Source: an uncultured Bacilli bacterium
GTDB taxonomy: Bacteria; Bacillota_I; Bacilli_A; RF39; UBA660
Direction: 5' to 3'
NCBI GenBank assembly: GCA_944363915.1
Contig: CALVVR010000005.1
Coordinates: 1 to 53,839, forward strand
Length of the DNA stretch: 53,839 nt
This document shows, in pieces, positions 1 to 53,839 of this stretch (positions are counted from its first letter, which is position 1; each line of letters begins with the position of its first letter). Below the pieces are notes generated by a model. It saw only the letters and a list, made by a program, of their open reading frames with translations, was not told where the DNA came from and searched no databases. Position numbers and translations under genes: made by a program.

Positions 1-1
1 T

Positions 2-397
2 TCTCAACCTAGGCATACTGTAAATAGTTCTATTTCTCAACCTAGTCCTTCTGTAGCTAGTTCTACTTCTCAACCTAATCCTTCTGTAACTAGTTCTATT
101 TCTCAACCTAATCCTTCTGTAAATAGTTCTACTTCTCAACCTAGTCCTTCTGTAACTAGTTCTATTTCTCAACCTAGTCCTTCTGTAACTAGTTCTATTT
201 CTCAACCTAGGCATACTGTAAATAGTTCTATTTCTCAACCTAGTCCTTCTGTAGCTAGTTCTACTTCTCAACCTAGTCATACTGTAAATAGTTCTATTTC
301 TCAACCTAGTCCTTCTGTAGCTAGTTCTACTTCTCAACCTAATCCTTCTGTAAATAGTTCTACTTCTCAACCTAGTCTTAATGTTTCTCCAACTTCA
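2..397 (+). repeat. 33-bp tandem repeat, 11 full copies plus one degenerate
   Basis: The unit is 33 bp and stays in frame with the coding sequence. Copies differ mainly at two places: AGT/AAT CCT TCT versus AGG/AGT CAT ACT, and the GTA ACT/GCT/AAT codons. Copies 1, 7 and 9 carry the rarer CAT ACT variant and copies 2, 8 and 10 the GTA GCT variant, so two-unit (66-bp) blocks appear to have been duplicated. The array probably continues beyond the left edge. Confidence 0.92.
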
Positions 398-1453
398 AAT
401 AACCAGCAAGAATTAAATATAGTTAATCCTTTAAATCCTGATGAAACAATAAAAACAGAAACATTAGTAGAAAAAAAAGTTACAGAAGAAAGTGATAACA
501 TCAATAATAACAATGATATAACTGAAGAAAAGCCTAAAAAGAAAAAGTTAAATCCAATTTTATTAATTTTATTAGTTGTAGTAATAGTAGCAGTTGGTGT
601 GGTTTTATATTTTACATTCTTTAACAAGTCAGAGAGTCCTAGTACTCCAAATACACCTAGCACACCAGAAACTCCTACTCCTCCACAAATAACTTTGAAT
701 GATATTTTAAATAATTTTAACAGCAATGAAACCATTAATCAATTAAGAGAAACTAGTGATATAACAGCTAGTATCAATGATAATCAAATTATTATTGATG
801 TTGCAACTGATGAGCAAAGTAAAAATTATATATTCACATTAGAAAATAGAGAACTTATCTTCGAAATAGATCAAAATGATTTAGTAAGCAATCTATTATT
901 TATAATAATTTGTGATAATATTGGCCAATTTCACGGACTAGAAAGTAGTGAAGTTGCTAATTACCTATCATCAATTGACTTAAATACTACTTCAGTTAAT
1001 GGAATAACCTTAATTCAATCAGAAAATGGTACTTATCAAGCAAGAATTAATATCGATACTAAAATTGATACATCCAGTTTGAATACAATGTACATTGAAT
1101 TATCAGACTTAGAAAGTTATCGTGATTTTATTGAAGGTTCAGGAACTGCACAATTACAAAAAGGAAATTTAATGTTCTATAAAGAAGGAAACGAAAATAC
1201 ATCTACTATTCTAATTGCAGAAAAAGATAACTTAACTGAGTTAACATATAATAGTATTTTATCAGTAATTGAATTATTATACCCTAACGATTTAGCAAAC
1301 TTTAAAACAAGTTATCCTAGTTTAGAAACAATTTCTTTTGATCGTTATACCATTACTATTAATCCAGAATTAAATGGGTCTTTACAAACATTATATAGTC
1401 AATATGAAAATGAATATAAATTTATTTTAATAGAAATAAATAAGAGTTTATAA
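2..1453 (+). CDS. Membrane protein with 11-residue tandem repeats (5' end outside window)
   Basis: The reading frame is open from base 2, so the N-terminus lies outside the window; 483 codons are visible. They start with eleven copies plus a degenerate twelfth of an 11-residue Ser/Pro/Gln unit of the type SQPSPSVTSSI. An Asn/Glu-rich linker follows, then a basic KPKKKK stretch and one hydrophobic helix (about bases 554-619), and finally a 270-residue hydrophilic domain with no motif I recognise. Lysines before the helix favour the repeats being cytoplasmic and the C-terminal domain outside. Many Bacillota proteins of this layout begin with a zinc ribbon, but that part is not visible. An internal ATG at 599 lies inside the helix and is not a credible start. 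Function unknown. Confidence 0.8.
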   Translation, partial: SQPRHTVNSSISQPSPSVASSTSQPNPSVTSSISQPNPSVNSSTSQPSPSVTSSISQPSPSVTSSISQPRHTVNSSISQPSPSVASSTSQPSHTVNSSISQPSPSVASSTSQPNPSVNSSTSQPSLNVSPTSNNQQELNIVNPLNPDETIKTETLVEKKVTEESDNINNNNDITEEKPKKKKLNPILLILLVVVIVAVGVVLYFTFFNKSESPSTPNTPSTPETPTPPQITLNDILNNFNSNETINQLRETSDITASINDNQIIIDVATDEQSKNYIFTLENRELIFEIDQNDLVSNLLFIIICDNIGQFHGLESSEVANYLSSIDLNTTSVNGITLIQSENGTYQARINIDTKIDTSSLNTMYIELSDLESYRDFIEGSGTAQLQKGNLMFYKEGNENTSTILIAEKDNLTELTYNSILSVIELLYPNDLANFKTSYPSLETISFDRYTITINPELNGSLQTLYSQYENEYKFILIEINKSL

Positions 1454-1469
1454 TAGCTCTTATTTTTTT
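1438..1469 (+). terminator. Rho-independent terminator of the repeat protein gene
   Basis: An 8-bp stem (1439-1446 with 1457-1464) and a T-run. The stem starts in the last codons and its loop contains the stop codon. Confidence 0.75.
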
Positions 1470-1470
1470 A

Positions 1471-1500
1471 CAAAAAAAATGATAAATAGCAACTATTTAC
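1471..1500 (-). terminator. Terminator of the heat-shock operon after dnaJ
   Basis: On the minus strand, directly after the dnaJ stop, a 7-bp stem (1483-1489 with 1493-1499, loop of 3) is followed by a run of eight T. Confidence 0.7.
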
Positions 1501-1502
1501 CA

Positions 1503-2600
1503 TTAATTTTTTCTTAAATAATCATTAAATTTTTTAAAAGCCTTAGTTTCTAAATCAGTTTTATCCAATTCCTCGAATAATTTTTTTTGATCACGTGATA
1601 GTTTATCTGGCATAATTACATTAAGAACAACATACATATCTCCTTTACGATAACTATGAACATCCTCAATGCCTTTTCCTTTTAAACGTAACTTATCACC
1701 AGTATTACTACCAGATTCAATTGTCAATTTTACATTTCCTGATAAAGTCGGTATTTCTTTTTTACATCCTAATACAGCTTCAGTAACAGTCAAAGGAACC
1801 TCTAAGTATATATCTGTACCATCACGTTCAAATAGCTCGTGTTCACGAACACGATATTCTAAATATAAGTCACCATTACCAGCTGATCCATATTCTCCAT
1901 ATCCAGCAATTCTTTGTTGATTACCATTATCTACACCAGCAGGTATTTTAACTTCAACATCTTTATTTACTCGAATCTTACCAGTTCCAGAACATTTACT
2001 ACAACTTCTTTTATAAGTTCTTCCCTTACCAGAACATTTAGGACAAGTTGTTTTAGTCATAAATGATCCAAGTAAGGTTCTTTGCTCAGTAGTTACGGTG
2101 CCTGTTCCATGACAATTAGAACAAATATCTTCATCAAAGCCACCTTTACCATGACAAGAATCACATTCCTCATAGGTATCCACATTGATATTTTTTTTAG
2201 TACCAAAAGCTGCTTCTTCAAAACTCAAATCAACACGTATGATACGATCTCTTCCTCTTGATTTTCCCCTACTACTATTAGTGTGGCCACCAAAATTAAA
2301 CCCAAAGCTTGAGCCAAATAAATCGCTAAAGATATCCGAAAAATCAAAACCTGAAAAATCGTAACCACTACTACCATTATTTTGAAATGCTGCATGACCA
2401 TATTGATCATATTGTCTTCTTTTATTTTCATCAGACAAAACAGCATAGGCTTCTTGACATTCTTTAAATTTTTCAGCGGCATTCTCTTCTTTTGATACAT
2501 CAGGGTGATATTTCTTAGCTAATTTACGAAAAGCTGATTTTATCTCATCTTGAGTTGCCGTTTTCGAAACGCCTAATATCTCATAATAATCTTTTTTCAT
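1503..2600 (-). CDS. dnaJ: Chaperone protein DnaJ (Hsp40)
   Basis: Co-chaperone that delivers unfolded clients to DnaK and stimulates its ATPase. The 365 residues hold an N-terminal J domain with the HPD signature (about residue 33), a Gly/Phe-rich linker with many FSGFDF-type repeats, four CxxCxGxG zinc-binding repeats ([32 protein letters not shown]) and the C-terminal client-binding domain. This is a complete type I DnaJ of normal length. It is the last gene of the hrcA operon, 12 bp after pepF, and begins ATG AAA AAA with a GAAGGTGAAG ribosome site. Heat regulation would come from the CIRCE upstream of hrcA. Confidence 0.97.
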
Positions 2601-2612
2601 ACTTCACCTTCT

Positions 2613-4409
2613 TTACATTAAATCTTTAAATTGTTCAATAAGTCCATCAAACATTTTAATAGCACTTTCAATTACTTCTTTTTTAGTAACATCAATTCCA
2701 GCCATTTTAAGCTCATTAATAGGATAATCACTACCACCACTACTTAAAAATTTAAGATAGTTTCCCAAGAATCCCTCTTTTTTATTTAATATGCCATCAA
2801 CAATATAACAAGCGCAAGATAAACCAATTGCATATTTATAAACATAAAAATCATAATAGAAATGTGGAATTCTTTCCCACTCATATTTAATTAACTCATC
2901 TACCACAACATTAGGGCCAAAATATTTTAAATTCAACTTATAGTATTCATTACATAATAATTCATTAGTTAATATTTCACCTTTTTCATGTTTAGAATGC
3001 ATATTTCTTTCATATTCCGCAAACATAGTTTGACGATATAAAGTGGCTTTAAACAAATCCATCAAATTACTTAAAATATATTTTTTTTCTTCCTGATCAT
3101 TAGTATTATTTAACAAATAATAGTTAAGTAATAATTCATTAACAGTAGAAGCAACTTCTGCTACAAATATTGTATAATGCGAATATTGATAAGGATTGTT
3201 TAAGCAAGAATAATAAGTATGCATCGAATGACCTAGTTCATGCGCTAAAGTAGAAACATCATTTAAAGTATTTTCATAATTTAACAAAACATAAGGTTTT
3301 GTATCATAAAAACCACTTGAATAAGCTCCACCTCTTTTACCAACATTATTATAAACATCAATCCATCGCTCATCAAAAGCTTTATTTAAATTATTGATAT
3401 AATCATTACCTAAAATACTTAAAGCCTCTAATACTATTCTCTTGCCTTCTTCAAAAGAGTATTCTTTAGCACTTTTTTTAACTAAATCAACATATTGATC
3501 ATATAAATGAAATTCATCAACTTTAAGAAAATCTTTTTTTAAAGCAAAATATTTATATATTACATTTAAATTATTATTTACTGTATCAATTAAATTATTA
3601 TAAACTTTTATATCAATGTTATTACTAAATAAAGCAGCTTCTAAACTGGAATTATAATGTTTTAATTTTGCTAAAGTTGTTAGCATTTCGACATTGCCAG
3701 CAAAAGTAGAACTAACTGTATTTTTAAATTCACCATATTTACCTAGTATTTTTTCAAATGCTTGCTTTCTTATTTCACGATTTTTAGATTGTAAAAAACC
3801 ATGATAATTACTTTCGGTTAATTCTACTTCTTGGCCATGTTCATCTGTAATTGTTCCAAATTTTAAATCAGCATCTGTTAGCATTTCAAACGTCTCAGAA
3901 GAATTGTCAAACACTTTACTTAAAGATGACAAAGTTTTTTCAACCTCATCATTCAAAATATGTTTTTTAAAACGATAAAGATTTTCTAAAATAAACTTAT
4001 ATTCTTTTAATTTTGGCTCTTGTTTATAAAATGATTTAATTAATTTATAGTCAACGTTCATCATTTCTGGATTAGCATAAGCATCTAATTCTTCATATTC
4101 ATTTAATAAATTCTTGATTTTGCCTAACATTTCTTGATACTTAGCATTAGTTGTATCCTGATCATGTTTTAAATTAGCATAATAATATAATTTATATAAT
4201 TTTCTTTCTAATAAACAGGATAGTTCTAAATAATCTAATAAATTTTTAGCATTACTTACTAATATTCCTTTAAATTTAGTAATTTGTTTAATTTCTTTAC
4301 TTACCTTATTAAAATCAGTTTTCCAGTCACTATCTTTTTTATAAATATGACTTAAATCCCAAGTGTATTTTTCTTCGATTTCTTCGCGTTTACGTTGTGA
4401 TTTTCCCAT
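2613..4409 (-). CDS. pepF: Oligoendopeptidase F (M3 family zinc peptidase)
   Basis: Cytoplasmic zinc metallopeptidase that cuts short peptides. The zinc site HELGH followed by SMHTYYS lies near residue 390, with the downstream glutamate region FVAEVASTVNE, both typical of PepF/M3B. The 598 residues match the family length. The gene sits between dnaK and dnaJ, where most Bacillota have nothing; 45 bp separate it from dnaK and that gap contains a perfect stem-loop. Its place suggests co-induction with the chaperones and use in clearing peptides from stress proteolysis, which is inference. Start ATG with AAAGGAG at the right distance. Confidence 0.93.
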   Translation of the reverse strand: MGKSQRKREEIEEKYTWDLSHIYKKDSDWKTDFNKVSKEIKQITKFKGILVSNAKNLLDYLELSCLLERKLYKLYYYANLKHDQDTTNAKYQEMLGKIKNLLNEYEELDAYANPEMMNVDYKLIKSFYKQEPKLKEYKFILENLYRFKKHILNDEVEKTLSSLSKVFDNSSETFEMLTDADLKFGTITDEHGQEVELTESNYHGFLQSKNREIRKQAFEKILGKYGEFKNTVSSTFAGNVEMLTTLAKLKHYNSSLEAALFSNNIDIKVYNNLIDTVNNNLNVIYKYFALKKDFLKVDEFHLYDQYVDLVKKSAKEYSFEEGKRIVLEALSILGNDYINNLNKAFDERWIDVYNNVGKRGGAYSSGFYDTKPYVLLNYENTLNDVSTLAHELGHSMHTYYSCLNNPYQYSHYTIFVAEVASTVNELLLNYYLLNNTNDQEEKKYILSNLMDLFKATLYRQTMFAEYERNMHSKHEKGEILTNELLCNEYYKLNLKYFGPNVVVDELIKYEWERIPHFYYDFYVYKYAIGLSCACYIVDGILNKKEGFLGNYLKFLSSGGSDYPINELKMAGIDVTKKEVIESAIKMFDGLIEQFKDLM

Positions 4410-4429
4410 TTTTTCTCCTTTACACTAGA

Positions 4430-4452
4430 AAGTTCTAGTTAATCTAGAACTT
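4430..4452 (-). other. Stem-loop between dnaK and pepF (attenuator or mRNA processing/stability element)
   Basis: A perfect 9-bp inverted repeat (4430-4438 with 4444-4452, loop of 5) begins two bases after the dnaK stop. No T-run follows on the minus strand, so it is more likely a partial terminator or a 3'-end stabiliser that sets pepF-dnaJ expression below dnaK. Confidence 0.55.
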
Positions 4453-4454
4453 CC

Positions 4455-6275
<1,821 letters not shown>

Positions 6276-6284
6276 TCATTCCTT

Positions 6285-6935
6285 TCATTCACTAACTTTA
6301 ACCATTGCTGGTCTTATAACTTTTCCTTTTAAAATATAACCTTTTTGTAATACTTCAAGTACCATACCAGGAGCGACATCTTCTCTTTTTTCAGTCATAA
6401 TGGCTTCGTGGTAAATTGGATCAAAAGGTTTATTGTTACCATCAATTTCGACAACACCATAATTTTTTAAGACATTAACGAAATTGCAGTAAATCATTTT
6501 AAAGCCTGATAAGAATTTTGATACTTCATCATCTAAATTAGTATCATCCATACTTATCGCCCTTTCAAAATTATCTAAAATTGGTAATGTTTCTTTAATT
6601 AAATCTTCATTACAAAATTTAAGTAATCTTGCTTGTTCTTCTTCTAGTCTTTTACGATAATTAATAAATTCAGCTTTGCTTCGTAAAAGTTCATCTTCTA
6701 ATTCTTTTATTCTTTTTTCATGAGGAGGTTCATGATGTTCATGGCATTTACATTCTTGATGATCATGACATTTACATTCTTCGTGTTTTTGTTCAGGATG
6801 CTCATGGCACTTGCATTCATCATGTTTATGTTCATGGCATTTACACCCATCGTGTTTTTTTTCATGATGTTTATGATTTTCATGCTCATGATGTTTATGA
6901 TTTTCATGCTCTGGATGTTTCTTTTCTTCTTCCAT
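6285..6935 (-). CDS. grpE: Nucleotide exchange factor GrpE with His/Cys-rich N-terminal extension
   Basis: GrpE releases ADP from DnaK. The core starts near residue 75 (RIKELEDELLRSKAEF, the long dimer helix) and continues into the beta domain (VAPGMVLEVLQKGYILKGKV, the conserved GrpE signature). The first 74 or so residues are unusual: about 22 His and 8 Cys, arranged as ENHKHHE repeats followed by four CKCH motifs. Ordinary GrpE has only a short acidic disordered stretch there. The corresponding DNA contains near-identical 21-bp repeats. The extension looks able to bind divalent metals, which is inference. The start codon lies one base from the hrcA stop, so translation is probably coupled. 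Confidence 0.95.
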   Translation of the reverse strand: MEEEKKHPEHENHKHHEHENHKHHEKKHDGCKCHEHKHDECKCHEHPEQKHEECKCHDHQECKCHEHHEPPHEKRIKELEDELLRSKAEFINYRKRLEEEQARLLKFCNEDLIKETLPILDNFERAISMDDTNLDDEVSKFLSGFKMIYCNFVNVLKNYGVVEIDGNNKPFDPIYHEAIMTEKREDVAPGMVLEVLQKGYILKGKVIRPAMVKVSE

Positions 6936-6936
6936 T

Positions 6937-7929
6937 TTATTTACCTTCTTTCATATTTTCTTTAATATATTCTAACAAAGCAACAACTTTATCATATTCC
7001 ATTCTTTTTGGTCCTACTAAAGCAATTGTTCCTTCTTCACCTTGTGCATCATATTTCATTTTAACTATTGTTACATCATCATCGAATTCAGTTTCACTAC
7101 CAATGTATATGTTGATACCATTATCATTTTCTTCTATTTTATCAACTATTTCTTTATCCTCAAATTTACTAATTATTTCTCTTATTTTATCAGCATTATT
7201 AAATTCTGGCTGCATTAACATATTTTTTCTTCCTGTCATTGTAACAGACTCTTTAGCAAATTCACTAAAAGCATTATAAAAAGCATTGTATAATACTTCA
7301 TGTTGTTTTACATACATAGAAATAATTGGTTTTACTTCATACTCTAAAACTTTTCCTACTTCATTTAATTGTGTACCAATAATCATTTTATTAATCAAAT
7401 CAACCGTTTGTTTAATATCATTAATTGACACATTTTCTTCAATAGTTAAGTTTCGATGCTCAACATGACCTTTGTCAGTTATGACAATAGCAATTAAGTT
7501 ATGCTCATTTATAGGAACTACTTCAACTTTACTAACGCAATTTTCTTTAGATGATTTTCCTAAAACTATAGCTGTTAAATGTGTCATTTCGGATACTATT
7601 TCCATACTTTTAGTAATATAATCATCTAACATCAATGATGAATTTTTAAAAATTGTTTGTAATTTTAACATATCATCGCCAGTTAACTTTTTAGGTTCCA
7701 TAATATGATCAACATAATAACGATATCCTTTTTCACTAGGAACACGTCCTGATGAAATATGTGTTTTTTCTAGTAAACCATTTTCTTCTAGATAACTCAT
7801 TTCATTTCTAATTGTAGCACTAGAACAATGTAAGGCATCACATATTGATTTAGAACTAACTGGTCTAGCAGTCTTAATATAGTCCTCGACAATAATTTTT
7901 AACAAATCAGTTTGTCGTTTATTAAGCAT
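6937..7929 (-). CDS. hrcA: Heat-inducible transcription repressor HrcA
   Basis: HrcA binds CIRCE and represses the dnaK operon until heat unfolds it. The 330 residues hold an N-terminal winged helix (RQTDLLKIIVEDYIKTARPVSS, then SSATIRNEMSYLEENGLLEK), a GAF-like middle (ETEFDDDVTIVKMKYD) and the C-terminal GTIALVGPKRMEYDKVVALLEYI signature split across the dimer domain. It is first in the operon, with an AAAGGTGG ribosome site 7 bases before ATG. It autoregulates through the CIRCE 62 bases upstream. Confidence 0.96.
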   Translation of the reverse strand: MLNKRQTDLLKIIVEDYIKTARPVSSKSICDALHCSSATIRNEMSYLEENGLLEKTHISSGRVPSEKGYRYYVDHIMEPKKLTGDDMLKLQTIFKNSSLMLDDYITKSMEIVSEMTHLTAIVLGKSSKENCVSKVEVVPINEHNLIAIVITDKGHVEHRNLTIEENVSINDIKQTVDLINKMIIGTQLNEVGKVLEYEVKPIISMYVKQHEVLYNAFYNAFSEFAKESVTMTGRKNMLMQPEFNNADKIREIISKFEDKEIVDKIEENDNGINIYIGSETEFDDDVTIVKMKYDAQGEEGTIALVGPKRMEYDKVVALLEYIKENMKEGK

Positions 7930-7974
7930 TTATTTCACCACCTTTTAGCAGTCTATTTTCTTAACTGCTACTTC

Positions 7975-8003
7975 ATTATACTATTATATGCTAGCATTGT
8001 CAA
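7975..8003 (-). promoter_or_regulatory. Sigma-A promoter of the hrcA-grpE-dnaK-pepF-dnaJ operon
   Basis: On the minus strand, TTGACA (7998-8003), a 17-base spacer and TATAAT (7975-7980). Both hexamers match consensus exactly, and the -35 lies inside the CIRCE element. Confidence 0.85.
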
Positions 8004-8017
8004 TATATGAGTGCTAA
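7991..8017 (-). promoter_or_regulatory. CIRCE operator (HrcA binding site) with one degenerate arm
   Basis: The consensus is TTAGCACTC-N9-GAGTGCTAA. Read on the plus strand, the right arm GAGTGCTAA (8009-8017) is perfect; the left arm reads CTAGCATTG (7991-7999, 6 of 9 matching) and the spacing is exactly nine. It covers the -35 box of the hrcA promoter. Confidence 0.85.
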
Positions 8018-8045
8018 AAAGTTAAATTTTTCACATTTTTTTAAC

Positions 8046-8090
8046 AAAAAAAGCTACTGAAAGTAAAATATTAGTTTTCAATAGCTTTTT
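8046..8090 (-). terminator. Terminator after the coat gene pair
   Basis: An AAAAAGCTATTGAAA / TTTCAGTAGCTTTTT stem with a T-rich 3' side on the minus strand, just after the stop at 8100. It separates the coat genes from the hrcA operon. Confidence 0.75.
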
Positions 8091-8099
8091 AAATATATA

Positions 8100-8351
8100 T
8101 TAATTATCTTTACTTTGTAATTTTGTTAAAGTATTTTGGATTACATTAGGTGCAACATTTTCTACTGTGTACCATCCACATTCAGTCATCTTATTATAAA
8201 GTAAATGTTGTAATTTTAAAGTTTCTTCTAAACCACATTTTAATGCTTGGTGAACTTTTTCGTTGGATGCTTCTAAAGAGCCATGAACATAAACTTCCAT
8301 ATTACTTTTAAGTAATAAAAGCATATTTTCCATCAATAATTGATCATTCAT
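8100..8351 (-). CDS. CotF-family spore coat protein
   Basis: 83 residues that match the Coat_F pattern over almost their whole length: LLMENMLLLLKSNMEVYVHGSLEAS, then EKVHQALKCGLEETLKLQ and CGWYTVENVAP. In Bacillus this four-helix, ferritin-like domain occurs in CotF and related coat proteins deposited on the forming spore. The start overlaps the stop of the upstream 62-residue gene (ATGA), so the two are translationally coupled and may form one complex. A terminator follows. Confidence 0.85.
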   Translation of the reverse strand: MNDQLLMENMLLLLKSNMEVYVHGSLEASNEKVHQALKCGLEETLKLQHLLYNKMTECGWYTVENVAPNVIQNTLTKLQSKDN

Positions 8352-8536
8352 GATAGCTCACCGCTCAATAAATTCATCAATTCTGTTTTTATGTCTTGAT
8401 GTATTTTTAATTGACCGCTTAAAAAATTTTTAAGATCAGTGTTTTGTAACAAATTAATTGTTTCATTTACTATTTTAATTAAGTTTTGTTCATGTCCTAC
8501 AGCGTCTTCAACATACAGTAATTCTTTTTGAGTCAT
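8348..8536 (-). CDS. Small CotF-partner protein, probably spore coat
   Basis: 62 residues, mostly helical (LLYVEDAVGHEQNLIKIVNE, then LQNTDLKNFLSGQLKIHQDI). Small helical proteins like this are often encoded directly before CotF-like proteins; I place it in the coat group on that basis and on the 4-base overlap with the next gene. A GGAGG ribosome site lies 7 bases before ATG. Its pattern also resembles the first half of a two-helix ferritin-like unit, so the pair could be a split CotF protein. Confidence 0.65.
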   Translation of the reverse strand: MTQKELLYVEDAVGHEQNLIKIVNETINLLQNTDLKNFLSGQLKIHQDIKTELMNLLSGELS

Positions 8537-8637
8537 ATTTTATCCTCCTTCAATATTATTATGAATCGTTTTTTTTAATTTAAACAAAAAATTAATTAAT
8601 ATTTAAAAAATGTTCATAATAATACTGGTGAATAAAT

Positions 8638-9096
8638 ATGTTATATATAATTATTTTTATCTTAAAAATATTAGAAAATGCGTTGGGGACATTAAGATTA
8701 ATAATTGTATCTAATGGCAAAAAAATAGAAGGTGCAGTCTTGAATTTTATGCTATCTATTGTCTGGGTTATTTCTACTAGTATGGTCGTTATTGACAACA
8801 ATATTTATAAAGTATTAGTTTTTGCTTTTGGGTCATTAATTGGAAGTTATTGTGGTAGTATTTTAGAAGAAAAAATAGCCTTAGGAAATAATATGTTATT
8901 TATTGTTAGTAAAAAGCACAAATTAATCAAAGAAAAATTAAAAGACTTAGATTATGACAATTACTATATCAATGATAACATTTTAATAATCATGACTCCA
9001 CGTAAAAAAAGAAAAGAAGTTATCAACTTAATATTAAAAATTGATAATAAAGCCAAAATCATTTCTGAATCAGCTAAACAATTAGTCTTTAAATAA
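8638..9096 (+). CDS. UPF0316 (DUF5698/DUF2179) membrane protein, YebE-like
   Basis: 152 residues with three hydrophobic segments at the start (residues 1-15, about 38-54, 58-78) containing the family-like GTLRLIIVSNGKK and GSLIGSYCGSILEEKIALG motifs. A soluble DUF2179-type domain follows (LIKEKLKDLDYDNYYINDN, MTPRKKRKEVINLI). The family is widespread in Firmicutes and its function is not established. The ribosome site is GGTGA. The last 15 bases overlap the convergent glycerophosphodiesterase gene. Confidence 0.8.
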   Translation: MLYIIIFILKILENALGTLRLIIVSNGKKIEGAVLNFMLSIVWVISTSMVVIDNNIYKVLVFAFGSLIGSYCGSILEEKIALGNNMLFIVSKKHKLIKEKLKDLDYDNYYINDNILIIMTPRKKRKEVINLILKIDNKAKIISESAKQLVFK

Positions 9097-9723
9097 ATAA
9101 GGATTGTCAGTTATAATATTATATTTTTCAAGATCACTTTTCTTTTCATTAATCGTCCATAAAAAAGTTTCTTTTTTATTATATATTTTGCGATATTTAT
9201 AACTTAAGATATTAAAATTAAAATGATTGTATTTTCTTTTAATATTTATTCCATAGCCAATAATTAAACCACAATTATCATATTTAGTTTGAAAATATTT
9301 CACTAAATTATAATTAAAACTAGTAACATAAATATTTAATTTATAATTTTTTATTATATTATAAACTATGTCAGCAAACATTTTAAAACAATTACTTTCT
9401 TCTTTTAATTCAATTAATATTTTTTTATTACTATCAATATTATCTAATAATTCTTTTAACGTACATATTTTGCTGGGATATTCTTTAGTTCCAAAATTAT
9501 ATTTAAGCATTTTTTTATATTTCATATTTTTTACTATTCCACTACCATTACTAACCAAATTAATGATCGGATCATGAATAACCACTACCTCTTTATCTTT
9601 AGTTATTCTAACATCAAATTCAATTCCGGCAATAAAATCTAGACTTAATGCAGTAAGTAAGGCTTGTTTAGTGTTAGGTTTATATTTACTTATATTACTA
9701 CCACGATGAGATATTATTTGCAT
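9082..9723 (-). CDS. Glycerophosphodiester phosphodiesterase
   Basis: Hydrolyses glycerophosphodiesters to glycerol-3-phosphate and an alcohol. The 213 residues contain the family's catalytic and metal-binding residues: HRG at 6-8, GIEFDV (Glu and Asp) near 35 and VVIHDPI near 50, followed by KILIELKE. No signal peptide or membrane helix, so it should be cytoplasmic. It is shorter than the usual 240-250 residues because of short loops, not a visible break; the C-terminus ends with the expected ITDNPYL strand. Ribosome site AGGTGAAG. Confidence 0.9.
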   Translation of the reverse strand: MQIISHRGSNISKYKPNTKQALLTALSLDFIAGIEFDVRITKDKEVVVIHDPIINLVSNGSGIVKNMKYKKMLKYNFGTKEYPSKICTLKELLDNIDSNKKILIELKEESNCFKMFADIVYNIIKNYKLNIYVTSFNYNLVKYFQTKYDNCGLIIGYGINIKRKYNHFNFNILSYKYRKIYNKKETFLWTINEKKSDLEKYNIITDNPYLFKD

Positions 9724-9744
9724 AACTTCACCTAATAAATGATA

Positions 9745-9775
9745 TTCAAAAAACCCGAAAATTTATTCAGGTTTT
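9745..9775 (-). terminator. Terminator after the folA-tmk fusion gene
   Basis: A 9-bp stem with one U-G pair (AAAACCTGA / TCGGGTTTT) followed by T residues on the minus strand. It overlaps the last codons of the fusion gene. Confidence 0.65.
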
Positions 9776-10905
9776 AAATTAGATTTAATATATTCACATA
9801 TTTTTTTATTTATTTCATCAACTGATAACATTTTACCATTTTTGCTACATTCTATTTTTTCAAAGCCATATAAATCAACTAATTCTAAATAAGCTTTTTC
9901 AGCATTAATTAAATGTTCGGAGTTAGATTCGTGCTGGTCAAATTTCTCTTTTCTATTTTTTCTTATTTCTAATGATACTTCATAAGGCACGTGTAAAAAT
10001 ATTTTAAGATCTGGTTTAGGTAATTCTAAAAAATCGAATTCTAATTTTTCAATCCATTTATAAGTTTTTAATCTTTCTTTTTTATCTTTTACTTTACCTG
10101 CTTGATGGGCCATATTAGAGTAAGTATATCGATCTAATACTACGTTATACCCATCGTTTAACATTTCATTTATTTTATTAATATTATATTTACGATCTGC
10201 CGCATAATATAAAGAAGCTATTTCAAAACTGACATTAGCAGCTCCTTCAGGAAACCAACCATGACAAACATTTTCTTTTCCTAGATAAGGACCAGCAATT
10301 ATTTTACCAGTTGGGCTATCATAACAAGGAAAAGAAAAATATTTAAAATTATATTCTTTTAGATTTTCAACTATTTTTTTACTTTGCGTTTCTTTACCTG
10401 AACAGTCAGTTCCTTCTATAACAATTATTTTTCCCTTTTTTCTTTCATATAAAACATGTTGATAATTTATTCCATTATCACTATTTTCGCCTAAAACTAT
10501 TTTATTGTATTTGCTTTTATCAAATTGAGGAAAATAGACATCAGCATCACTTTTTGCATTTATTTCCGTTAAGTATAATCTATCTGCTTTATCAACAAAT
10601 TGTCGATATAAAGAAGCACCACCGATTATAAAAACATCTTTATCTTTAATGAAATTATTTAACTCATCTAAATTATTAAATTTAATTACTTCATCAGGTA
10701 ACTTTGTTTTTTCAGAAGATAAAACTATATGAGTTCTTTTAGGAAGAACTCTACCTAGCGAAACAAAAGTGTTATACCCCATAACAATAGTTTGATTTAT
10801 AGTTTTCTCTTTAAAAAATTTTAAATCATTTGGTAAGTGCCAAATAAGGCCATTATTTTTCCCCAATTCATTATTTTTGCCAATCGCAGCAATTATACTA
10901 ATCAT
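9763..10905 (-). CDS. Bifunctional dihydrofolate reductase / thymidylate kinase (DHFR-TMK fusion)
   Basis: Residues 1-156 are a DHFR: MISIIAAIGKNNELGKNNGL, the active-site Asp27 in LPNDLKFFK and the NADPH-site GGASLYRQF (95-103). After YERKKGK a dTMP kinase begins at once: P-loop GTDCSGKET (165-173), DRY at 258-260 and a lid-like Arg-rich segment near 315. Total 380 residues with no stop or frameshift between the halves. DHFR regenerates the tetrahydrofolate used by ThyA, and TMK phosphorylates the dTMP that ThyA makes; thyA lies nine bases upstream. I know DHFR fused to ThyA in protists but not this combination as a standard bacterial protein. Confidence 0.93.
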   Translation of the reverse strand: MISIIAAIGKNNELGKNNGLIWHLPNDLKFFKEKTINQTIVMGYNTFVSLGRVLPKRTHIVLSSEKTKLPDEVIKFNNLDELNNFIKDKDVFIIGGASLYRQFVDKADRLYLTEINAKSDADVYFPQFDKSKYNKIVLGENSDNGINYQHVLYERKKGKIIVIEGTDCSGKETQSKKIVENLKEYNFKYFSFPCYDSPTGKIIAGPYLGKENVCHGWFPEGAANVSFEIASLYYAADRKYNINKINEMLNDGYNVVLDRYTYSNMAHQAGKVKDKKERLKTYKWIEKLEFDFLELPKPDLKIFLHVPYEVSLEIRKNRKEKFDQHESNSEHLINAEKAYLELVDLYGFEKIECSKNGKMLSVDEINKKICEYIKSNLKPE

Positions 10906-10914
10906 AACTTCCTC

Positions 10915-11814
10915 CTACTGTGATATTTCAAATTTAATTGGTCCATGATGTTCATAATCAACTATTTTTATATCATTACAATCTTTAGAATTATCAAACT
11001 GATAAAAATCTTTAATATTAGGATTTATCCATAAGCTTGGAGCTTTAATATTTGGTAATGTTTCAAATCTAGCAATTTGTTCTTTAATTCCATCTATTTG
11101 ATTTACATAAATATGAGCATCTTTAATACTCCAATCAATTGTTCCCGGTTTTAAATCACAAACGTGGGCAATTAAACTAAGTAATACGGCATATTGTGTA
11201 ACGTTAAAAGGTAGTCCTAAAGGAACATCACAGCTTCTTTGATGAACCCATAAATTCAATTTACCATCAGTAACATCCCACTCACTACTCCAAACACAAC
11301 TAGGCAAAACTGCTGTTTCTAAATAATCATCTTGCCATAAAGACATTACTAGTCTGCGATCATTAGGATTATTTTTTATTGCATTAATTAATTTATCAAT
11401 CAATTTAAATTTGTCAACAATATAACCATAAGCAGTTCCAATTGTGTAAGCATATTTTTTATCAAATTTTTTAACAATGTCTTTTTTTACTAATTTACCA
11501 TCTTCTAAAACCATTTGATTTGCATGCCACTCACCATTTTCATCAATTTGCCATTCATCCCAAATATGAACATTCCTATCTTGTAACCATCTAACGTCAT
11601 TAGATTGTGCTTGATAAATCCACAGCATTTCTAAAATTGCTTGTCTAAAATATAATTGTTTTGTCGTTAAAACAGGAAATTCTTTTGCTAAGTTGAATTT
11701 TAAATGATAACTAGGTATTTTGATCGTATTAGTTCCAGTTCTATTTTCTACTTTTTTTCCTTCTTTTAAAATTTTCTTACACAATTTTATATATTCTTTA
11801 TCCCATTTTGTCAT
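10915..11814 (-). CDS. thyA: Thymidylate synthase ThyA
   Basis: Makes dTMP from dUMP with methylene-tetrahydrofolate. Conserved sites are ENRTGTNTIKI near the start (dUMP phosphate Arg), the catalytic Cys in LPSCVWSSEW, RSCDVPLGLPFNVTQY and DAHIYVNQID. The Cys context, with Val where most enzymes have His, resembles the B. subtilis ThyA/phage phi3T class as I remember it. I start at ATG 11814, because AGGTGG lies four bases before it; an in-frame TTG six codons earlier has no ribosome site. This gives 299 residues. It is placed between hemW and the DHFR-TMK gene in one transcription unit. Confidence 0.95.
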   Translation of the reverse strand: MTKWDKEYIKLCKKILKEGKKVENRTGTNTIKIPSYHLKFNLAKEFPVLTTKQLYFRQAILEMLWIYQAQSNDVRWLQDRNVHIWDEWQIDENGEWHANQMVLEDGKLVKKDIVKKFDKKYAYTIGTAYGYIVDKFKLIDKLINAIKNNPNDRRLVMSLWQDDYLETAVLPSCVWSSEWDVTDGKLNLWVHQRSCDVPLGLPFNVTQYAVLLSLIAHVCDLKPGTIDWSIKDAHIYVNQIDGIKEQIARFETLPNIKAPSLWINPNIKDFYQFDNSKDCNDIKIVDYEHHGPIKFEISQ

Positions 11815-11843
11815 ACTACCACCTATTATCAATTTTAACTTAA

Positions 11844-12920
11844 TTAAATTTTCAAGTCAATAAAATTAACTAAAATTGTATTAGAAATATAAATATAATC
11901 AGGATTTATTTTTAGATGATTATTATTAATTAATAATTTACCTTCTTTTAACATTTGTTTTACAATATCAATATTAAAAATATCAATATTATATTTCATT
12001 TTAAATTCTAACATATTAATTCCTTCTAATTTTCTAAATCCTAAAATAAACTCATTTTCTATTTTTTCTTTTTTGGATAATTTATGACTTTCTAATATAT
12101 AATTACCATTTAAATAATTTTGATAAGATTTAGTATTATCATATCTAATACCATCAATATATCCAGATGCACCAATCCCAAAGCCATAATATTCTAAATT
12201 ATTCCAATAAACTAAATTATGTTTAGAACAATATCCTTTCTTGGCAAAATTGCTTATTTCATAATGAATATAATTATTTAACTTTTGATTAATCAACTGA
12301 TACATTTGAAAATCTAAATCTTCATCAATATTAGTTACATTATCAATATATATTTTCGTATGTGGTTCGATTATTAAAGAATAAGTCGATATATGATTAA
12401 CATCTAAACTTAAAATAAACTCTAAATCATCTTCTAACTCTTTTAGAGTTTGATTGGGCATTCCATACATTAAATCAATATTTATATTAAAATTATATTG
12501 TTTTAATAAACTAACTAAATTAACTACTTCTCCTTTAGTATGTTTTCTATTTAAAAACTTTAAATGTTTTGGATTAACGGTTTGTACACCTATACTAATT
12601 CTATTAACACCATATTTTTTTAATAATTTAATTTTATCTAAGCTTAAATCGACATTAGTTTCAACAGTAAATTCTATTTTTTCAAAATTAAATAATTTAG
12701 TTAATTTTAATAATTTTTCTAGTTGGCTAACATTTAATGAAGTCGGTGTCCCACCACCAATATAAATTGTATCAATTAGTTCATTTTTATATTTTTCTTT
12801 TATTTCTTTTTCTAATGCAATTAAATAATTATCTATCCATTTTTCATTATAATAAAATTTACAAAAATCACAATATGAACAAATACTTTTGCAAAATGGA
12901 ATATGAATATATATGGACAT
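11844..12920 (-). CDS. hemW: HemW-like radical SAM protein
   Basis: Often annotated as oxygen-independent coproporphyrinogen III oxidase, but HemW proteins act as haem chaperones. The 358 residues begin with IHIPFCKSICSYCDFCKFYY, giving CxxxCxxC for the 4Fe-4S cluster; GGGTPTSL (SAM-binding region) and GVNRISIGVQT follow. It lacks the extra N-terminal part of true HemN. The C-terminal domain is the usual HemN_C (ENEFILGFRKLEGIN). No other haem gene is visible here. The ribosome site is weak. First gene of the thyA group, with the tRNA terminator just upstream. Confidence 0.88.
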   Translation of the reverse strand: MSIYIHIPFCKSICSYCDFCKFYYNEKWIDNYLIALEKEIKEKYKNELIDTIYIGGGTPTSLNVSQLEKLLKLTKLFNFEKIEFTVETNVDLSLDKIKLLKKYGVNRISIGVQTVNPKHLKFLNRKHTKGEVVNLVSLLKQYNFNINIDLMYGMPNQTLKELEDDLEFILSLDVNHISTYSLIIEPHTKIYIDNVTNIDEDLDFQMYQLINQKLNNYIHYEISNFAKKGYCSKHNLVYWNNLEYYGFGIGASGYIDGIRYDNTKSYQNYLNGNYILESHKLSKKEKIENEFILGFRKLEGINMLEFKMKYNIDIFNIDIVKQMLKEGKLLINNNHLKINPDYIYISNTILVNFIDLKI

Positions 12921-12955
12921 TAAATCAACTTCTTTCTTAAAATTTATTTTAATTA

Positions 12956-12982
12956 AAAAAACCTTTAGTTAAAAGGTTTTTT
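12956..12982 (-). terminator. Terminator of tRNA-Arg
   Basis: AAAAAACCTTT and AAAGGTTTTTT arms around a 5-base loop, about ten bases after the tRNA 3' end on the minus strand. Confidence 0.8.
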
Positions 12983-12990
12983 ATTTTAAA

Positions 12991-13067
12991 TGGTGTCCCA
13001 GGAGGGATTCGAACCCCCGACCGCTGCCTTAGAAGGGCATTGCTCTATCCAACTGAGCTACTGAGAC
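12991..13067 (-). tRNA. tRNA-Arg (anticodon TCT), CCA encoded
   Basis: Read on the minus strand: acceptor GTCTCAG/CTGGGAC, D arm GCTC...GAGC, anticodon loop CTTCTAA with TCT at 13031-13033, T arm with GGTTCGAATCC, discriminator A and encoded CCA. It reads AGA, the main Arg codon in this AT-rich DNA. Confidence 0.95.
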
Positions 13068-13087
13068 AAAATAGCTAGAACGTATTA

Positions 13088-13116
13088 ATTATACAACATA
13101 TTAATCGAATATTCAA
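13088..13116 (-). promoter_or_regulatory. Promoter of tRNA-Arg
   Basis: TTGAAT (13111-13116), 17-base spacer and TATAAT (13088-13093) on the minus strand, ending about 20 bases before the mature tRNA. Confidence 0.8.
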
Positions 13117-13176
13117 GCCTTTTACTTTATTTTTTTTTAAATTCTTGATATAATTATTAAAAGAAAGGTGATGTTT

Positions 13177-14031
13177 TTGAAAAAAGTACGGAAAGCTGTT
13201 ATTCCAGTAGCTGGTATGGGAACAAGATTTTTACCAGTAACTAAATCTGTTCCGAAAGAAATGCTACCAATTATTGATAAACCAACTTTACAATATATTG
13301 TTGAAGAATGTGTTGCAAGTGGTATTGAAGAAATTTTATTTATAACTAGCCCTTATAAAAGAAATGTCGAAGATCATTTTGATCAAAGTTTTGAACTAGA
13401 AACAAGATTAGAAAGAAATAACAAACTAAAAGAATTAGAAATTGTACAAAACATATCTAAAATGTGTAGAATTTATTATACTAGACAAGGAGAGCCATTA
13501 GGTAGTGGTCATGCCATTAAATTAGCTAAAAATTTTATTGGAGATGAACCATTCGCTGTATTATATGGTGATGACTTGATGAAATCAAAAACACCGGTTT
13601 TAAGGCAATTAATTGATGTCTATGAAAAATATGATTGTAATGTTATTGGTGTTCAAGAAGTTGATCCTAGTCTAGTTTATAAATATGGTATTATTGAATT
13701 TGAACAAGGGGATAAAATAAAAAGTATTATCGAAAAGCCTAGTGTCGAAGAAGCTCCAAGTAATTTTGCTGGTTTAGGTAGATATATTGTTAAACCAGAA
13801 GTATTTAACGAACTAGAAAAACTATCTAAAGGAAAAGGTAATGAATATCAATTCACTGATGGTATGTTAACCCTAATGAAAAAACAAGATTTCTATGCTT
13901 GCAAGTTCGAAGGAACTTATTACGATATTGGTAATCAATTAGGATATTTAAAAGCTAATATTGCTTTTGCTTTAGATAGAGACGACTTAAAAGACGATTT
14001 AAAAGCATTTTTAAAAGAGATTAACAACTAA
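13177..14031 (+). CDS. galU: UTP-glucose-1-phosphate uridylyltransferase
   Basis: Makes UDP-glucose for cell-surface glycans and glycolipids. Nucleotidyltransferase fold with VIPVAGMGTRFLPVTKSVPKEMLPI at the start (split by the usual G-loop), YGDDL near 115, and IIEKP and GRYIVKPEVF later. 284 residues is normal. I start at TTG 13177 because AAAGGTGAT is four bases before it and the protein then begins MKKVRKAVIP, as in B. subtilis GtaB; GTG 13168 and ATG 13171 lie inside that ribosome site. A TATAAT is at 13149-13154. The gene ends inside a shared terminator with thrS, overlapping it by four bases. Confidence 0.95.
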   Translation: MKKVRKAVIPVAGMGTRFLPVTKSVPKEMLPIIDKPTLQYIVEECVASGIEEILFITSPYKRNVEDHFDQSFELETRLERNNKLKELEIVQNISKMCRIYYTRQGEPLGSGHAIKLAKNFIGDEPFAVLYGDDLMKSKTPVLRQLIDVYEKYDCNVIGVQEVDPSLVYKYGIIEFEQGDKIKSIIEKPSVEEAPSNFAGLGRYIVKPEVFNELEKLSKGKGNEYQFTDGMLTLMKKQDFYACKFEGTYYDIGNQLGYLKANIAFALDRDDLKDDLKAFLKEINN

Positions 14032-14039
14032 TCTCTTTT
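14013..14039. terminator. Bidirectional terminator shared by galU and thrS
   Basis: A perfect 11-bp stem (14013-14023 with 14029-14039, loop of 5) with A-run and T-run. The galU stop (14029-14031) and the thrS stop (14028-14030, reverse) both lie in it, so the hairpin is made of the last codons of both genes. Confidence 0.85.
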
Positions 14040-15785
14040 ATTTTGAATATTATCTAATAATAATTTTACAAATTCATCTTTACTAACAGTCGTTGTTTTT
14101 TCACTACCATGTTTGCGATAACTTATTAAATTATTATCAACTTCTTTTTGACCTAATATTAAAGTGAATGGTAGCTTTTTAACAACACTTTCCCGCATTC
14201 TATAACTCAATTTTTCTTCTCTATTATCTATTTCAACTCGAACATCATTATTTAATAATTCACTATAAATTTCTTTAGCATATTCTAAATGATGTTCATT
14301 ATTAACAGGTATAACATTAACTTGAACAGGAGCTAGCCAAGTAGGAAGAGCACCTTTAGTTTCTTCTAATATGAAGGCAGTAAAACGATCAAATGTTCCA
14401 AAAATTGCTCGATGGATGACAACTGGTGTTTTCTTTTCTCCATTATTGTCGATATAAGTTAATTCAAATCTTCTTGGTAACAAAAAATCTAATTGGCAAG
14501 TTGATAAAGTTACTTCTGGTCCTACTGCTGGTTTTACTTCAACATCTAATTTAGGGCCATAGAAAGCTGCTTCACCAATAGCTTCAAAATAAGGGATTCC
14601 CAATTCATTTAAAACATCTCGCAATTTATTTTCAGCATTATCCCACATTTCGTCATCATCAAAATATTTTTCCTTATCATTCTTATCTCTTAATGACAAT
14701 CTAAATTTATAATCTTTGATACCAAAATCTTTATAAACAGCTAAAATTAAATTTACAACTTGTTTAAATTCATCTTTTATTTGTTCTGGTGTTACAAATA
14801 GATGAGCATCGTTTTGACACATACATCTTACTCGTTCTAAACCTTTGACAGCTCCAGATGCTTCATATCTAAAATCAGTGGCGAATTCACCAATTCTAAT
14901 TGGCAAATCACGATAAGAATGTAATTTATTTTTATATATTAACATATGATGTGGACAGTTCATCGGTCTTAAAACAAACTCTTCTTCATCAACTTTCATC
15001 ATTGGAAACATATTTTCTTTATAATGATCCCAATGACCACTTGTTTTATATAAATTAACAGTTCCTACACAAGGTGTATAAACATGGTTATAACCTAATT
15101 TTCTTTCTTTATCATAAATATAATTTTCCAACTGTTTTCTAATAATTGCTCCGTTAGGTAACCATAAAGGCATCCCTGCGCCAACTAATTCATGATTCAT
15201 ATATATTTCTTGTTCTTTACCTATTTTTCGATGGTCTCTTAATTTTGCTTCTTCTAAATAAGCTAAGTGCTCTTTTAATTCTTCTTCTGTTTCATAACAA
15301 ACACCATATACTCTTTGTAAAGCTTTATTTTTCGAATCTCCCTTAAAATAAGCACCGCTTACTTTAAGTAATTTGAAATGTTTTAATTGCTTAACAGACT
15401 CTACATGTGGACCACGGCAAAGATCAGTAAAATCTCCTTGAGTATAACAAGAAATAACTGTGTCATCACTCATATTATTGATTAAATCAATTTTATATGG
15501 ATCATTTTTAAATTTTTCTAAAGCTTGTTCTCTTGTTAATTCTTCACGATATATTCTTTTACCATCTTTAGCGATTTTTTTCATTTCTTTTTCGATTTTT
15601 TCTAAATCACTATCTTTTATTACTTCATCACCTAAATCAATATCGTAATAAAATCCTTCTTCAATAACTGGTCCTACCCAAAATAAAGCATTGGGATATA
15701 AGTGTTTAACAGCTTGCGCTAAAAGATGAGCACAGCTATGATTTAAAATATTTAATTTTTCATCTTCTTTAATATTTTTTAACAT
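14028..15785 (-). CDS. thrS: Threonyl-tRNA synthetase lacking the N-terminal TGS domain
   Basis: Charges tRNA-Thr. The 585 residues begin at the editing domain: HSCAH (His16, His20) and CRGPHV are its catalytic residues and are intact. The class II core has MNCPHH, FRYEASGAVKGLERVR and HRAIFGTFDRF; an anticodon-binding domain ends the protein. E. coli ThrS is about 640 residues because of a TGS (N1) domain of some 60 residues that is absent here. The start is firm: GGAGGG lies six bases before ATG, so TGS is not hidden by a wrong start. A 161-residue unknown ORF overlaps the start by 17 bases, and both lie behind a T-box leader. Confidence 0.95.
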   Translation of the reverse strand: MLKNIKEDEKLNILNHSCAHLLAQAVKHLYPNALFWVGPVIEEGFYYDIDLGDEVIKDSDLEKIEKEMKKIAKDGKRIYREELTREQALEKFKNDPYKIDLINNMSDDTVISCYTQGDFTDLCRGPHVESVKQLKHFKLLKVSGAYFKGDSKNKALQRVYGVCYETEEELKEHLAYLEEAKLRDHRKIGKEQEIYMNHELVGAGMPLWLPNGAIIRKQLENYIYDKERKLGYNHVYTPCVGTVNLYKTSGHWDHYKENMFPMMKVDEEEFVLRPMNCPHHMLIYKNKLHSYRDLPIRIGEFATDFRYEASGAVKGLERVRCMCQNDAHLFVTPEQIKDEFKQVVNLILAVYKDFGIKDYKFRLSLRDKNDKEKYFDDDEMWDNAENKLRDVLNELGIPYFEAIGEAAFYGPKLDVEVKPAVGPEVTLSTCQLDFLLPRRFELTYIDNNGEKKTPVVIHRAIFGTFDRFTAFILEETKGALPTWLAPVQVNVIPVNNEHHLEYAKEIYSELLNNDVRVEIDNREEKLSYRMRESVVKKLPFTLILGQKEVDNNLISYRKHGSEKTTTVSKDEFVKLLLDNIQNKRD

Positions 15786-16254
15786 AACTTTTCCCTCCTA
15801 ATTCATCAACTTTAGAACTACGATTAATTTCGTTTAAAATTTCAATTGTTCCTTCTATTTGCTCTTTTTCATATAAAAGCATTTGCATTCTTCCCCATAA
15901 ATTAATTAATTCAGATAATTGATAAATCCTAACTTTCTTTAACTCTGTAATTTGGTTTTCAACAGTTCCTAAACTTCCTAACCTTCTAAGTTCTTGGGGA
16001 TTAATATATGGCGCAACATCGCCATGGCAATCACTAACTAATAAAATTTTATTAGTCAATACTAATTCAATGTTAGCTGAAACGAACTCAAACGATAAAG
16101 CTAAAACATAAGGATTATCAAAACTTTTCAAATGTTTATGAGTTAAATTATTGCAATCAACATAATGGCCATCATTTAAATATTGAATGACAAATTCCTC
16201 CATTTTAATCGTATCTTTGGTTTTATCAAACCTATCTAATTTTTTCTTTTTCAT
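15769..16254 (-). CDS. Unknown protein encoded between T-box leader and thrS
   Basis: 161 residues; I do not recognise the family. Lysine-rich start (MKKKKLDRFDKTKD), a central hydrophobic alternating stretch (YVLALSFEFVSANIELVLTNKILLVSDCHGD) that looks like two or three beta strands, then charged helices (LRRLGSLGTVENQITELKK, QMLLYEKEQIEGTIEILNEI). No signal peptide. It begins after GGAGTAATTT and its last 17 bases overlap thrS. Its position between the Thr T-box and thrS implies expression when tRNA-Thr is uncharged. It does not look like the missing TGS domain, which has a ubiquitin-like fold and different motifs. Confidence 0.7.
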   Translation of the reverse strand: MKKKKLDRFDKTKDTIKMEEFVIQYLNDGHYVDCNNLTHKHLKSFDNPYVLALSFEFVSANIELVLTNKILLVSDCHGDVAPYINPQELRRLGSLGTVENQITELKKVRIYQLSELINLWGRMQMLLYEKEQIEGTIEILNEINRSSKVDELGGKSYVKKY

Positions 16255-16271
16255 AAATTACTCCTCAAAAA

Positions 16272-16473
16272 TATAAAAACACTCCTCAAATAAAGGAGTG
16301 TTTAAAACACGGTACCATCCTAATTGGAACTTAATTAAAATAACGGAATTAACCGGAAACCTCTTTCGAGCTCTACTCCTAGGTAGTAACTTTTAAATCT
16401 TATTATTGGTCTTTCACCATCACCAACTCGCTTAAAACAGTCTTTTAAAAGTCATGTCCTAATCAACATATTT
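16272..16473 (-). promoter_or_regulatory. T-box riboswitch (threonine) controlling orf161-thrS
   Basis: On the minus strand the leader contains the T-box core AGGATGGTACCGTG (about 16307-16321), paired alternatives, and a terminator AAACACTCC/GGAGTGTTT with a T-run (16274-16303). Upstream is Stem I with a GGTGAAAG bulge; GTTACTACC in its 3' side can supply an ACT or ACC threonine specifier. Uncharged tRNA-Thr should stabilise the antiterminator. The exact specifier triplet is inference. Confidence 0.9.
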
Positions 16474-16479
16474 ACTTAT

Positions 16480-16507
16480 ATTCTAACACATTAATCTTTT
16501 TTGTCAA
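16480..16507 (-). promoter_or_regulatory. Promoter of the T-box leader
   Basis: TTGACA (16502-16507) and TAGAAT (16480-16485) with 16 bases between, on the minus strand. The -35 covers the stop codon of the upstream deacetylase gene. Confidence 0.7.
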
Positions 16508-17724
16508 TAAGTTTTAACATTTAAATTATAAATATTATTAACATTATCTTCTAAACTTTCGGGAACAGTAATCATATTTTTATCACCATCAGATATATAA
16601 CGATTATTTTCCAAAATTTCAAAATTCATTTCAATATCAAATTCAACACCGTTATTATCATAAGCTCTAATTCGCTTTAAGAATGTCTTATCAAAATTAG
16701 AACTAAATGGTGAAGACTCTGCTTCCCAACCTACTCTTAAAGCCGATTCTGTTTCATATTCCTTACCATTGTAACTACCATTTAAAATAACGGAAAAATT
16801 TTCATGGTCTTTATCATATGGTGAACCAAAAGGAAGAGCCACAATATTAACATACTTCCCAGGAATATATTTATCTAATAAGTTATATAAACTACCAATT
16901 TCTTGAGCTGATTTTTCTTTAGAGATTGTCGTGAAATCAGCATGAGAATAACTATGATTACCAACATCATAACCATGGTCAACCAACCAATTCAATATTT
17001 TTTCATTATATTCACTTTGTTGAAATAATCCGCCATTGACAAAAAAGGTTGCAGTGACATTAAAATCAGGATATTTTTGTTTAAATTGTTCTAGTACACC
17101 AACTGCTGAATTAGGATCAATAATAATTTCACCATTTTCATCTAATCCAGTTACTTTAATACTATTTTCAAGTCCATCATCAAAAGTTAAAACAATCGGA
17201 CTATATCCAGCTTCAACATCGACAATTCCATTAATATAATCTTCTAATCTAATCATCCGATAACCACTATTATAATAAAACTCTAAATCATTAATAAATG
17301 CTTCTTTCGTTCTTTGATAACCATCTTTATCAACGTTACCACCAGTATATTTATTATCAGTAATATTATGAATACCATGATACATCATAATAGGTACATC
17401 ACCTAATTCATTAACTTTTAATTCTTCATAATTTATACCTAATGAAACATAAATAGTTAAAGTATCATTTTTATTTATTTCTTGATCTACTTCAATACTT
17501 TGATCAAAAATTTTATCTTTTTCGAAAGAATTGACTTGTTCTTCGATTACTAAATTTAAATTATTCTCTTTTGCAAACGCTTCAGCCTCTGCTACCGTTT
17601 TATTAGTTAAGTCAATCATCAAGGTATTATCCTTAGGTTTTAATAAATAAATAACAGCTCCAACTATTAAAATTAAGACTATAATAGCGACAACAATTCG
17701 ATCATATCGCAATTTTCTTTTCAT
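16504..17724 (-). CDS. Membrane-anchored polysaccharide deacetylase with PASTA-like domain
   Basis: An N-terminal helix (VVAIIVLILIVGAVIYLL) anchors the protein with the rest outside. Next comes a PASTA-like repeat (MIDLTNKTVAEAEAFAKENN to TLTIYVSLG), which in other proteins senses peptidoglycan, then a NodB deacetylase domain with TFDDG (the metal and catalytic Asp pair) and NHSYSH (metal His pair). These are intact, so it should be an active carbohydrate esterase acting on peptidoglycan or another wall glycan. Start chosen at ATG 17724, since GGGTGAAG lies just before it; an ATG five codons earlier has no ribosome site. 406 residues. Confidence 0.9.
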   Translation of the reverse strand: MKRKLRYDRIVVAIIVLILIVGAVIYLLKPKDNTLMIDLTNKTVAEAEAFAKENNLNLVIEEQVNSFEKDKIFDQSIEVDQEINKNDTLTIYVSLGINYEELKVNELGDVPIMMYHGIHNITDNKYTGGNVDKDGYQRTKEAFINDLEFYYNSGYRMIRLEDYINGIVDVEAGYSPIVLTFDDGLENSIKVTGLDENGEIIIDPNSAVGVLEQFKQKYPDFNVTATFFVNGGLFQQSEYNEKILNWLVDHGYDVGNHSYSHADFTTISKEKSAQEIGSLYNLLDKYIPGKYVNIVALPFGSPYDKDHENFSVILNGSYNGKEYETESALRVGWEAESSPFSSNFDKTFLKRIRAYDNNGVEFDIEMNFEILENNRYISDGDKNMITVPESLEDNVNNIYNLNVKTY

Positions 17725-17775
17725 AACTTCACCCACCATAATATATTATACACCCAATCAATAATTTTATAAATA

Positions 17776-17784
17776 CATAAACTA
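17776..17784 (+). promoter_or_regulatory. Possible sporulation -10 element (CATAAACTA)
   Basis: CATAAACTA fits the late mother-cell sigma-K pattern CATAnnnTA and lies 16 bases before the first base of the GGTGA ribosome site of the 56-residue ORF. No good AC-type -35 is at 16 bases. The same nonamer precedes the coat-like gene at 25188. Confidence 0.3.
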
Positions 17785-17800
17785 ATATTAGGTGATATAT

Positions 17801-17971
17801 ATGTTCCATAGGTGGTCTCGAAATACTTGGTGTTTATGCTTACTTACTCTTATTATTATTTTTTGTTGGCAAGTTTTTATAACTTTCTTCATTATCACTC
17901 GTTTTAATTTACTTTTACTATTTATTTTATGGTTACTTATTTTATATGCTTTGTTCAGAATAATATGGTGA
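17801..17971 (+). CDS. Small two-helix membrane protein (56 aa)
   Basis: ATG at 17801 follows AGGTGA by five bases. The 56 residues begin MFHRWSRNTWCLCLLTLIII and are almost entirely hydrophobic after residue 12, in two helices split by TRFN, ending LFRIIW. Trp-rich; TGA stop at 17969-17971. The last 30 bases overlap the 3' end of the convergent YsxE-like gene. Coding is supported by the ribosome site and a clean frame, not by homology; I recognise no family. The setting among spore genes and the CATAAACTA element hint at a sporulation role. Confidence 0.5.
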   Translation: MFHRWSRNTWCLCLLTLIIIFCWQVFITFFIITRFNLLLLFILWLLILYALFRIIW

Positions 17972-18832
17972 AATTAAATTTTCTGTTTTAAATAACAAAT
18001 CCATCATCTTGCTTATTTCACTTGTCATTACATAGACACTCTTATTAAAATCCAACTTAGATGGCAATGCTATCAAAATAAATAATAATTTACGTTCATC
18101 TTTTTGTAAAGGGTAATTTTGTTCATAATATTTTAATATATCTTCAAAATTATAGTCTAAACCATGTCGTTTATATAAAATATATAAATCAAAGATGGGT
18201 ATTCCTATTTTAGCTTTATCCCAACTAATTAAATAACTCTGCTCATTTTTAATAAAATGGCTTAAATCTAAATTATTGTGTAGTACTACTACTCTTTGCT
18301 TTGTTTTTTCCTTAACTAAATCATACCAATTATCAACTTCATAATTGCAAAAATTTAAAGCATTAAAAATTCTTGAGATATTTCTAGCTAACGTATATTC
18401 ACTAGGACTCATATAAACATGTGTATCAATTAAAGTAATTACATCAGTATAATAACTGTTTAAATATTCAATATTGTTTTTTATATCCTCATATATTTGC
18501 TTATAATCATCGAAATCTACTTCTTTATAATGTGTTGTTTTATTATGTAATAAACTAATTAAATTAATTAAATCTAACATTTTTTGTTCATTAGGATAAT
18601 CAGTATCATCTAAATACTCAGTAATTTCATATTCTTCCTCTTCATCATTTAGGGTTTTAGGATAATAATTAAAACTACGTGACTTTAAATAGTCGAAAAT
18701 TTTTTTGTTTTTCAAATTCTTTTTAATTACAAAACGCCCCATCTCTGTATCAACGATGGTTGCTTTACCATTAGTTATATAGCGATGGGGTTTTATTTTA
18801 TATTTTTTTAACAATTCGTTAATTTGTTTCAT
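17942..18832 (-). CDS. YsxE/CotS-like spore coat kinase-fold protein
   Basis: 296 residues resembling the aminoglycoside-phosphotransferase-like CotS/YsxE family: a short N-terminal section (LLKKYKIKPHRYIT), Lys pair VIKK, the LISLLHNKT helix with its conserved His, the loop VVLHNNLDLSHFI (where kinases have HGDLH) and LISWDKAKIGIPIFDLYILY (where kinases have DxD). The catalytic loop reads HNNLDLSH and the metal site SWDKA, so activity is doubtful. In B. subtilis ysxE directly follows spoVID, exactly as here (14-base overlap with the LysM gene), which supports the call. Confidence 0.78.
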   Translation of the reverse strand: MKQINELLKKYKIKPHRYITNGKATIVDTEMGRFVIKKNLKNKKIFDYLKSRSFNYYPKTLNDEEEEYEITEYLDDTDYPNEQKMLDLINLISLLHNKTTHYKEVDFDDYKQIYEDIKNNIEYLNSYYTDVITLIDTHVYMSPSEYTLARNISRIFNALNFCNYEVDNWYDLVKEKTKQRVVVLHNNLDLSHFIKNEQSYLISWDKAKIGIPIFDLYILYKRHGLDYNFEDILKYYEQNYPLQKDERKLLFILIALPSKLDFNKSVYVMTSEISKMMDLLFKTENLISPYYSEQSI

Positions 18833-19442
18833 GAACAGCTGGTATTATTAATTTATCGCCTATTTTAAGTTCACTAATATCATTATATTGTTCCAATAAT
18901 TCTTTGTTAATGTTATATTTTAAAATTATACTATCTACCGTATCATTTTCTTTAACTATACAAACTCGATACGTCGTATATGACTCGTTGCTGTCATCAA
19001 AATTATCAAACAATGTTTTTACTTCCTCTGTATCTAATCTTGACATTGATTCAACATTTTCTTCTTTAGATACTGCTTCTACTTTTTCATCTTCATATTT
19101 AAATGGTGGTAATATTTCTTCCTCTTTTAAATTATCCAAACCAATCTCAATACTAACACTCAATAAATTATCATTAACAATTTCATAGTAAAAATCATCG
19201 ATAGTAATATTCATATCATCTAAAATATAACGTTCGCTCATTTCAATATTGACAGGAATATTATATTTAAATTCTTCAGTATTAATACTAACATCATTTA
19301 TTTTATAACTACCACTAATAACTAAATTACCTTTGACTTTCCTATCTTCCAAATCAAGTTGGTGGTCTAAAGCAATACTAGTTATTTCAGCAATATTAGT
19401 TTTAAAAGGTATATCTTTTTTTAAAGGCACTGTTTTTTTCAT
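18819..19442 (-). CDS. SpoVID-like spore coat assembly protein with C-terminal LysM
   Basis: 207 residues. The N-terminal 110 residues are beta-rich (VPLKKDIPFKTNIAEITSIA, LVISGSYKIND, VNIEMSERYIL) like the SpoVID/SafA-type N-domain; an acidic linker follows, then one LysM motif at about 158-202 (CIVKENDTVDSIILKYNIN, LKIGDKLIIP). In Bacillus SpoVID directs encasement of the spore by coat proteins. It is far shorter than B. subtilis SpoVID (575 residues) because the linker is reduced. Followed by the YsxE-like gene as in Bacillus. Ribosome site GGGAGTGAT. A sigma-E-like element lies upstream. Confidence 0.72.
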   Translation of the reverse strand: MKKTVPLKKDIPFKTNIAEITSIALDHQLDLEDRKVKGNLVISGSYKINDVSINTEEFKYNIPVNIEMSERYILDDMNITIDDFYYEIVNDNLLSVSIEIGLDNLKEEEILPPFKYEDEKVEAVSKEENVESMSRLDTEEVKTLFDNFDDSNESYTTYRVCIVKENDTVDSIILKYNINKELLEQYNDISELKIGDKLIIPAVHETN

Positions 19443-19459
19443 CTTATCACTCCCATTAA

Positions 19460-19487
19460 ATTATATGAAAGATAGGATCTTTTATAC
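19460..19487 (-). promoter_or_regulatory. Possible sigma-E-type promoter of the SpoVID-like gene
   Basis: CATATAAT (19460-19467) fits the sigma-E -10 pattern CATAnnnT; a GTATAA (19482-19487) sits at about the -35 distance. SpoVID of B. subtilis is made under sigma-E. Pattern match only. Confidence 0.35.
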
Positions 19488-19492
19488 ATAAA

Positions 19493-19528
19493 AAAACTGT
19501 TAAAAATACTTAATTATTCAACAGTTTT
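19493..19528 (-). terminator. Terminator of the lon-orf242 unit
   Basis: AAAACTGTT/AACAGTTTT 9-bp stem (19520-19528 with 19493-19501), then T residues on the minus strand; the first arm is part of the last codons of the 242-residue gene. Confidence 0.75.
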
Positions 19529-20242
19529 AAAATTTTTATAATGTTTATTATTTTGTTTTATAATAAACAGTTTATTTTTTATAGATTTAGAGTGAAAAAT
19601 ATCAATGCTTTTACGATTGCATTCAAGTACTTTTTTTACTCTTTTTCTAAATGTTGTTTCTTTTAACAATTCAGGGCATTGTTCTATCAAAGCGTTTAAA
19701 CTAGCAAAATAAAATTCATCATTAACTAAGGTTTCTATATTAGCATCAAAATCCTCTTCAGAAATTCCGTCAGAAAGATATGTTAACAAAATATAATCAT
19801 AACCAATAGATCTTCTTACAAACTCTTCATAATGTTTAAACCGGTGATAAGATATTTTACGGCCAAATTTAATTTTAGTTCGTATAAACATTTCATTTAA
19901 TATTAAAAATTCAACCAAACTATTATCATCCATCTGATTCAGTTTCAAAATCAAAGTATTATAAATATCATAATAAAATTTTTTCGTCTTTTGATTATCG
20001 TAATCAGCTTTATTTCTAACATAACTAATTAAATCATATAATTTTTCTTTAACATTTAAATCAGCATAATTAATTTCAGTATAAACTTCAATATAATTAA
20101 AAGCTATATTTAAAAAATCTTCATCAAATATATAGTTATCAAAATCACCATTAAAAACAGCTTTATAAATATTATCATTGTATAAATATGATTGTAAAAA
20201 TTTTGTATAGTAGTAAGATCTAATTTTATCGTTATCAAACAT
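19514..20242 (-). CDS. Unknown helical protein after lon
   Basis: 242 residues, no family recognised. Rich in Tyr, Asn, Asp and Phe, predicted mostly helical, with no signal peptide, no membrane helix and no obvious catalytic motif. Segments such as IYNTLILKLNQMDDNSLVEFLILNEMF and the basic C-terminus (FRKRVKKVLECNRKSIDIFHSK) are its most regular parts. It overlaps lon by eight bases with a GGTGAT ribosome site inside lon, so the two are co-translated and it could be an adaptor or accessory of the protease; that is inference from position only. Confidence 0.7.
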   Translation of the reverse strand: MFDNDKIRSYYYTKFLQSYLYNDNIYKAVFNGDFDNYIFDEDFLNIAFNYIEVYTEINYADLNVKEKLYDLISYVRNKADYDNQKTKKFYYDIYNTLILKLNQMDDNSLVEFLILNEMFIRTKIKFGRKISYHRFKHYEEFVRRSIGYDYILLTYLSDGISEEDFDANIETLVNDEFYFASLNALIEQCPELLKETTFRKRVKKVLECNRKSIDIFHSKSIKNKLFIIKQNNKHYKNFKTVE

Positions 20243-22532
20243 TTTTAATCACCTTATAAACTTCTTTAAAATTTTTTACTTTAATGAAGTTTATATTATT
20301 TTTAACTTCATCAGGTAATTCATCTAAATCTTGGTCATTATCGTTAGGAATAATTACAGTCTTTATTCCGCTTCTTAAAGCTCCAATTGTTTTTTCTTTT
20401 AATCCACCGATAGCTAAAACATTACCACGCAAAGTGATCTCACCAGTTAAAGCTAAAGTATTGGGAATTTCTGTTTTAGTCAAAGCACTAAAAATAGCTA
20501 AAGTTAATGCAATACCAGCACTCGGTCCGTCTTTTTTTATTGCTCCTTCTGGAACATGAATGTGAATATCATTGTTAATTAACTTATCATAACTAATATT
20601 ATATAAATTGTAATTAGATTTTAAATAACTTAAAGCAATTGAAGCACTTTCTTTCATAACTTCCCCTAAACTACCAGTCAAGATTAAGTTACCTTTACCT
20701 TTAAAATAATTAACTTCAATAGGCAAAGTATCGCCACCATAAATAGTATAAGCTAATCCGTTAACAACTCCAACTTGCGATTTAGTTTTAGTATTAAATT
20801 TATATTTTTCTTTTCCTAAATATTTTTCTAACACTTTATCGTTTATATTGATTTTATTAATTTTAATATCATTTGTGACAATCTGAGTCACAATTTTTCG
20901 AACTAATTTATCTAACTGTCGCTCTAATTCTCTAACACCAGCTTCTTTAGTATAATTCCTAATTATTTTTAAAATTACATCATCACTAATATTGATAAAA
21001 TTATCATTCAAACCATTTTCTTTAATAATTTTAGGTAATAAATGCTTAGTTGCAATATCAAACTTTTCAAATTCGGTATACCCAGAAATATTAATTATCT
21101 CCAATCGGTCTTTTAAAGCCTCAGGAATATTTTCAATATAATTAGCCGTTAAAATAAATAATACATGTGATAAGTCAAAATCTTCTTCAATATAATTATC
21201 ACTAAAATATTTATTTTGTTCTGGATCTAATACACTTAATAAACTACTAACCGGGTCATTGTAATATTCATTACTCATTTTATCAATTTCATCAATTAAA
21301 AATAGTGGATTACTGCTTTTAGCTTTTTTTAAAGAACTGATAATTCTACCTGGACTAGCACCAACATAAGTTTTACGATGACCTAAAATTTCTGACTCAT
21401 CTTTTATTCCACCAACTGACATTTTAACAAAATTTCTATGCATTGCTTTAGCAATACTAAATGCTAAACTAGTTTTACCAACACCAGGAGGGCCAACTAA
21501 ACAAATAATCGGACTATTATTACTTTTACTTAATTTTTTTACAGCTAAATATTCAATAATTCTTTGCTTAACTTCTTCTAATCCATAATGAGATTCATCT
21601 AAGGAATCTTTTACATTTTTTAAATCACCATTATCTTTGGTAAAAACGTTCCAAGGTAAATCAAGTAACCATTCAATATAATCTCTAATTACATTAATCT
21701 CTGGTGACATACTAGATCCTGTCTCATAACGACTCAATTCAAAATTTAATCTTTCTTTTATTTTTTTTGGACAATCCAATTTTTTAATTTTTATTTTTAA
21801 CTTTTCAACATCACTATCTTTATTAGATGATTCGCCTAATTCTTCTTTAAGTAGTTTTATTTTTTCCTTTAATAAATATTCTTTCTGACTATCATCCATT
21901 TCTTTACGAATTTTCATATCAATTTTTCGTTCAATTTGAAACATTTCTTTTTCTTGGTAAATATCTTTTAATAACATTTCTCCACGAACAGCTGGGTTAA
22001 TTGTATTTAAATATTCTAACATTTTTTCCTTAGAATTTATCAGCGTTGGAACCACAATATCTGTAAATTTATCTAAGCTTTTTTCTTTTTCAATTAAAGG
22101 AAACATACTATTACTAATATAAGGTATATTTTTAACATAACTTTTAATTTCTTTAACTAATTTATTAATAATAAATTCTTCTTTATCTACTTTTTCAACT
22201 TCAATCTCACTGACAATCGATTCCAAAGGTTCTTTTAATTTATTTAAATTTAAAAACTCGGTAATTTTAACTCTTCTTAGACCTTTTATATCAACTCGAT
22301 TATTACCATTAGGTAACACTAAATTATTTTCTATTTTTGACAAAACACCAATTTTAGGCAAATTTCGACTATCATATTCACTAACCACTAAGATATAATT
22401 ATCATGGAATAATAATGACATGTCGATTACATTATTATCAGTATTTTTGGAATCAAATTCTAATTTTAAAGTATTTTGCGGCAACAACACAATACCTTTT
22501 AAAAGGATTACTGGTAAATTATATTTTTTCAA
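20235..22532 (-). CDS. lon: ATP-dependent protease Lon
   Basis: AAA+ protease that degrades misfolded and regulatory proteins. N-terminal LON domain (LPVILLKGIVLLPQ, LPKIGVL), coiled middle, Walker A GPPGVGKTS, Walker B FLIDEIDKM, and a Ser-Lys proteolytic domain with IHVPEGAIKKDGPSAGIALT (catalytic Ser) and GGLKEKTIGALRSG (catalytic Lys). I start at TTG 22532: AAGGAAGTGAT lies four bases before it and the protein then begins MKKYNLPV; GTG 22541 is inside the ribosome site. 765 residues, normal for Lon. A TATAAT lies at 22562-22567 without a clear -35. No CIRCE seen. Confidence 0.96.
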   Translation of the reverse strand: MKKYNLPVILLKGIVLLPQNTLKLEFDSKNTDNNVIDMSLLFHDNYILVVSEYDSRNLPKIGVLSKIENNLVLPNGNNRVDIKGLRRVKITEFLNLNKLKEPLESIVSEIEVEKVDKEEFIINKLVKEIKSYVKNIPYISNSMFPLIEKEKSLDKFTDIVVPTLINSKEKMLEYLNTINPAVRGEMLLKDIYQEKEMFQIERKIDMKIRKEMDDSQKEYLLKEKIKLLKEELGESSNKDSDVEKLKIKIKKLDCPKKIKERLNFELSRYETGSSMSPEINVIRDYIEWLLDLPWNVFTKDNGDLKNVKDSLDESHYGLEEVKQRIIEYLAVKKLSKSNNSPIICLVGPPGVGKTSLAFSIAKAMHRNFVKMSVGGIKDESEILGHRKTYVGASPGRIISSLKKAKSSNPLFLIDEIDKMSNEYYNDPVSSLLSVLDPEQNKYFSDNYIEEDFDLSHVLFILTANYIENIPEALKDRLEIINISGYTEFEKFDIATKHLLPKIIKENGLNDNFINISDDVILKIIRNYTKEAGVRELERQLDKLVRKIVTQIVTNDIKINKININDKVLEKYLGKEKYKFNTKTKSQVGVVNGLAYTIYGGDTLPIEVNYFKGKGNLILTGSLGEVMKESASIALSYLKSNYNLYNISYDKLINNDIHIHVPEGAIKKDGPSAGIALTLAIFSALTKTEIPNTLALTGEITLRGNVLAIGGLKEKTIGALRSGIKTVIIPNDNDQDLDELPDEVKNNINFIKVKNFKEVYKVIKNV

Positions 22533-22616
22533 ACAAATCACTTCCTTTTAAACTGATTACTATTATAGCATAAAAAAAGAATTATTCATCTACTATTTAT
22601 TGGCATTTTTTAAATT

Positions 22617-22641
22617 AAAAAAACAGAGTATTTAAAACTCT
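22617..22641 (-). terminator. Terminator of the deacetylase-like gene
   Basis: AGAGT/ACTCT stem (22625-22629 with 22637-22641) then GTTTTTTT on the minus strand, using the last codons of the gene. Confidence 0.6.
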
Positions 22642-23489
22642 ACTTTTTCATTTAATAATTCTTCTAAATTAACAATTTTTAAATCTTTAGAATTGATATA
22701 TTCAATAATTAAAGGTAATTGTTCAATCGTAGTTTTATTGATTTTTAAAGTAATAATACTGCCATTTTTTAAATCTTTTTTTATTTCGATCAAAGGATTA
22801 ATATTAGTAATAATATTAGGTTTTATCGTATAACTTTGGTTATTTTTACAAATATTAAGTAAATCTTCATTATCTATTTCAGTATAACAATAAGTATTCT
22901 TTTGGTTTCCTATTTTAGTTACAATCGTATTCATCCAACTAATTCCACTAACATTGTATTTATAGTTATAACCTAAATTACCAATTAAAAATCCTTCATT
23001 AATTAAAGCAATTATTTTTTCATTGTTATTTTCAAACCAATTGCCATCAATATAAAAAGTACTACTTATTTCATACTTCTTTAAAATATTAATTACTTCA
23101 TCAATATTATCATTTTTTTCTATTAAAAACAATAAGCTTACTTCTTTTTTTTGCATATTACCACTTACTATATATTTATCATACATTTCTTTAACACTAA
23201 CATCTGGCTCTATTTCCTTATAAACCAATAGATTACTATTAAAATTATTTATCTTTTTCATTTTTTTATAACTTTGTTTAATATCAACTTCCTTTCCAAA
23301 AATACCAGGAATAACATTATTATTACTTACGATAGCATTAATTGGTTTAATTTTATATTGACTAGCAACAATTTCAATTTCATTTAAAATATCATCATTT
23401 TCTTCAATAACAGTTGTTATTTTTTCGGTATATAAAAAACTAAAACAAATTAAACTAATTAATCCAATTATTTCAAATGTTTTTTTCAA
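22632..23489 (-). CDS. Polysaccharide deacetylase-like protein without catalytic residues
   Basis: An N-terminal helix (GLISLICFSFLYTEKI) anchors an outer domain of the NodB type: VSLLFLIEKND, INILKKYEISSTFYIDGNWF, IIALINEGFLIGNLGYNYKYN. Aligned by eye to active enzymes, TFDDG is replaced by LFLIEKN and NHxxSH by NLGYNYKY, so both metal-ligand sets are lost. The frame is open throughout, arguing for a maintained pseudoenzyme rather than decay. Start TTG 23489 chosen because CGTGAT lies three bases before it and the protein then begins MKKTFEIIG; a TTG at 23507 has no ribosome site. The IS110 element is inserted just upstream. Confidence 0.72.
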   Translation of the reverse strand: MKKTFEIIGLISLICFSFLYTEKITTVIEENDDILNEIEIVASQYKIKPINAIVSNNNVIPGIFGKEVDIKQSYKKMKKINNFNSNLLVYKEIEPDVSVKEMYDKYIVSGNMQKKEVSLLFLIEKNDNIDEVINILKKYEISSTFYIDGNWFENNNEKIIALINEGFLIGNLGYNYKYNVSGISWMNTIVTKIGNQKNTYCYTEIDNEDLLNICKNNQSYTIKPNIITNINPLIEIKKDLKNGSIITLKINKTTIEQLPLIIEYINSKDLKIVNLEELLNEKVEF

Positions 23490-23547
23490 AATATCACGTA
23501 TAATCAATCTTAAGGAAATTAATCCAAATTTGATTGATTCTCCTTTC

Positions 23548-23549
23548 TA
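23548..23549. other. Proposed TA core at left junction of the IS110 element
   Basis: Both ends of the element show TA: 23548-23549 on the left and 25101-25102 on the right. It is the only dinucleotide shared in register when the bridge-RNA-like loop matches are used to place the ends. Inferred. Confidence 0.5.
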
Positions 23550-23556
23550 TCAATAT

Positions 23557-23585
23557 TTGAATTATTATACAACTAGTTGTATAAT
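23557..23585 (+). promoter_or_regulatory. Promoter of the candidate bridge RNA
   Basis: TTGAAT (23557-23562), 17-base spacer, TATAAT (23580-23585). Transcription would begin near 23591, just before the first paired stem of the folded RNA. It lies within a 32-bp palindrome, so the opposite strand carries a near-mirror promoter (GCGAAT, 17, TATAAT) reading toward the deacetylase-like gene. Confidence 0.65.
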
Positions 23586-23590
23586 AATTC
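23559..23590. repeat. 32-bp perfect palindrome at the IS left end
   Basis: Positions 23559-23574 are the exact reverse complement of 23575-23590, centred on ACTAGT. The next bases out do not pair. It begins about ten bases inside the proposed left end. Confidence 0.9.
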
Positions 23591-23775
23591 GCGCACTGTG
23601 GATTTGTTTCTATTTTATTACAGCCATTTATTTGGACTGGTTCTAGGTGACTCAAACCACAGATTTTTAATTTAATTGTTAATTAGTTAGTTAACACGTT
23701 AGTTCCTACTAATCGATGTTTTATTATATTACGTGATTACATAATTAGAAATCCTGTGTCAAACTTACAGTGCAA
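23591..23775 (+). ncRNA. Candidate IS110 bridge RNA with target- and donor-binding loops
   Basis: By eye the RNA folds into two domains. Domain 1: stem 23596-23606 with 23653-23662, apical hairpin 23621-23639, and two free strands between them (23607-23620 and 23640-23652). Domain 2: 11-bp stem 23662-23672 with 23743-23753, apical hairpin 23699-23712, and two free strands. GCACTGT (23593-23599) can also pair with ACAGTGC (23767-23773). Free strands correspond in order to left flank (TTTCTAT), right flank (complement of AGTCACCTA), right end (TAGTTAG) and left end (ATCGATG, one mismatch and one wobble). IS621 bridge RNA is about 177 nt with the same order of parts. Confidence 0.7.
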
Positions 23776-23804
23776 ACAAAACTAATTTAAGGAGGTGCTT
23801 ATCA

Positions 23805-24968
23805 ATGATATACTATGTTGGTATTGATATATCAAAGTATAAACACGATTTTTGTATTATTTCAAATACAGGCGAAATAATTGTTGAAAATTCTTCGTTT
23901 GAAAACACCAAAAAAGGATTTCAATTCTTATTGGACCAATTGAAACCCTATAATAAATCTGATGTCCACATTGCTTTTGAAGCAACAGGACATTATTCTT
24001 TGAATTTGGAACTGTTTTTATCCAATCAAGGTTATTCATTCGTGAAAATGAATCCCCTTGTCGTTCACCAGTTTTTAAAAGCTCGTAGCTTACGAAGAAC
24101 TAAAACTGATAAAGCTGATAGTTTAACTATCGCTAGCTATCTCATGTCTGTTCCTTATAAACCAAATTCATATTTATTATACAACATTTTTACATTAAAG
24201 TCACTATGTAGAACAAGAGAACAATTAATTAAAGAAAGAAGCAAATTTCAAGTCCTTTTAACCAATGAATTAGATAAAGTTTTCCCTGAATTAAAACCTT
24301 TCTTTAATAACAAAATATCTGAAACTTTACTTTATATTTTAGATAAATATAAAAACCCTAAACATATATCATTAATGAAGGATTTTGATTCTTTAAAAAA
24401 ATTATCTCATGGCAAATTTTCTTATGCTAAATTTGCTAAACTTAAAGAACTTGCTAAAAACACTATTGGTCATTATGATGATAATAATGACTTACTTATT
24501 TCTACTTTTGTTTCTCTTATCTACGACTTTAATAATAAAATTGATCCAATAGATAAACAAATTTCAACAATTATCAAAGAACTTAATCCTAGAATGTTAT
24601 CCATTCCTGGACTTGGTGAAATATCTGCTGCTACAATTTTATCTGAATATGGAGATATCAAAAATTTCCTTTCTCCTAATAAGATGTTAGCTTTTGCTGG
24701 ATTAGAACCTAGTATCATAGAGTCTGGAACTCTTCAGTCTAATGGTAAAATGGTTAAGCATGGTTCTGGACACCTTAGATATTCGATTATGAATCTTGCA
24801 ATGATTACCTTAAGATATTCACCAACATTTTATGATTATTACCTTAAGAAGCGCTCTGAAGGTAAATGTCATCGTGTCGCTTTATCTCATGTTTGTAAAA
24901 AATTGATTAGAATTATTTACTGTTTAGAGAAAAACGATATTGAATTTAATCCGTCTTTACTTAAATAA
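23805..24968 (+). CDS. IS110-family transposase (DEDD recombinase)
   Basis: 387 residues, uninterrupted. The N-terminal RuvC-like domain begins YVGIDISKYKHDF and supplies the DEDD residues Asp8, Glu59 (AFEATGHY), Asp102 and Asp105 (TKTDKADSLTIA). A coiled middle leads to the C-terminal Transposase_20 domain with IPGLGEISAATILSEYGDI, LAFAGLEPS and SGTLQSNGKMVKHGSGHLR; a Ser in the IIESGT region is the likely nucleophile. The AAGGAGGTG ribosome site is near perfect. IS110 enzymes recombine without flanking duplications, guided by an RNA from the element's non-coding end. Intact gene and strong ribosome site suggest recent activity. Confidence 0.95.
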   Translation: MIYYVGIDISKYKHDFCIISNTGEIIVENSSFENTKKGFQFLLDQLKPYNKSDVHIAFEATGHYSLNLELFLSNQGYSFVKMNPLVVHQFLKARSLRRTKTDKADSLTIASYLMSVPYKPNSYLLYNIFTLKSLCRTREQLIKERSKFQVLLTNELDKVFPELKPFFNNKISETLLYILDKYKNPKHISLMKDFDSLKKLSHGKFSYAKFAKLKELAKNTIGHYDDNNDLLISTFVSLIYDFNNKIDPIDKQISTIIKELNPRMLSIPGLGEISAATILSEYGDIKNFLSPNKMLAFAGLEPSIIESGTLQSNGKMVKHGSGHLRYSIMNLAMITLRYSPTFYDYYLKKRSEGKCHRVALSHVCKKLIRIIYCLEKNDIEFNPSLLK

Positions 24969-24992
24969 AATTTTATATAAAATTTTATTTAA
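24961..24992. repeat. 32-bp perfect palindrome spanning the transposase stop codon
   Basis: TTAAATAAAATTTTAT and its exact reverse complement meet at 24976/24977. It contains the TAA stop (24966-24968). Being pure A/T it may form a weak hairpin at the mRNA 3' end or simply be low-complexity. Confidence 0.8.
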
Positions 24993-25030
24993 CTCCAAAA
25001 ATTTTAAAAATTACAGTTTTTGGAGTCTTT
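24992..25030 (+). terminator. Terminator of the transposase gene
   Basis: ACTCCAAAAA (24992-25001) pairs with TTTTTGGAGT (25017-25026); CTTTT follows. Confidence 0.7.
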
Positions 25031-25141
25031 TGGCGTTGGATTCTCTTCCAATTATTGACTTTTTTCATTTTTTTTAAAAATACTATTGACTTTTAATAGT
25101 TAGTCACCTAATAAACTATATGAAATTATTTTAACTTTTTC

Positions 25142-25168
25142 ACCATTTTAGGTATATTTCATAAACTA
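25142..25168 (+). promoter_or_regulatory. Possible sigma-K-type promoter of the coat-like gene
   Basis: AC at 25142-25143, 16 bases, then CATAAACTA (25160-25168), which fits the sigma-K pattern AC-N16-CATAnnnTA. It ends just ahead of the AAAGGAG ribosome site. Pattern match only. Confidence 0.4.
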
Positions 25169-25187
25169 AACTGAAAGGAGAATTTAT

Positions 25188-25415
25188 ATGTATCCAAATT
25201 ATCAGAATGTACCAAATAATCATATGAATAATTATAAAAATAACACTAACATGTCATATCCTAATGATGAAAGATTTATTGGTGGATTTGCTTTCCCATT
25301 TTTATTAGGTGGTGTGACTGGAGCTGCACTAGCGCCAAATTTCTGGCGTCCACCATATAATCGTCCACCTTACCCATACCCACCTTATCCATACTATGGA
25401 CCATATTATCGTTAA
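25188..25415 (+). CDS. Small Pro/Tyr-rich protein, probable spore coat or surface component
   Basis: 75 residues. The first half is Asn/Tyr-rich (YPNYQNVPNNHMNNYKNN), the middle a short hydrophobic Gly-rich stretch (GGFAFPFLLGGVTGAALAP), and the end PYNRPPYPYPPYPYYGPYYR. Such Tyr/Pro-rich tails are common in spore coat and crust proteins of Bacillota, where tyrosines can be cross-linked; here that is inference. Strong ribosome site (AAAGGAG) and a very strong terminator show a monocistronic unit. The promoter-like sequence upstream fits a late sporulation gene. The IS110 element ends 87 bases before it. Confidence 0.75.
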   Translation: MYPNYQNVPNNHMNNYKNNTNMSYPNDERFIGGFAFPFLLGGVTGAALAPNFWRPPYNRPPYPYPPYPYYGPYYR

Positions 25416-25473
25416 AAAAAACTAGATTATTGAAGTGAATCTCAAATGGTTCACTTCTTACTCTAGTTTTTTT
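25414..25473 (+). terminator. Terminator of the coat-like gene
   Basis: Outer stem AAAAACTAGA/TCTAGTTTTT with an inner stem GAAGTGAA/TTCACTTC, then T-run. Confidence 0.85.
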
Positions 25474-25482
25474 ATAAATTTA

Positions 25483-25516
25483 TTTTTTAATATAGACTCT
25501 AAACTATATTAAAAAA
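25483..25516 (-). terminator. Terminator after rny
   Basis: A perfect 13-bp stem (25483-25495 with 25504-25516) ending in six T on the minus strand, fourteen bases after the rny stop. Confidence 0.8.
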
Positions 25517-25530
25517 TAAAATAACTCCAA

Positions 25531-27084
25531 TTATTTAGCTTCTTCTAAAGCTCTAGTTTCACGAATCACAATAACTTTAATCGTTCCCGGATATTGTAAA
25601 GTTTCTTCGATTTTATTTTTAATATCACGAGCTATTTTATAACTAGCTGCATCATCAATTTTATCTGGTTTAACAATAACTCTTAATTCACGACCAGCTT
25701 GCATAGCATAAGATTTTTCAACACCAGGAATTTCATTACCAATTTTTTCTAATTCTTGTAATCTTTGAACATAATTTTCTAATGAATCATTTCTAGCCCC
25801 AGGACGAGAAGCTGACAAAGCATCAGCAACCGCTACTAAAACAGATATAACACTAGTTGCTTCCTTATCTCCGTGATGTGATTCGATTGCATTGATAACT
25901 ATATCGTTTTCTTTATATTTTTTAGCTAAACTAGAACCTAAATCAGCGTGTGATCCTTCTACTTCGTGATCGATAGCTTTCCCAATATCATGAAATAACC
26001 CAGCTCTTTTAGCTAATGCGACATTTTCACCTAATTCACCAGCCATAATACCAGCTAAATGAGCTACTTCAATTGAATGTCTTAAAGCATTTTGACCAAA
26101 GCTAGTTCTAAAATATAGTTTACCTAATAATTCTTGTAATTCCGGATCAACTTTAGTAATACCTAACTCAAATAGAGCTTCTTCACCATATTCTAATAAT
26201 TTTGCTTTCATCTCTTTAACGGTTTTATCATATATTTCTTCGATTCTTCCTGGATGAATACGACCATCTTTAATTAAAGCTTCAATAGCAACACGTGCTA
26301 TTTCACGACGATATGGATCAAAACTTGATAAAACAATTGCTTCAGGAGTGTCATCAATAATTAAGTCAACACCAGTAACAGCTTCGATTGAACGAATGTT
26401 TCTTCCTTCACGTCCAATTAATCTTCCTTTCATATCATCATTAGGTAAATTCACAACTGTAACTGTTTGATCACCAGCTACATCACCAGCATATTTTTGC
26501 ATTGAACTAATTAATAAACTTTTAGCTTTTTTATCAACTTCTAATTTTGCTTCAACTTCCCTATCTTTAATATAAGCCGCTATTTCTAAATTCATCATTT
26601 CTTCTACTTTTTTCATAACTAAATCTCTTGCTTCATTTTTAGAATAACCAGCTATTTTTTCTAACAAATCTACTTGTTCTTTTTTTATTTCCTCCACTTT
26701 ATCTTGTTCTTTTTGAATTTCTCTTTGTTTATTTACTAAATTATTTTCTCTTTCTTCCAACATTTGCTCACGATTTTGTAAGGTTTGATCTCTTTTATCA
26801 ATATTACTTTCTCTTAAAAGTAATCTTTCTTCAGATTCTTTAAGTTCACTTTTCTTTTCTTTCATTTCCTTTTCAAAATCTATTTTTAACTTATGAGCTT
26901 CTTCTTTGGCATCTAATAAATAATTTCTTTTTATTTTATCTGCTTCTTTATTAGCTTTATCAATTATTGACTCTGCTTTTTTATCAGACATATTATTTCT
27001 AATATAATTTAGTATAATCATTATAATGATTCCGACAAAAAGTCCCAATATTACAAATAAAATGGATAGTATAATATCATTCAT
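25531..27084 (-). CDS. rny: Ribonuclease Y
   Basis: Membrane-bound endoribonuclease that starts mRNA decay. N-terminal helix (ILSILFVILGLFVGIIIMII), a coiled coil of about 150 residues, a KH domain (VVNLPNDDMKGRLIGREGRN, IRSIEAVTGVDLI) and an HD domain with HDIGKAIDHEVEGSHADLG; the C-terminal RNase Y domain ends KVIVIRETRALEEAK. 517 residues, as in B. subtilis. It has its own promoter and a short hairpin (TAGAGT/ACTCTA) in the leader. It lies near recA, as in Bacillus. Confidence 0.97.
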   Translation of the reverse strand: MNDIILSILFVILGLFVGIIIMIILNYIRNNMSDKKAESIIDKANKEADKIKRNYLLDAKEEAHKLKIDFEKEMKEKKSELKESEERLLLRESNIDKRDQTLQNREQMLEERENNLVNKQREIQKEQDKVEEIKKEQVDLLEKIAGYSKNEARDLVMKKVEEMMNLEIAAYIKDREVEAKLEVDKKAKSLLISSMQKYAGDVAGDQTVTVVNLPNDDMKGRLIGREGRNIRSIEAVTGVDLIIDDTPEAIVLSSFDPYRREIARVAIEALIKDGRIHPGRIEEIYDKTVKEMKAKLLEYGEEALFELGITKVDPELQELLGKLYFRTSFGQNALRHSIEVAHLAGIMAGELGENVALAKRAGLFHDIGKAIDHEVEGSHADLGSSLAKKYKENDIVINAIESHHGDKEATSVISVLVAVADALSASRPGARNDSLENYVQRLQELEKIGNEIPGVEKSYAMQAGRELRVIVKPDKIDDAASYKIARDIKNKIEETLQYPGTIKVIVIRETRALEEAK

Positions 27085-27125
27085 ATATTACCTCCACTTT
27101 CTATTAGAGTATTAACTCTATTATT

Positions 27126-27154
27126 ATTTTAATATTTATAGGAAAATAAGTCAA
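27126..27154 (-). promoter_or_regulatory. Promoter of rny
   Basis: TTGACT (27149-27154), 17 bases, TAAAAT (27126-27131) on the minus strand. Just downstream, TAGAGT and ACTCTA form a leader hairpin before the GTGGAGG ribosome site. Confidence 0.65.
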
Positions 27155-27189
27155 GTAAAATATCATAGATACAAATTTTTAAAATAAAC

Positions 27190-27218
27190 TAGATTTTTAT
27201 TTAAAAATAAGATATAAT
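27190..27218 (+). promoter_or_regulatory. Promoter of the HerA-type ATPase gene
   Basis: TATAAT at 27213-27218 with TAGATT 17 bases earlier, 17 bases before the GAGGGTG ribosome site. Confidence 0.45.
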
Positions 27219-27247
27219 TATTTTATAGAATAACGAGGGTGAATATT

Positions 27248-28993
27248 ATGTTAGGAAAAATTGTTTATATAAGTAATAACATGGCACATGTTAAAATACC
27301 ACCTAATGTAAAAGTATCAACTAACTTAATGAATATGCATGTTATTTTTGAAGATGAAAAGAAAAAAGTTTTAGGCGAAATTGACGATATTAGCCAAGAT
27401 TTAATAAAAATAAGATTCTTAGGAGAAATTGTCAATAATCAATTTGTTGGTGGTGTCATTAGAAAACCAACCATTGAATCAAATGTAAGAATGATTAATA
27501 GTGAAGAATTAAAACTGATAATTGGTTATAATGACAAAAATAGTTTTATGTTAGGAACTAGTGCTTTATACGATAATTATCCAATCATGGTTAATATTAA
27601 TGAATTATTTTCTAATCATATGGCCATTTTTGGTAACAGTGGTTCTGGTAAATCATGTGGAGTAGCACGTCTTTTACAAAATGTCTTTAAAAACCCTAAT
27701 TTTAAACCATATAAAGCTAACATCTTTATCTTCGATGCTTATGGTGAATACCATAATGCTTTCTCTAACTTTAATGATATTGATGCTAACTATCAATTTA
27801 AATATTATACAACTAATAAACAAGATACTGTAGGACAACCTTTATTAATTCCTTTATGGTTATTAGATAATGACGACTTTGCTATTTTATTAAATGCTAG
27901 TGAGCATGCCCAACTACCAATTATTGAAAGAACCTTAAAATTAGTTAGAATTTTTGCTGCTAGTGATGATATGGCATTAAAATATAAAAATCATTTAATT
28001 GCTAAAGCTATTATGAATATTTTATATACCAATCAAAGTGCTAGTAGTAAACGAAATGATGTCTTTGCTATATTCAATTCTTGTTCAACGCCACAATTTA
28101 ATCCTGAAGCAGTTTTACAAGGTGTTGGTTACACACGAAAGTTTAGAGAATGTTTCTTAATTAATGATCAAGATAATTTTTCTGAAAGTGTTTTATTATC
28201 TGAATATGTTTCAAGTTTTATCGATGAAAGTCTAGATCAATACGAAGAAACGACAATTAATTATTTTACTTTAGAAGATTTAGAAAAAGCTTTGAATTTT
28301 ACCTTAATTTCTGAAGGGTTATTAAGAAATGAAAAAGCTTATAATAGTGCTATTACTTTAAAAGTAAGATTACATTCAATCATTATTAGTGAATATGCTA
28401 AATACTTTAACGTCCCAGAATTTATGACTATTGATCAATATATTGCCAATTTAATTAGTAGTAATAATAAAAAAGCTCAAATTATTAATTTTAATTTGGA
28501 AGATGTCGAAGATTGGTTTGCTAAATTTGTAACTAAGACTTATGTTAAATTATTATTTAATTACACCAAAAATATGAGTAATCGCGCAACTATCCCATTT
28601 CATATTTTCATTGAAGAAGCTCACCGTTACGTTCAAAAAGATAATGATACATTTTTACTTGGTTATAATATTTTTGATCGGGTTGCTAAAGAAGGTCGTA
28701 AATACGGTTTGATTCTTGATCTTATTTCACAAAGACCTGTTGAATTATCAGATACAGTTATATCTCAAATGTCTAACTTCTTAATATTTAAAATAACTCA
28801 CCCATTGGATGTTGAATATATTCAAAAGATGTTGCCTAATATCAGTATTGATATTGTTGAAAAACAGAAAAGTTTACAGCCTGGTACCTGCATGGCATTT
28901 GGAAGAGCTTTTAAAATACCAATGATTGTTAGAATGCAAATGCCTAATCCAATGCCTGAAAGTAGTAACTGTGACATTATGAGTACATGGTAA
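27248..28993 (+). CDS. HerA-like DUF87 ATPase
   Basis: HerA/FtsK-superfamily hexameric ATPase of 581 residues: a small beta-barrel HAS domain first (GKIVYISNNMAHVKIPPNV), then Walker A GNSGSGKSCG (residues about 130-139), FIFDAYGEYH, Walker B HIFIEEAHRYV, the sensor-type segment LISQRPVELSDTVISQMSN and HPLDVEYIQKMLP. Start ATG 27248 follows GAGGGTG; GTG 27239 lies in that site. HerA works with the NurA nuclease in archaeal end resection; bacterial homologues appear in repair and defence. No NurA or other partner is adjacent here: the neighbours are rny and recA on the other strand. Confidence 0.88.
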   Translation: MLGKIVYISNNMAHVKIPPNVKVSTNLMNMHVIFEDEKKKVLGEIDDISQDLIKIRFLGEIVNNQFVGGVIRKPTIESNVRMINSEELKLIIGYNDKNSFMLGTSALYDNYPIMVNINELFSNHMAIFGNSGSGKSCGVARLLQNVFKNPNFKPYKANIFIFDAYGEYHNAFSNFNDIDANYQFKYYTTNKQDTVGQPLLIPLWLLDNDDFAILLNASEHAQLPIIERTLKLVRIFAASDDMALKYKNHLIAKAIMNILYTNQSASSKRNDVFAIFNSCSTPQFNPEAVLQGVGYTRKFRECFLINDQDNFSESVLLSEYVSSFIDESLDQYEETTINYFTLEDLEKALNFTLISEGLLRNEKAYNSAITLKVRLHSIIISEYAKYFNVPEFMTIDQYIANLISSNNKKAQIINFNLEDVEDWFAKFVTKTYVKLLFNYTKNMSNRATIPFHIFIEEAHRYVQKDNDTFLLGYNIFDRVAKEGRKYGLILDLISQRPVELSDTVISQMSNFLIFKITHPLDVEYIQKMLPNISIDIVEKQKSLQPGTCMAFGRAFKIPMIVRMQMPNPMPESSNCDIMSTW

Positions 28994-29025
28994 AAAACAT
29001 TGGTTATTTTTGACCAATGTTTTCT
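28993..29025. terminator. Bidirectional terminator between the HerA-type gene and recA
   Basis: Perfect 11-bp stem AAAACATTGGT/ACCAATGTTTT (28994-29004 with 29013-29023); it includes bases of the recA stop and starts one base after the HerA stop. Confidence 0.85.
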
Positions 29026-30026
29026 TTATCATCTTTTTTTAAACCATAATGAACTCTAATTTTATCTTCAATTTCTTTCGCCAACTGTGGATTTTTCTTT
29101 AACAATTCTTTAACATTTTCTTTACCTTGACCAATCTTTTCACCATTATATGAATACCAAGCACCACTTTTTTCAATAATATTAGCATCGCTTGCTAAAT
29201 CAACAAGCTCCCCTTCATGTGATACTCCCTCACCATACATAATATCGACAGTACAAGATTTAAAAGGTGGCGCCATTTTATTTTTAACAACTTTAATTGT
29301 TGTTTTATTACCGACTATATCAGTACCTAATTTTAATTGTTCAGCTCTCCTAATTTCTAATCTAATCGAAGAGTAAAATTTTAAAGCTCTACCACCAGGT
29401 GTCACTTCAGGATTTCCAAACATAACACCAACTTTTTCTCTTAATTGATTAATAAATATAGCAATTGTATTGGTTTTATTAATAACTCCCGCTAATTTTC
29501 TTAGTGCTTGACTCATTAGTCTTGCCTGTAAACCAACATGAGAATCTCCCATTTCACCTTCAATTTCAGCTTGTGGTACTAAAGCGGCTACTGAATCAAT
29601 TACTATAACACTAATTGCACCACTTCTAACTAATGCTTCACAAATTTCTAAAGCTTGTTCACCATTATCAGGTTGCGACAATAATAACTCATCAATATTA
29701 ACACCTAATTTTTTAGCATATTGTGGATCTAAAGAGTTTTCAGCATCAATAAAAGCTACTCTTCCTCCTAATTTTTGAGCTTCGGCAATAGCATGTAAGG
29801 CAAATGTTGTTTTACCACTTGATTCAGGACCATATATTTCAATTATTCTACCTTTCGGATATCCTCCTATTCCCAAAATCATATCTAAAGCAATTGATCC
29901 ACTAGGAATTACATCTATTTGTCTAACTTCATTAGAACCTAATTTCATTACTGAACCTTTACCAAATTGTTTTTCAATATCTTGTAAAACTTGATCTAAA
30001 GTTTTATCACTACTACTTTTTGTCAT
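29004..30026 (-). CDS. recA: Recombinase RecA
   Basis: ATP-dependent strand exchange and LexA co-protease. 340 residues with GSVMKLG, Walker [14 protein letters not shown], the MAW-like [14 protein letters not shown], Walker [15 protein letters not shown], loop L1 [22 protein letters not shown] and L2 [22 protein letters not shown]. Start ATG 30026, because GAGGAGG lies six bases before it; a TTG at 30044 precedes the ribosome site. It has a consensus sigma-A promoter and a LexA-type box, so it should be SOS-induced. In Bacillus cinA and pgsA precede it; here a secreted protein gene replaces cinA. Confidence 0.98.
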
Positions 30027-30057
30027 ATTTCCTCCTCTATTCAACTCCTACAAATTA

Positions 30058-30086
30058 ATTATAAACCATTTAAAAAATAATGTCAA
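30058..30086 (-). promoter_or_regulatory. Promoter of recA
   Basis: TTGACA (30081-30086), 17 bases, TATAAT (30058-30063) on the minus strand: both hexamers perfect. Confidence 0.85.
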
Positions 30087-30094
30087 TATAAAAA

Positions 30095-30108
30095 CGAACT
30101 AAAGTTTG
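30095..30108 (-). promoter_or_regulatory. LexA (SOS) box of recA
   Basis: CGAAC-taaa-GTTTG matches the Gram-positive LexA/DinR box CGAACN4GTTCG with one difference, and lies nine bases ahead of the recA -35. Confidence 0.65.
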
Positions 30109-30127
30109 TGTTTTTTGTCAAACAAAA

Positions 30128-30147
30128 AGATAGTTAGTTAACTATCT
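30128..30147 (-). terminator. Terminator of the copper-amine-oxidase-like domain gene
   Basis: AGATAGTT/AACTATCT 8-bp stem followed by TTTTTG on the minus strand, overlapping the stop codon. Confidence 0.7.
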
Positions 30148-31968
30148 AATATGTTCATACTCATCTTCACCAATATATACTTTATTACCATTATCATCAT
30201 AGTAATAAGCTCCGTCCTGGTTATTATCATAATCACTGTCATAACCATTATCAATACTATAACCATTACGATTTAAAATAGCACTATTAGTAGCTTGATC
30301 CCAACTAATGCTTGTTCCAAACATTGCTGAAATATCACGAGCCGGCATATATGTTGTTCCATTTATAATATAAACTTCCGTTTTATTACCATTAGTAAGT
30401 TGTGGTGTATATAAATTACCATTAAAATAAATATTAACACCACTAGTTGCGTATAGTTGCTTTTTAGTTAATTGAGTACTTGGTTGTTCATTAGATACAG
30501 GTACATCAGGATAATCTTTAAAATAAACTTTATTACCATTTTCATCTATATAATATGTATCACTAGTGTTATCATTAGATTTAATATATACAGAATTATT
30601 CTTCCACTCAACATCTGCTCCATATAAAGTTGAAATAGCAGCTATTGGCAAATATGTTGTCCCATTATAAATGAATGGAGTAATTTTATTACCATTGGCA
30701 TCTTTTGGAGTAAATAAGATACCATCTACATATATATTAACACCTGTGTACGCATCAAGCTTAACAGTTCCCAATTGTTCACTTGGAGTAACACTAGATT
30801 TTAAATCACTAGTATCCAAATAGCCACGATCAATTGTTAATAATATTTCATTACCATTCTTATAATAAACAAAACCTTGTTCCTCACTTATTCTAATTGG
30901 ATGATTATTTATCGAATATTCAACATAATCTTTATAATTAATACGATTAGCATTTTTATTATATACTTTAGATACCATTAAGGTTTGTTTATAATTTAAA
31001 TATTGATTAAGAGCATTAGTTAATTCAGGATAATAAGCATATTTATTATTTATAGTTTCACTTATTAAATTAGTGTCGCCGTAAATTGATAAAATTACAT
31101 CTTGATTAGAACTATTATTAGTTGTATAATTGCCATCATTAATCGCTTGCTCAATCTTATCATAAAAAATATCTATATCTCGCATAGCCTGAAGACACAT
31201 ACTCTCATTATTTTTTGGAATGATTGCTGTATTGTATTCAGTTCTAAAGGTTGGTCTTAAACTATCAACACGAGTGACATCTAATTTAGGAACAATAACT
31301 AATGTTTTATCGTTACTCAATTTAGAATCGTCTAAAGTTATTATTCTCGAATCGACAATTTGATTGTTTTTAATTTCATATACACCTATATTTACTAAAT
31401 TATTGTTATCAATACTATTAGCAAACACACAAGTATAATCATTATCATAATCATTTAAATCTTTAACTGAAATATTAGTGATATTAGAGAAAACTAACTT
31501 ACTTTCATTAATTTTACTTTTTAAATACTTTTCAATAATTTGTTTTTCAGTACTATTTAAAGTCTTCATTACATTTTCATATTTATTATTAATTAAATTA
31601 ATACTAGCTAACATTCTAGCCATACTATTTGTTTTATGTTTAGTATGATTAATATTCATTCCTCCATTAGCTAAAATTACATAAATTTTTTGAAAATCAT
31701 TATCAATATTTTCAATAATGCCGTTTAATTCTCTAGCTCGTCTATCATTAATATAGCCGGATCTATAAACGCTTTCATTAGCATATTCGTCATCACCATA
31801 ATAAGTTATACTAATATTAGGAAATTCAATATTAGCAGCCTCAGCTTTAGTAGCACCAGTACCGACAAAAAAACCAGCAGCTAAAACAAATGGCAAAGCC
31901 CTTTTTAAAACTATTTTTTTTCCATTTTCAACAAATTCCTTTATTTTTTGTTTATTAATATTAATCAT
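30142..31968 (-). CDS. Secreted protein with two copper-amine-oxidase-N-like domains
   Basis: 608 residues starting MININKQKIKEFV, with a signal peptide (LKRALPFVLAAGFFVGTGATKAEA, likely cleavage after AEA). Residues 30-380 have no motif I recognise. The C-terminal third holds two related units: GVNIYVDGILFTPKDANGN with YNGTTYLPIAAISTLYGADV, and GVNIYFNGNLYTPQLTNGN with INGTTYMPARDISAMFGTSI, each followed by a DxNGNKVY segment. These resemble the copper amine oxidase N-terminal domain found on many exported Bacillota proteins, probably a wall-attachment or structural module. Start chosen at ATG 31968, preceded by GGGGG; upstream codons have no ribosome site. Confidence 0.8.
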   Translation of the reverse strand: MININKQKIKEFVENGKKIVLKRALPFVLAAGFFVGTGATKAEAANIEFPNISITYYGDDEYANESVYRSGYINDRRARELNGIIENIDNDFQKIYVILANGGMNINHTKHKTNSMARMLASINLINNKYENVMKTLNSTEKQIIEKYLKSKINESKLVFSNITNISVKDLNDYDNDYTCVFANSIDNNNLVNIGVYEIKNNQIVDSRIITLDDSKLSNDKTLVIVPKLDVTRVDSLRPTFRTEYNTAIIPKNNESMCLQAMRDIDIFYDKIEQAINDGNYTTNNSSNQDVILSIYGDTNLISETINNKYAYYPELTNALNQYLNYKQTLMVSKVYNKNANRINYKDYVEYSINNHPIRISEEQGFVYYKNGNEILLTIDRGYLDTSDLKSSVTPSEQLGTVKLDAYTGVNIYVDGILFTPKDANGNKITPFIYNGTTYLPIAAISTLYGADVEWKNNSVYIKSNDNTSDTYYIDENGNKVYFKDYPDVPVSNEQPSTQLTKKQLYATSGVNIYFNGNLYTPQLTNGNKTEVYIINGTTYMPARDISAMFGTSISWDQATNSAILNRNGYSIDNGYDSDYDNNQDGAYYYDDNGNKVYIGEDEYEHIR

Positions 31969-32050
31969 TATTATTCCCCCTTCAATTAATATCGACTTTA
32001 TCCTAGCACAAATAATGATAAAAGTCAAATTATAGGTTATTCAATCAATA

Positions 32051-32076
32051 AAAAAACTATACTTAAAGTATAGCTA
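32051..32076 (-). terminator. Terminator after pgsA
   Basis: CTATACT/AGTATAG 7-bp stem (32057-32063 with 32067-32073), then seven T on the minus strand; it begins one base after the stop triplet. Confidence 0.7.
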
Positions 32077-32664
32077 ATCAAATAATATTTTTTTATTCAT
32101 TTGATAATACTGAATACCAGAATATATAGATAAAACAGTAGCTATAATAAGCAAAACATCTGATACTTTAATATTAATAAGTTCGAATGGTAAATTGTTA
32201 AATAAGGTTAAAGCAATTCCAAGCATCAAAAAAGTAGTTTTAACTTTACCAGACATAATAGCTGCTACTACTTCTTTTTTTGAACCAGCAATCATTTTAA
32301 TAATATCGACAATTGTATCTCTTGCTACAATAATTACTGGAATTATAGGATGAATTAATCCTTGACTTGCTAGTATAATTAAAACAGAATTGACTAAACA
32401 CTTATCAGCAATAGCGTCCAACATTTTTCCTAAATCTGTTACCATATTATATTTTCTAGCAATATAACCATCTAAAAAATCAGTTAAAGAAGCAATTATA
32501 AATAAAGCTCCAGCTATAAAATATTTCAAATCAACAACTATAGCTTCATTAATAAATAATTTGGTTGCGGTTAAGCCAACAGCATCAAATGGAAAAAGTA
32601 AAATTACTACTATTAAACAAGCTAAAAATATTCTAATTAAAGTTATTTTGTTCGGTAAATTCAT
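32074..32664 (-). CDS. pgsA: CDP-diacylglycerol-glycerol-3-phosphate 3-phosphatidyltransferase
   Basis: Commits CDP-diacylglycerol to phosphatidylglycerol synthesis at the membrane. 196 residues with several hydrophobic helices and the CDP-alcohol phosphotransferase motif DFLDGYIARKYNMVTDLGKM followed by LDAIADK, keeping all Asp residues and the Gly/Arg. The start overlaps rodZ by 32 bases, with GGAGGTG inside rodZ as ribosome site. rodZ-pgsA-(x)-recA is the Bacillus order. Confidence 0.95.
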   Translation of the reverse strand: MNLPNKITLIRIFLACLIVVILLFPFDAVGLTATKLFINEAIVVDLKYFIAGALFIIASLTDFLDGYIARKYNMVTDLGKMLDAIADKCLVNSVLIILASQGLIHPIIPVIIVARDTIVDIIKMIAGSKKEVVAAIMSGKVKTTFLMLGIALTLFNNLPFELINIKVSDVLLIIATVLSIYSGIQYYQMNKKILFD

Positions 32665-33124
32665 ATTTTACACCTCCAAGCAAATTTTCTTCATCTTCAT
32701 TATTATCAGTTAAAATAGTATAAAGAAGGAAAATAATTGTTACTAATAAAACAAATATTGCAATATAAATAAAATTCTGATAAATTTTTTCTCTTTTCCT
32801 TTCGATAGTATAAGGCGATTTTATTTTATTTTCTTCTTTTTTGTTTTTAGTTTCACTTTTTATATCATCAAGTGATAATTTGGAAGTATAATCAAACAAG
32901 TACTCGTTAAAATCATCGACAATTTCTTCTTTATCAAGTCCTAAATATTTTGCATAATCACGAATGAAATACTTTAAATTAAAAACATCTTGAAAAGATT
33001 CAACATTACCATTTTCGATATCAGTTATCTGACTAGGAGATATTTTTAAATCCTCACTAGCCTCTTCAATCGAGACACCGATACTTTCACGAGCATTTTT
33101 TAATTTCTCACCTATTTCTTTCAT
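32633..33124 (-). CDS. rodZ: RodZ-like cell-shape protein (helix-turn-helix plus membrane helix)
   Basis: 163 residues: an N-terminal Xre-type helix-turn-helix (IGEKLKNARESIGVSIEEAS, LKISPSQITDIENGN), a Lys/Glu linker, one membrane helix (FIYIAIFVLLVTIIFLLYTIL) and a short acidic outer tail. This is the RodZ layout, which ties MreB filaments to the wall-synthesis complex, but with hardly any periplasmic-type domain. The place before pgsA equals B. subtilis ymfM. No MreB is in this window. Ribosome site GAGGTGA. Confidence 0.85.
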   Translation of the reverse strand: MKEIGEKLKNARESIGVSIEEASEDLKISPSQITDIENGNVESFQDVFNLKYFIRDYAKYLGLDKEEIVDDFNEYLFDYTSKLSLDDIKSETKNKKEENKIKSPYTIERKREKIYQNFIYIAIFVLLVTIIFLLYTILTDNNEDEENLLGGVKYEFTEQNNFN

Positions 33125-33149
33125 TTATTCACCTCAAAAACTAAAAAAA

Positions 33150-33490
33150 ATAATACTTATAAGCCATGTTCTGTCCTTTATAAAAAGGGGCAAACATCTA
33201 TCTACCAATACTGGTTCTAAAGTAAGTTACTAATTCCTTACTTTAAACTCCCCTACCATAATTTGGGTTTCTTGCTTGTGGGGTTTACCGCGTTTCACTT
33301 TTCTATTACTAGAAATATCGTCACTGTGGCACTTTATATCTACTAAAACCCTTATAGGGTAATTTCGACGCCGTTAAGTATTAAACTTACCATAGGTTAT
33401 TTTTTCCCTATGCACAATCACTACTACCATTTCAGGATAGTGCAAGCATGGACTTTCCTCTACAAAAATGCAGCGTTTGCCAAGTATTAT
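33150..33490 (-). ncRNA. rnpB: RNase P RNA (class B)
   Basis: Read on the minus strand: 5' AATAATACTTGG pairs with 3' AAGTATTATT (P1); GAGGAAAGTCCATGCTTGCA, GTGAAACGCGGTAAACCCC and the 3' ACAGAACATGGCTTATA are the universally conserved RNase P segments. Large hairpins fill the rest. The 3' end runs into eight T. Its 5' end overlaps the last bases of gpsB, so the two are probably transcribed together and the RNA is processed, or its promoter is inside gpsB. gpsB-rnpB is also the Bacillus order. Confidence 0.95.
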
Positions 33491-33813
33491 TCTTTACCAT
33501 ATATTATTTTTTCTAAATTAGATAATCTTTTTAAAACATCAACACTATTGGTACCTTCACTATCAGCATTTTCTTTCAAAATATCCAATTTCATTTTTAA
33601 ATTTCTAATTTCTTGTTTTAGTTTTATATTATCATTAGTTAAGTCTCTAATTTCATTACTCAACTCTTTATTAATTGCCATAAATTCTTCATAATCGCGC
33701 ATAACAATATCCAAGAATTTATCGACTTCTTGAGGACGATATCCTCTTGTATCTAACTTAAACTCTTTTTCAAAAATATCTTTAACAGTAAGCATTATTC
33801 TATCTTGATACAT
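33487..33813 (-). CDS. gpsB: Cell division/elongation regulator GpsB
   Basis: DivIVA-family coiled-coil protein that ties penicillin-binding proteins (notably PBP1) to the division site. 108 residues: the DivIVA domain (VKDIFEKEFKLDTRGYRPQEVDKFLDIV) with the lipid-binding-like turn, a coiled coil with heptads to about residue 75, and a short C-terminal helix. Start ATG 33813 with GGGTGAT three bases before; an ATG four codons earlier lies at the predicted transcript start. The ponA gene that encodes its usual partner is about 1 kb away. Confidence 0.92.
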   Translation of the reverse strand: MYQDRIMLTVKDIFEKEFKLDTRGYRPQEVDKFLDIVMRDYEEFMAINKELSNEIRDLTNDNIKLKQEIRNLKMKLDILKENADSEGTNSVDVLKRLSNLEKIIYGKE

Positions 33814-33829
33814 AATATCACCCATATAA

Positions 33830-33858
33830 ATTATATAACAGCAAGTTCACTTTGTCAA
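33830..33858 (-). promoter_or_regulatory. Promoter of gpsB (and probably rnpB)
   Basis: TTGACA (33853-33858), 17 bases, TATAAT (33830-33835) on the minus strand; the leader before the chosen ATG is only about ten bases. Confidence 0.85.
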
Positions 33859-33865
33859 CCAAAAT

Positions 33866-33955
33866 TTATTTCCTTATTTTTCTAAAATAAGTTGCCAATT
33901 TGATTGTTTTTACATCTTCCAACATTGAATTAAAAATTGTTTCTACATGATCCAT
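33866..33955 (-). CDS. Possible 29-residue peptide
   Basis: ATG at 33955 follows AGGTGA by five bases and opens a 29-codon frame, beginning MDHVETIFNSMLEDVK and ending TYFRKIRK. Amphipathic helix with a basic end. It lies in the 258-bp gap between gpsB and recU, upstream of and on the same strand as the gpsB promoter. No homologue known to me; the ribosome site is the only coding evidence. Confidence 0.3.
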   Translation of the reverse strand: MDHVETIFNSMLEDVKTIKLATYFRKIRK

Positions 33956-34005
33956 ATCTCTCACCTATTATTATTAAAACATATTAAAAAAGGCTTTGCA
34001 TTAAA

Positions 34006-34023
34006 TTCGACAAAAGTTGTCAA
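34006..34023. promoter_or_regulatory. Interrupted palindrome between the 29-aa ORF and recU
   Basis: TTCGACAA-AAG-TTGTCAA is a near-perfect inverted repeat in the recU upstream region. It could be an operator; it does not fit the LexA box. Confidence 0.3.
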
Positions 34024-34039
34024 AATTAGTATAGACATC

Positions 34040-34068
34040 TTTAAAAAAATAAAAATGTATAGTATAAT
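34040..34068 (+). promoter_or_regulatory. Promoter of recU-ponA
   Basis: TATAAT (34063-34068) with a weak TTTAAA 17 bases earlier, followed by GTGGTGA and the recU ATG. Confidence 0.5.
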
Positions 34069-34083
34069 ATTAGTGGTGAAATC

Positions 34084-34644
34084 ATGAATTATCCAAACGG
34101 GATTAAAAAAATTTTTAAAATAAATACTAGTAACCGTGGAATGACTTTAGAACAAGACTTAAACGACACTAATTTATATTATCGCAATAATGATATTGCG
34201 GTTATTTATAAAAAACCAACACCAATTACAATTAATAAAGTTGACTACAAATCAAGAAAGGATGCTGTCATTAAAGAAGCACACTTTATTATCCCATCAA
34301 CAACTGATTATAACGGTATTTATAAAGGATTATATATTGATTTTGAAGCTAAAGAAACAAGAAAGAATTATTTTCCTTTAGCTAATATACATAATCATCA
34401 AATTGAGCATTTAAGAAAAATTAGAAAATGTGGTGGTATTGGATTTATTATTGTTAGATTTGTCTTAAAGAACAACACATATCTACTAGAAATTGACAAA
34501 ATAGATAAATTTTTAGATAATAGTAATCGTAAATCTATTCCTGAAGAATATTTTATTAAGGAAGGATATTTAATTAAACAAGGATATAATCCTTATTTAG
34601 ATTATTTAAAAATAGTTGATATTATCAAGGAGAGTGAAAAATGA
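34084..34644 (+). CDS. recU: Holliday junction resolvase RecU
   Basis: Cuts four-way junctions in recombination and chromosome segregation. 186 residues with SNRGMTLEQDLNDTN, IAVIYKKPTPI, the PD-(D/E)xK core STTDYNGIYKGLYIDFEAKE (Asp, Glu and Lys ligands) and HNHQIEHLRKIRKCGG. Slightly shorter than B. subtilis RecU (206) because of a short N-terminal tail. It overlaps ponA by four bases, the same recU-ponA pair as in Bacillus, Streptococcus and Staphylococcus. Confidence 0.96.
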   Translation: MNYPNGIKKIFKINTSNRGMTLEQDLNDTNLYYRNNDIAVIYKKPTPITINKVDYKSRKDAVIKEAHFIIPSTTDYNGIYKGLYIDFEAKETRKNYFPLANIHNHQIEHLRKIRKCGGIGFIIVRFVLKNNTYLLEIDKIDKFLDNSNRKSIPEEYFIKEGYLIKQGYNPYLDYLKIVDIIKESEK

Positions 34645-37478
34645 AAAAATTTATAAATAAAAATAAAAGAACTATTATATTAGCTTTAATAAGTTTTATT
34701 ATTTTAATAGTTGGTTCTCTAACAATTAGCTTTATTCCTACTTTACTAATATTAATAATAGTCGGTCTATTTTACTATTTTGTTAGTAAACCTAAAGGAA
34801 AAAGAAAAAAAACAAATGGTAAAGAAATTTTTAAAACTGTTTTAATTTTTGGCTTTTGTTTTATGATTTTCTTCCTAATTGCAGCTGGCGCGTTTGGCGT
34901 ATATATTATATCTACTGCTCCTGAATTTTCCGAAGAAAGATTATACAACAAAGACGCATCTATTCTTTACTTAGCTAATGGCGAAGAATTTGGTAAAATT
35001 GGTGCTGAAATAAGACAAAAAGTTACTTATGACGAATTATCCCAATCTTTAATCGACGCGATAATCGCTACTGAAGATTCAAGATTTTTCCAACACAGTG
35101 GTGTTGACTTACCAAGATTTTTAAAAGCTTCTATTAGTCAAATATTAGGTCAAGGTGGTGGTGGTGCTTCAACCCTTACTATGCAAGTTTCTAAAAATGC
35201 TTTCACCTCAACTGAAGATCAAGGAATAGAAGGTATCATTCGTAAATTTACCGATATTTATGTTTCAGTTTTTGAAATTGAAACGCATTACACTAAAGAA
35301 CAAATTATTGAATTTTATGTTAACTCTAATAACTTAGGTGGTTCTAACCGTGGGGTTGAACAAGCAAGTTTAGATTACTTTGGTAAAAGTGCTAGTGAAT
35401 TAAATGTTGCTGAAGCCGCTATGATTGCAGGACTTTTCCAAGCTCCTAATGCTTATAATCCTTATCTTTATCCTGACGCCTGTGAAGAAAGACGATTAGA
35501 AGTATTAAGTTTAATGTTAAGACATGGTTATATTAATGAAGATGAATATAACATTGCTAAAGAGTTAACCGTTGAAAAATTATTAGTTAATGATTCTGAT
35601 GAAGAATCAAGTGAATTATATGATGATTTTATTAATACAGTTGTTGAAGAAGTTATCGAAAGAACTGGTAATGACCCTTATATTGTACCAATGAAAATAT
35701 ATACAACCATGGATAAAGATATGCAAGAAGTGATGACTGGTGTTATGAACGGTACATTATATGATTGGGAAAATGATGAAGTTCAAGCAGCCTCAATCAT
35801 TATTGATGTTAACAATGGTGAAATCAAGGCTGTCGGGAATGGAAGAAATAGGGTTGCTAAAGGAGTTAACTATGCAACTAGTGTAGCTAGACAAATTGGT
35901 TCAACTGCTAAGCCATTATATGATTATGGACCTGGTATTGAATATAACAACTGGTCAACATACACTCCATTTACTGACGAACCTTATTCTTATTCTGATG
36001 GTACAACGTTGAAAAATTGGGATGGAAAATATTATAACTTTCAAACATTACACGATGCTTTAAAACATTCAAGAAATATTCCTGCTGTTAAAGCTTTTCA
36101 ACAAAACAATAATAATGATATTAAAAGATTTGTTACTAATCTAGGTCTATCTCCAGATATCGCTGATAACGGATTAATTTATGAAACTCATGCTTTAGGT
36201 GGTTACGAAGGAGAGACGCCAATGAGTTTAGCCGCTGCCTATGCTGCATTCTCTAATGGGGGATATTATATTGAACCACATAGTTTTACTAAAATAGAAT
36301 ATACTGAAACAGGCGATACTTATGAAGTAAAACCAATTACAAGAAGAGCAATGAGTGAATCTACTGCTTATATGATTACTAAAATATTAGAAGATACATC
36401 AAGTTATGCGATTGGCCGAAGTGTTAATGGCGTTAACTATGCTGGTAAATCTGGTACTAATAATTTACCTAGTAATATAATTGATCAATATGATTATCCT
36501 TCTAATGCTGTTAAAGACAAATTAATTGCAAGTTTCAATGACTCTTATGCAATTACTGTTTGGTATGGTTATGAAGAATTAAGTAAAGAACATTATATGA
36601 CCGTTAACAATTATAATATCAAAGACGTATTCCAAACTATTGCTGAATCAGCTTATACAGAAAGATCAACTTGGAAACAACCAGATAGTGTTGTTAAAGT
36701 TACGGTTGAAAATGAGTTACCAACAGCTATGTTAGCTAGTGAATTCACTCCAAAATCAGAACAAGTGACTGCTTACTTTAAAAAAGGATTCGAGCCTACT
36801 GAAACATCTAAAAGATATAGTCAATTAGATAATGTTACTAATTTAAATTATGACACTAATACTAGCACCTTATCTTGGGATCCAATTGCTACTCCTGATT
36901 TTATCGATACTAATTATCTAAATAACTTATTTAGTCAATTATATAGAAATGAAAAAACAAGACAAGAAGAAATAAATAGTCGTCTTAACTATAATCAAAA
37001 AAACATAGGAACTATAGTTTATAATGTCTATACTAAAGATGAGAGTGGTAATCTAAACTTAATTACCACAACAAGTAACACTAGTTTTACTTATCCAGTA
37101 ACTAGTACTACTACCTTTGTTGTTAAATCAACTTATACAATTTTTAAAGACAACATGAGTAGTGGTACAGAATTTACAGTCCAAAATAGTAATTCTGCAA
37201 TCATCAGTTCTGAAATTAATGGTGATTATACAGTTGTTTTATCGGTTGGTGAAGATTATATTGAACCTGATAAACCAATTATCGTCTTACAAGATGGCAT
37301 AACAGATGTAACTAGTCTAGCCACTATTACATATACGGTTATGCGTAATTCTGATAATCAAGTTTTCAGTAGTATAGATTACATCAATACAAATGTTCCT
37401 GAAACTTACACTATTACCTATCATGTTAAATATGGTGATTATACTAATACTTTAACTAAAATGGTGCAAATACAATAA
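34641..37478 (+). CDS. ponA: Penicillin-binding protein 1A (transglycosylase/transpeptidase)
   Basis: Class A PBP of 945 residues that polymerises and cross-links peptidoglycan. Cytoplasmic start, one or two hydrophobic helices (residues about 10-47 and 70-92), GT51 domain with AIIATEDSRFFQHSGVD and GGASTLTMQVSKN, then the transpeptidase with STAK (about 421), SRN (about 475) and KSGT (about 602), all intact. The last 220 residues are beta-rich (LNYDTNTSTLSWDP, a fibronectin-like start, and later Ig-like strands) and probably extend outward. Translationally coupled to recU. Confidence 0.96.
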   Translation: MKKFINKNKRTIILALISFIILIVGSLTISFIPTLLILIIVGLFYYFVSKPKGKRKKTNGKEIFKTVLIFGFCFMIFFLIAAGAFGVYIISTAPEFSEERLYNKDASILYLANGEEFGKIGAEIRQKVTYDELSQSLIDAIIATEDSRFFQHSGVDLPRFLKASISQILGQGGGGASTLTMQVSKNAFTSTEDQGIEGIIRKFTDIYVSVFEIETHYTKEQIIEFYVNSNNLGGSNRGVEQASLDYFGKSASELNVAEAAMIAGLFQAPNAYNPYLYPDACEERRLEVLSLMLRHGYINEDEYNIAKELTVEKLLVNDSDEESSELYDDFINTVVEEVIERTGNDPYIVPMKIYTTMDKDMQEVMTGVMNGTLYDWENDEVQAASIIIDVNNGEIKAVGNGRNRVAKGVNYATSVARQIGSTAKPLYDYGPGIEYNNWSTYTPFTDEPYSYSDGTTLKNWDGKYYNFQTLHDALKHSRNIPAVKAFQQNNNNDIKRFVTNLGLSPDIADNGLIYETHALGGYEGETPMSLAAAYAAFSNGGYYIEPHSFTKIEYTETGDTYEVKPITRRAMSESTAYMITKILEDTSSYAIGRSVNGVNYAGKSGTNNLPSNIIDQYDYPSNAVKDKLIASFNDSYAITVWYGYEELSKEHYMTVNNYNIKDVFQTIAESAYTERSTWKQPDSVVKVTVENELPTAMLASEFTPKSEQVTAYFKKGFEPTETSKRYSQLDNVTNLNYDTNTSTLSWDPIATPDFIDTNYLNNLFSQLYRNEKTRQEEINSRLNYNQKNIGTIVYNVYTKDESGNLNLITTTSNTSFTYPVTSTTTFVVKSTYTIFKDNMSSGTEFTVQNSNSAIISSEINGDYTVVLSVGEDYIEPDKPIIVLQDGITDVTSLATITYTVMRNSDNQVFSSIDYINTNVPETYTITYHVKYGDYTNTLTKMVQIQ

Positions 37479-37503
37479 AACTCTACTTTTTCGTAGAGTT
37501 TTT
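37478..37503. terminator. Bidirectional terminator between ponA and nth
   Basis: AAACTCTAC/GTAGAGTTT 9-bp stem (37478-37486 with 37493-37501), T-runs both ways; it contains the nth stop and the last base of the ponA stop. Confidence 0.85.
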
Positions 37504-38103
37504 ATATTTACAAATATCTCTTAACTTACAAGTGTCACAACTAGGATTACTTGCCTTACAGTAATAACGACCAAATAAAACCAATTGATGATGAAGTCTG
37601 CATAAATCATAATTTTTAAACTTTTTAGTTAACTTCATTTCTGTTTTTAAAACATCATCACTTTTGTTAGCGATTCCCAATCTTATACTAACTCGATGAA
37701 CATGTGTATCAACTGCAATACACTCTACATTATAAATATTACTTAAAACAACATTAGCAGTCTTTCTGCCAACTCCAGGTAAGCTTTCTAAAAAGTCTCG
37801 ATCATTAGGAACGATATCACCTACTGCTTCTAATCTTTTTGCTATTTCAATAATATTACTTGCTTTTCTATTAAAGGTGCCAATTGGTCTTATAATTTCA
37901 GTTATATCTTCTACCCTAGCTTCTCTTAGTTTAGCCAAAGAATTATATTTTTTAAATAAAATACTAGTAACCATATTAACTCTTTTATCAGTTGTCTGAG
38001 CACTTAGCATTGTCGCTAATAATAACTCATAATCTTTCGTATAATTTAGTTCACATTTTGGATTAGGTATTAATTCATCTAAATAATCAACTATCTTGTT
38101 CAT
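37483..38103 (-). CDS. nth: Endonuclease III
   Basis: DNA glycosylase/AP lyase for oxidised pyrimidines. 206 residues: helix-hairpin-helix LPGVGRKTANVVL with the catalytic Lys, the catalytic Asp in AVDTHVHRVS, and a C-terminal 4Fe-4S site Cx6Cx2Cx5C (CKASNPSCDTCKLRDIC). Overlaps dnaD by 17 bases; dnaD-nth-(ypoC)-ponA is the Bacillus order, here with ponA turned to face nth. Confidence 0.96.
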   Translation of the reverse strand: MNKIVDYLDELIPNPKCELNYTKDYELLLATMLSAQTTDKRVNMVTSILFKKYNSLAKLREARVEDITEIIRPIGTFNRKASNIIEIAKRLEAVGDIVPNDRDFLESLPGVGRKTANVVLSNIYNVECIAVDTHVHRVSIRLGIANKSDDVLKTEMKLTKKFKNYDLCRLHHQLVLFGRYYCKASNPSCDTCKLRDICKYKNSTKK

Positions 38104-38719
38104 TTAACCAATCATAATCAAATAATTTTTTATTTTGTTTTTTACTTTGAAAGTTTTTTCGATCTTTAATAATATCCTGCTCATTTTTAATACCTTTTTT
38201 ACTCCAATCTATTAATATTTTATCAATATATCTTAAATTATTAACTCCATTAAAGACAGCTTCTTTTAAAGCCAGCAAAATTATTTCATCGTTATAATTT
38301 TTTTGCCACTCACTAATTATTTCATAATCCATGGGTGATAAAGTTCTTCCAAACTCTTTTTCGAATACATCAAAAATATTATTTGACTTTTCTTGAATTT
38401 CTCCATTGATAATAATAAAACTTAATTTTTTATATAATTCTTCTAAATTAATGACTTCCTCTCTTACTTTTTTATCGATTATATCAATTTTTAAAATTCC
38501 TTTTTCTGTTAATGAATTAATAATATTCATAATTTCATTCAATTCAAAGTTTAAATCCTTGGAAATTTTTTTAGGATTAAAGCTAACATCAGAATTCATT
38601 AAATAAATTAAAACAATCAATTCACTATCCGTAATATTTAATTTTCGATAATTTTTAAATAATATATTGGGAATATAAAATGGTTCGTTTTTTATCAAAT
38701 CAATCACTTTATTTATCAT
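38087..38719 (-). CDS. dnaD: DNA replication protein DnaD
   Basis: Primosome protein that works with DnaA/DnaB in replication initiation in low-GC Gram-positives. 210 residues: an N-terminal winged helix (NITDSELIVLIYLMNSD, NFELNEIMNIINSLTEKGIL), then a DnaB2-type C-domain (FEKEFGRTLSPMDYEIISEW, ILLALKEAVFNGV, YIDKILIDWSKKGI). Start ATG 38719, because AGGTGATC lies just ahead of it; GTG 38728 is in the ribosome site. Co-transcribed with nth. Confidence 0.92.
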   Translation of the reverse strand: MINKVIDLIKNEPFYIPNILFKNYRKLNITDSELIVLIYLMNSDVSFNPKKISKDLNFELNEIMNIINSLTEKGILKIDIIDKKVREEVINLEELYKKLSFIIINGEIQEKSNNIFDVFEKEFGRTLSPMDYEIISEWQKNYNDEIILLALKEAVFNGVNNLRYIDKILIDWSKKGIKNEQDIIKDRKNFQSKKQNKKLFDYDWLNEQDS

Positions 38720-38733
38720 GTTGATCACCTCGT

Positions 38734-39678
38734 TTATTCAAAAGATTGGCATATTTTATTTAATTCTTCTAACATTTTATCAACTTCTTCAAAAGTTTTT
38801 GGACGAGCACCACTTGCGTAAATATGACCTCCTCCACTATAATGACTGGCTATTTCATTAATGATTGGGCCTTTAGAGCGAATCGAACATTTTATACAAT
38901 TATTGCCCTTATCTTCACTGCAAAAAGCTACTACTTTAATTTTATCGACATTGTTATAATTTTCAATTAAGTTTCCAGCTGTTGAAGGGTCAACATCAAA
39001 TTTTTTTAAAATATTATCAGTTAATTTAATATAAGCTAAGCCAGCCTCTGTAATTTGCATATTTAATGAAATATAACCAGAAAAAACAATTTCTTTTAAT
39101 GATTTAGTATAAAGGTTATCATAAAGACTAGTAAAATTTAAATTAGTTTTTTTTATCAACCAAGCTACTAATTCAAATGTTTTGTAAGAAGTATATTCGT
39201 ATAAAAAACGATTAGTATCTGCAACAACACCTAAATATAATTTGCTAGCTATTTCTTGATTAAGTCTAAAATGATTTATTTTAGCTAACTCAATGATTAA
39301 TTGACTAGCACTACTTGCTTTATCATCAATTAATTCAATATCTGCAAATTTTTCTACTAAAGGATGATGATCTATTTTAATCACTTTAGCAAATTTAGTA
39401 TGATCAGCGCCATCAATTCTTTTAGTGTCAGGGGTATCCGTAACAATTAATAAAGCTTTACTATAATCAATTTCAGGTAATTTATCAACATTTCCTAAAT
39501 ATTTAAAGCGAGAAGCAGGAGCACCTACTACATAAACTTGTTTTTTAGGAAAATTATTTAAAATTAATTCTTTCAATCCAATCGAACTTCCTAGTGCATC
39601 AGGATCTGGACCAATATGTCGCGCGATAATAATAGTATGATATCTTTTTATTTCTTTACCAATTTTTTTATAATACAT
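38734..39678 (-). CDS. nrnA: Bifunctional oligoribonuclease/PAP phosphatase NrnA (DHH family)
   Basis: Degrades nanoRNAs of a few nucleotides and 3'-phosphoadenosine 5'-phosphate. 314 residues with the DHH-family motifs: HIGPDPDALGSS, VTDTPDTKRIDG, IDHHPL and the C-terminal DHHA1 loop GGGHIYASGARP. Cytoplasmic. Together with rny this window carries two parts of the Bacillus RNA decay system. A TATAAT with TGGACG 17 bases earlier lies upstream. Confidence 0.93.
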   Translation of the reverse strand: MYYKKIGKEIKRYHTIIIARHIGPDPDALGSSIGLKELILNNFPKKQVYVVGAPASRFKYLGNVDKLPEIDYSKALLIVTDTPDTKRIDGADHTKFAKVIKIDHHPLVEKFADIELIDDKASSASQLIIELAKINHFRLNQEIASKLYLGVVADTNRFLYEYTSYKTFELVAWLIKKTNLNFTSLYDNLYTKSLKEIVFSGYISLNMQITEAGLAYIKLTDNILKKFDVDPSTAGNLIENYNNVDKIKVVAFCSEDKGNNCIKCSIRSKGPIINEIASHYSGGGHIYASGARPKTFEEVDKMLEELNKICQSFE

Positions 39679-39742
39679 AATTTCACACTTTCTACTAGCT
39701 TTATTATACTATATTTCAATTAATTCGTCCATATTTAACAAT

Positions 39743-39763
39743 TAAAAAAAGGCTTTTTAGCCT
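39743..39763 (-). terminator. Terminator of ackA
   Basis: AGGCT/AGCCT 5-bp stem with a four-base loop, then seven T on the minus strand; it is formed by the last codons and stop of ackA. Confidence 0.7.
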
Positions 39764-40935
39764 ATTAATTTATAAGTGTCACGAGCAATCATAACTTCTT
39801 CATCTGTTGGGATAATATATACTGGAACTTTTGAATCTTTTGTTGTAATTAATTGTTCTTTGCCACGAACATTATTAGCTTCTTCATCTAATTTTATTCC
39901 TAAAACAGCTAACTTATCAATAACACCTTTACGAATATCAATCGAATTTTCTCCAATTCCAGCTGTAAATGCGATAGCATCAACACCATTTAATAAAACG
40001 TAATATTTAGCAATATAGTCAACTACTCTTCTAATAAACATATGTTGCGCTAAAGCACATCTTTCATTTCCCTCTTTGATACCGTTTTCAATATCACGAG
40101 AGTCACTACTAATTCCACTTATACCTAATAATCCACTTTGCTTATTAATTGCATTATCAATATCTTGATATGTCATATTTGTTTTTTTAATCATATAAGG
40201 AATAATACTAGCATCAATATCACCACACCGAGTTCCCATGATAATACCAGCATTAGGCGTAAATCCCATTGATGTATCAACACATTTACCATCTCTTACT
40301 GCTGTTATACTTCCTCCATTACCTAAATGACAAACAATTATCTTAGTATCTCTTTTGTTTAAAATCTCACTCAAACGATTAGCAACATAATTGTGACTAG
40401 TACCATGAGCTCCATATTTTCTTACCTTATAGTCTGTATACCAATTATATGGTAAAGCATAAAGATAAGTTTCTTTATCCATTGTTTGATGAAAAGATGT
40501 GTCAAAAACAGCTACAGCTTTTGCTGAAGGAATAATTTCTTTAAATGCTTTTATTCCTACAACAGCAGCCGGATTATGAAGTGGTGCTAAAGAAGATAAT
40601 TCCGAAATAACATTGATTACTTCATCATCAATCAAAACAGACTTATCAAATTTATCAGCACCTTGAACAACACGATGACCAATACCTTTAATTTCATCTA
40701 ATGAATTAATAATTTTATTTTGCAATAATTCATCTACTAAAATCTTTACCGCTTCTTTATGATTAGGCAAATCAGCTTCTTTTTTTATTTTCTCACCATT
40801 TATTTTAATAGTATATAAGCTATCACTAATTCCTATTCTTTCAAATACACCTGATATTAATACTTTTTCTTCCGGCATTTCATACATTTGAAATTTTAGT
40901 GATGAACTACCAGCATTTACTGATAATATTTTCAT
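39757..40935 (-). CDS. ackA: Acetate kinase
   Basis: Makes ATP and acetate from acetyl phosphate, the substrate-level step of fermentative growth. 392 residues with VNAGSSSLKFQMYEM at the start, GHRVVQGADKFDKS, FDTSFHQTM, YGAHGTSHNYVA, CHLGNGGSITAV and FTAGIGENS, all family signatures. GGAGGAG ribosome site. The partner pta is not in this window. Twelve bases follow the phosphatase gene, so the two are probably co-transcribed. Confidence 0.97.
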   Translation of the reverse strand: MKILSVNAGSSSLKFQMYEMPEEKVLISGVFERIGISDSLYTIKINGEKIKKEADLPNHKEAVKILVDELLQNKIINSLDEIKGIGHRVVQGADKFDKSVLIDDEVINVISELSSLAPLHNPAAVVGIKAFKEIIPSAKAVAVFDTSFHQTMDKETYLYALPYNWYTDYKVRKYGAHGTSHNYVANRLSEILNKRDTKIIVCHLGNGGSITAVRDGKCVDTSMGFTPNAGIIMGTRCGDIDASIIPYMIKKTNMTYQDIDNAINKQSGLLGISGISSDSRDIENGIKEGNERCALAQHMFIRRVVDYIAKYYVLLNGVDAIAFTAGIGENSIDIRKGVIDKLAVLGIKLDEEANNVRGKEQLITTKDSKVPVYIIPTDEEVMIARDTYKLIG

Positions 40936-40946
40936 TTGTCTCCTCC

Positions 40947-41480
40947 TTATATATCATATTCAAATATCTCACAGTTTCTAATTGTTATTTCACTTAAAAC
41001 GCCATCACTTGGTATTCCATTAAAATAATAATATAAAACTCGCATAATTCCACTATGAGTTACAATAATAACTCTTTTATCATAATATTTTTCTTTTATA
41101 TCTTCTACTAATTTAGCTACTCGATCAAATAAATCTTTTACACTTTCTGCTTTTTCATACTGAATATTTTTGTTGTAATTCCAGTATTCATCAAAATCAA
41201 TTGTTTCTTTAGGTTTACCGGTAAATTCACCGTGATCACGACCTAATAAACTATCAGAATAAATAATAGGAATTTTACCATTACTAATTATCTCAGAAGT
41301 TTGTCTACATCTATCTAAAGGCGAACTAACAATCAAATCGATATTCTTATCTTTAAAGTACTCACTAACTTTTTTGGCTTGATTAATTCCCTCTTCAGTT
41401 AAAGGACTATTTAATCTTCCAACTAAGCAATCATTGGCATTTTCTAAAGTCTCTCCATGTCTTACTACATATAATTTCAT
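40947..41480 (-). CDS. Histidine phosphatase family protein (phosphoglycerate-mutase-like)
   Basis: 177 residues. Catalytic RHGET at 8-12, SSPLDRCRQT, the Glu region GRDHGEFTGK and the second His in VTHSGIMRVLYYYF. The size and absence of extra helices suit a small phosphatase (CobC/GpmB-like) rather than a glycolytic mutase; the glycolytic role here belongs to gpmI at 47370. The substrate cannot be told. Its start overlaps the stop of the Cys-rich membrane protein gene (ATGA). Confidence 0.88.
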   Translation of the reverse strand: MKLYVVRHGETLENANDCLVGRLNSPLTEEGINQAKKVSEYFKDKNIDLIVSSPLDRCRQTSEIISNGKIPIIYSDSLLGRDHGEFTGKPKETIDFDEYWNYNKNIQYEKAESVKDLFDRVAKLVEDIKEKYYDKRVIIVTHSGIMRVLYYYFNGIPSDGVLSEITIRNCEIFEYDI

Positions 41481-43186
41481 TGATTACCCCAATCTACAAT
41501 ACTACAAAATGGATTATTTGAATTATACCCATCTTGGTTACCTAAAAACATATCCATTAAGAAAGCTAAAATTAAAGGCACCAGAAATAAAAGTGCGGCC
41601 GCTATCAATCTTGTTGAAAAACGTTTAAATGTATTTTTCATTTCTTTATCCGCATCACCACTTGCTACTGTTCTAACAAAATCTAAAGTACCTAACCCTA
41701 AAGCTAGTAGTGGACCAGCTATTTTAATGATATTTAAAATTCTTTGTAATATATCAATGAAATCATCAGATAAAAAGTCACAATCATTAGTATAGTCGGC
41801 AAAAATGTTATTTCTAACTCCTTCTTCATAAAAATGATTGAAGCTAATACACTCTTCCATTCTATCTCTAATGTCCGACTCCATTCCTAAATTAAGATAC
41901 TTATTAAAACTGGTATAAATAACATTATTACAGTAATATAATGTATTTTTTAAACCTTGTTCTAACAAATATTCTTCGTTGCCTTCACAGGCACCAGAGG
42001 CACATATATTATTACAATCTATCAAATCTGATAATTTAGTGCCCTTATCATCAATAGCAGGTAATCTACTAATATCTACACCTTTGCTAGTCAAATACGA
42101 TTTAATATGACACATTAAAGTTTTATATTGTCCACCATCGATAATACTCATAGATTCAGCTATTTCATCACCTGTTTGGATATTAGGATTATTCGTTATT
42201 TTTTCAGCACCAGCAAAATTAGATTCTGAAATTTTACAACTTTCTCCATCACGTTTATCAAGACAATCAGTATATAAAACTGATAAATTGTCACAACTGT
42301 CTTGAATTTGATTACCAGTTATGTCTATAGTAGCATTTAAATTTTTTTCGACAAATATAACATTATAACTTCCATCACTATATCCAGTTAAATTAAGAAC
42401 TGTATTTCCATAACTATTGTCACTATAGTAGGCACATGTTTGTCCTACTGTTGTCGTATTGTCTTCATCGCAAGAAATATAACTAGCATTTTCTTGCAAA
42501 GCTTCCATTCGCATTGTTTCAACCAAGTTAGGATCACTTGGTTCGTTAAAATAAAGCGTGCTGTTCCCGCCTAAATTATTCGTTTTTATATAGACCGCTG
42601 GAGGACAAAAATAAACATTATCTTCTTTGATAAAATTTTTATAATCAGTATCATTAAGTGTAATTAAAGAACTATCAGCATAAAATCCACCATCTCTATA
42701 TTCTAAAACGATTGAACCTGAAGTTCCGTATATACAACGCATTTCCTCTAACTTACAGTTTTTTTCACTTTCAATTATTCCACCTTGTTTGTCTGTTTCT
42801 AATTGTAATATATGTTCATCATCAAATCCCATCGAATCTGGAGTGTTGCTAGCATATACCTTATCTGACCAATTAAGGAATGAGTTATTATAATCATATA
42901 TTAAATAATTAGGACAAGTTTTATCTTTAGGATCCCAGTTTTCAACATACCACCAATCCCCAGGATTCTTATCGCCATATTCTGTCATAAGTTCTGCGGA
43001 AGCATCATATTCTAATTCATCTTCAGGAGTATCTAACTCATCATAAACTGAAATATCTAACTCCATTCTTATACCATCATCAGATGAATAATAACATTTT
43101 TCTATCAACTGATATTGTTTGGCAGCAAAAACACTAGGAATATTGATTAGAAAAAGAATTATTGCTAAAATTAAACCTTTTTTCAA
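41477..43186 (-). CDS. Cys-rich exported membrane protein with pilin-like C-terminal helices
   Basis: 569 residues starting MKKGLILAIILFLINIPSVF, a signal peptide ending FAA. The outer part (to about residue 470) is acidic, Tyr/Asn-rich and carries around twenty Cys (ICASGACEGNEE, SCKISE, TCAYYSD), suggesting disulfides. The end has two hydrophobic helices (IIKIAGPLLALGLGTLDFV; TRLIAAALLFLVPLILAFLM) joined by a basic loop, the layout of VirB2/TrbC-type pilins and of many uncharacterised mollicute-related proteins. I do not recognise the whole protein. Start TTG 43186, since AAGGTGAT lies four bases before; GTG 43195 is in the ribosome site. Confidence 0.7.
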   Translation of the reverse strand: MKKGLILAIILFLINIPSVFAAKQYQLIEKCYYSSDDGIRMELDISVYDELDTPEDELEYDASAELMTEYGDKNPGDWWYVENWDPKDKTCPNYLIYDYNNSFLNWSDKVYASNTPDSMGFDDEHILQLETDKQGGIIESEKNCKLEEMRCIYGTSGSIVLEYRDGGFYADSSLITLNDTDYKNFIKEDNVYFCPPAVYIKTNNLGGNSTLYFNEPSDPNLVETMRMEALQENASYISCDEDNTTTVGQTCAYYSDNSYGNTVLNLTGYSDGSYNVIFVEKNLNATIDITGNQIQDSCDNLSVLYTDCLDKRDGESCKISESNFAGAEKITNNPNIQTGDEIAESMSIIDGGQYKTLMCHIKSYLTSKGVDISRLPAIDDKGTKLSDLIDCNNICASGACEGNEEYLLEQGLKNTLYYCNNVIYTSFNKYLNLGMESDIRDRMEECISFNHFYEEGVRNNIFADYTNDCDFLSDDFIDILQRILNIIKIAGPLLALGLGTLDFVRTVASGDADKEMKNTFKRFSTRLIAAALLFLVPLILAFLMDMFLGNQDGYNSNNPFCSIVDWGNQ

Positions 43187-43196
43187 TAAAATCACC

Positions 43197-45221
<2,025 letters not shown>

Positions 45222-45238
<17 letters not shown>

Positions 45239-46190
45239 CTCTTACCTCACTAACCAACTTTATAAATTCTTCCTTTTTATTCACTTTCATAAATTTTTGT
45301 TTATATTCTTTAGATATGTTTTTTAAATAGTAACAAATATGTGTTCTCATCTCTAAAATGGCTATTCTTTCTGGCTTAAATTCTAGTAAATAATTCAAAT
45401 GTTTTACAATCATATCTAATCTTTCATTAATAGTTACCCCTTTTATTTCTTTTCCATCTAAATAATCTAGGCATTCTTTTATTAACCAAGGATTTCCTAA
45501 TAACCCCCTACCTATCATTACTGCATCACATTTGGTCTCATCCAACATTCGTTTAACATCGTAACATGTTTTAATATCACCATTACCAATGACAGGTATT
45601 TTAACATTTTCTTTTACTTGTCTAATAATGTCCCAATTAGCCTTACCAGAATATCCTTGGCTTCTTGTTCTTGGATGAACTGTTATTGCACTAGCTCCTG
45701 CTTTTTCAACAATCTTAGCGATTTCCACGGCATTGATACTTTTTTCATCCCAACCACTCCTAATTTTAACTGTAACCGGAATATTTACACTTTCAACAAC
45801 AGCTTTTACTATTTCATACACTTTATTTGGGTATTTAAGTAAAGCACTTCCTGCTTGAGCTCGCGTTGCTACTTTTGGAACAGGACATCCCATATTAATA
45901 TCAATAATATCAGGATGCATATTTTTTTCGATATATTTAGCAGCATAAACAAATGATTCTTTATCACTACCAAATATTTGTTGGCTAATTGGTCTTTCTT
46001 CATCCTTCATATAAAGCATATCGATAGTTTTCTTACTACCATAGAAAATTGCTTTATCACTTACCATTTCAGCAACTACTAAACCAGCGCCCATTTCCTT
46101 AGCAATTCTTCTAAAAGCACTATCGGAAATACCCGCCATTGGCGCTAAAACAATTGGGTTTTTTATTTCTACATTGCCTATTTTCCACAT
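45222..46190 (-). CDS. dusB: tRNA-dihydrouridine synthase (DusB-like)
   Basis: FMN enzyme that reduces uridines in tRNA. 322 residues, TIM barrel: VLAPMAGISDSAFRRI, QIFGSD, DINMGCPVPKV (catalytic Cys), TVKIRSGWD, ITVHPRTRSQGYSG, VIGNGDI and MIGRGLLGNPWL. The C-terminal helical domain is complete. Ribosome site GGTGG. Followed by the RDD gene and lysS, as an extended version of the Bacillus yacF-lysS pair. Confidence 0.94.
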
Positions 46191-46239
46191 CCAAAACCAC
46201 CATCTTTATTATATCATTTTTTCACTGAAAAGGCCAATA

Positions 46240-46275
46240 ATAAAAATTCAAAGAAATATAATCTCTTTGAATTTA
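46240..46275 (-). terminator. Terminator of the phosphodiester glycosidase gene
   Basis: 11-bp stem AAATTCAAAGA/TCTTTGAATTT (46244-46254 with 46264-46274), then T-rich on the minus strand; it covers part of the stop codon. Confidence 0.75.
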
Positions 46276-47268
46276 TTTTACTATCCAAGCATTAGGCAAA
46301 CTTCGCTCGCCAGTAGATGAATAAGCGACTGGATTATTATAAACTTCACCATTAATAGCTAAAACACTAGAAGCACCACCATCTAAATTAGCTGCATTAT
46401 AAGCACCATATCTTTTAAATATATCAATCATATCAATAACCGTAGCACCACCTCTAAAACCATATTTACTACCGTTACCATCTATTGTTAAAAATAAAAT
46501 GATTCCATCTTTTCGCTGACCAATCGCAGTTCGTGGATTAACACCATAACCACCATTACCTTGCGTAAAAGATGCTTTACCATTAACTATTAAAAAAGGT
46601 CCAAAACAAACAGCATCTCTAATGCCCATATCAATAGCTTCATCAGCCGTCATATAACCTAAAGTTAAAACATTATCTTCGCTTATACCAATTACTGAAT
46701 CTTTTCTTCCGTTAGCATCTTCAATTATCTCACCATTAGAAATAAAAATTGAACTGGCTTTAGCCCCATTTCCTTGTCCACCAACATCAAAAAATCTACC
46801 TCCGTTAATAGCAACTATCGCATTATTCTCTTGTGCCATAACCGATAAATGTTGTCCTTTAGTGCCATAAAATCTACTTTTTACTGTGGATAATCTTGAT
46901 GCATCATATATAACAGTTAAATAAACATGATAATCCTTTTCATCAAATTCAATTACTTTATATAAAGTTCCTTCTTCTCTACTTAAAATTTGCTCTTCGT
47001 ATATTGATTCATAATATTTAGGATCTTCATTATCAAATGTTATCTCGTCTTGATTAGTTATTTCATCATTTTCTTTCAAATAGTTTTTGCTTAATATATC
47101 TTTTATTTGTTCTTCACTATATAAAATGTAAGCTAAATACTTATGACTTTTTGTATCCATAGCAGTAGTTACAAACATATCGCGAAAGCCACTATAAGGT
47201 CCATAAGCTAATAATAGGCAAAAAATAGCAATAATATCTAAAATAACTAAAATTATGATTTTTTTCAT
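46273..47268 (-). CDS. Phosphodiester glycosidase family (NAGPA domain) exported protein
   Basis: 331 residues. An N-terminal helix (IIILVILDIIAIFCLLLAYG) anchors or exports it. From residue about 140 the NAGPA fold is clear: IVAINGGRFFDVGG, IFISNGEII, FGPFLIVNGK, NPRTAIGQRKDGIILFLTID, and NLDGGASSVLAING. The family includes the mammalian lysosomal uncovering enzyme and bacterial exopolysaccharide proteins; in wall biology it may trim phosphodiester-linked sugars. Substrate unknown. The ribosome site overlaps the stop of a small ORF just upstream. Confidence 0.88.
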   Translation of the reverse strand: MKKIIILVILDIIAIFCLLLAYGPYSGFRDMFVTTAMDTKSHKYLAYILYSEEQIKDILSKNYLKENDEITNQDEITFDNEDPKYYESIYEEQILSREEGTLYKVIEFDEKDYHVYLTVIYDASRLSTVKSRFYGTKGQHLSVMAQENNAIVAINGGRFFDVGGQGNGAKASSIFISNGEIIEDANGRKDSVIGISEDNVLTLGYMTADEAIDMGIRDAVCFGPFLIVNGKASFTQGNGGYGVNPRTAIGQRKDGIILFLTIDGNGSKYGFRGGATVIDMIDIFKRYGAYNAANLDGGASSVLAINGEVYNNPVAYSSTGERSLPNAWIVK

Positions 47269-47278
47269 AACTTATCAC

Positions 47279-47389
47279 CTAATTCATTGTTACATAAAAA
47301 TATATAAATCTAATTCCATAAAAAAGCACCATAAAACTTAAAAATATTATACTAACTATTGTAAATATTTTAATTGTTTTCTCTTTCAA
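47279..47389 (-). CDS. Possible 36-residue single-helix membrane peptide
   Basis: TTG at 47389, nine bases after a GGAG, opens 36 codons: MKEKTIKIFTIVSIIFLSFM, then VLFYGIRFIYFYVTMN. A basic head and one membrane helix. It starts inside the gpmI 3' end (20-base overlap) and its TAG merges with the ribosome site of the glycosidase gene, filling an otherwise empty gap. That arrangement and the TTG-AAA start, common in this window, support it; no homology known. Confidence 0.4.
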   Translation of the reverse strand: MKEKTIKIFTIVSIIFLSFMVLFYGIRFIYFYVTMN

Positions 47390-48857
47390 TCAAAATTTCT
47401 CCAGTCATTTCTTTTGGTACTTTTTCATTTAATAAATAAACAAGAGTTGGTGCGATATCACCCAATTTACCATTTTTTAATTTATAATTTCCGGTTATTA
47501 AAAATGGAACTTTATTAGTTGTATGACTAGTTAAAATATTATTATTTTCATCGATCATTTCTTCACAATTACCATGATCTGCTGTAATAATCATTATCCC
47601 ATTTAAACTAATAATTTTTTCATATAGTTTATTTACGCATTCATCTAACGTTTCCACAGCTTTAATTGCCGCATCTAGGTTGCCTGTATGGCCTACCATA
47701 TCACCATTAGCAAAATTTAAGATTATAACATCATAATTACCCATTTTTTCTAATAAAGTATCCGTTATTTCATAAGCACTCATCTCTGGCTTTAAATCGT
47801 AAGTAGCTACATTAGGTGAAGGAATTAAAATTCGATCACAATTTTTTAAGTCCAATTCTTTCCCACCATCGAAAAAATAAGTAACATGAGCATATTTTTC
47901 GGTTTCAGCAATTCTTAATTGTTTATATCCTAATTTAGAAATGTATTCACCAAATGGATTAACTACTTCATTTAAATCGTATATGGTATCATTAATTACT
48001 TCATCACTAACAGGCATCATTGTCAATAATTTGATATTAACTTGTTTTTTTCTTTTAAAACCTGTAAAGTCTTTATTACTTAAGGCACTTCCTAATTCTC
48101 TTAAACGATCAGGCCTAAAATTAAAGAAAATAATTCCATCATTATCATTTACAATGCCATCTTCATCAATTAATCCCGGTAAAATAAATTCATCTGTTAT
48201 ATTATTTTCATAATTAGATTTAATGGCTTCTTTAACACTTGAATATTTACTATCTGATGTACCAGTTATAACATCATAAGCTTTTTCAACTCTATCATAT
48301 CGATTATCTCGATCCATTGCATAATATCTACCACTAATGCTAGCTATAACGCCATTTTTTAAATCTAATGATTCAATGTAACTTAAACTACTATTAGGCA
48401 AAGTATCTCTTCCGTCAGTAAAGACGTGTAAGTAAAAATCAACTTTATTTTTATAACATAAATTAATTAATGCCTGTAAATGACTTAAAGATGAATGAAC
48501 GCCTCCATCACTAACTAAACCCATTAAATGTAGTTTACTATTATTCTTTTTAACATAATCAAACATTTCTAATATTTTCTCATTCTTATTAAATTTTTTA
48601 TTTTTTATTTCTTGATTGATATATTGAATACTTTGATAAACAATTCTTCCAGCACCAATATTAGAATGTCCTACTTCACTATTACCCATTTGTCCTTTAG
48701 GTAATCCCACTTGTTCGCCACTGGCTTCTAATTTTGAACTAGGATATTTTTTAAATAGTTCATCTAAATGAGGGGTATTAGCTAATTTATAAGCATTCCC
48801 TTTAATATTCTTATTAATTCCAACTCCATCTAATATACACAACAATAATGGTTTCAT
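47370..48857 (-). CDS. gpmI: 2,3-bisphosphoglycerate-independent phosphoglycerate mutase
   Basis: Interconverts 3- and 2-phosphoglycerate in glycolysis; manganese enzyme. 495 residues with LLCILDGVGIN, the catalytic Ser in GNSEVGHSNIGAGR, HVFTDGRDT, SGRYYAMDRDNRYDR, FFNFRPDRLRE, NFANGDMVGHTG and ITADHGNCEEM. GGAG ribosome site. Other glycolytic genes are not adjacent. Confidence 0.97.
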   Translation of the reverse strand: MKPLLLCILDGVGINKNIKGNAYKLANTPHLDELFKKYPSSKLEASGEQVGLPKGQMGNSEVGHSNIGAGRIVYQSIQYINQEIKNKKFNKNEKILEMFDYVKKNNSKLHLMGLVSDGGVHSSLSHLQALINLCYKNKVDFYLHVFTDGRDTLPNSSLSYIESLDLKNGVIASISGRYYAMDRDNRYDRVEKAYDVITGTSDSKYSSVKEAIKSNYENNITDEFILPGLIDEDGIVNDNDGIIFFNFRPDRLRELGSALSNKDFTGFKRKKQVNIKLLTMMPVSDEVINDTIYDLNEVVNPFGEYISKLGYKQLRIAETEKYAHVTYFFDGGKELDLKNCDRILIPSPNVATYDLKPEMSAYEITDTLLEKMGNYDVIILNFANGDMVGHTGNLDAAIKAVETLDECVNKLYEKIISLNGIMIITADHGNCEEMIDENNNILTSHTTNKVPFLITGNYKLKNGKLGDIAPTLVYLLNEKVPKEMTGEILIERENN

Positions 48858-48904
48858 AAATAATCAACTCCTATTATATTATACAATATTTGACTAAAAA
48901 ACAA

Positions 48905-48952
48905 AATAAAAACTGATATTTTAATTGACATAATATTTAAATATCAGTTTTT
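48905..48952 (-). terminator. Terminator of the HD-domain gene
   Basis: AAAACTGATAT/ATATCAGTTTT 11-bp stem with a long loop and T-rich 3' side on the minus strand, right after the stop at 48958. Confidence 0.7.
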
Positions 48953-48957
48953 TCTAT

Positions 48958-49842
48958 CTAAATAGTTATACCGTCACTATTTTTCATTCTTTCTTCTAAT
49001 TTTTGAATAGTTACATCAAATGCATCTAAAACATAAGGATTATTTCTTTTTTCTTTAAGTCGAGATAAAATATTTTCTTCTTTAATAATTTGTGCGACAC
49101 TTAGTAATTTGATTTGATTAATAAAACTTAATCTTACTAATTCACCAACATTCACATTCCATAATCCTTGTTGTTTTAATTTAGCAATATTTAAATATTT
49201 TCCTTGATAAAACATATCAAAAACTTTAAAGTCAATTTTATCCTCTGACTTTTTAGGTATCCAACGTTCATCTAATATTTGATGATAAATATCTAAACGA
49301 TCAACGTCTTGAACAATTTGAGTAATTATATTGACTACTTGTTTTTTTGTTTCTGAATCTACTGTCATAAAAAACTGATAAGCATCTTCACTTTTAAGTA
49401 AGTCACTACACAAAATTAATAGATCTTTACTATCGATAATTTTATTCACGTGATTGTTGACAACGGTACTAATCGGTTCATCAAAAACACGAGTATTAGG
49501 TATTTGATCATTTAAAAGACCAGATAATAATATATCTTTACCTAATTCACCATGATCTTGATAACCATAACTAGATAATTTAGTATCATCAAAGCTAGAA
49601 GTATAACATGCTTGACGAAATCTTCCAATATCATGATCCAAAAAAGCAATTTTAGCTAATTCTTTAAAAGAATCATTAAAATTTAATTTGTCAACAACTT
49701 TAATACCATTAGATACAACTGCGTAAGAATGAATTACTTTTTTATCAATTAAAGCTAAGATAACATCATTATCAATAATACTCGCCTTTTGTAGTGCAAT
49801 ATGTTTTTTAAATGAGTCTAAAGCATTTAGATAATTAAGCAT
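48958..49842 (-). CDS. HD-domain phosphohydrolase-like protein
   Basis: 294 residues. His in KVIHSYAVVSNG, the HD pair in AFLDHDIGRFRQACY, His in DHGELGKDIL, HVNKIID and the final Asp in QDVDRLDIY make the metal site of an HD phosphohydrolase. The second half (FDMFYQGKYLNIAKL, FINQIKLLSVAQII) is helical and typical of uncharacterised HD proteins. Substrate unknown; nucleotide or signalling-nucleotide hydrolysis is possible. Start ATG 49842 has GGGGGG at seven bases; ATG 49848 is too near it. Confidence 0.8.
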   Translation of the reverse strand: MLNYLNALDSFKKHIALQKASIIDNDVILALIDKKVIHSYAVVSNGIKVVDKLNFNDSFKELAKIAFLDHDIGRFRQACYTSSFDDTKLSSYGYQDHGELGKDILLSGLLNDQIPNTRVFDEPISTVVNNHVNKIIDSKDLLILCSDLLKSEDAYQFFMTVDSETKKQVVNIITQIVQDVDRLDIYHQILDERWIPKKSEDKIDFKVFDMFYQGKYLNIAKLKQQGLWNVNVGELVRLSFINQIKLLSVAQIIKEENILSRLKEKRNNPYVLDAFDVTIQKLEERMKNSDGITI

Positions 49843-49896
49843 CTTCATACCCCCCTTTTTTTATAAGAAATACACTATCATAAAAGTTTATTATTG

Positions 49897-50241
49897 TCAA
49901 TTTTCGTCTTCGTGAATTTTATCAATTATATTTTCTATTTTCTTACCATATTCAATTGATTCATCATAGACAAATTCTAATTCTGGAATATGTCTAATAT
50001 CAACTCTTTCAGCTAACTCGTGACGAATAAAGCCACTAGCATCTTTTAAAGCTTTTAAAGTTGTGTCTTTTTTAGAAATATCTAAAACAGTAACATATAT
50101 TTTAGCATAACTTAAATCACTGCTTAACTTACAATCAGTAACTGTTACAAATTTAATATCATTATCTTTTACTTCATAAGCTAAAATATAGCTTATTTCT
50201 TTAACAATGTTACTGGCAATTCTATCTATTTTAACACTCAT
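49897..50241 (-). CDS. rbfA: Ribosome-binding factor A
   Basis: Assists 16S rRNA 5'-end maturation and cold growth. 114 residues, KH-like fold: MSVKIDRIASNIVKEISYIL, VTVTDCKLSSDLSYAKIYVT, and RHELAERVDIRHIPELEFVYD with the family's helix-kink-helix. Start overlaps the infB stop (ATGA). In B. subtilis ylxP separates infB and rbfA; it is absent here. Confidence 0.95.
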   Translation of the reverse strand: MSVKIDRIASNIVKEISYILAYEVKDNDIKFVTVTDCKLSSDLSYAKIYVTVLDISKKDTTLKALKDASGFIRHELAERVDIRHIPELEFVYDESIEYGKKIENIIDKIHEDEN

Positions 50242-52313
50242 CTTTGAATCTCCACCATTTCATAAGCTTCAATTATATCATTTTCTCTAATATCATTATA
50301 ATTTTCAATCGTAATACCACATTCTAAACCTTTTTTAACTTCTTTAACTGAATCTTTTTCTCTTTGAATTGAATTAATATTACCATCATATATAACAACG
50401 CCATCTCTAATTAAACGTACTTTGCTATCCCGTTTAATCACACCATCAGTCACATAAGATCCAGCAATAGTCCCAACTTTAGAAAATTTAAATATCTTCC
50501 TAACTTCAGCTGTTCCTAATATTTTTTCTTCAAAAACAGGCTCTAACATTCCCTTCATTGCGGCTTCCATTTCTTCAACAACTTTATAGATAATATCATA
50601 TAATCTAATTTCAACACCTTGATCTTTTGCATATTCTTTTAAGGTATTATTAGGTCTTACATTAAAACCAATAATAATAGCATCACTAGCTTTAGCTAAA
50701 ACAACATCACTTTCTTTAATTGCACCAACACTACTTCTTATAACATTGACTTTAACACCTTCAACATCTAATTTTTCTAAAGCGTTTTTAACTGCTTCAC
50801 AGCTACCATTAACATCAGCTTTAATAATAACATTTATTTCTTTATTACCTTCTTTAATTTTGTCAAATAAATCATCTAAAGTAACTGCTTTAGTAGGATT
50901 TTGACCTTTTAAACGTGCTATTTCTTTTCTTTTTATTGCTATATTTCGAGCTTCTTTTTCAGACTCAAAAGCCATAAACCTATCACCAGCATTAGGCACT
51001 TCATTAAGTCCAGTAATTTCAACCGGTTGTGACAAATATGTCGATGTTAAATATGCTCCTTTATCATCTTTTATAGTTCTTATTTTACCATAAGTATGAC
51101 CAACAACAATTGGATCACCTAATCTTAAAGTACCGTTTTGTACTAAAACTGTTACAATTGGACCTAAATGTTTGTCTAATCTTGATTCAACAACAGTTCC
51201 AACGGCATAACGATTTGGATTAGCACGATAATTATTCATTTCCGATACTAATAAAATATTATCTAATAAATCACTAATACCTTCGCCTGTTTTAGCAGAA
51301 ATTAAACTAACTAAAGTGTCGCCTCCCCAAGATTCAGGAGTCAAACCATGCTCTGTTAATTGTGTTAAAACACGTTCTACATTAGCTTCTGGTTTATCGA
51401 TTTTATTAATTGCAACAATAATTGGTACATTAGCTGCTTTAGCATGATCAATTACTTCTTCAGTTTGAGGCATAATACCATCATCAGCAGCAATTATAAT
51501 AACAACAATATCAGTTATACTAGCGCCTCTAGCTCGCATCTCAGTAAAAGCCGCATGACCTGGTGTATCAATAAAGGTTATATAATTATCATTCACTTTT
51601 ACTTGATATGCACTAATTGCTTGGGTAATTCCCCCTGCTTCACCACTGGCGACATCAGTTTTTCTAATGGCATCTAGTAAAGTAGTTTTACCATGATCGA
51701 CATGTCCCATAACAGTTACAACTGGTGGTCTTTTAACTAAATCATCTTCTTTATCAATAATTTCATATTCTTCAAAATTAGTAACGTCAGCAGTTTCTTC
51801 TCTTTTTAATTCTTTATCATAATCGATAGCTAATATTTCTGCATTTTCAAAACTAATGCTATTATTAATAGTAGCCATAATGCCTAAAGAAAATAATTTT
51901 TTTACTAATTCGCTACTATTTACACCCAAACTTTCAGCCAAATCACGAACAGTCATATTTTCTTTATATAAAATAATATTATTATCACTAGCATTAGTCA
52001 TTAATTTTGATTTATTTTTATACATTTCTTTTTTCTTTTGTTGAAAATCTTTTTTATTGGTAAGTTTAATATCTTGTTTTTTCTTTAATTTTTGTTTATT
52101 AACTGAGTCATCTACTTTAATATTTTTATTCTCGATAATTTCTTCAACAATATCATCCATTTCTTCGAAATCAGCATTATCAAGCATCACGATATCATCT
52201 TCACTTAATAAATCATCTTCGTTAGTAGCACTTATATTTAATTCTTCACACATCTTAAGAATTTCTGCTACACTTTTGTTTACATCATTCGCGTATTCTA
52301 ATACACTCATCAT
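50238..52313 (-). CDS. infB: Translation initiation factor IF-2
   Basis: GTPase that places fMet-tRNA on the 30S subunit. 691 residues: a shortened N-terminal region with an IF2_N motif (MTVRDLAESLGVNSSELVKK), G1 GHVDHGKTTL, G3 DTPGHAAF, G4 NKID, G5 SAKTGEG, then domains II-IV ending in the KVGTIAGSYVTDG region. The N-part is reduced compared with E. coli. Start ATG 52313, because AGGAGG lies eight bases before it; GTG 52322 lies within three bases of that site. Confidence 0.97.
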   Translation of the reverse strand: MMSVLEYANDVNKSVAEILKMCEELNISATNEDDLLSEDDIVMLDNADFEEMDDIVEEIIENKNIKVDDSVNKQKLKKKQDIKLTNKKDFQQKKKEMYKNKSKLMTNASDNNIILYKENMTVRDLAESLGVNSSELVKKLFSLGIMATINNSISFENAEILAIDYDKELKREETADVTNFEEYEIIDKEDDLVKRPPVVTVMGHVDHGKTTLLDAIRKTDVASGEAGGITQAISAYQVKVNDNYITFIDTPGHAAFTEMRARGASITDIVVIIIAADDGIMPQTEEVIDHAKAANVPIIVAINKIDKPEANVERVLTQLTEHGLTPESWGGDTLVSLISAKTGEGISDLLDNILLVSEMNNYRANPNRYAVGTVVESRLDKHLGPIVTVLVQNGTLRLGDPIVVGHTYGKIRTIKDDKGAYLTSTYLSQPVEITGLNEVPNAGDRFMAFESEKEARNIAIKRKEIARLKGQNPTKAVTLDDLFDKIKEGNKEINVIIKADVNGSCEAVKNALEKLDVEGVKVNVIRSSVGAIKESDVVLAKASDAIIIGFNVRPNNTLKEYAKDQGVEIRLYDIIYKVVEEMEAAMKGMLEPVFEEKILGTAEVRKIFKFSKVGTIAGSYVTDGVIKRDSKVRLIRDGVVIYDGNINSIQREKDSVKEVKKGLECGITIENYNDIRENDIIEAYEMVEIQR

Positions 52314-52325
52314 AATAAACACCTC

Positions 52326-52583
52326 CTATAATAATTTTTTTAATTCTTCATAAATCTCATCCTTAACCTCAATTTCTAAAATTCTATCTAAGATTTTACT
52401 TTGTTTAGCTTTTTCAAATACAGCTAAATCTTTTTTTAAATAAGCACCCCTACCATTTGCTTTACCAGTTAAATCTACTATTACTTCTTGATTAGGGGTT
52501 CTAACTACTCTAACTAGTTCCATTTTTGGTAACTTTTCTTTAGTTACCACACAAGAACGCATTGGAATTTTTTTTACTTTCAA
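52326..52583 (-). CDS. rnpM: YlxR/RnpM family RNA-binding protein
   Basis: 85 residues: IPMRSCVVTKEKLPKMELVR, VDLTGKANGRGAYLKKD and the C-terminal helices, the DUF448 fold. In B. subtilis YlxR (RnpM) binds RNase P RNA and modulates the enzyme; the target rnpB is also in this window. Start TTG 52583, with AGGTGAG five bases before it. It sits between nusA and infB as in other Bacillota, but the L7Ae-like ylxQ that normally follows is missing. Confidence 0.92.
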   Translation of the reverse strand: MKVKKIPMRSCVVTKEKLPKMELVRVVRTPNQEVIVDLTGKANGRGAYLKKDLAVFEKAKQSKILDRILEIEVKDEIYEELKKLL

Positions 52584-52597
52584 AATAACTCACCTCT

Positions 52598-53755
52598 TTA
52601 TGAAACTAGGTTAATACCCATTTCTTTTGCCTGCTCAACAGTTTTAATATCTAATTTATATTTAGTTAAGCGAGAAGCTAATTTAACATTCAAGCCTTTT
52701 TTACCGATGGCTAAAGATAAATTATCATCATCAACTACAACTAAAGCTTCTTGTTTTTTTTCATCAGTTATAAAAACATGTAAATTTTTAGCTGGTGATA
52801 AAGCATTTTCAATAAATTTTACTTTATCAGTGGTATAAGCAACAATATCAACCTTTTCAGGTCCTAATTCTTTTAATATGTTCGCTATTCTCATTCCTTT
52901 TTCACCAATACATGATCCAATTGGGTCAACATTAGAATTTTCTGAATAAACAGCTATTTTAGTTCTAACACCAGCTTCACGAGCTACACTATAAATCAAA
53001 ATAATACCTTCGTTTATTTCCGGAATTTCTAATTCAAATAATCTTTTGACAAAGCCATAATGACTACGTGATAAAAGAATAAATGGTCCTTTACTTGTGC
53101 TTTCCACTTTCGTGACATACACTTTAATACTTGATCCCATTTTAATTTTCTCACCAGGAATAATTTCTGATTTAGGTAAAATACCTTGCGTTCTACCTAA
53201 ATCGATATAATAGTTCCTAACATCTTCCATAGCAACTAATCCAGTAACTAATTCATCTTGCTTATCGGCAAATTCATCCATAATAATAGCTTTTTCCGCT
53301 TCTTTTATTTTTTGAATAACAACTTGTTTAGCCGTTGCTGCAGCAACTCTACCAAAATCTTTAGGTGTTACTTCTTCTTCAATTGTTTCACCAACATTTA
53401 TATCAGGAACAATTTTTCTTGCTTCTTCTAAAGTTATATGAATACGTGGATCAAAAATATATGGTTTTTCAACTTCAATCATTGCTCCTTCTTCTTCTGA
53501 TTCCGTATCTTCTACTTCAATCATAATTGGTTCTAAAGCCTCATGTTCTTCATCTAAAACGACCGTCTTATAAGAATAAACATGAATTTCACCAAGTTCT
53601 TTATCAATCGCAACGCGAACATTAGTTAATGATTTATAATTTTTTTTATAAGCACTTGTCAAGGCTAATTCCATTGCATCATAAATTACATCTTCAGGAA
53701 TTCCTTTTTCTTTAACCAATAAATTAACGGCTTTTTTAAATTCTTTAGTGTCCAT
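52598..53755 (-). CDS. nusA: Transcription termination/antitermination protein NusA
   Basis: Binds RNA polymerase and affects pausing and termination. 385 residues: N-terminal RNAP-binding domain (FKKAVNLLVKEKGIPEDVIY), S1 domain (VTGLVAMEDVRNYYIDLGR), two KH domains (IGSCIGEKGMRIANILKELG; LSLAIGKKGLNVKLASRL). No acidic C-terminal repeats, as in other Gram-positives. Start ATG 53755, since AGGAAGTGA lies just before it; GTG 53764 is within that site. The operon probably begins upstream (rimP) beyond the window; I see no convincing promoter in the 75 bases left. Confidence 0.95.
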   Translation of the reverse strand: MDTKEFKKAVNLLVKEKGIPEDVIYDAMELALTSAYKKNYKSLTNVRVAIDKELGEIHVYSYKTVVLDEEHEALEPIMIEVEDTESEEEGAMIEVEKPYIFDPRIHITLEEARKIVPDINVGETIEEEVTPKDFGRVAAATAKQVVIQKIKEAEKAIIMDEFADKQDELVTGLVAMEDVRNYYIDLGRTQGILPKSEIIPGEKIKMGSSIKVYVTKVESTSKGPFILLSRSHYGFVKRLFELEIPEINEGIILIYSVAREAGVRTKIAVYSENSNVDPIGSCIGEKGMRIANILKELGPEKVDIVAYTTDKVKFIENALSPAKNLHVFITDEKKQEALVVVDDDNLSLAIGKKGLNVKLASRLTKYKLDIKTVEQAKEMGINLVS

Positions 53756-53839
53756 TTTATTCACTTCCTCTCATAATAAAGTCAAGTATTTTCTATACAA
53801 AACTTTATAATTTTTTATTTTTTTATTTATTTCAGTTAT

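Follow-up and report, generated by a model that had tools for sequence, protein, structure and literature searches.

The GroES protein of Helicobacter pylori, HspA, has an extension rich in His and Cys, by which nickel is bound and both metal content and metal tolerance are influenced (PMC3856676). In Mycobacterium tuberculosis, the zinc redox chaperone Ruc (Rv0991c) is produced under the control of HrcA and binds DnaK (PMC7448276), which, as with Hsp33, places a zinc-thiol element inside the DnaK/HrcA heat-shock network. Metallothioneins (the bacterial SmtA/BmtA/PmtA proteins of PF02069 and the other Pfam families) are short, Cys-rich proteins with CxC arrays. Lastly, the nucleotide exchange factor GrpE has a disordered N-terminal region, which in Escherichia coli was proposed to act as a pseudosubstrate reaching the substrate-binding domain of DnaK (PMC10825016). 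Here, we describe a GrpE with a Cys/His-rich N-terminal tail, encoded in a 53,839-nucleotide stretch of DNA from an uncultured Bacilli bacterium (contig CALVVR010000005.1; the window, hereafter).

HspA is the closest analogue to this protein, since both are essential heat-shock co-chaperones with a terminal His-/Cys-rich extension absent from their relatives. The likeness is one of design only: HspA is a GroES with a C-terminal, nickel-binding extension, whereas the window protein is a GrpE, outside the GroES family, with an N-terminal extension built on CKCH repeats; its lineage has no HypA above cut-off, and related Cys-rich modules sit there on several other proteins. Ruc and Hsp33 act as holdases in their own right, each with a single zinc site of four Cys, in contrast to a repeat tail borne by a nucleotide exchange factor. 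Free peptides of 45 to 62 residues resembling metallothioneins do occur in the family, but in the window a chaperone cofactor bears the module as a fusion, in a largely His-rich form, and it reaches no Pfam or NCBIfam metallothionein model. Compared with standard GrpE (E. coli, 1DKG; Geobacillus, 4ANI), the core fold, dimer helix, beta domain and position of the disordered N-terminal region are alike; the composition of that region differs, with 0 to 3 Cys and 0 to 1 His in other Bacilli families against 41% Cys plus His in the window.

The genes and sequence elements discussed here are listed in the table. By the curated family cut-off, the window protein is an otherwise ordinary GrpE: PF01025 spans residues 71 to 215 (161.6 bits against a cut-off of 25.8), NF010738 is also reached (149.2 against 137), and the chains matched by its family profile are GrpE or GrpEL1 only. 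Its AlphaFold2 model has a confident core, with 100 residues at a pLDDT of 90 or more, whereas residues 1 to 65 fall below 50 and are predicted to be disordered. Residues 1 to 74 matched no Pfam family. A single base separates the hrcA stop from the grpE ATG at 6935, and the GAAGG element preceding this ATG is conserved at the equivalent place in most genus members. No ATG, GTG or TTG occurs in frame between codon 1 and codon 129, which already lies inside the GrpE core; therefore, any GrpE produced from an ordinary start codon includes the tail. Translation from a start near residue 75, which the original prediction had named as the observation that would remove the tail, is contradicted by these two features, and an internal or misannotated start is ruled out. 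The finding of like tails in 15 separately assembled genomes of the genus likewise rules out an assembly artifact. A Met/Phe-rich, 81-residue ORF on the plus strand (6720-6965) was dismissed as an antisense shadow of the repeats.

The gene order hrcA-grpE-dnaK, with dnaJ downstream, places grpE in a heat-shock operon. Before hrcA, a CIRCE-like operator overlaps a TTGACA-17-TATAAT promoter. We propose that a GrpE tail encoded in such an HrcA/CIRCE-controlled operon would be made in quantity, and in larger amounts under stress.

Table. Features of the window and of related loci (L numbers) considered in this study
Feature	Position or locus	Strand	Basis or remark
grpE, complete ORF, 216 aa	6285-6935	-	
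Normal GrpE core (residues 75-216) and stop	6285..6713	-	PF01025 E=1.7e-47; fold of the model matches 4ANI, 1DKG, 9BLS
Cys/His-rich N-terminal tail of GrpE (residues 1-74), 2 x ENHKHHE and 4 x CKCH[ED]H	6714..6935	-	sequence; predicted disorder
Shine-Dalgarno-like GAAGG within the hrcA end, 8 nt 5' of the grpE ATG	6944..6948	-	sequence
hrcA, heat-shock repressor	6937..7929	-	PF01628 E=1e-46
Promoter upstream of hrcA	-35 at 8003-7998, -10 at 7980-7975		read from sequence
CIRCE-like operator, 3 mismatches	7991..8017	-	0.02 expected by chance
dnaK, partner of GrpE	4455..6269	-	PF00012 E=8.7e-253
dnaJ, with the usual CxxCxGxG zinc domain	1503..2600	-	PF00226, PF00684, PF01556
Coat_F protein (spore-coat family)	8100-8351	-	PF07875; immediately 5' of the heat-shock operon; genome of 1.1 Mb
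33-bp unit in tandem, 11.4 copies, at the window edge	1-377		probably part of a repetitive protein
DHFR-thymidylate kinase fusion, 380 aa	9763-10905	-	PF00186 and PF02223
Thymidylate-synthase-like ORF	10915-11832		adjoins the DHFR-thymidylate kinase gene
IS110-family transposase	23805-24968	+	PF01548, PF02371
CDF metal exporter of the same genome	L179, 5839-6729	-	terminus ECHVAIENVSHHHH, ends HHHH; near the CPC P-type ATPase
Free Cys-rich peptides, 45-62 aa, CxC arrays and CTCGCQEGKECTC core	L141, L144, L145, L150, L151, L153, L156, L162, L167, L136		
Presumed histidyl-tRNA synthetase (HisRS), module at C terminus	L140, L158, L161		named by reading the sequence, not by profile
4Fe-4S ferredoxin, module at C terminus	L130, L160, L163-L165		
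Presumed anaerobic ribonucleotide reductase (NrdD), then thioredoxin/glutaredoxin-like domain; module as C-terminal or internal addition	L166		named by reading the sequence, not by profile
Zn_ribbon_2 protein with module	L133		
Small membrane peptide with module	L168		
Protein of family f23, His-rich stretch near its end, then CECTQDDHCGCLDGKECKC	L178, 943-1569	-	both ligand types in one tail

Of the 74 tail residues, exactly 22 are His and 8 are Cys, in agreement with the approximate count of the original prediction; a further 18 are Glu and 13 are Lys. Four CKCH motifs and two ENHKHHE repeats lie ahead of a normal GrpE core. With the window's own amino acid frequencies (Cys, 0.9%; His, 1.6%), the binomial probability of at least 30 Cys plus His in 74 residues is about 1e-28, and the richest other 74-residue stretch among the window's ORFs contains 10. 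Tandem Repeats Finder resolved the tail DNA into units of 24, 30 and 39 bp, the 21 bp that encode ENHKHHE recurring at a 24-bp period. Thus, the local duplications anticipated earlier are real but their unit is not 21 bp, while growth by repeat expansion is supported by the variation of CKCH number and tail length across the genus.

Such repeats could also indicate that the tail has no metal role at all, being a hydrophilic, low-complexity extension generated by replication slippage and tolerated because the GrpE N terminus is free. Tandem units of 24 to 39 bp, varying copy number, predicted disorder and the many relatives with KE-rich GrpE tails devoid of Cys and His are all in line with this idea. 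Slippage does not, however, by itself keep Cys residues unreplaced while synonymous sites vary, and it leaves unexplained both the pairing of these residues as CxC and the recurrence of this module in free peptides and on unrelated proteins. We regard it as improbable. Indeed, the genus tails contain 37 intact CKCH units and one CxCH lacking the Lys, and no unit has lost its first or second Cys, although at the DNA level the 37 units carry 30 synonymous differences from the consensus. Among the window's own four units, all differences inside CKCH are synonymous. Aligned Cys codons gave 127 synonymous versus 7 nonsynonymous differences, a ratio biased by the aligner. Judged from these comparisons, the Cys residues of the tail are under purifying selection. 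Moreover, CxC pairs number 112 in those family tails that have 4 or more Cys, compared with a mean of 24.3 and a maximum of 38 after shuffling; this clustering, together with few other constraints, is the pattern of a metallothionein-like sequence.

The His residues behave differently: their individual positions are no more conserved than Glu or Lys, so that His seems to be kept as composition and not site by site. Orthologous GrpE tails also swap their ligand type. Some contain His only (L024, 15 His; L034, 24 His; no Cys in either), others mostly Cys (23 Cys and 2 His in L015; 13 Cys and 3 His in L027, from the window's genus), and others both. Judged by these residues, the common property of all tails is the presence of soft-metal ligands. 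In 34 of the 37 CKCH units the motif extends to C-x-C-H-x-H, a compact four-ligand arrangement whose two thiolates and two imidazoles would suffice for one Zn(II); Cu(I) might also be bound by such tails.

To map Cys/His-rich N termini, the taxonomic check proposed with the original prediction, we read and compared 71 GrpE sequences (15 from the genus, window included; 41 from other genera of the family; and 15 from other Bacilli families), GrpE being present in 93 of 100 related genomes. A tail was scored when the N terminus had 4 or more Cys or 10 or more His. By this rule, all 15 GrpEs of the genus carry one, 42 to 82 residues long, as do 16 of the 41 from other genera, and none of the 15 from other families. 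The claim that nothing like this is standard in GrpE therefore stands outside the family but not inside it. The remaining 25 of the 41 show that the tail is dispensable in those genera. On a tree built from the GrpE core only, the tail label can be explained with 9 changes, whereas shuffled labels needed 23 on average (none of 500 shuffles was so low), which indicates that the tail is old, clustered and was gained or lost several times. The pattern TGYAARTGYCAYGAR had matches in 30 of 395 Bacilli genomes, and the matches that could be placed as grpE lie in the window's own genome and in G021 (C21, beside its grpE); no other CKCH protein was found in the window's genome. A search for HxHxHxH across the genus was noisy and was set aside.

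Cys-rich sequences related to these tails are not confined to GrpE. A profile made from the Cys-rich GrpE tails, followed by wider profiles (alignments A2 to A4), identified, in 35 of 291 family genomes (E values up to 0.5), a module whose consensus reads KKCNCxxxCTCGCQEGKECTCxxxCxC; among 395 Bacilli and 392 phylum genomes, the matches outside the family were weak and fell in families f4, f19 and f23, that in f19 looking like chance. The loci read correspond to free peptides, GrpE N termini and several unrelated carriers, among them proteins that we take, from their sequences, to be HisRS and NrdD. Neither the window tail nor the one free peptide tested exceeded the cut-off of any Pfam or NCBIfam model; the best metallothionein model for the module, Metallothio_5, scored 14.4 bits against a cut-off of 25, and the sole match of the free peptide among PDB sequences was a weak one to NCOA4 (E=0.13). 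From their sequences, the free Cys-rich peptides are probably an unnamed metallothionein family of this bacterial family. Several family GrpEs match the Cys-module profiles, whereas the His-rich tail of the window does not (A2 to A4). Because of its same position in GrpE, its continuity within the genus (through L027 and L020) and its composition, we infer that this His-rich tail is related to the Cys-only module by homology rather than by convergence.

The nature of some carriers raises the possibility that the tail serves iron-sulfur handling or delivers metal to client apoproteins, as a metallochaperone steered by DnaK/GrpE, given that 4Fe-4S ferredoxins and NrdD bind Fe-S clusters or zinc. 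HisRS and the free peptides fit poorly with such a role, and the CxC and CxCHxH arrays look like those of zinc or copper thiolate proteins and not like Fe-S sites; we give this explanation little credence.

Which metal would be bound can be approached through the metal genes. The window's own genome encodes a ZnuA-type binding protein and an HMA-bearing CPC P-type ATPase, with a CDF exporter close by. TIGR01525 exporters are almost ubiquitous; hence, they do not separate tailed from tail-less genomes. ZnuA is absent from a single genus member (G016); its GrpE tail is also the one whose ligands are nearly all Cys, a coincidence that, as a single case, proves nothing. A ferredoxin of that genome (L130) carries the Cys module. 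His-rich tails readily bind Ni(II), and the nickel-binding extension of the HspA co-chaperonin offers a precedent for a nickel store supplying urease or NiFe hydrogenase. HypA is required for nickel enzymes, yet HypA (PF01155) is above cut-off in none of the 18 genus genomes, and the Cys-only tails of sister lineages are atypical of nickel stores, which makes this role very improbable. Hence, of the three metals put forward originally for buffering, zinc and copper are plausible and nickel is unlikely.

Taken together, the composition, the Cys pattern, the swapping of Cys and His among orthologs and the free metallothionein-like peptides of the family strongly support the earlier description of the extension as metal-binding-like. 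In our preferred reading, which we hold to be probable, the window encodes an otherwise ordinary GrpE whose N-terminal tail is translated, disordered and metallothionein-like, and which is one of the carriers of a portable module that is specific to the lineage and would buffer zinc or copper. The GrpE dimer would thus display two flexible metal sponges, whose main job would be to buffer or sequester cytoplasmic zinc and copper. Metal binding, the identity of the metal, and the abundance and function of the tail are what we infer here from sequence.

The tail sits where the disordered N-terminal region of GrpE normally is, and it might instead work as a metal or redox switch resembling Hsp33 or Ruc. 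Loading with metal, or oxidation of its thiols, would then alter the contact of the GrpE N terminus with the substrate-binding domain of DnaK and thereby link the release of substrates to oxidant stress or to zinc/copper. The region replaced is the one proposed as a pseudosubstrate in E. coli GrpE (PMC10825016), the HrcA-controlled, DnaK-binding protein Ruc loses its zinc when oxidized (PMC7448276), and CxC free thiols are in principle redox active. Nevertheless, the fast turnover of tail sequence, length and ligand type next to a fixed GrpE core fits a sponge better than a precise switch, nothing about the modules on HisRS, on ferredoxin or in free peptides points to DnaK, and the His-only tails have no thiols. 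As the primary function, a switch therefore seems unlikely, albeit worth considering. Alongside buffering, a tail located in the region proposed to contact DnaK may have a second role in making substrate release depend on the metal state, and the tuning of the DnaK cycle by metal, as first suggested, is possible.

More speculatively, the portable metallothionein domain may serve as a general tag through which essential proteins with housekeeping functions (GrpE, HisRS, ferredoxin and NrdD) acquire a metal-buffering or metal-sensing capacity, such that folding, translation and DNA precursor supply would respond to cytoplasmic zinc or copper, with GrpE as its most frequent carrier and a tail switching between Cys- and His-based ligands; we advance this only tentatively. 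While metal-binding chaperonin extensions are known from Helicobacter, we found no description of a His-/Cys-rich GrpE tail in the open literature searched. Should the tail bind metal, metal buffering and the DnaK machine would be physically joined in a gut lineage. The presence of the module on unrelated essential proteins further suggests that metallothioneins are able to spread in the form of tags on proteins, which would be an unusual way for metal homeostasis to evolve.
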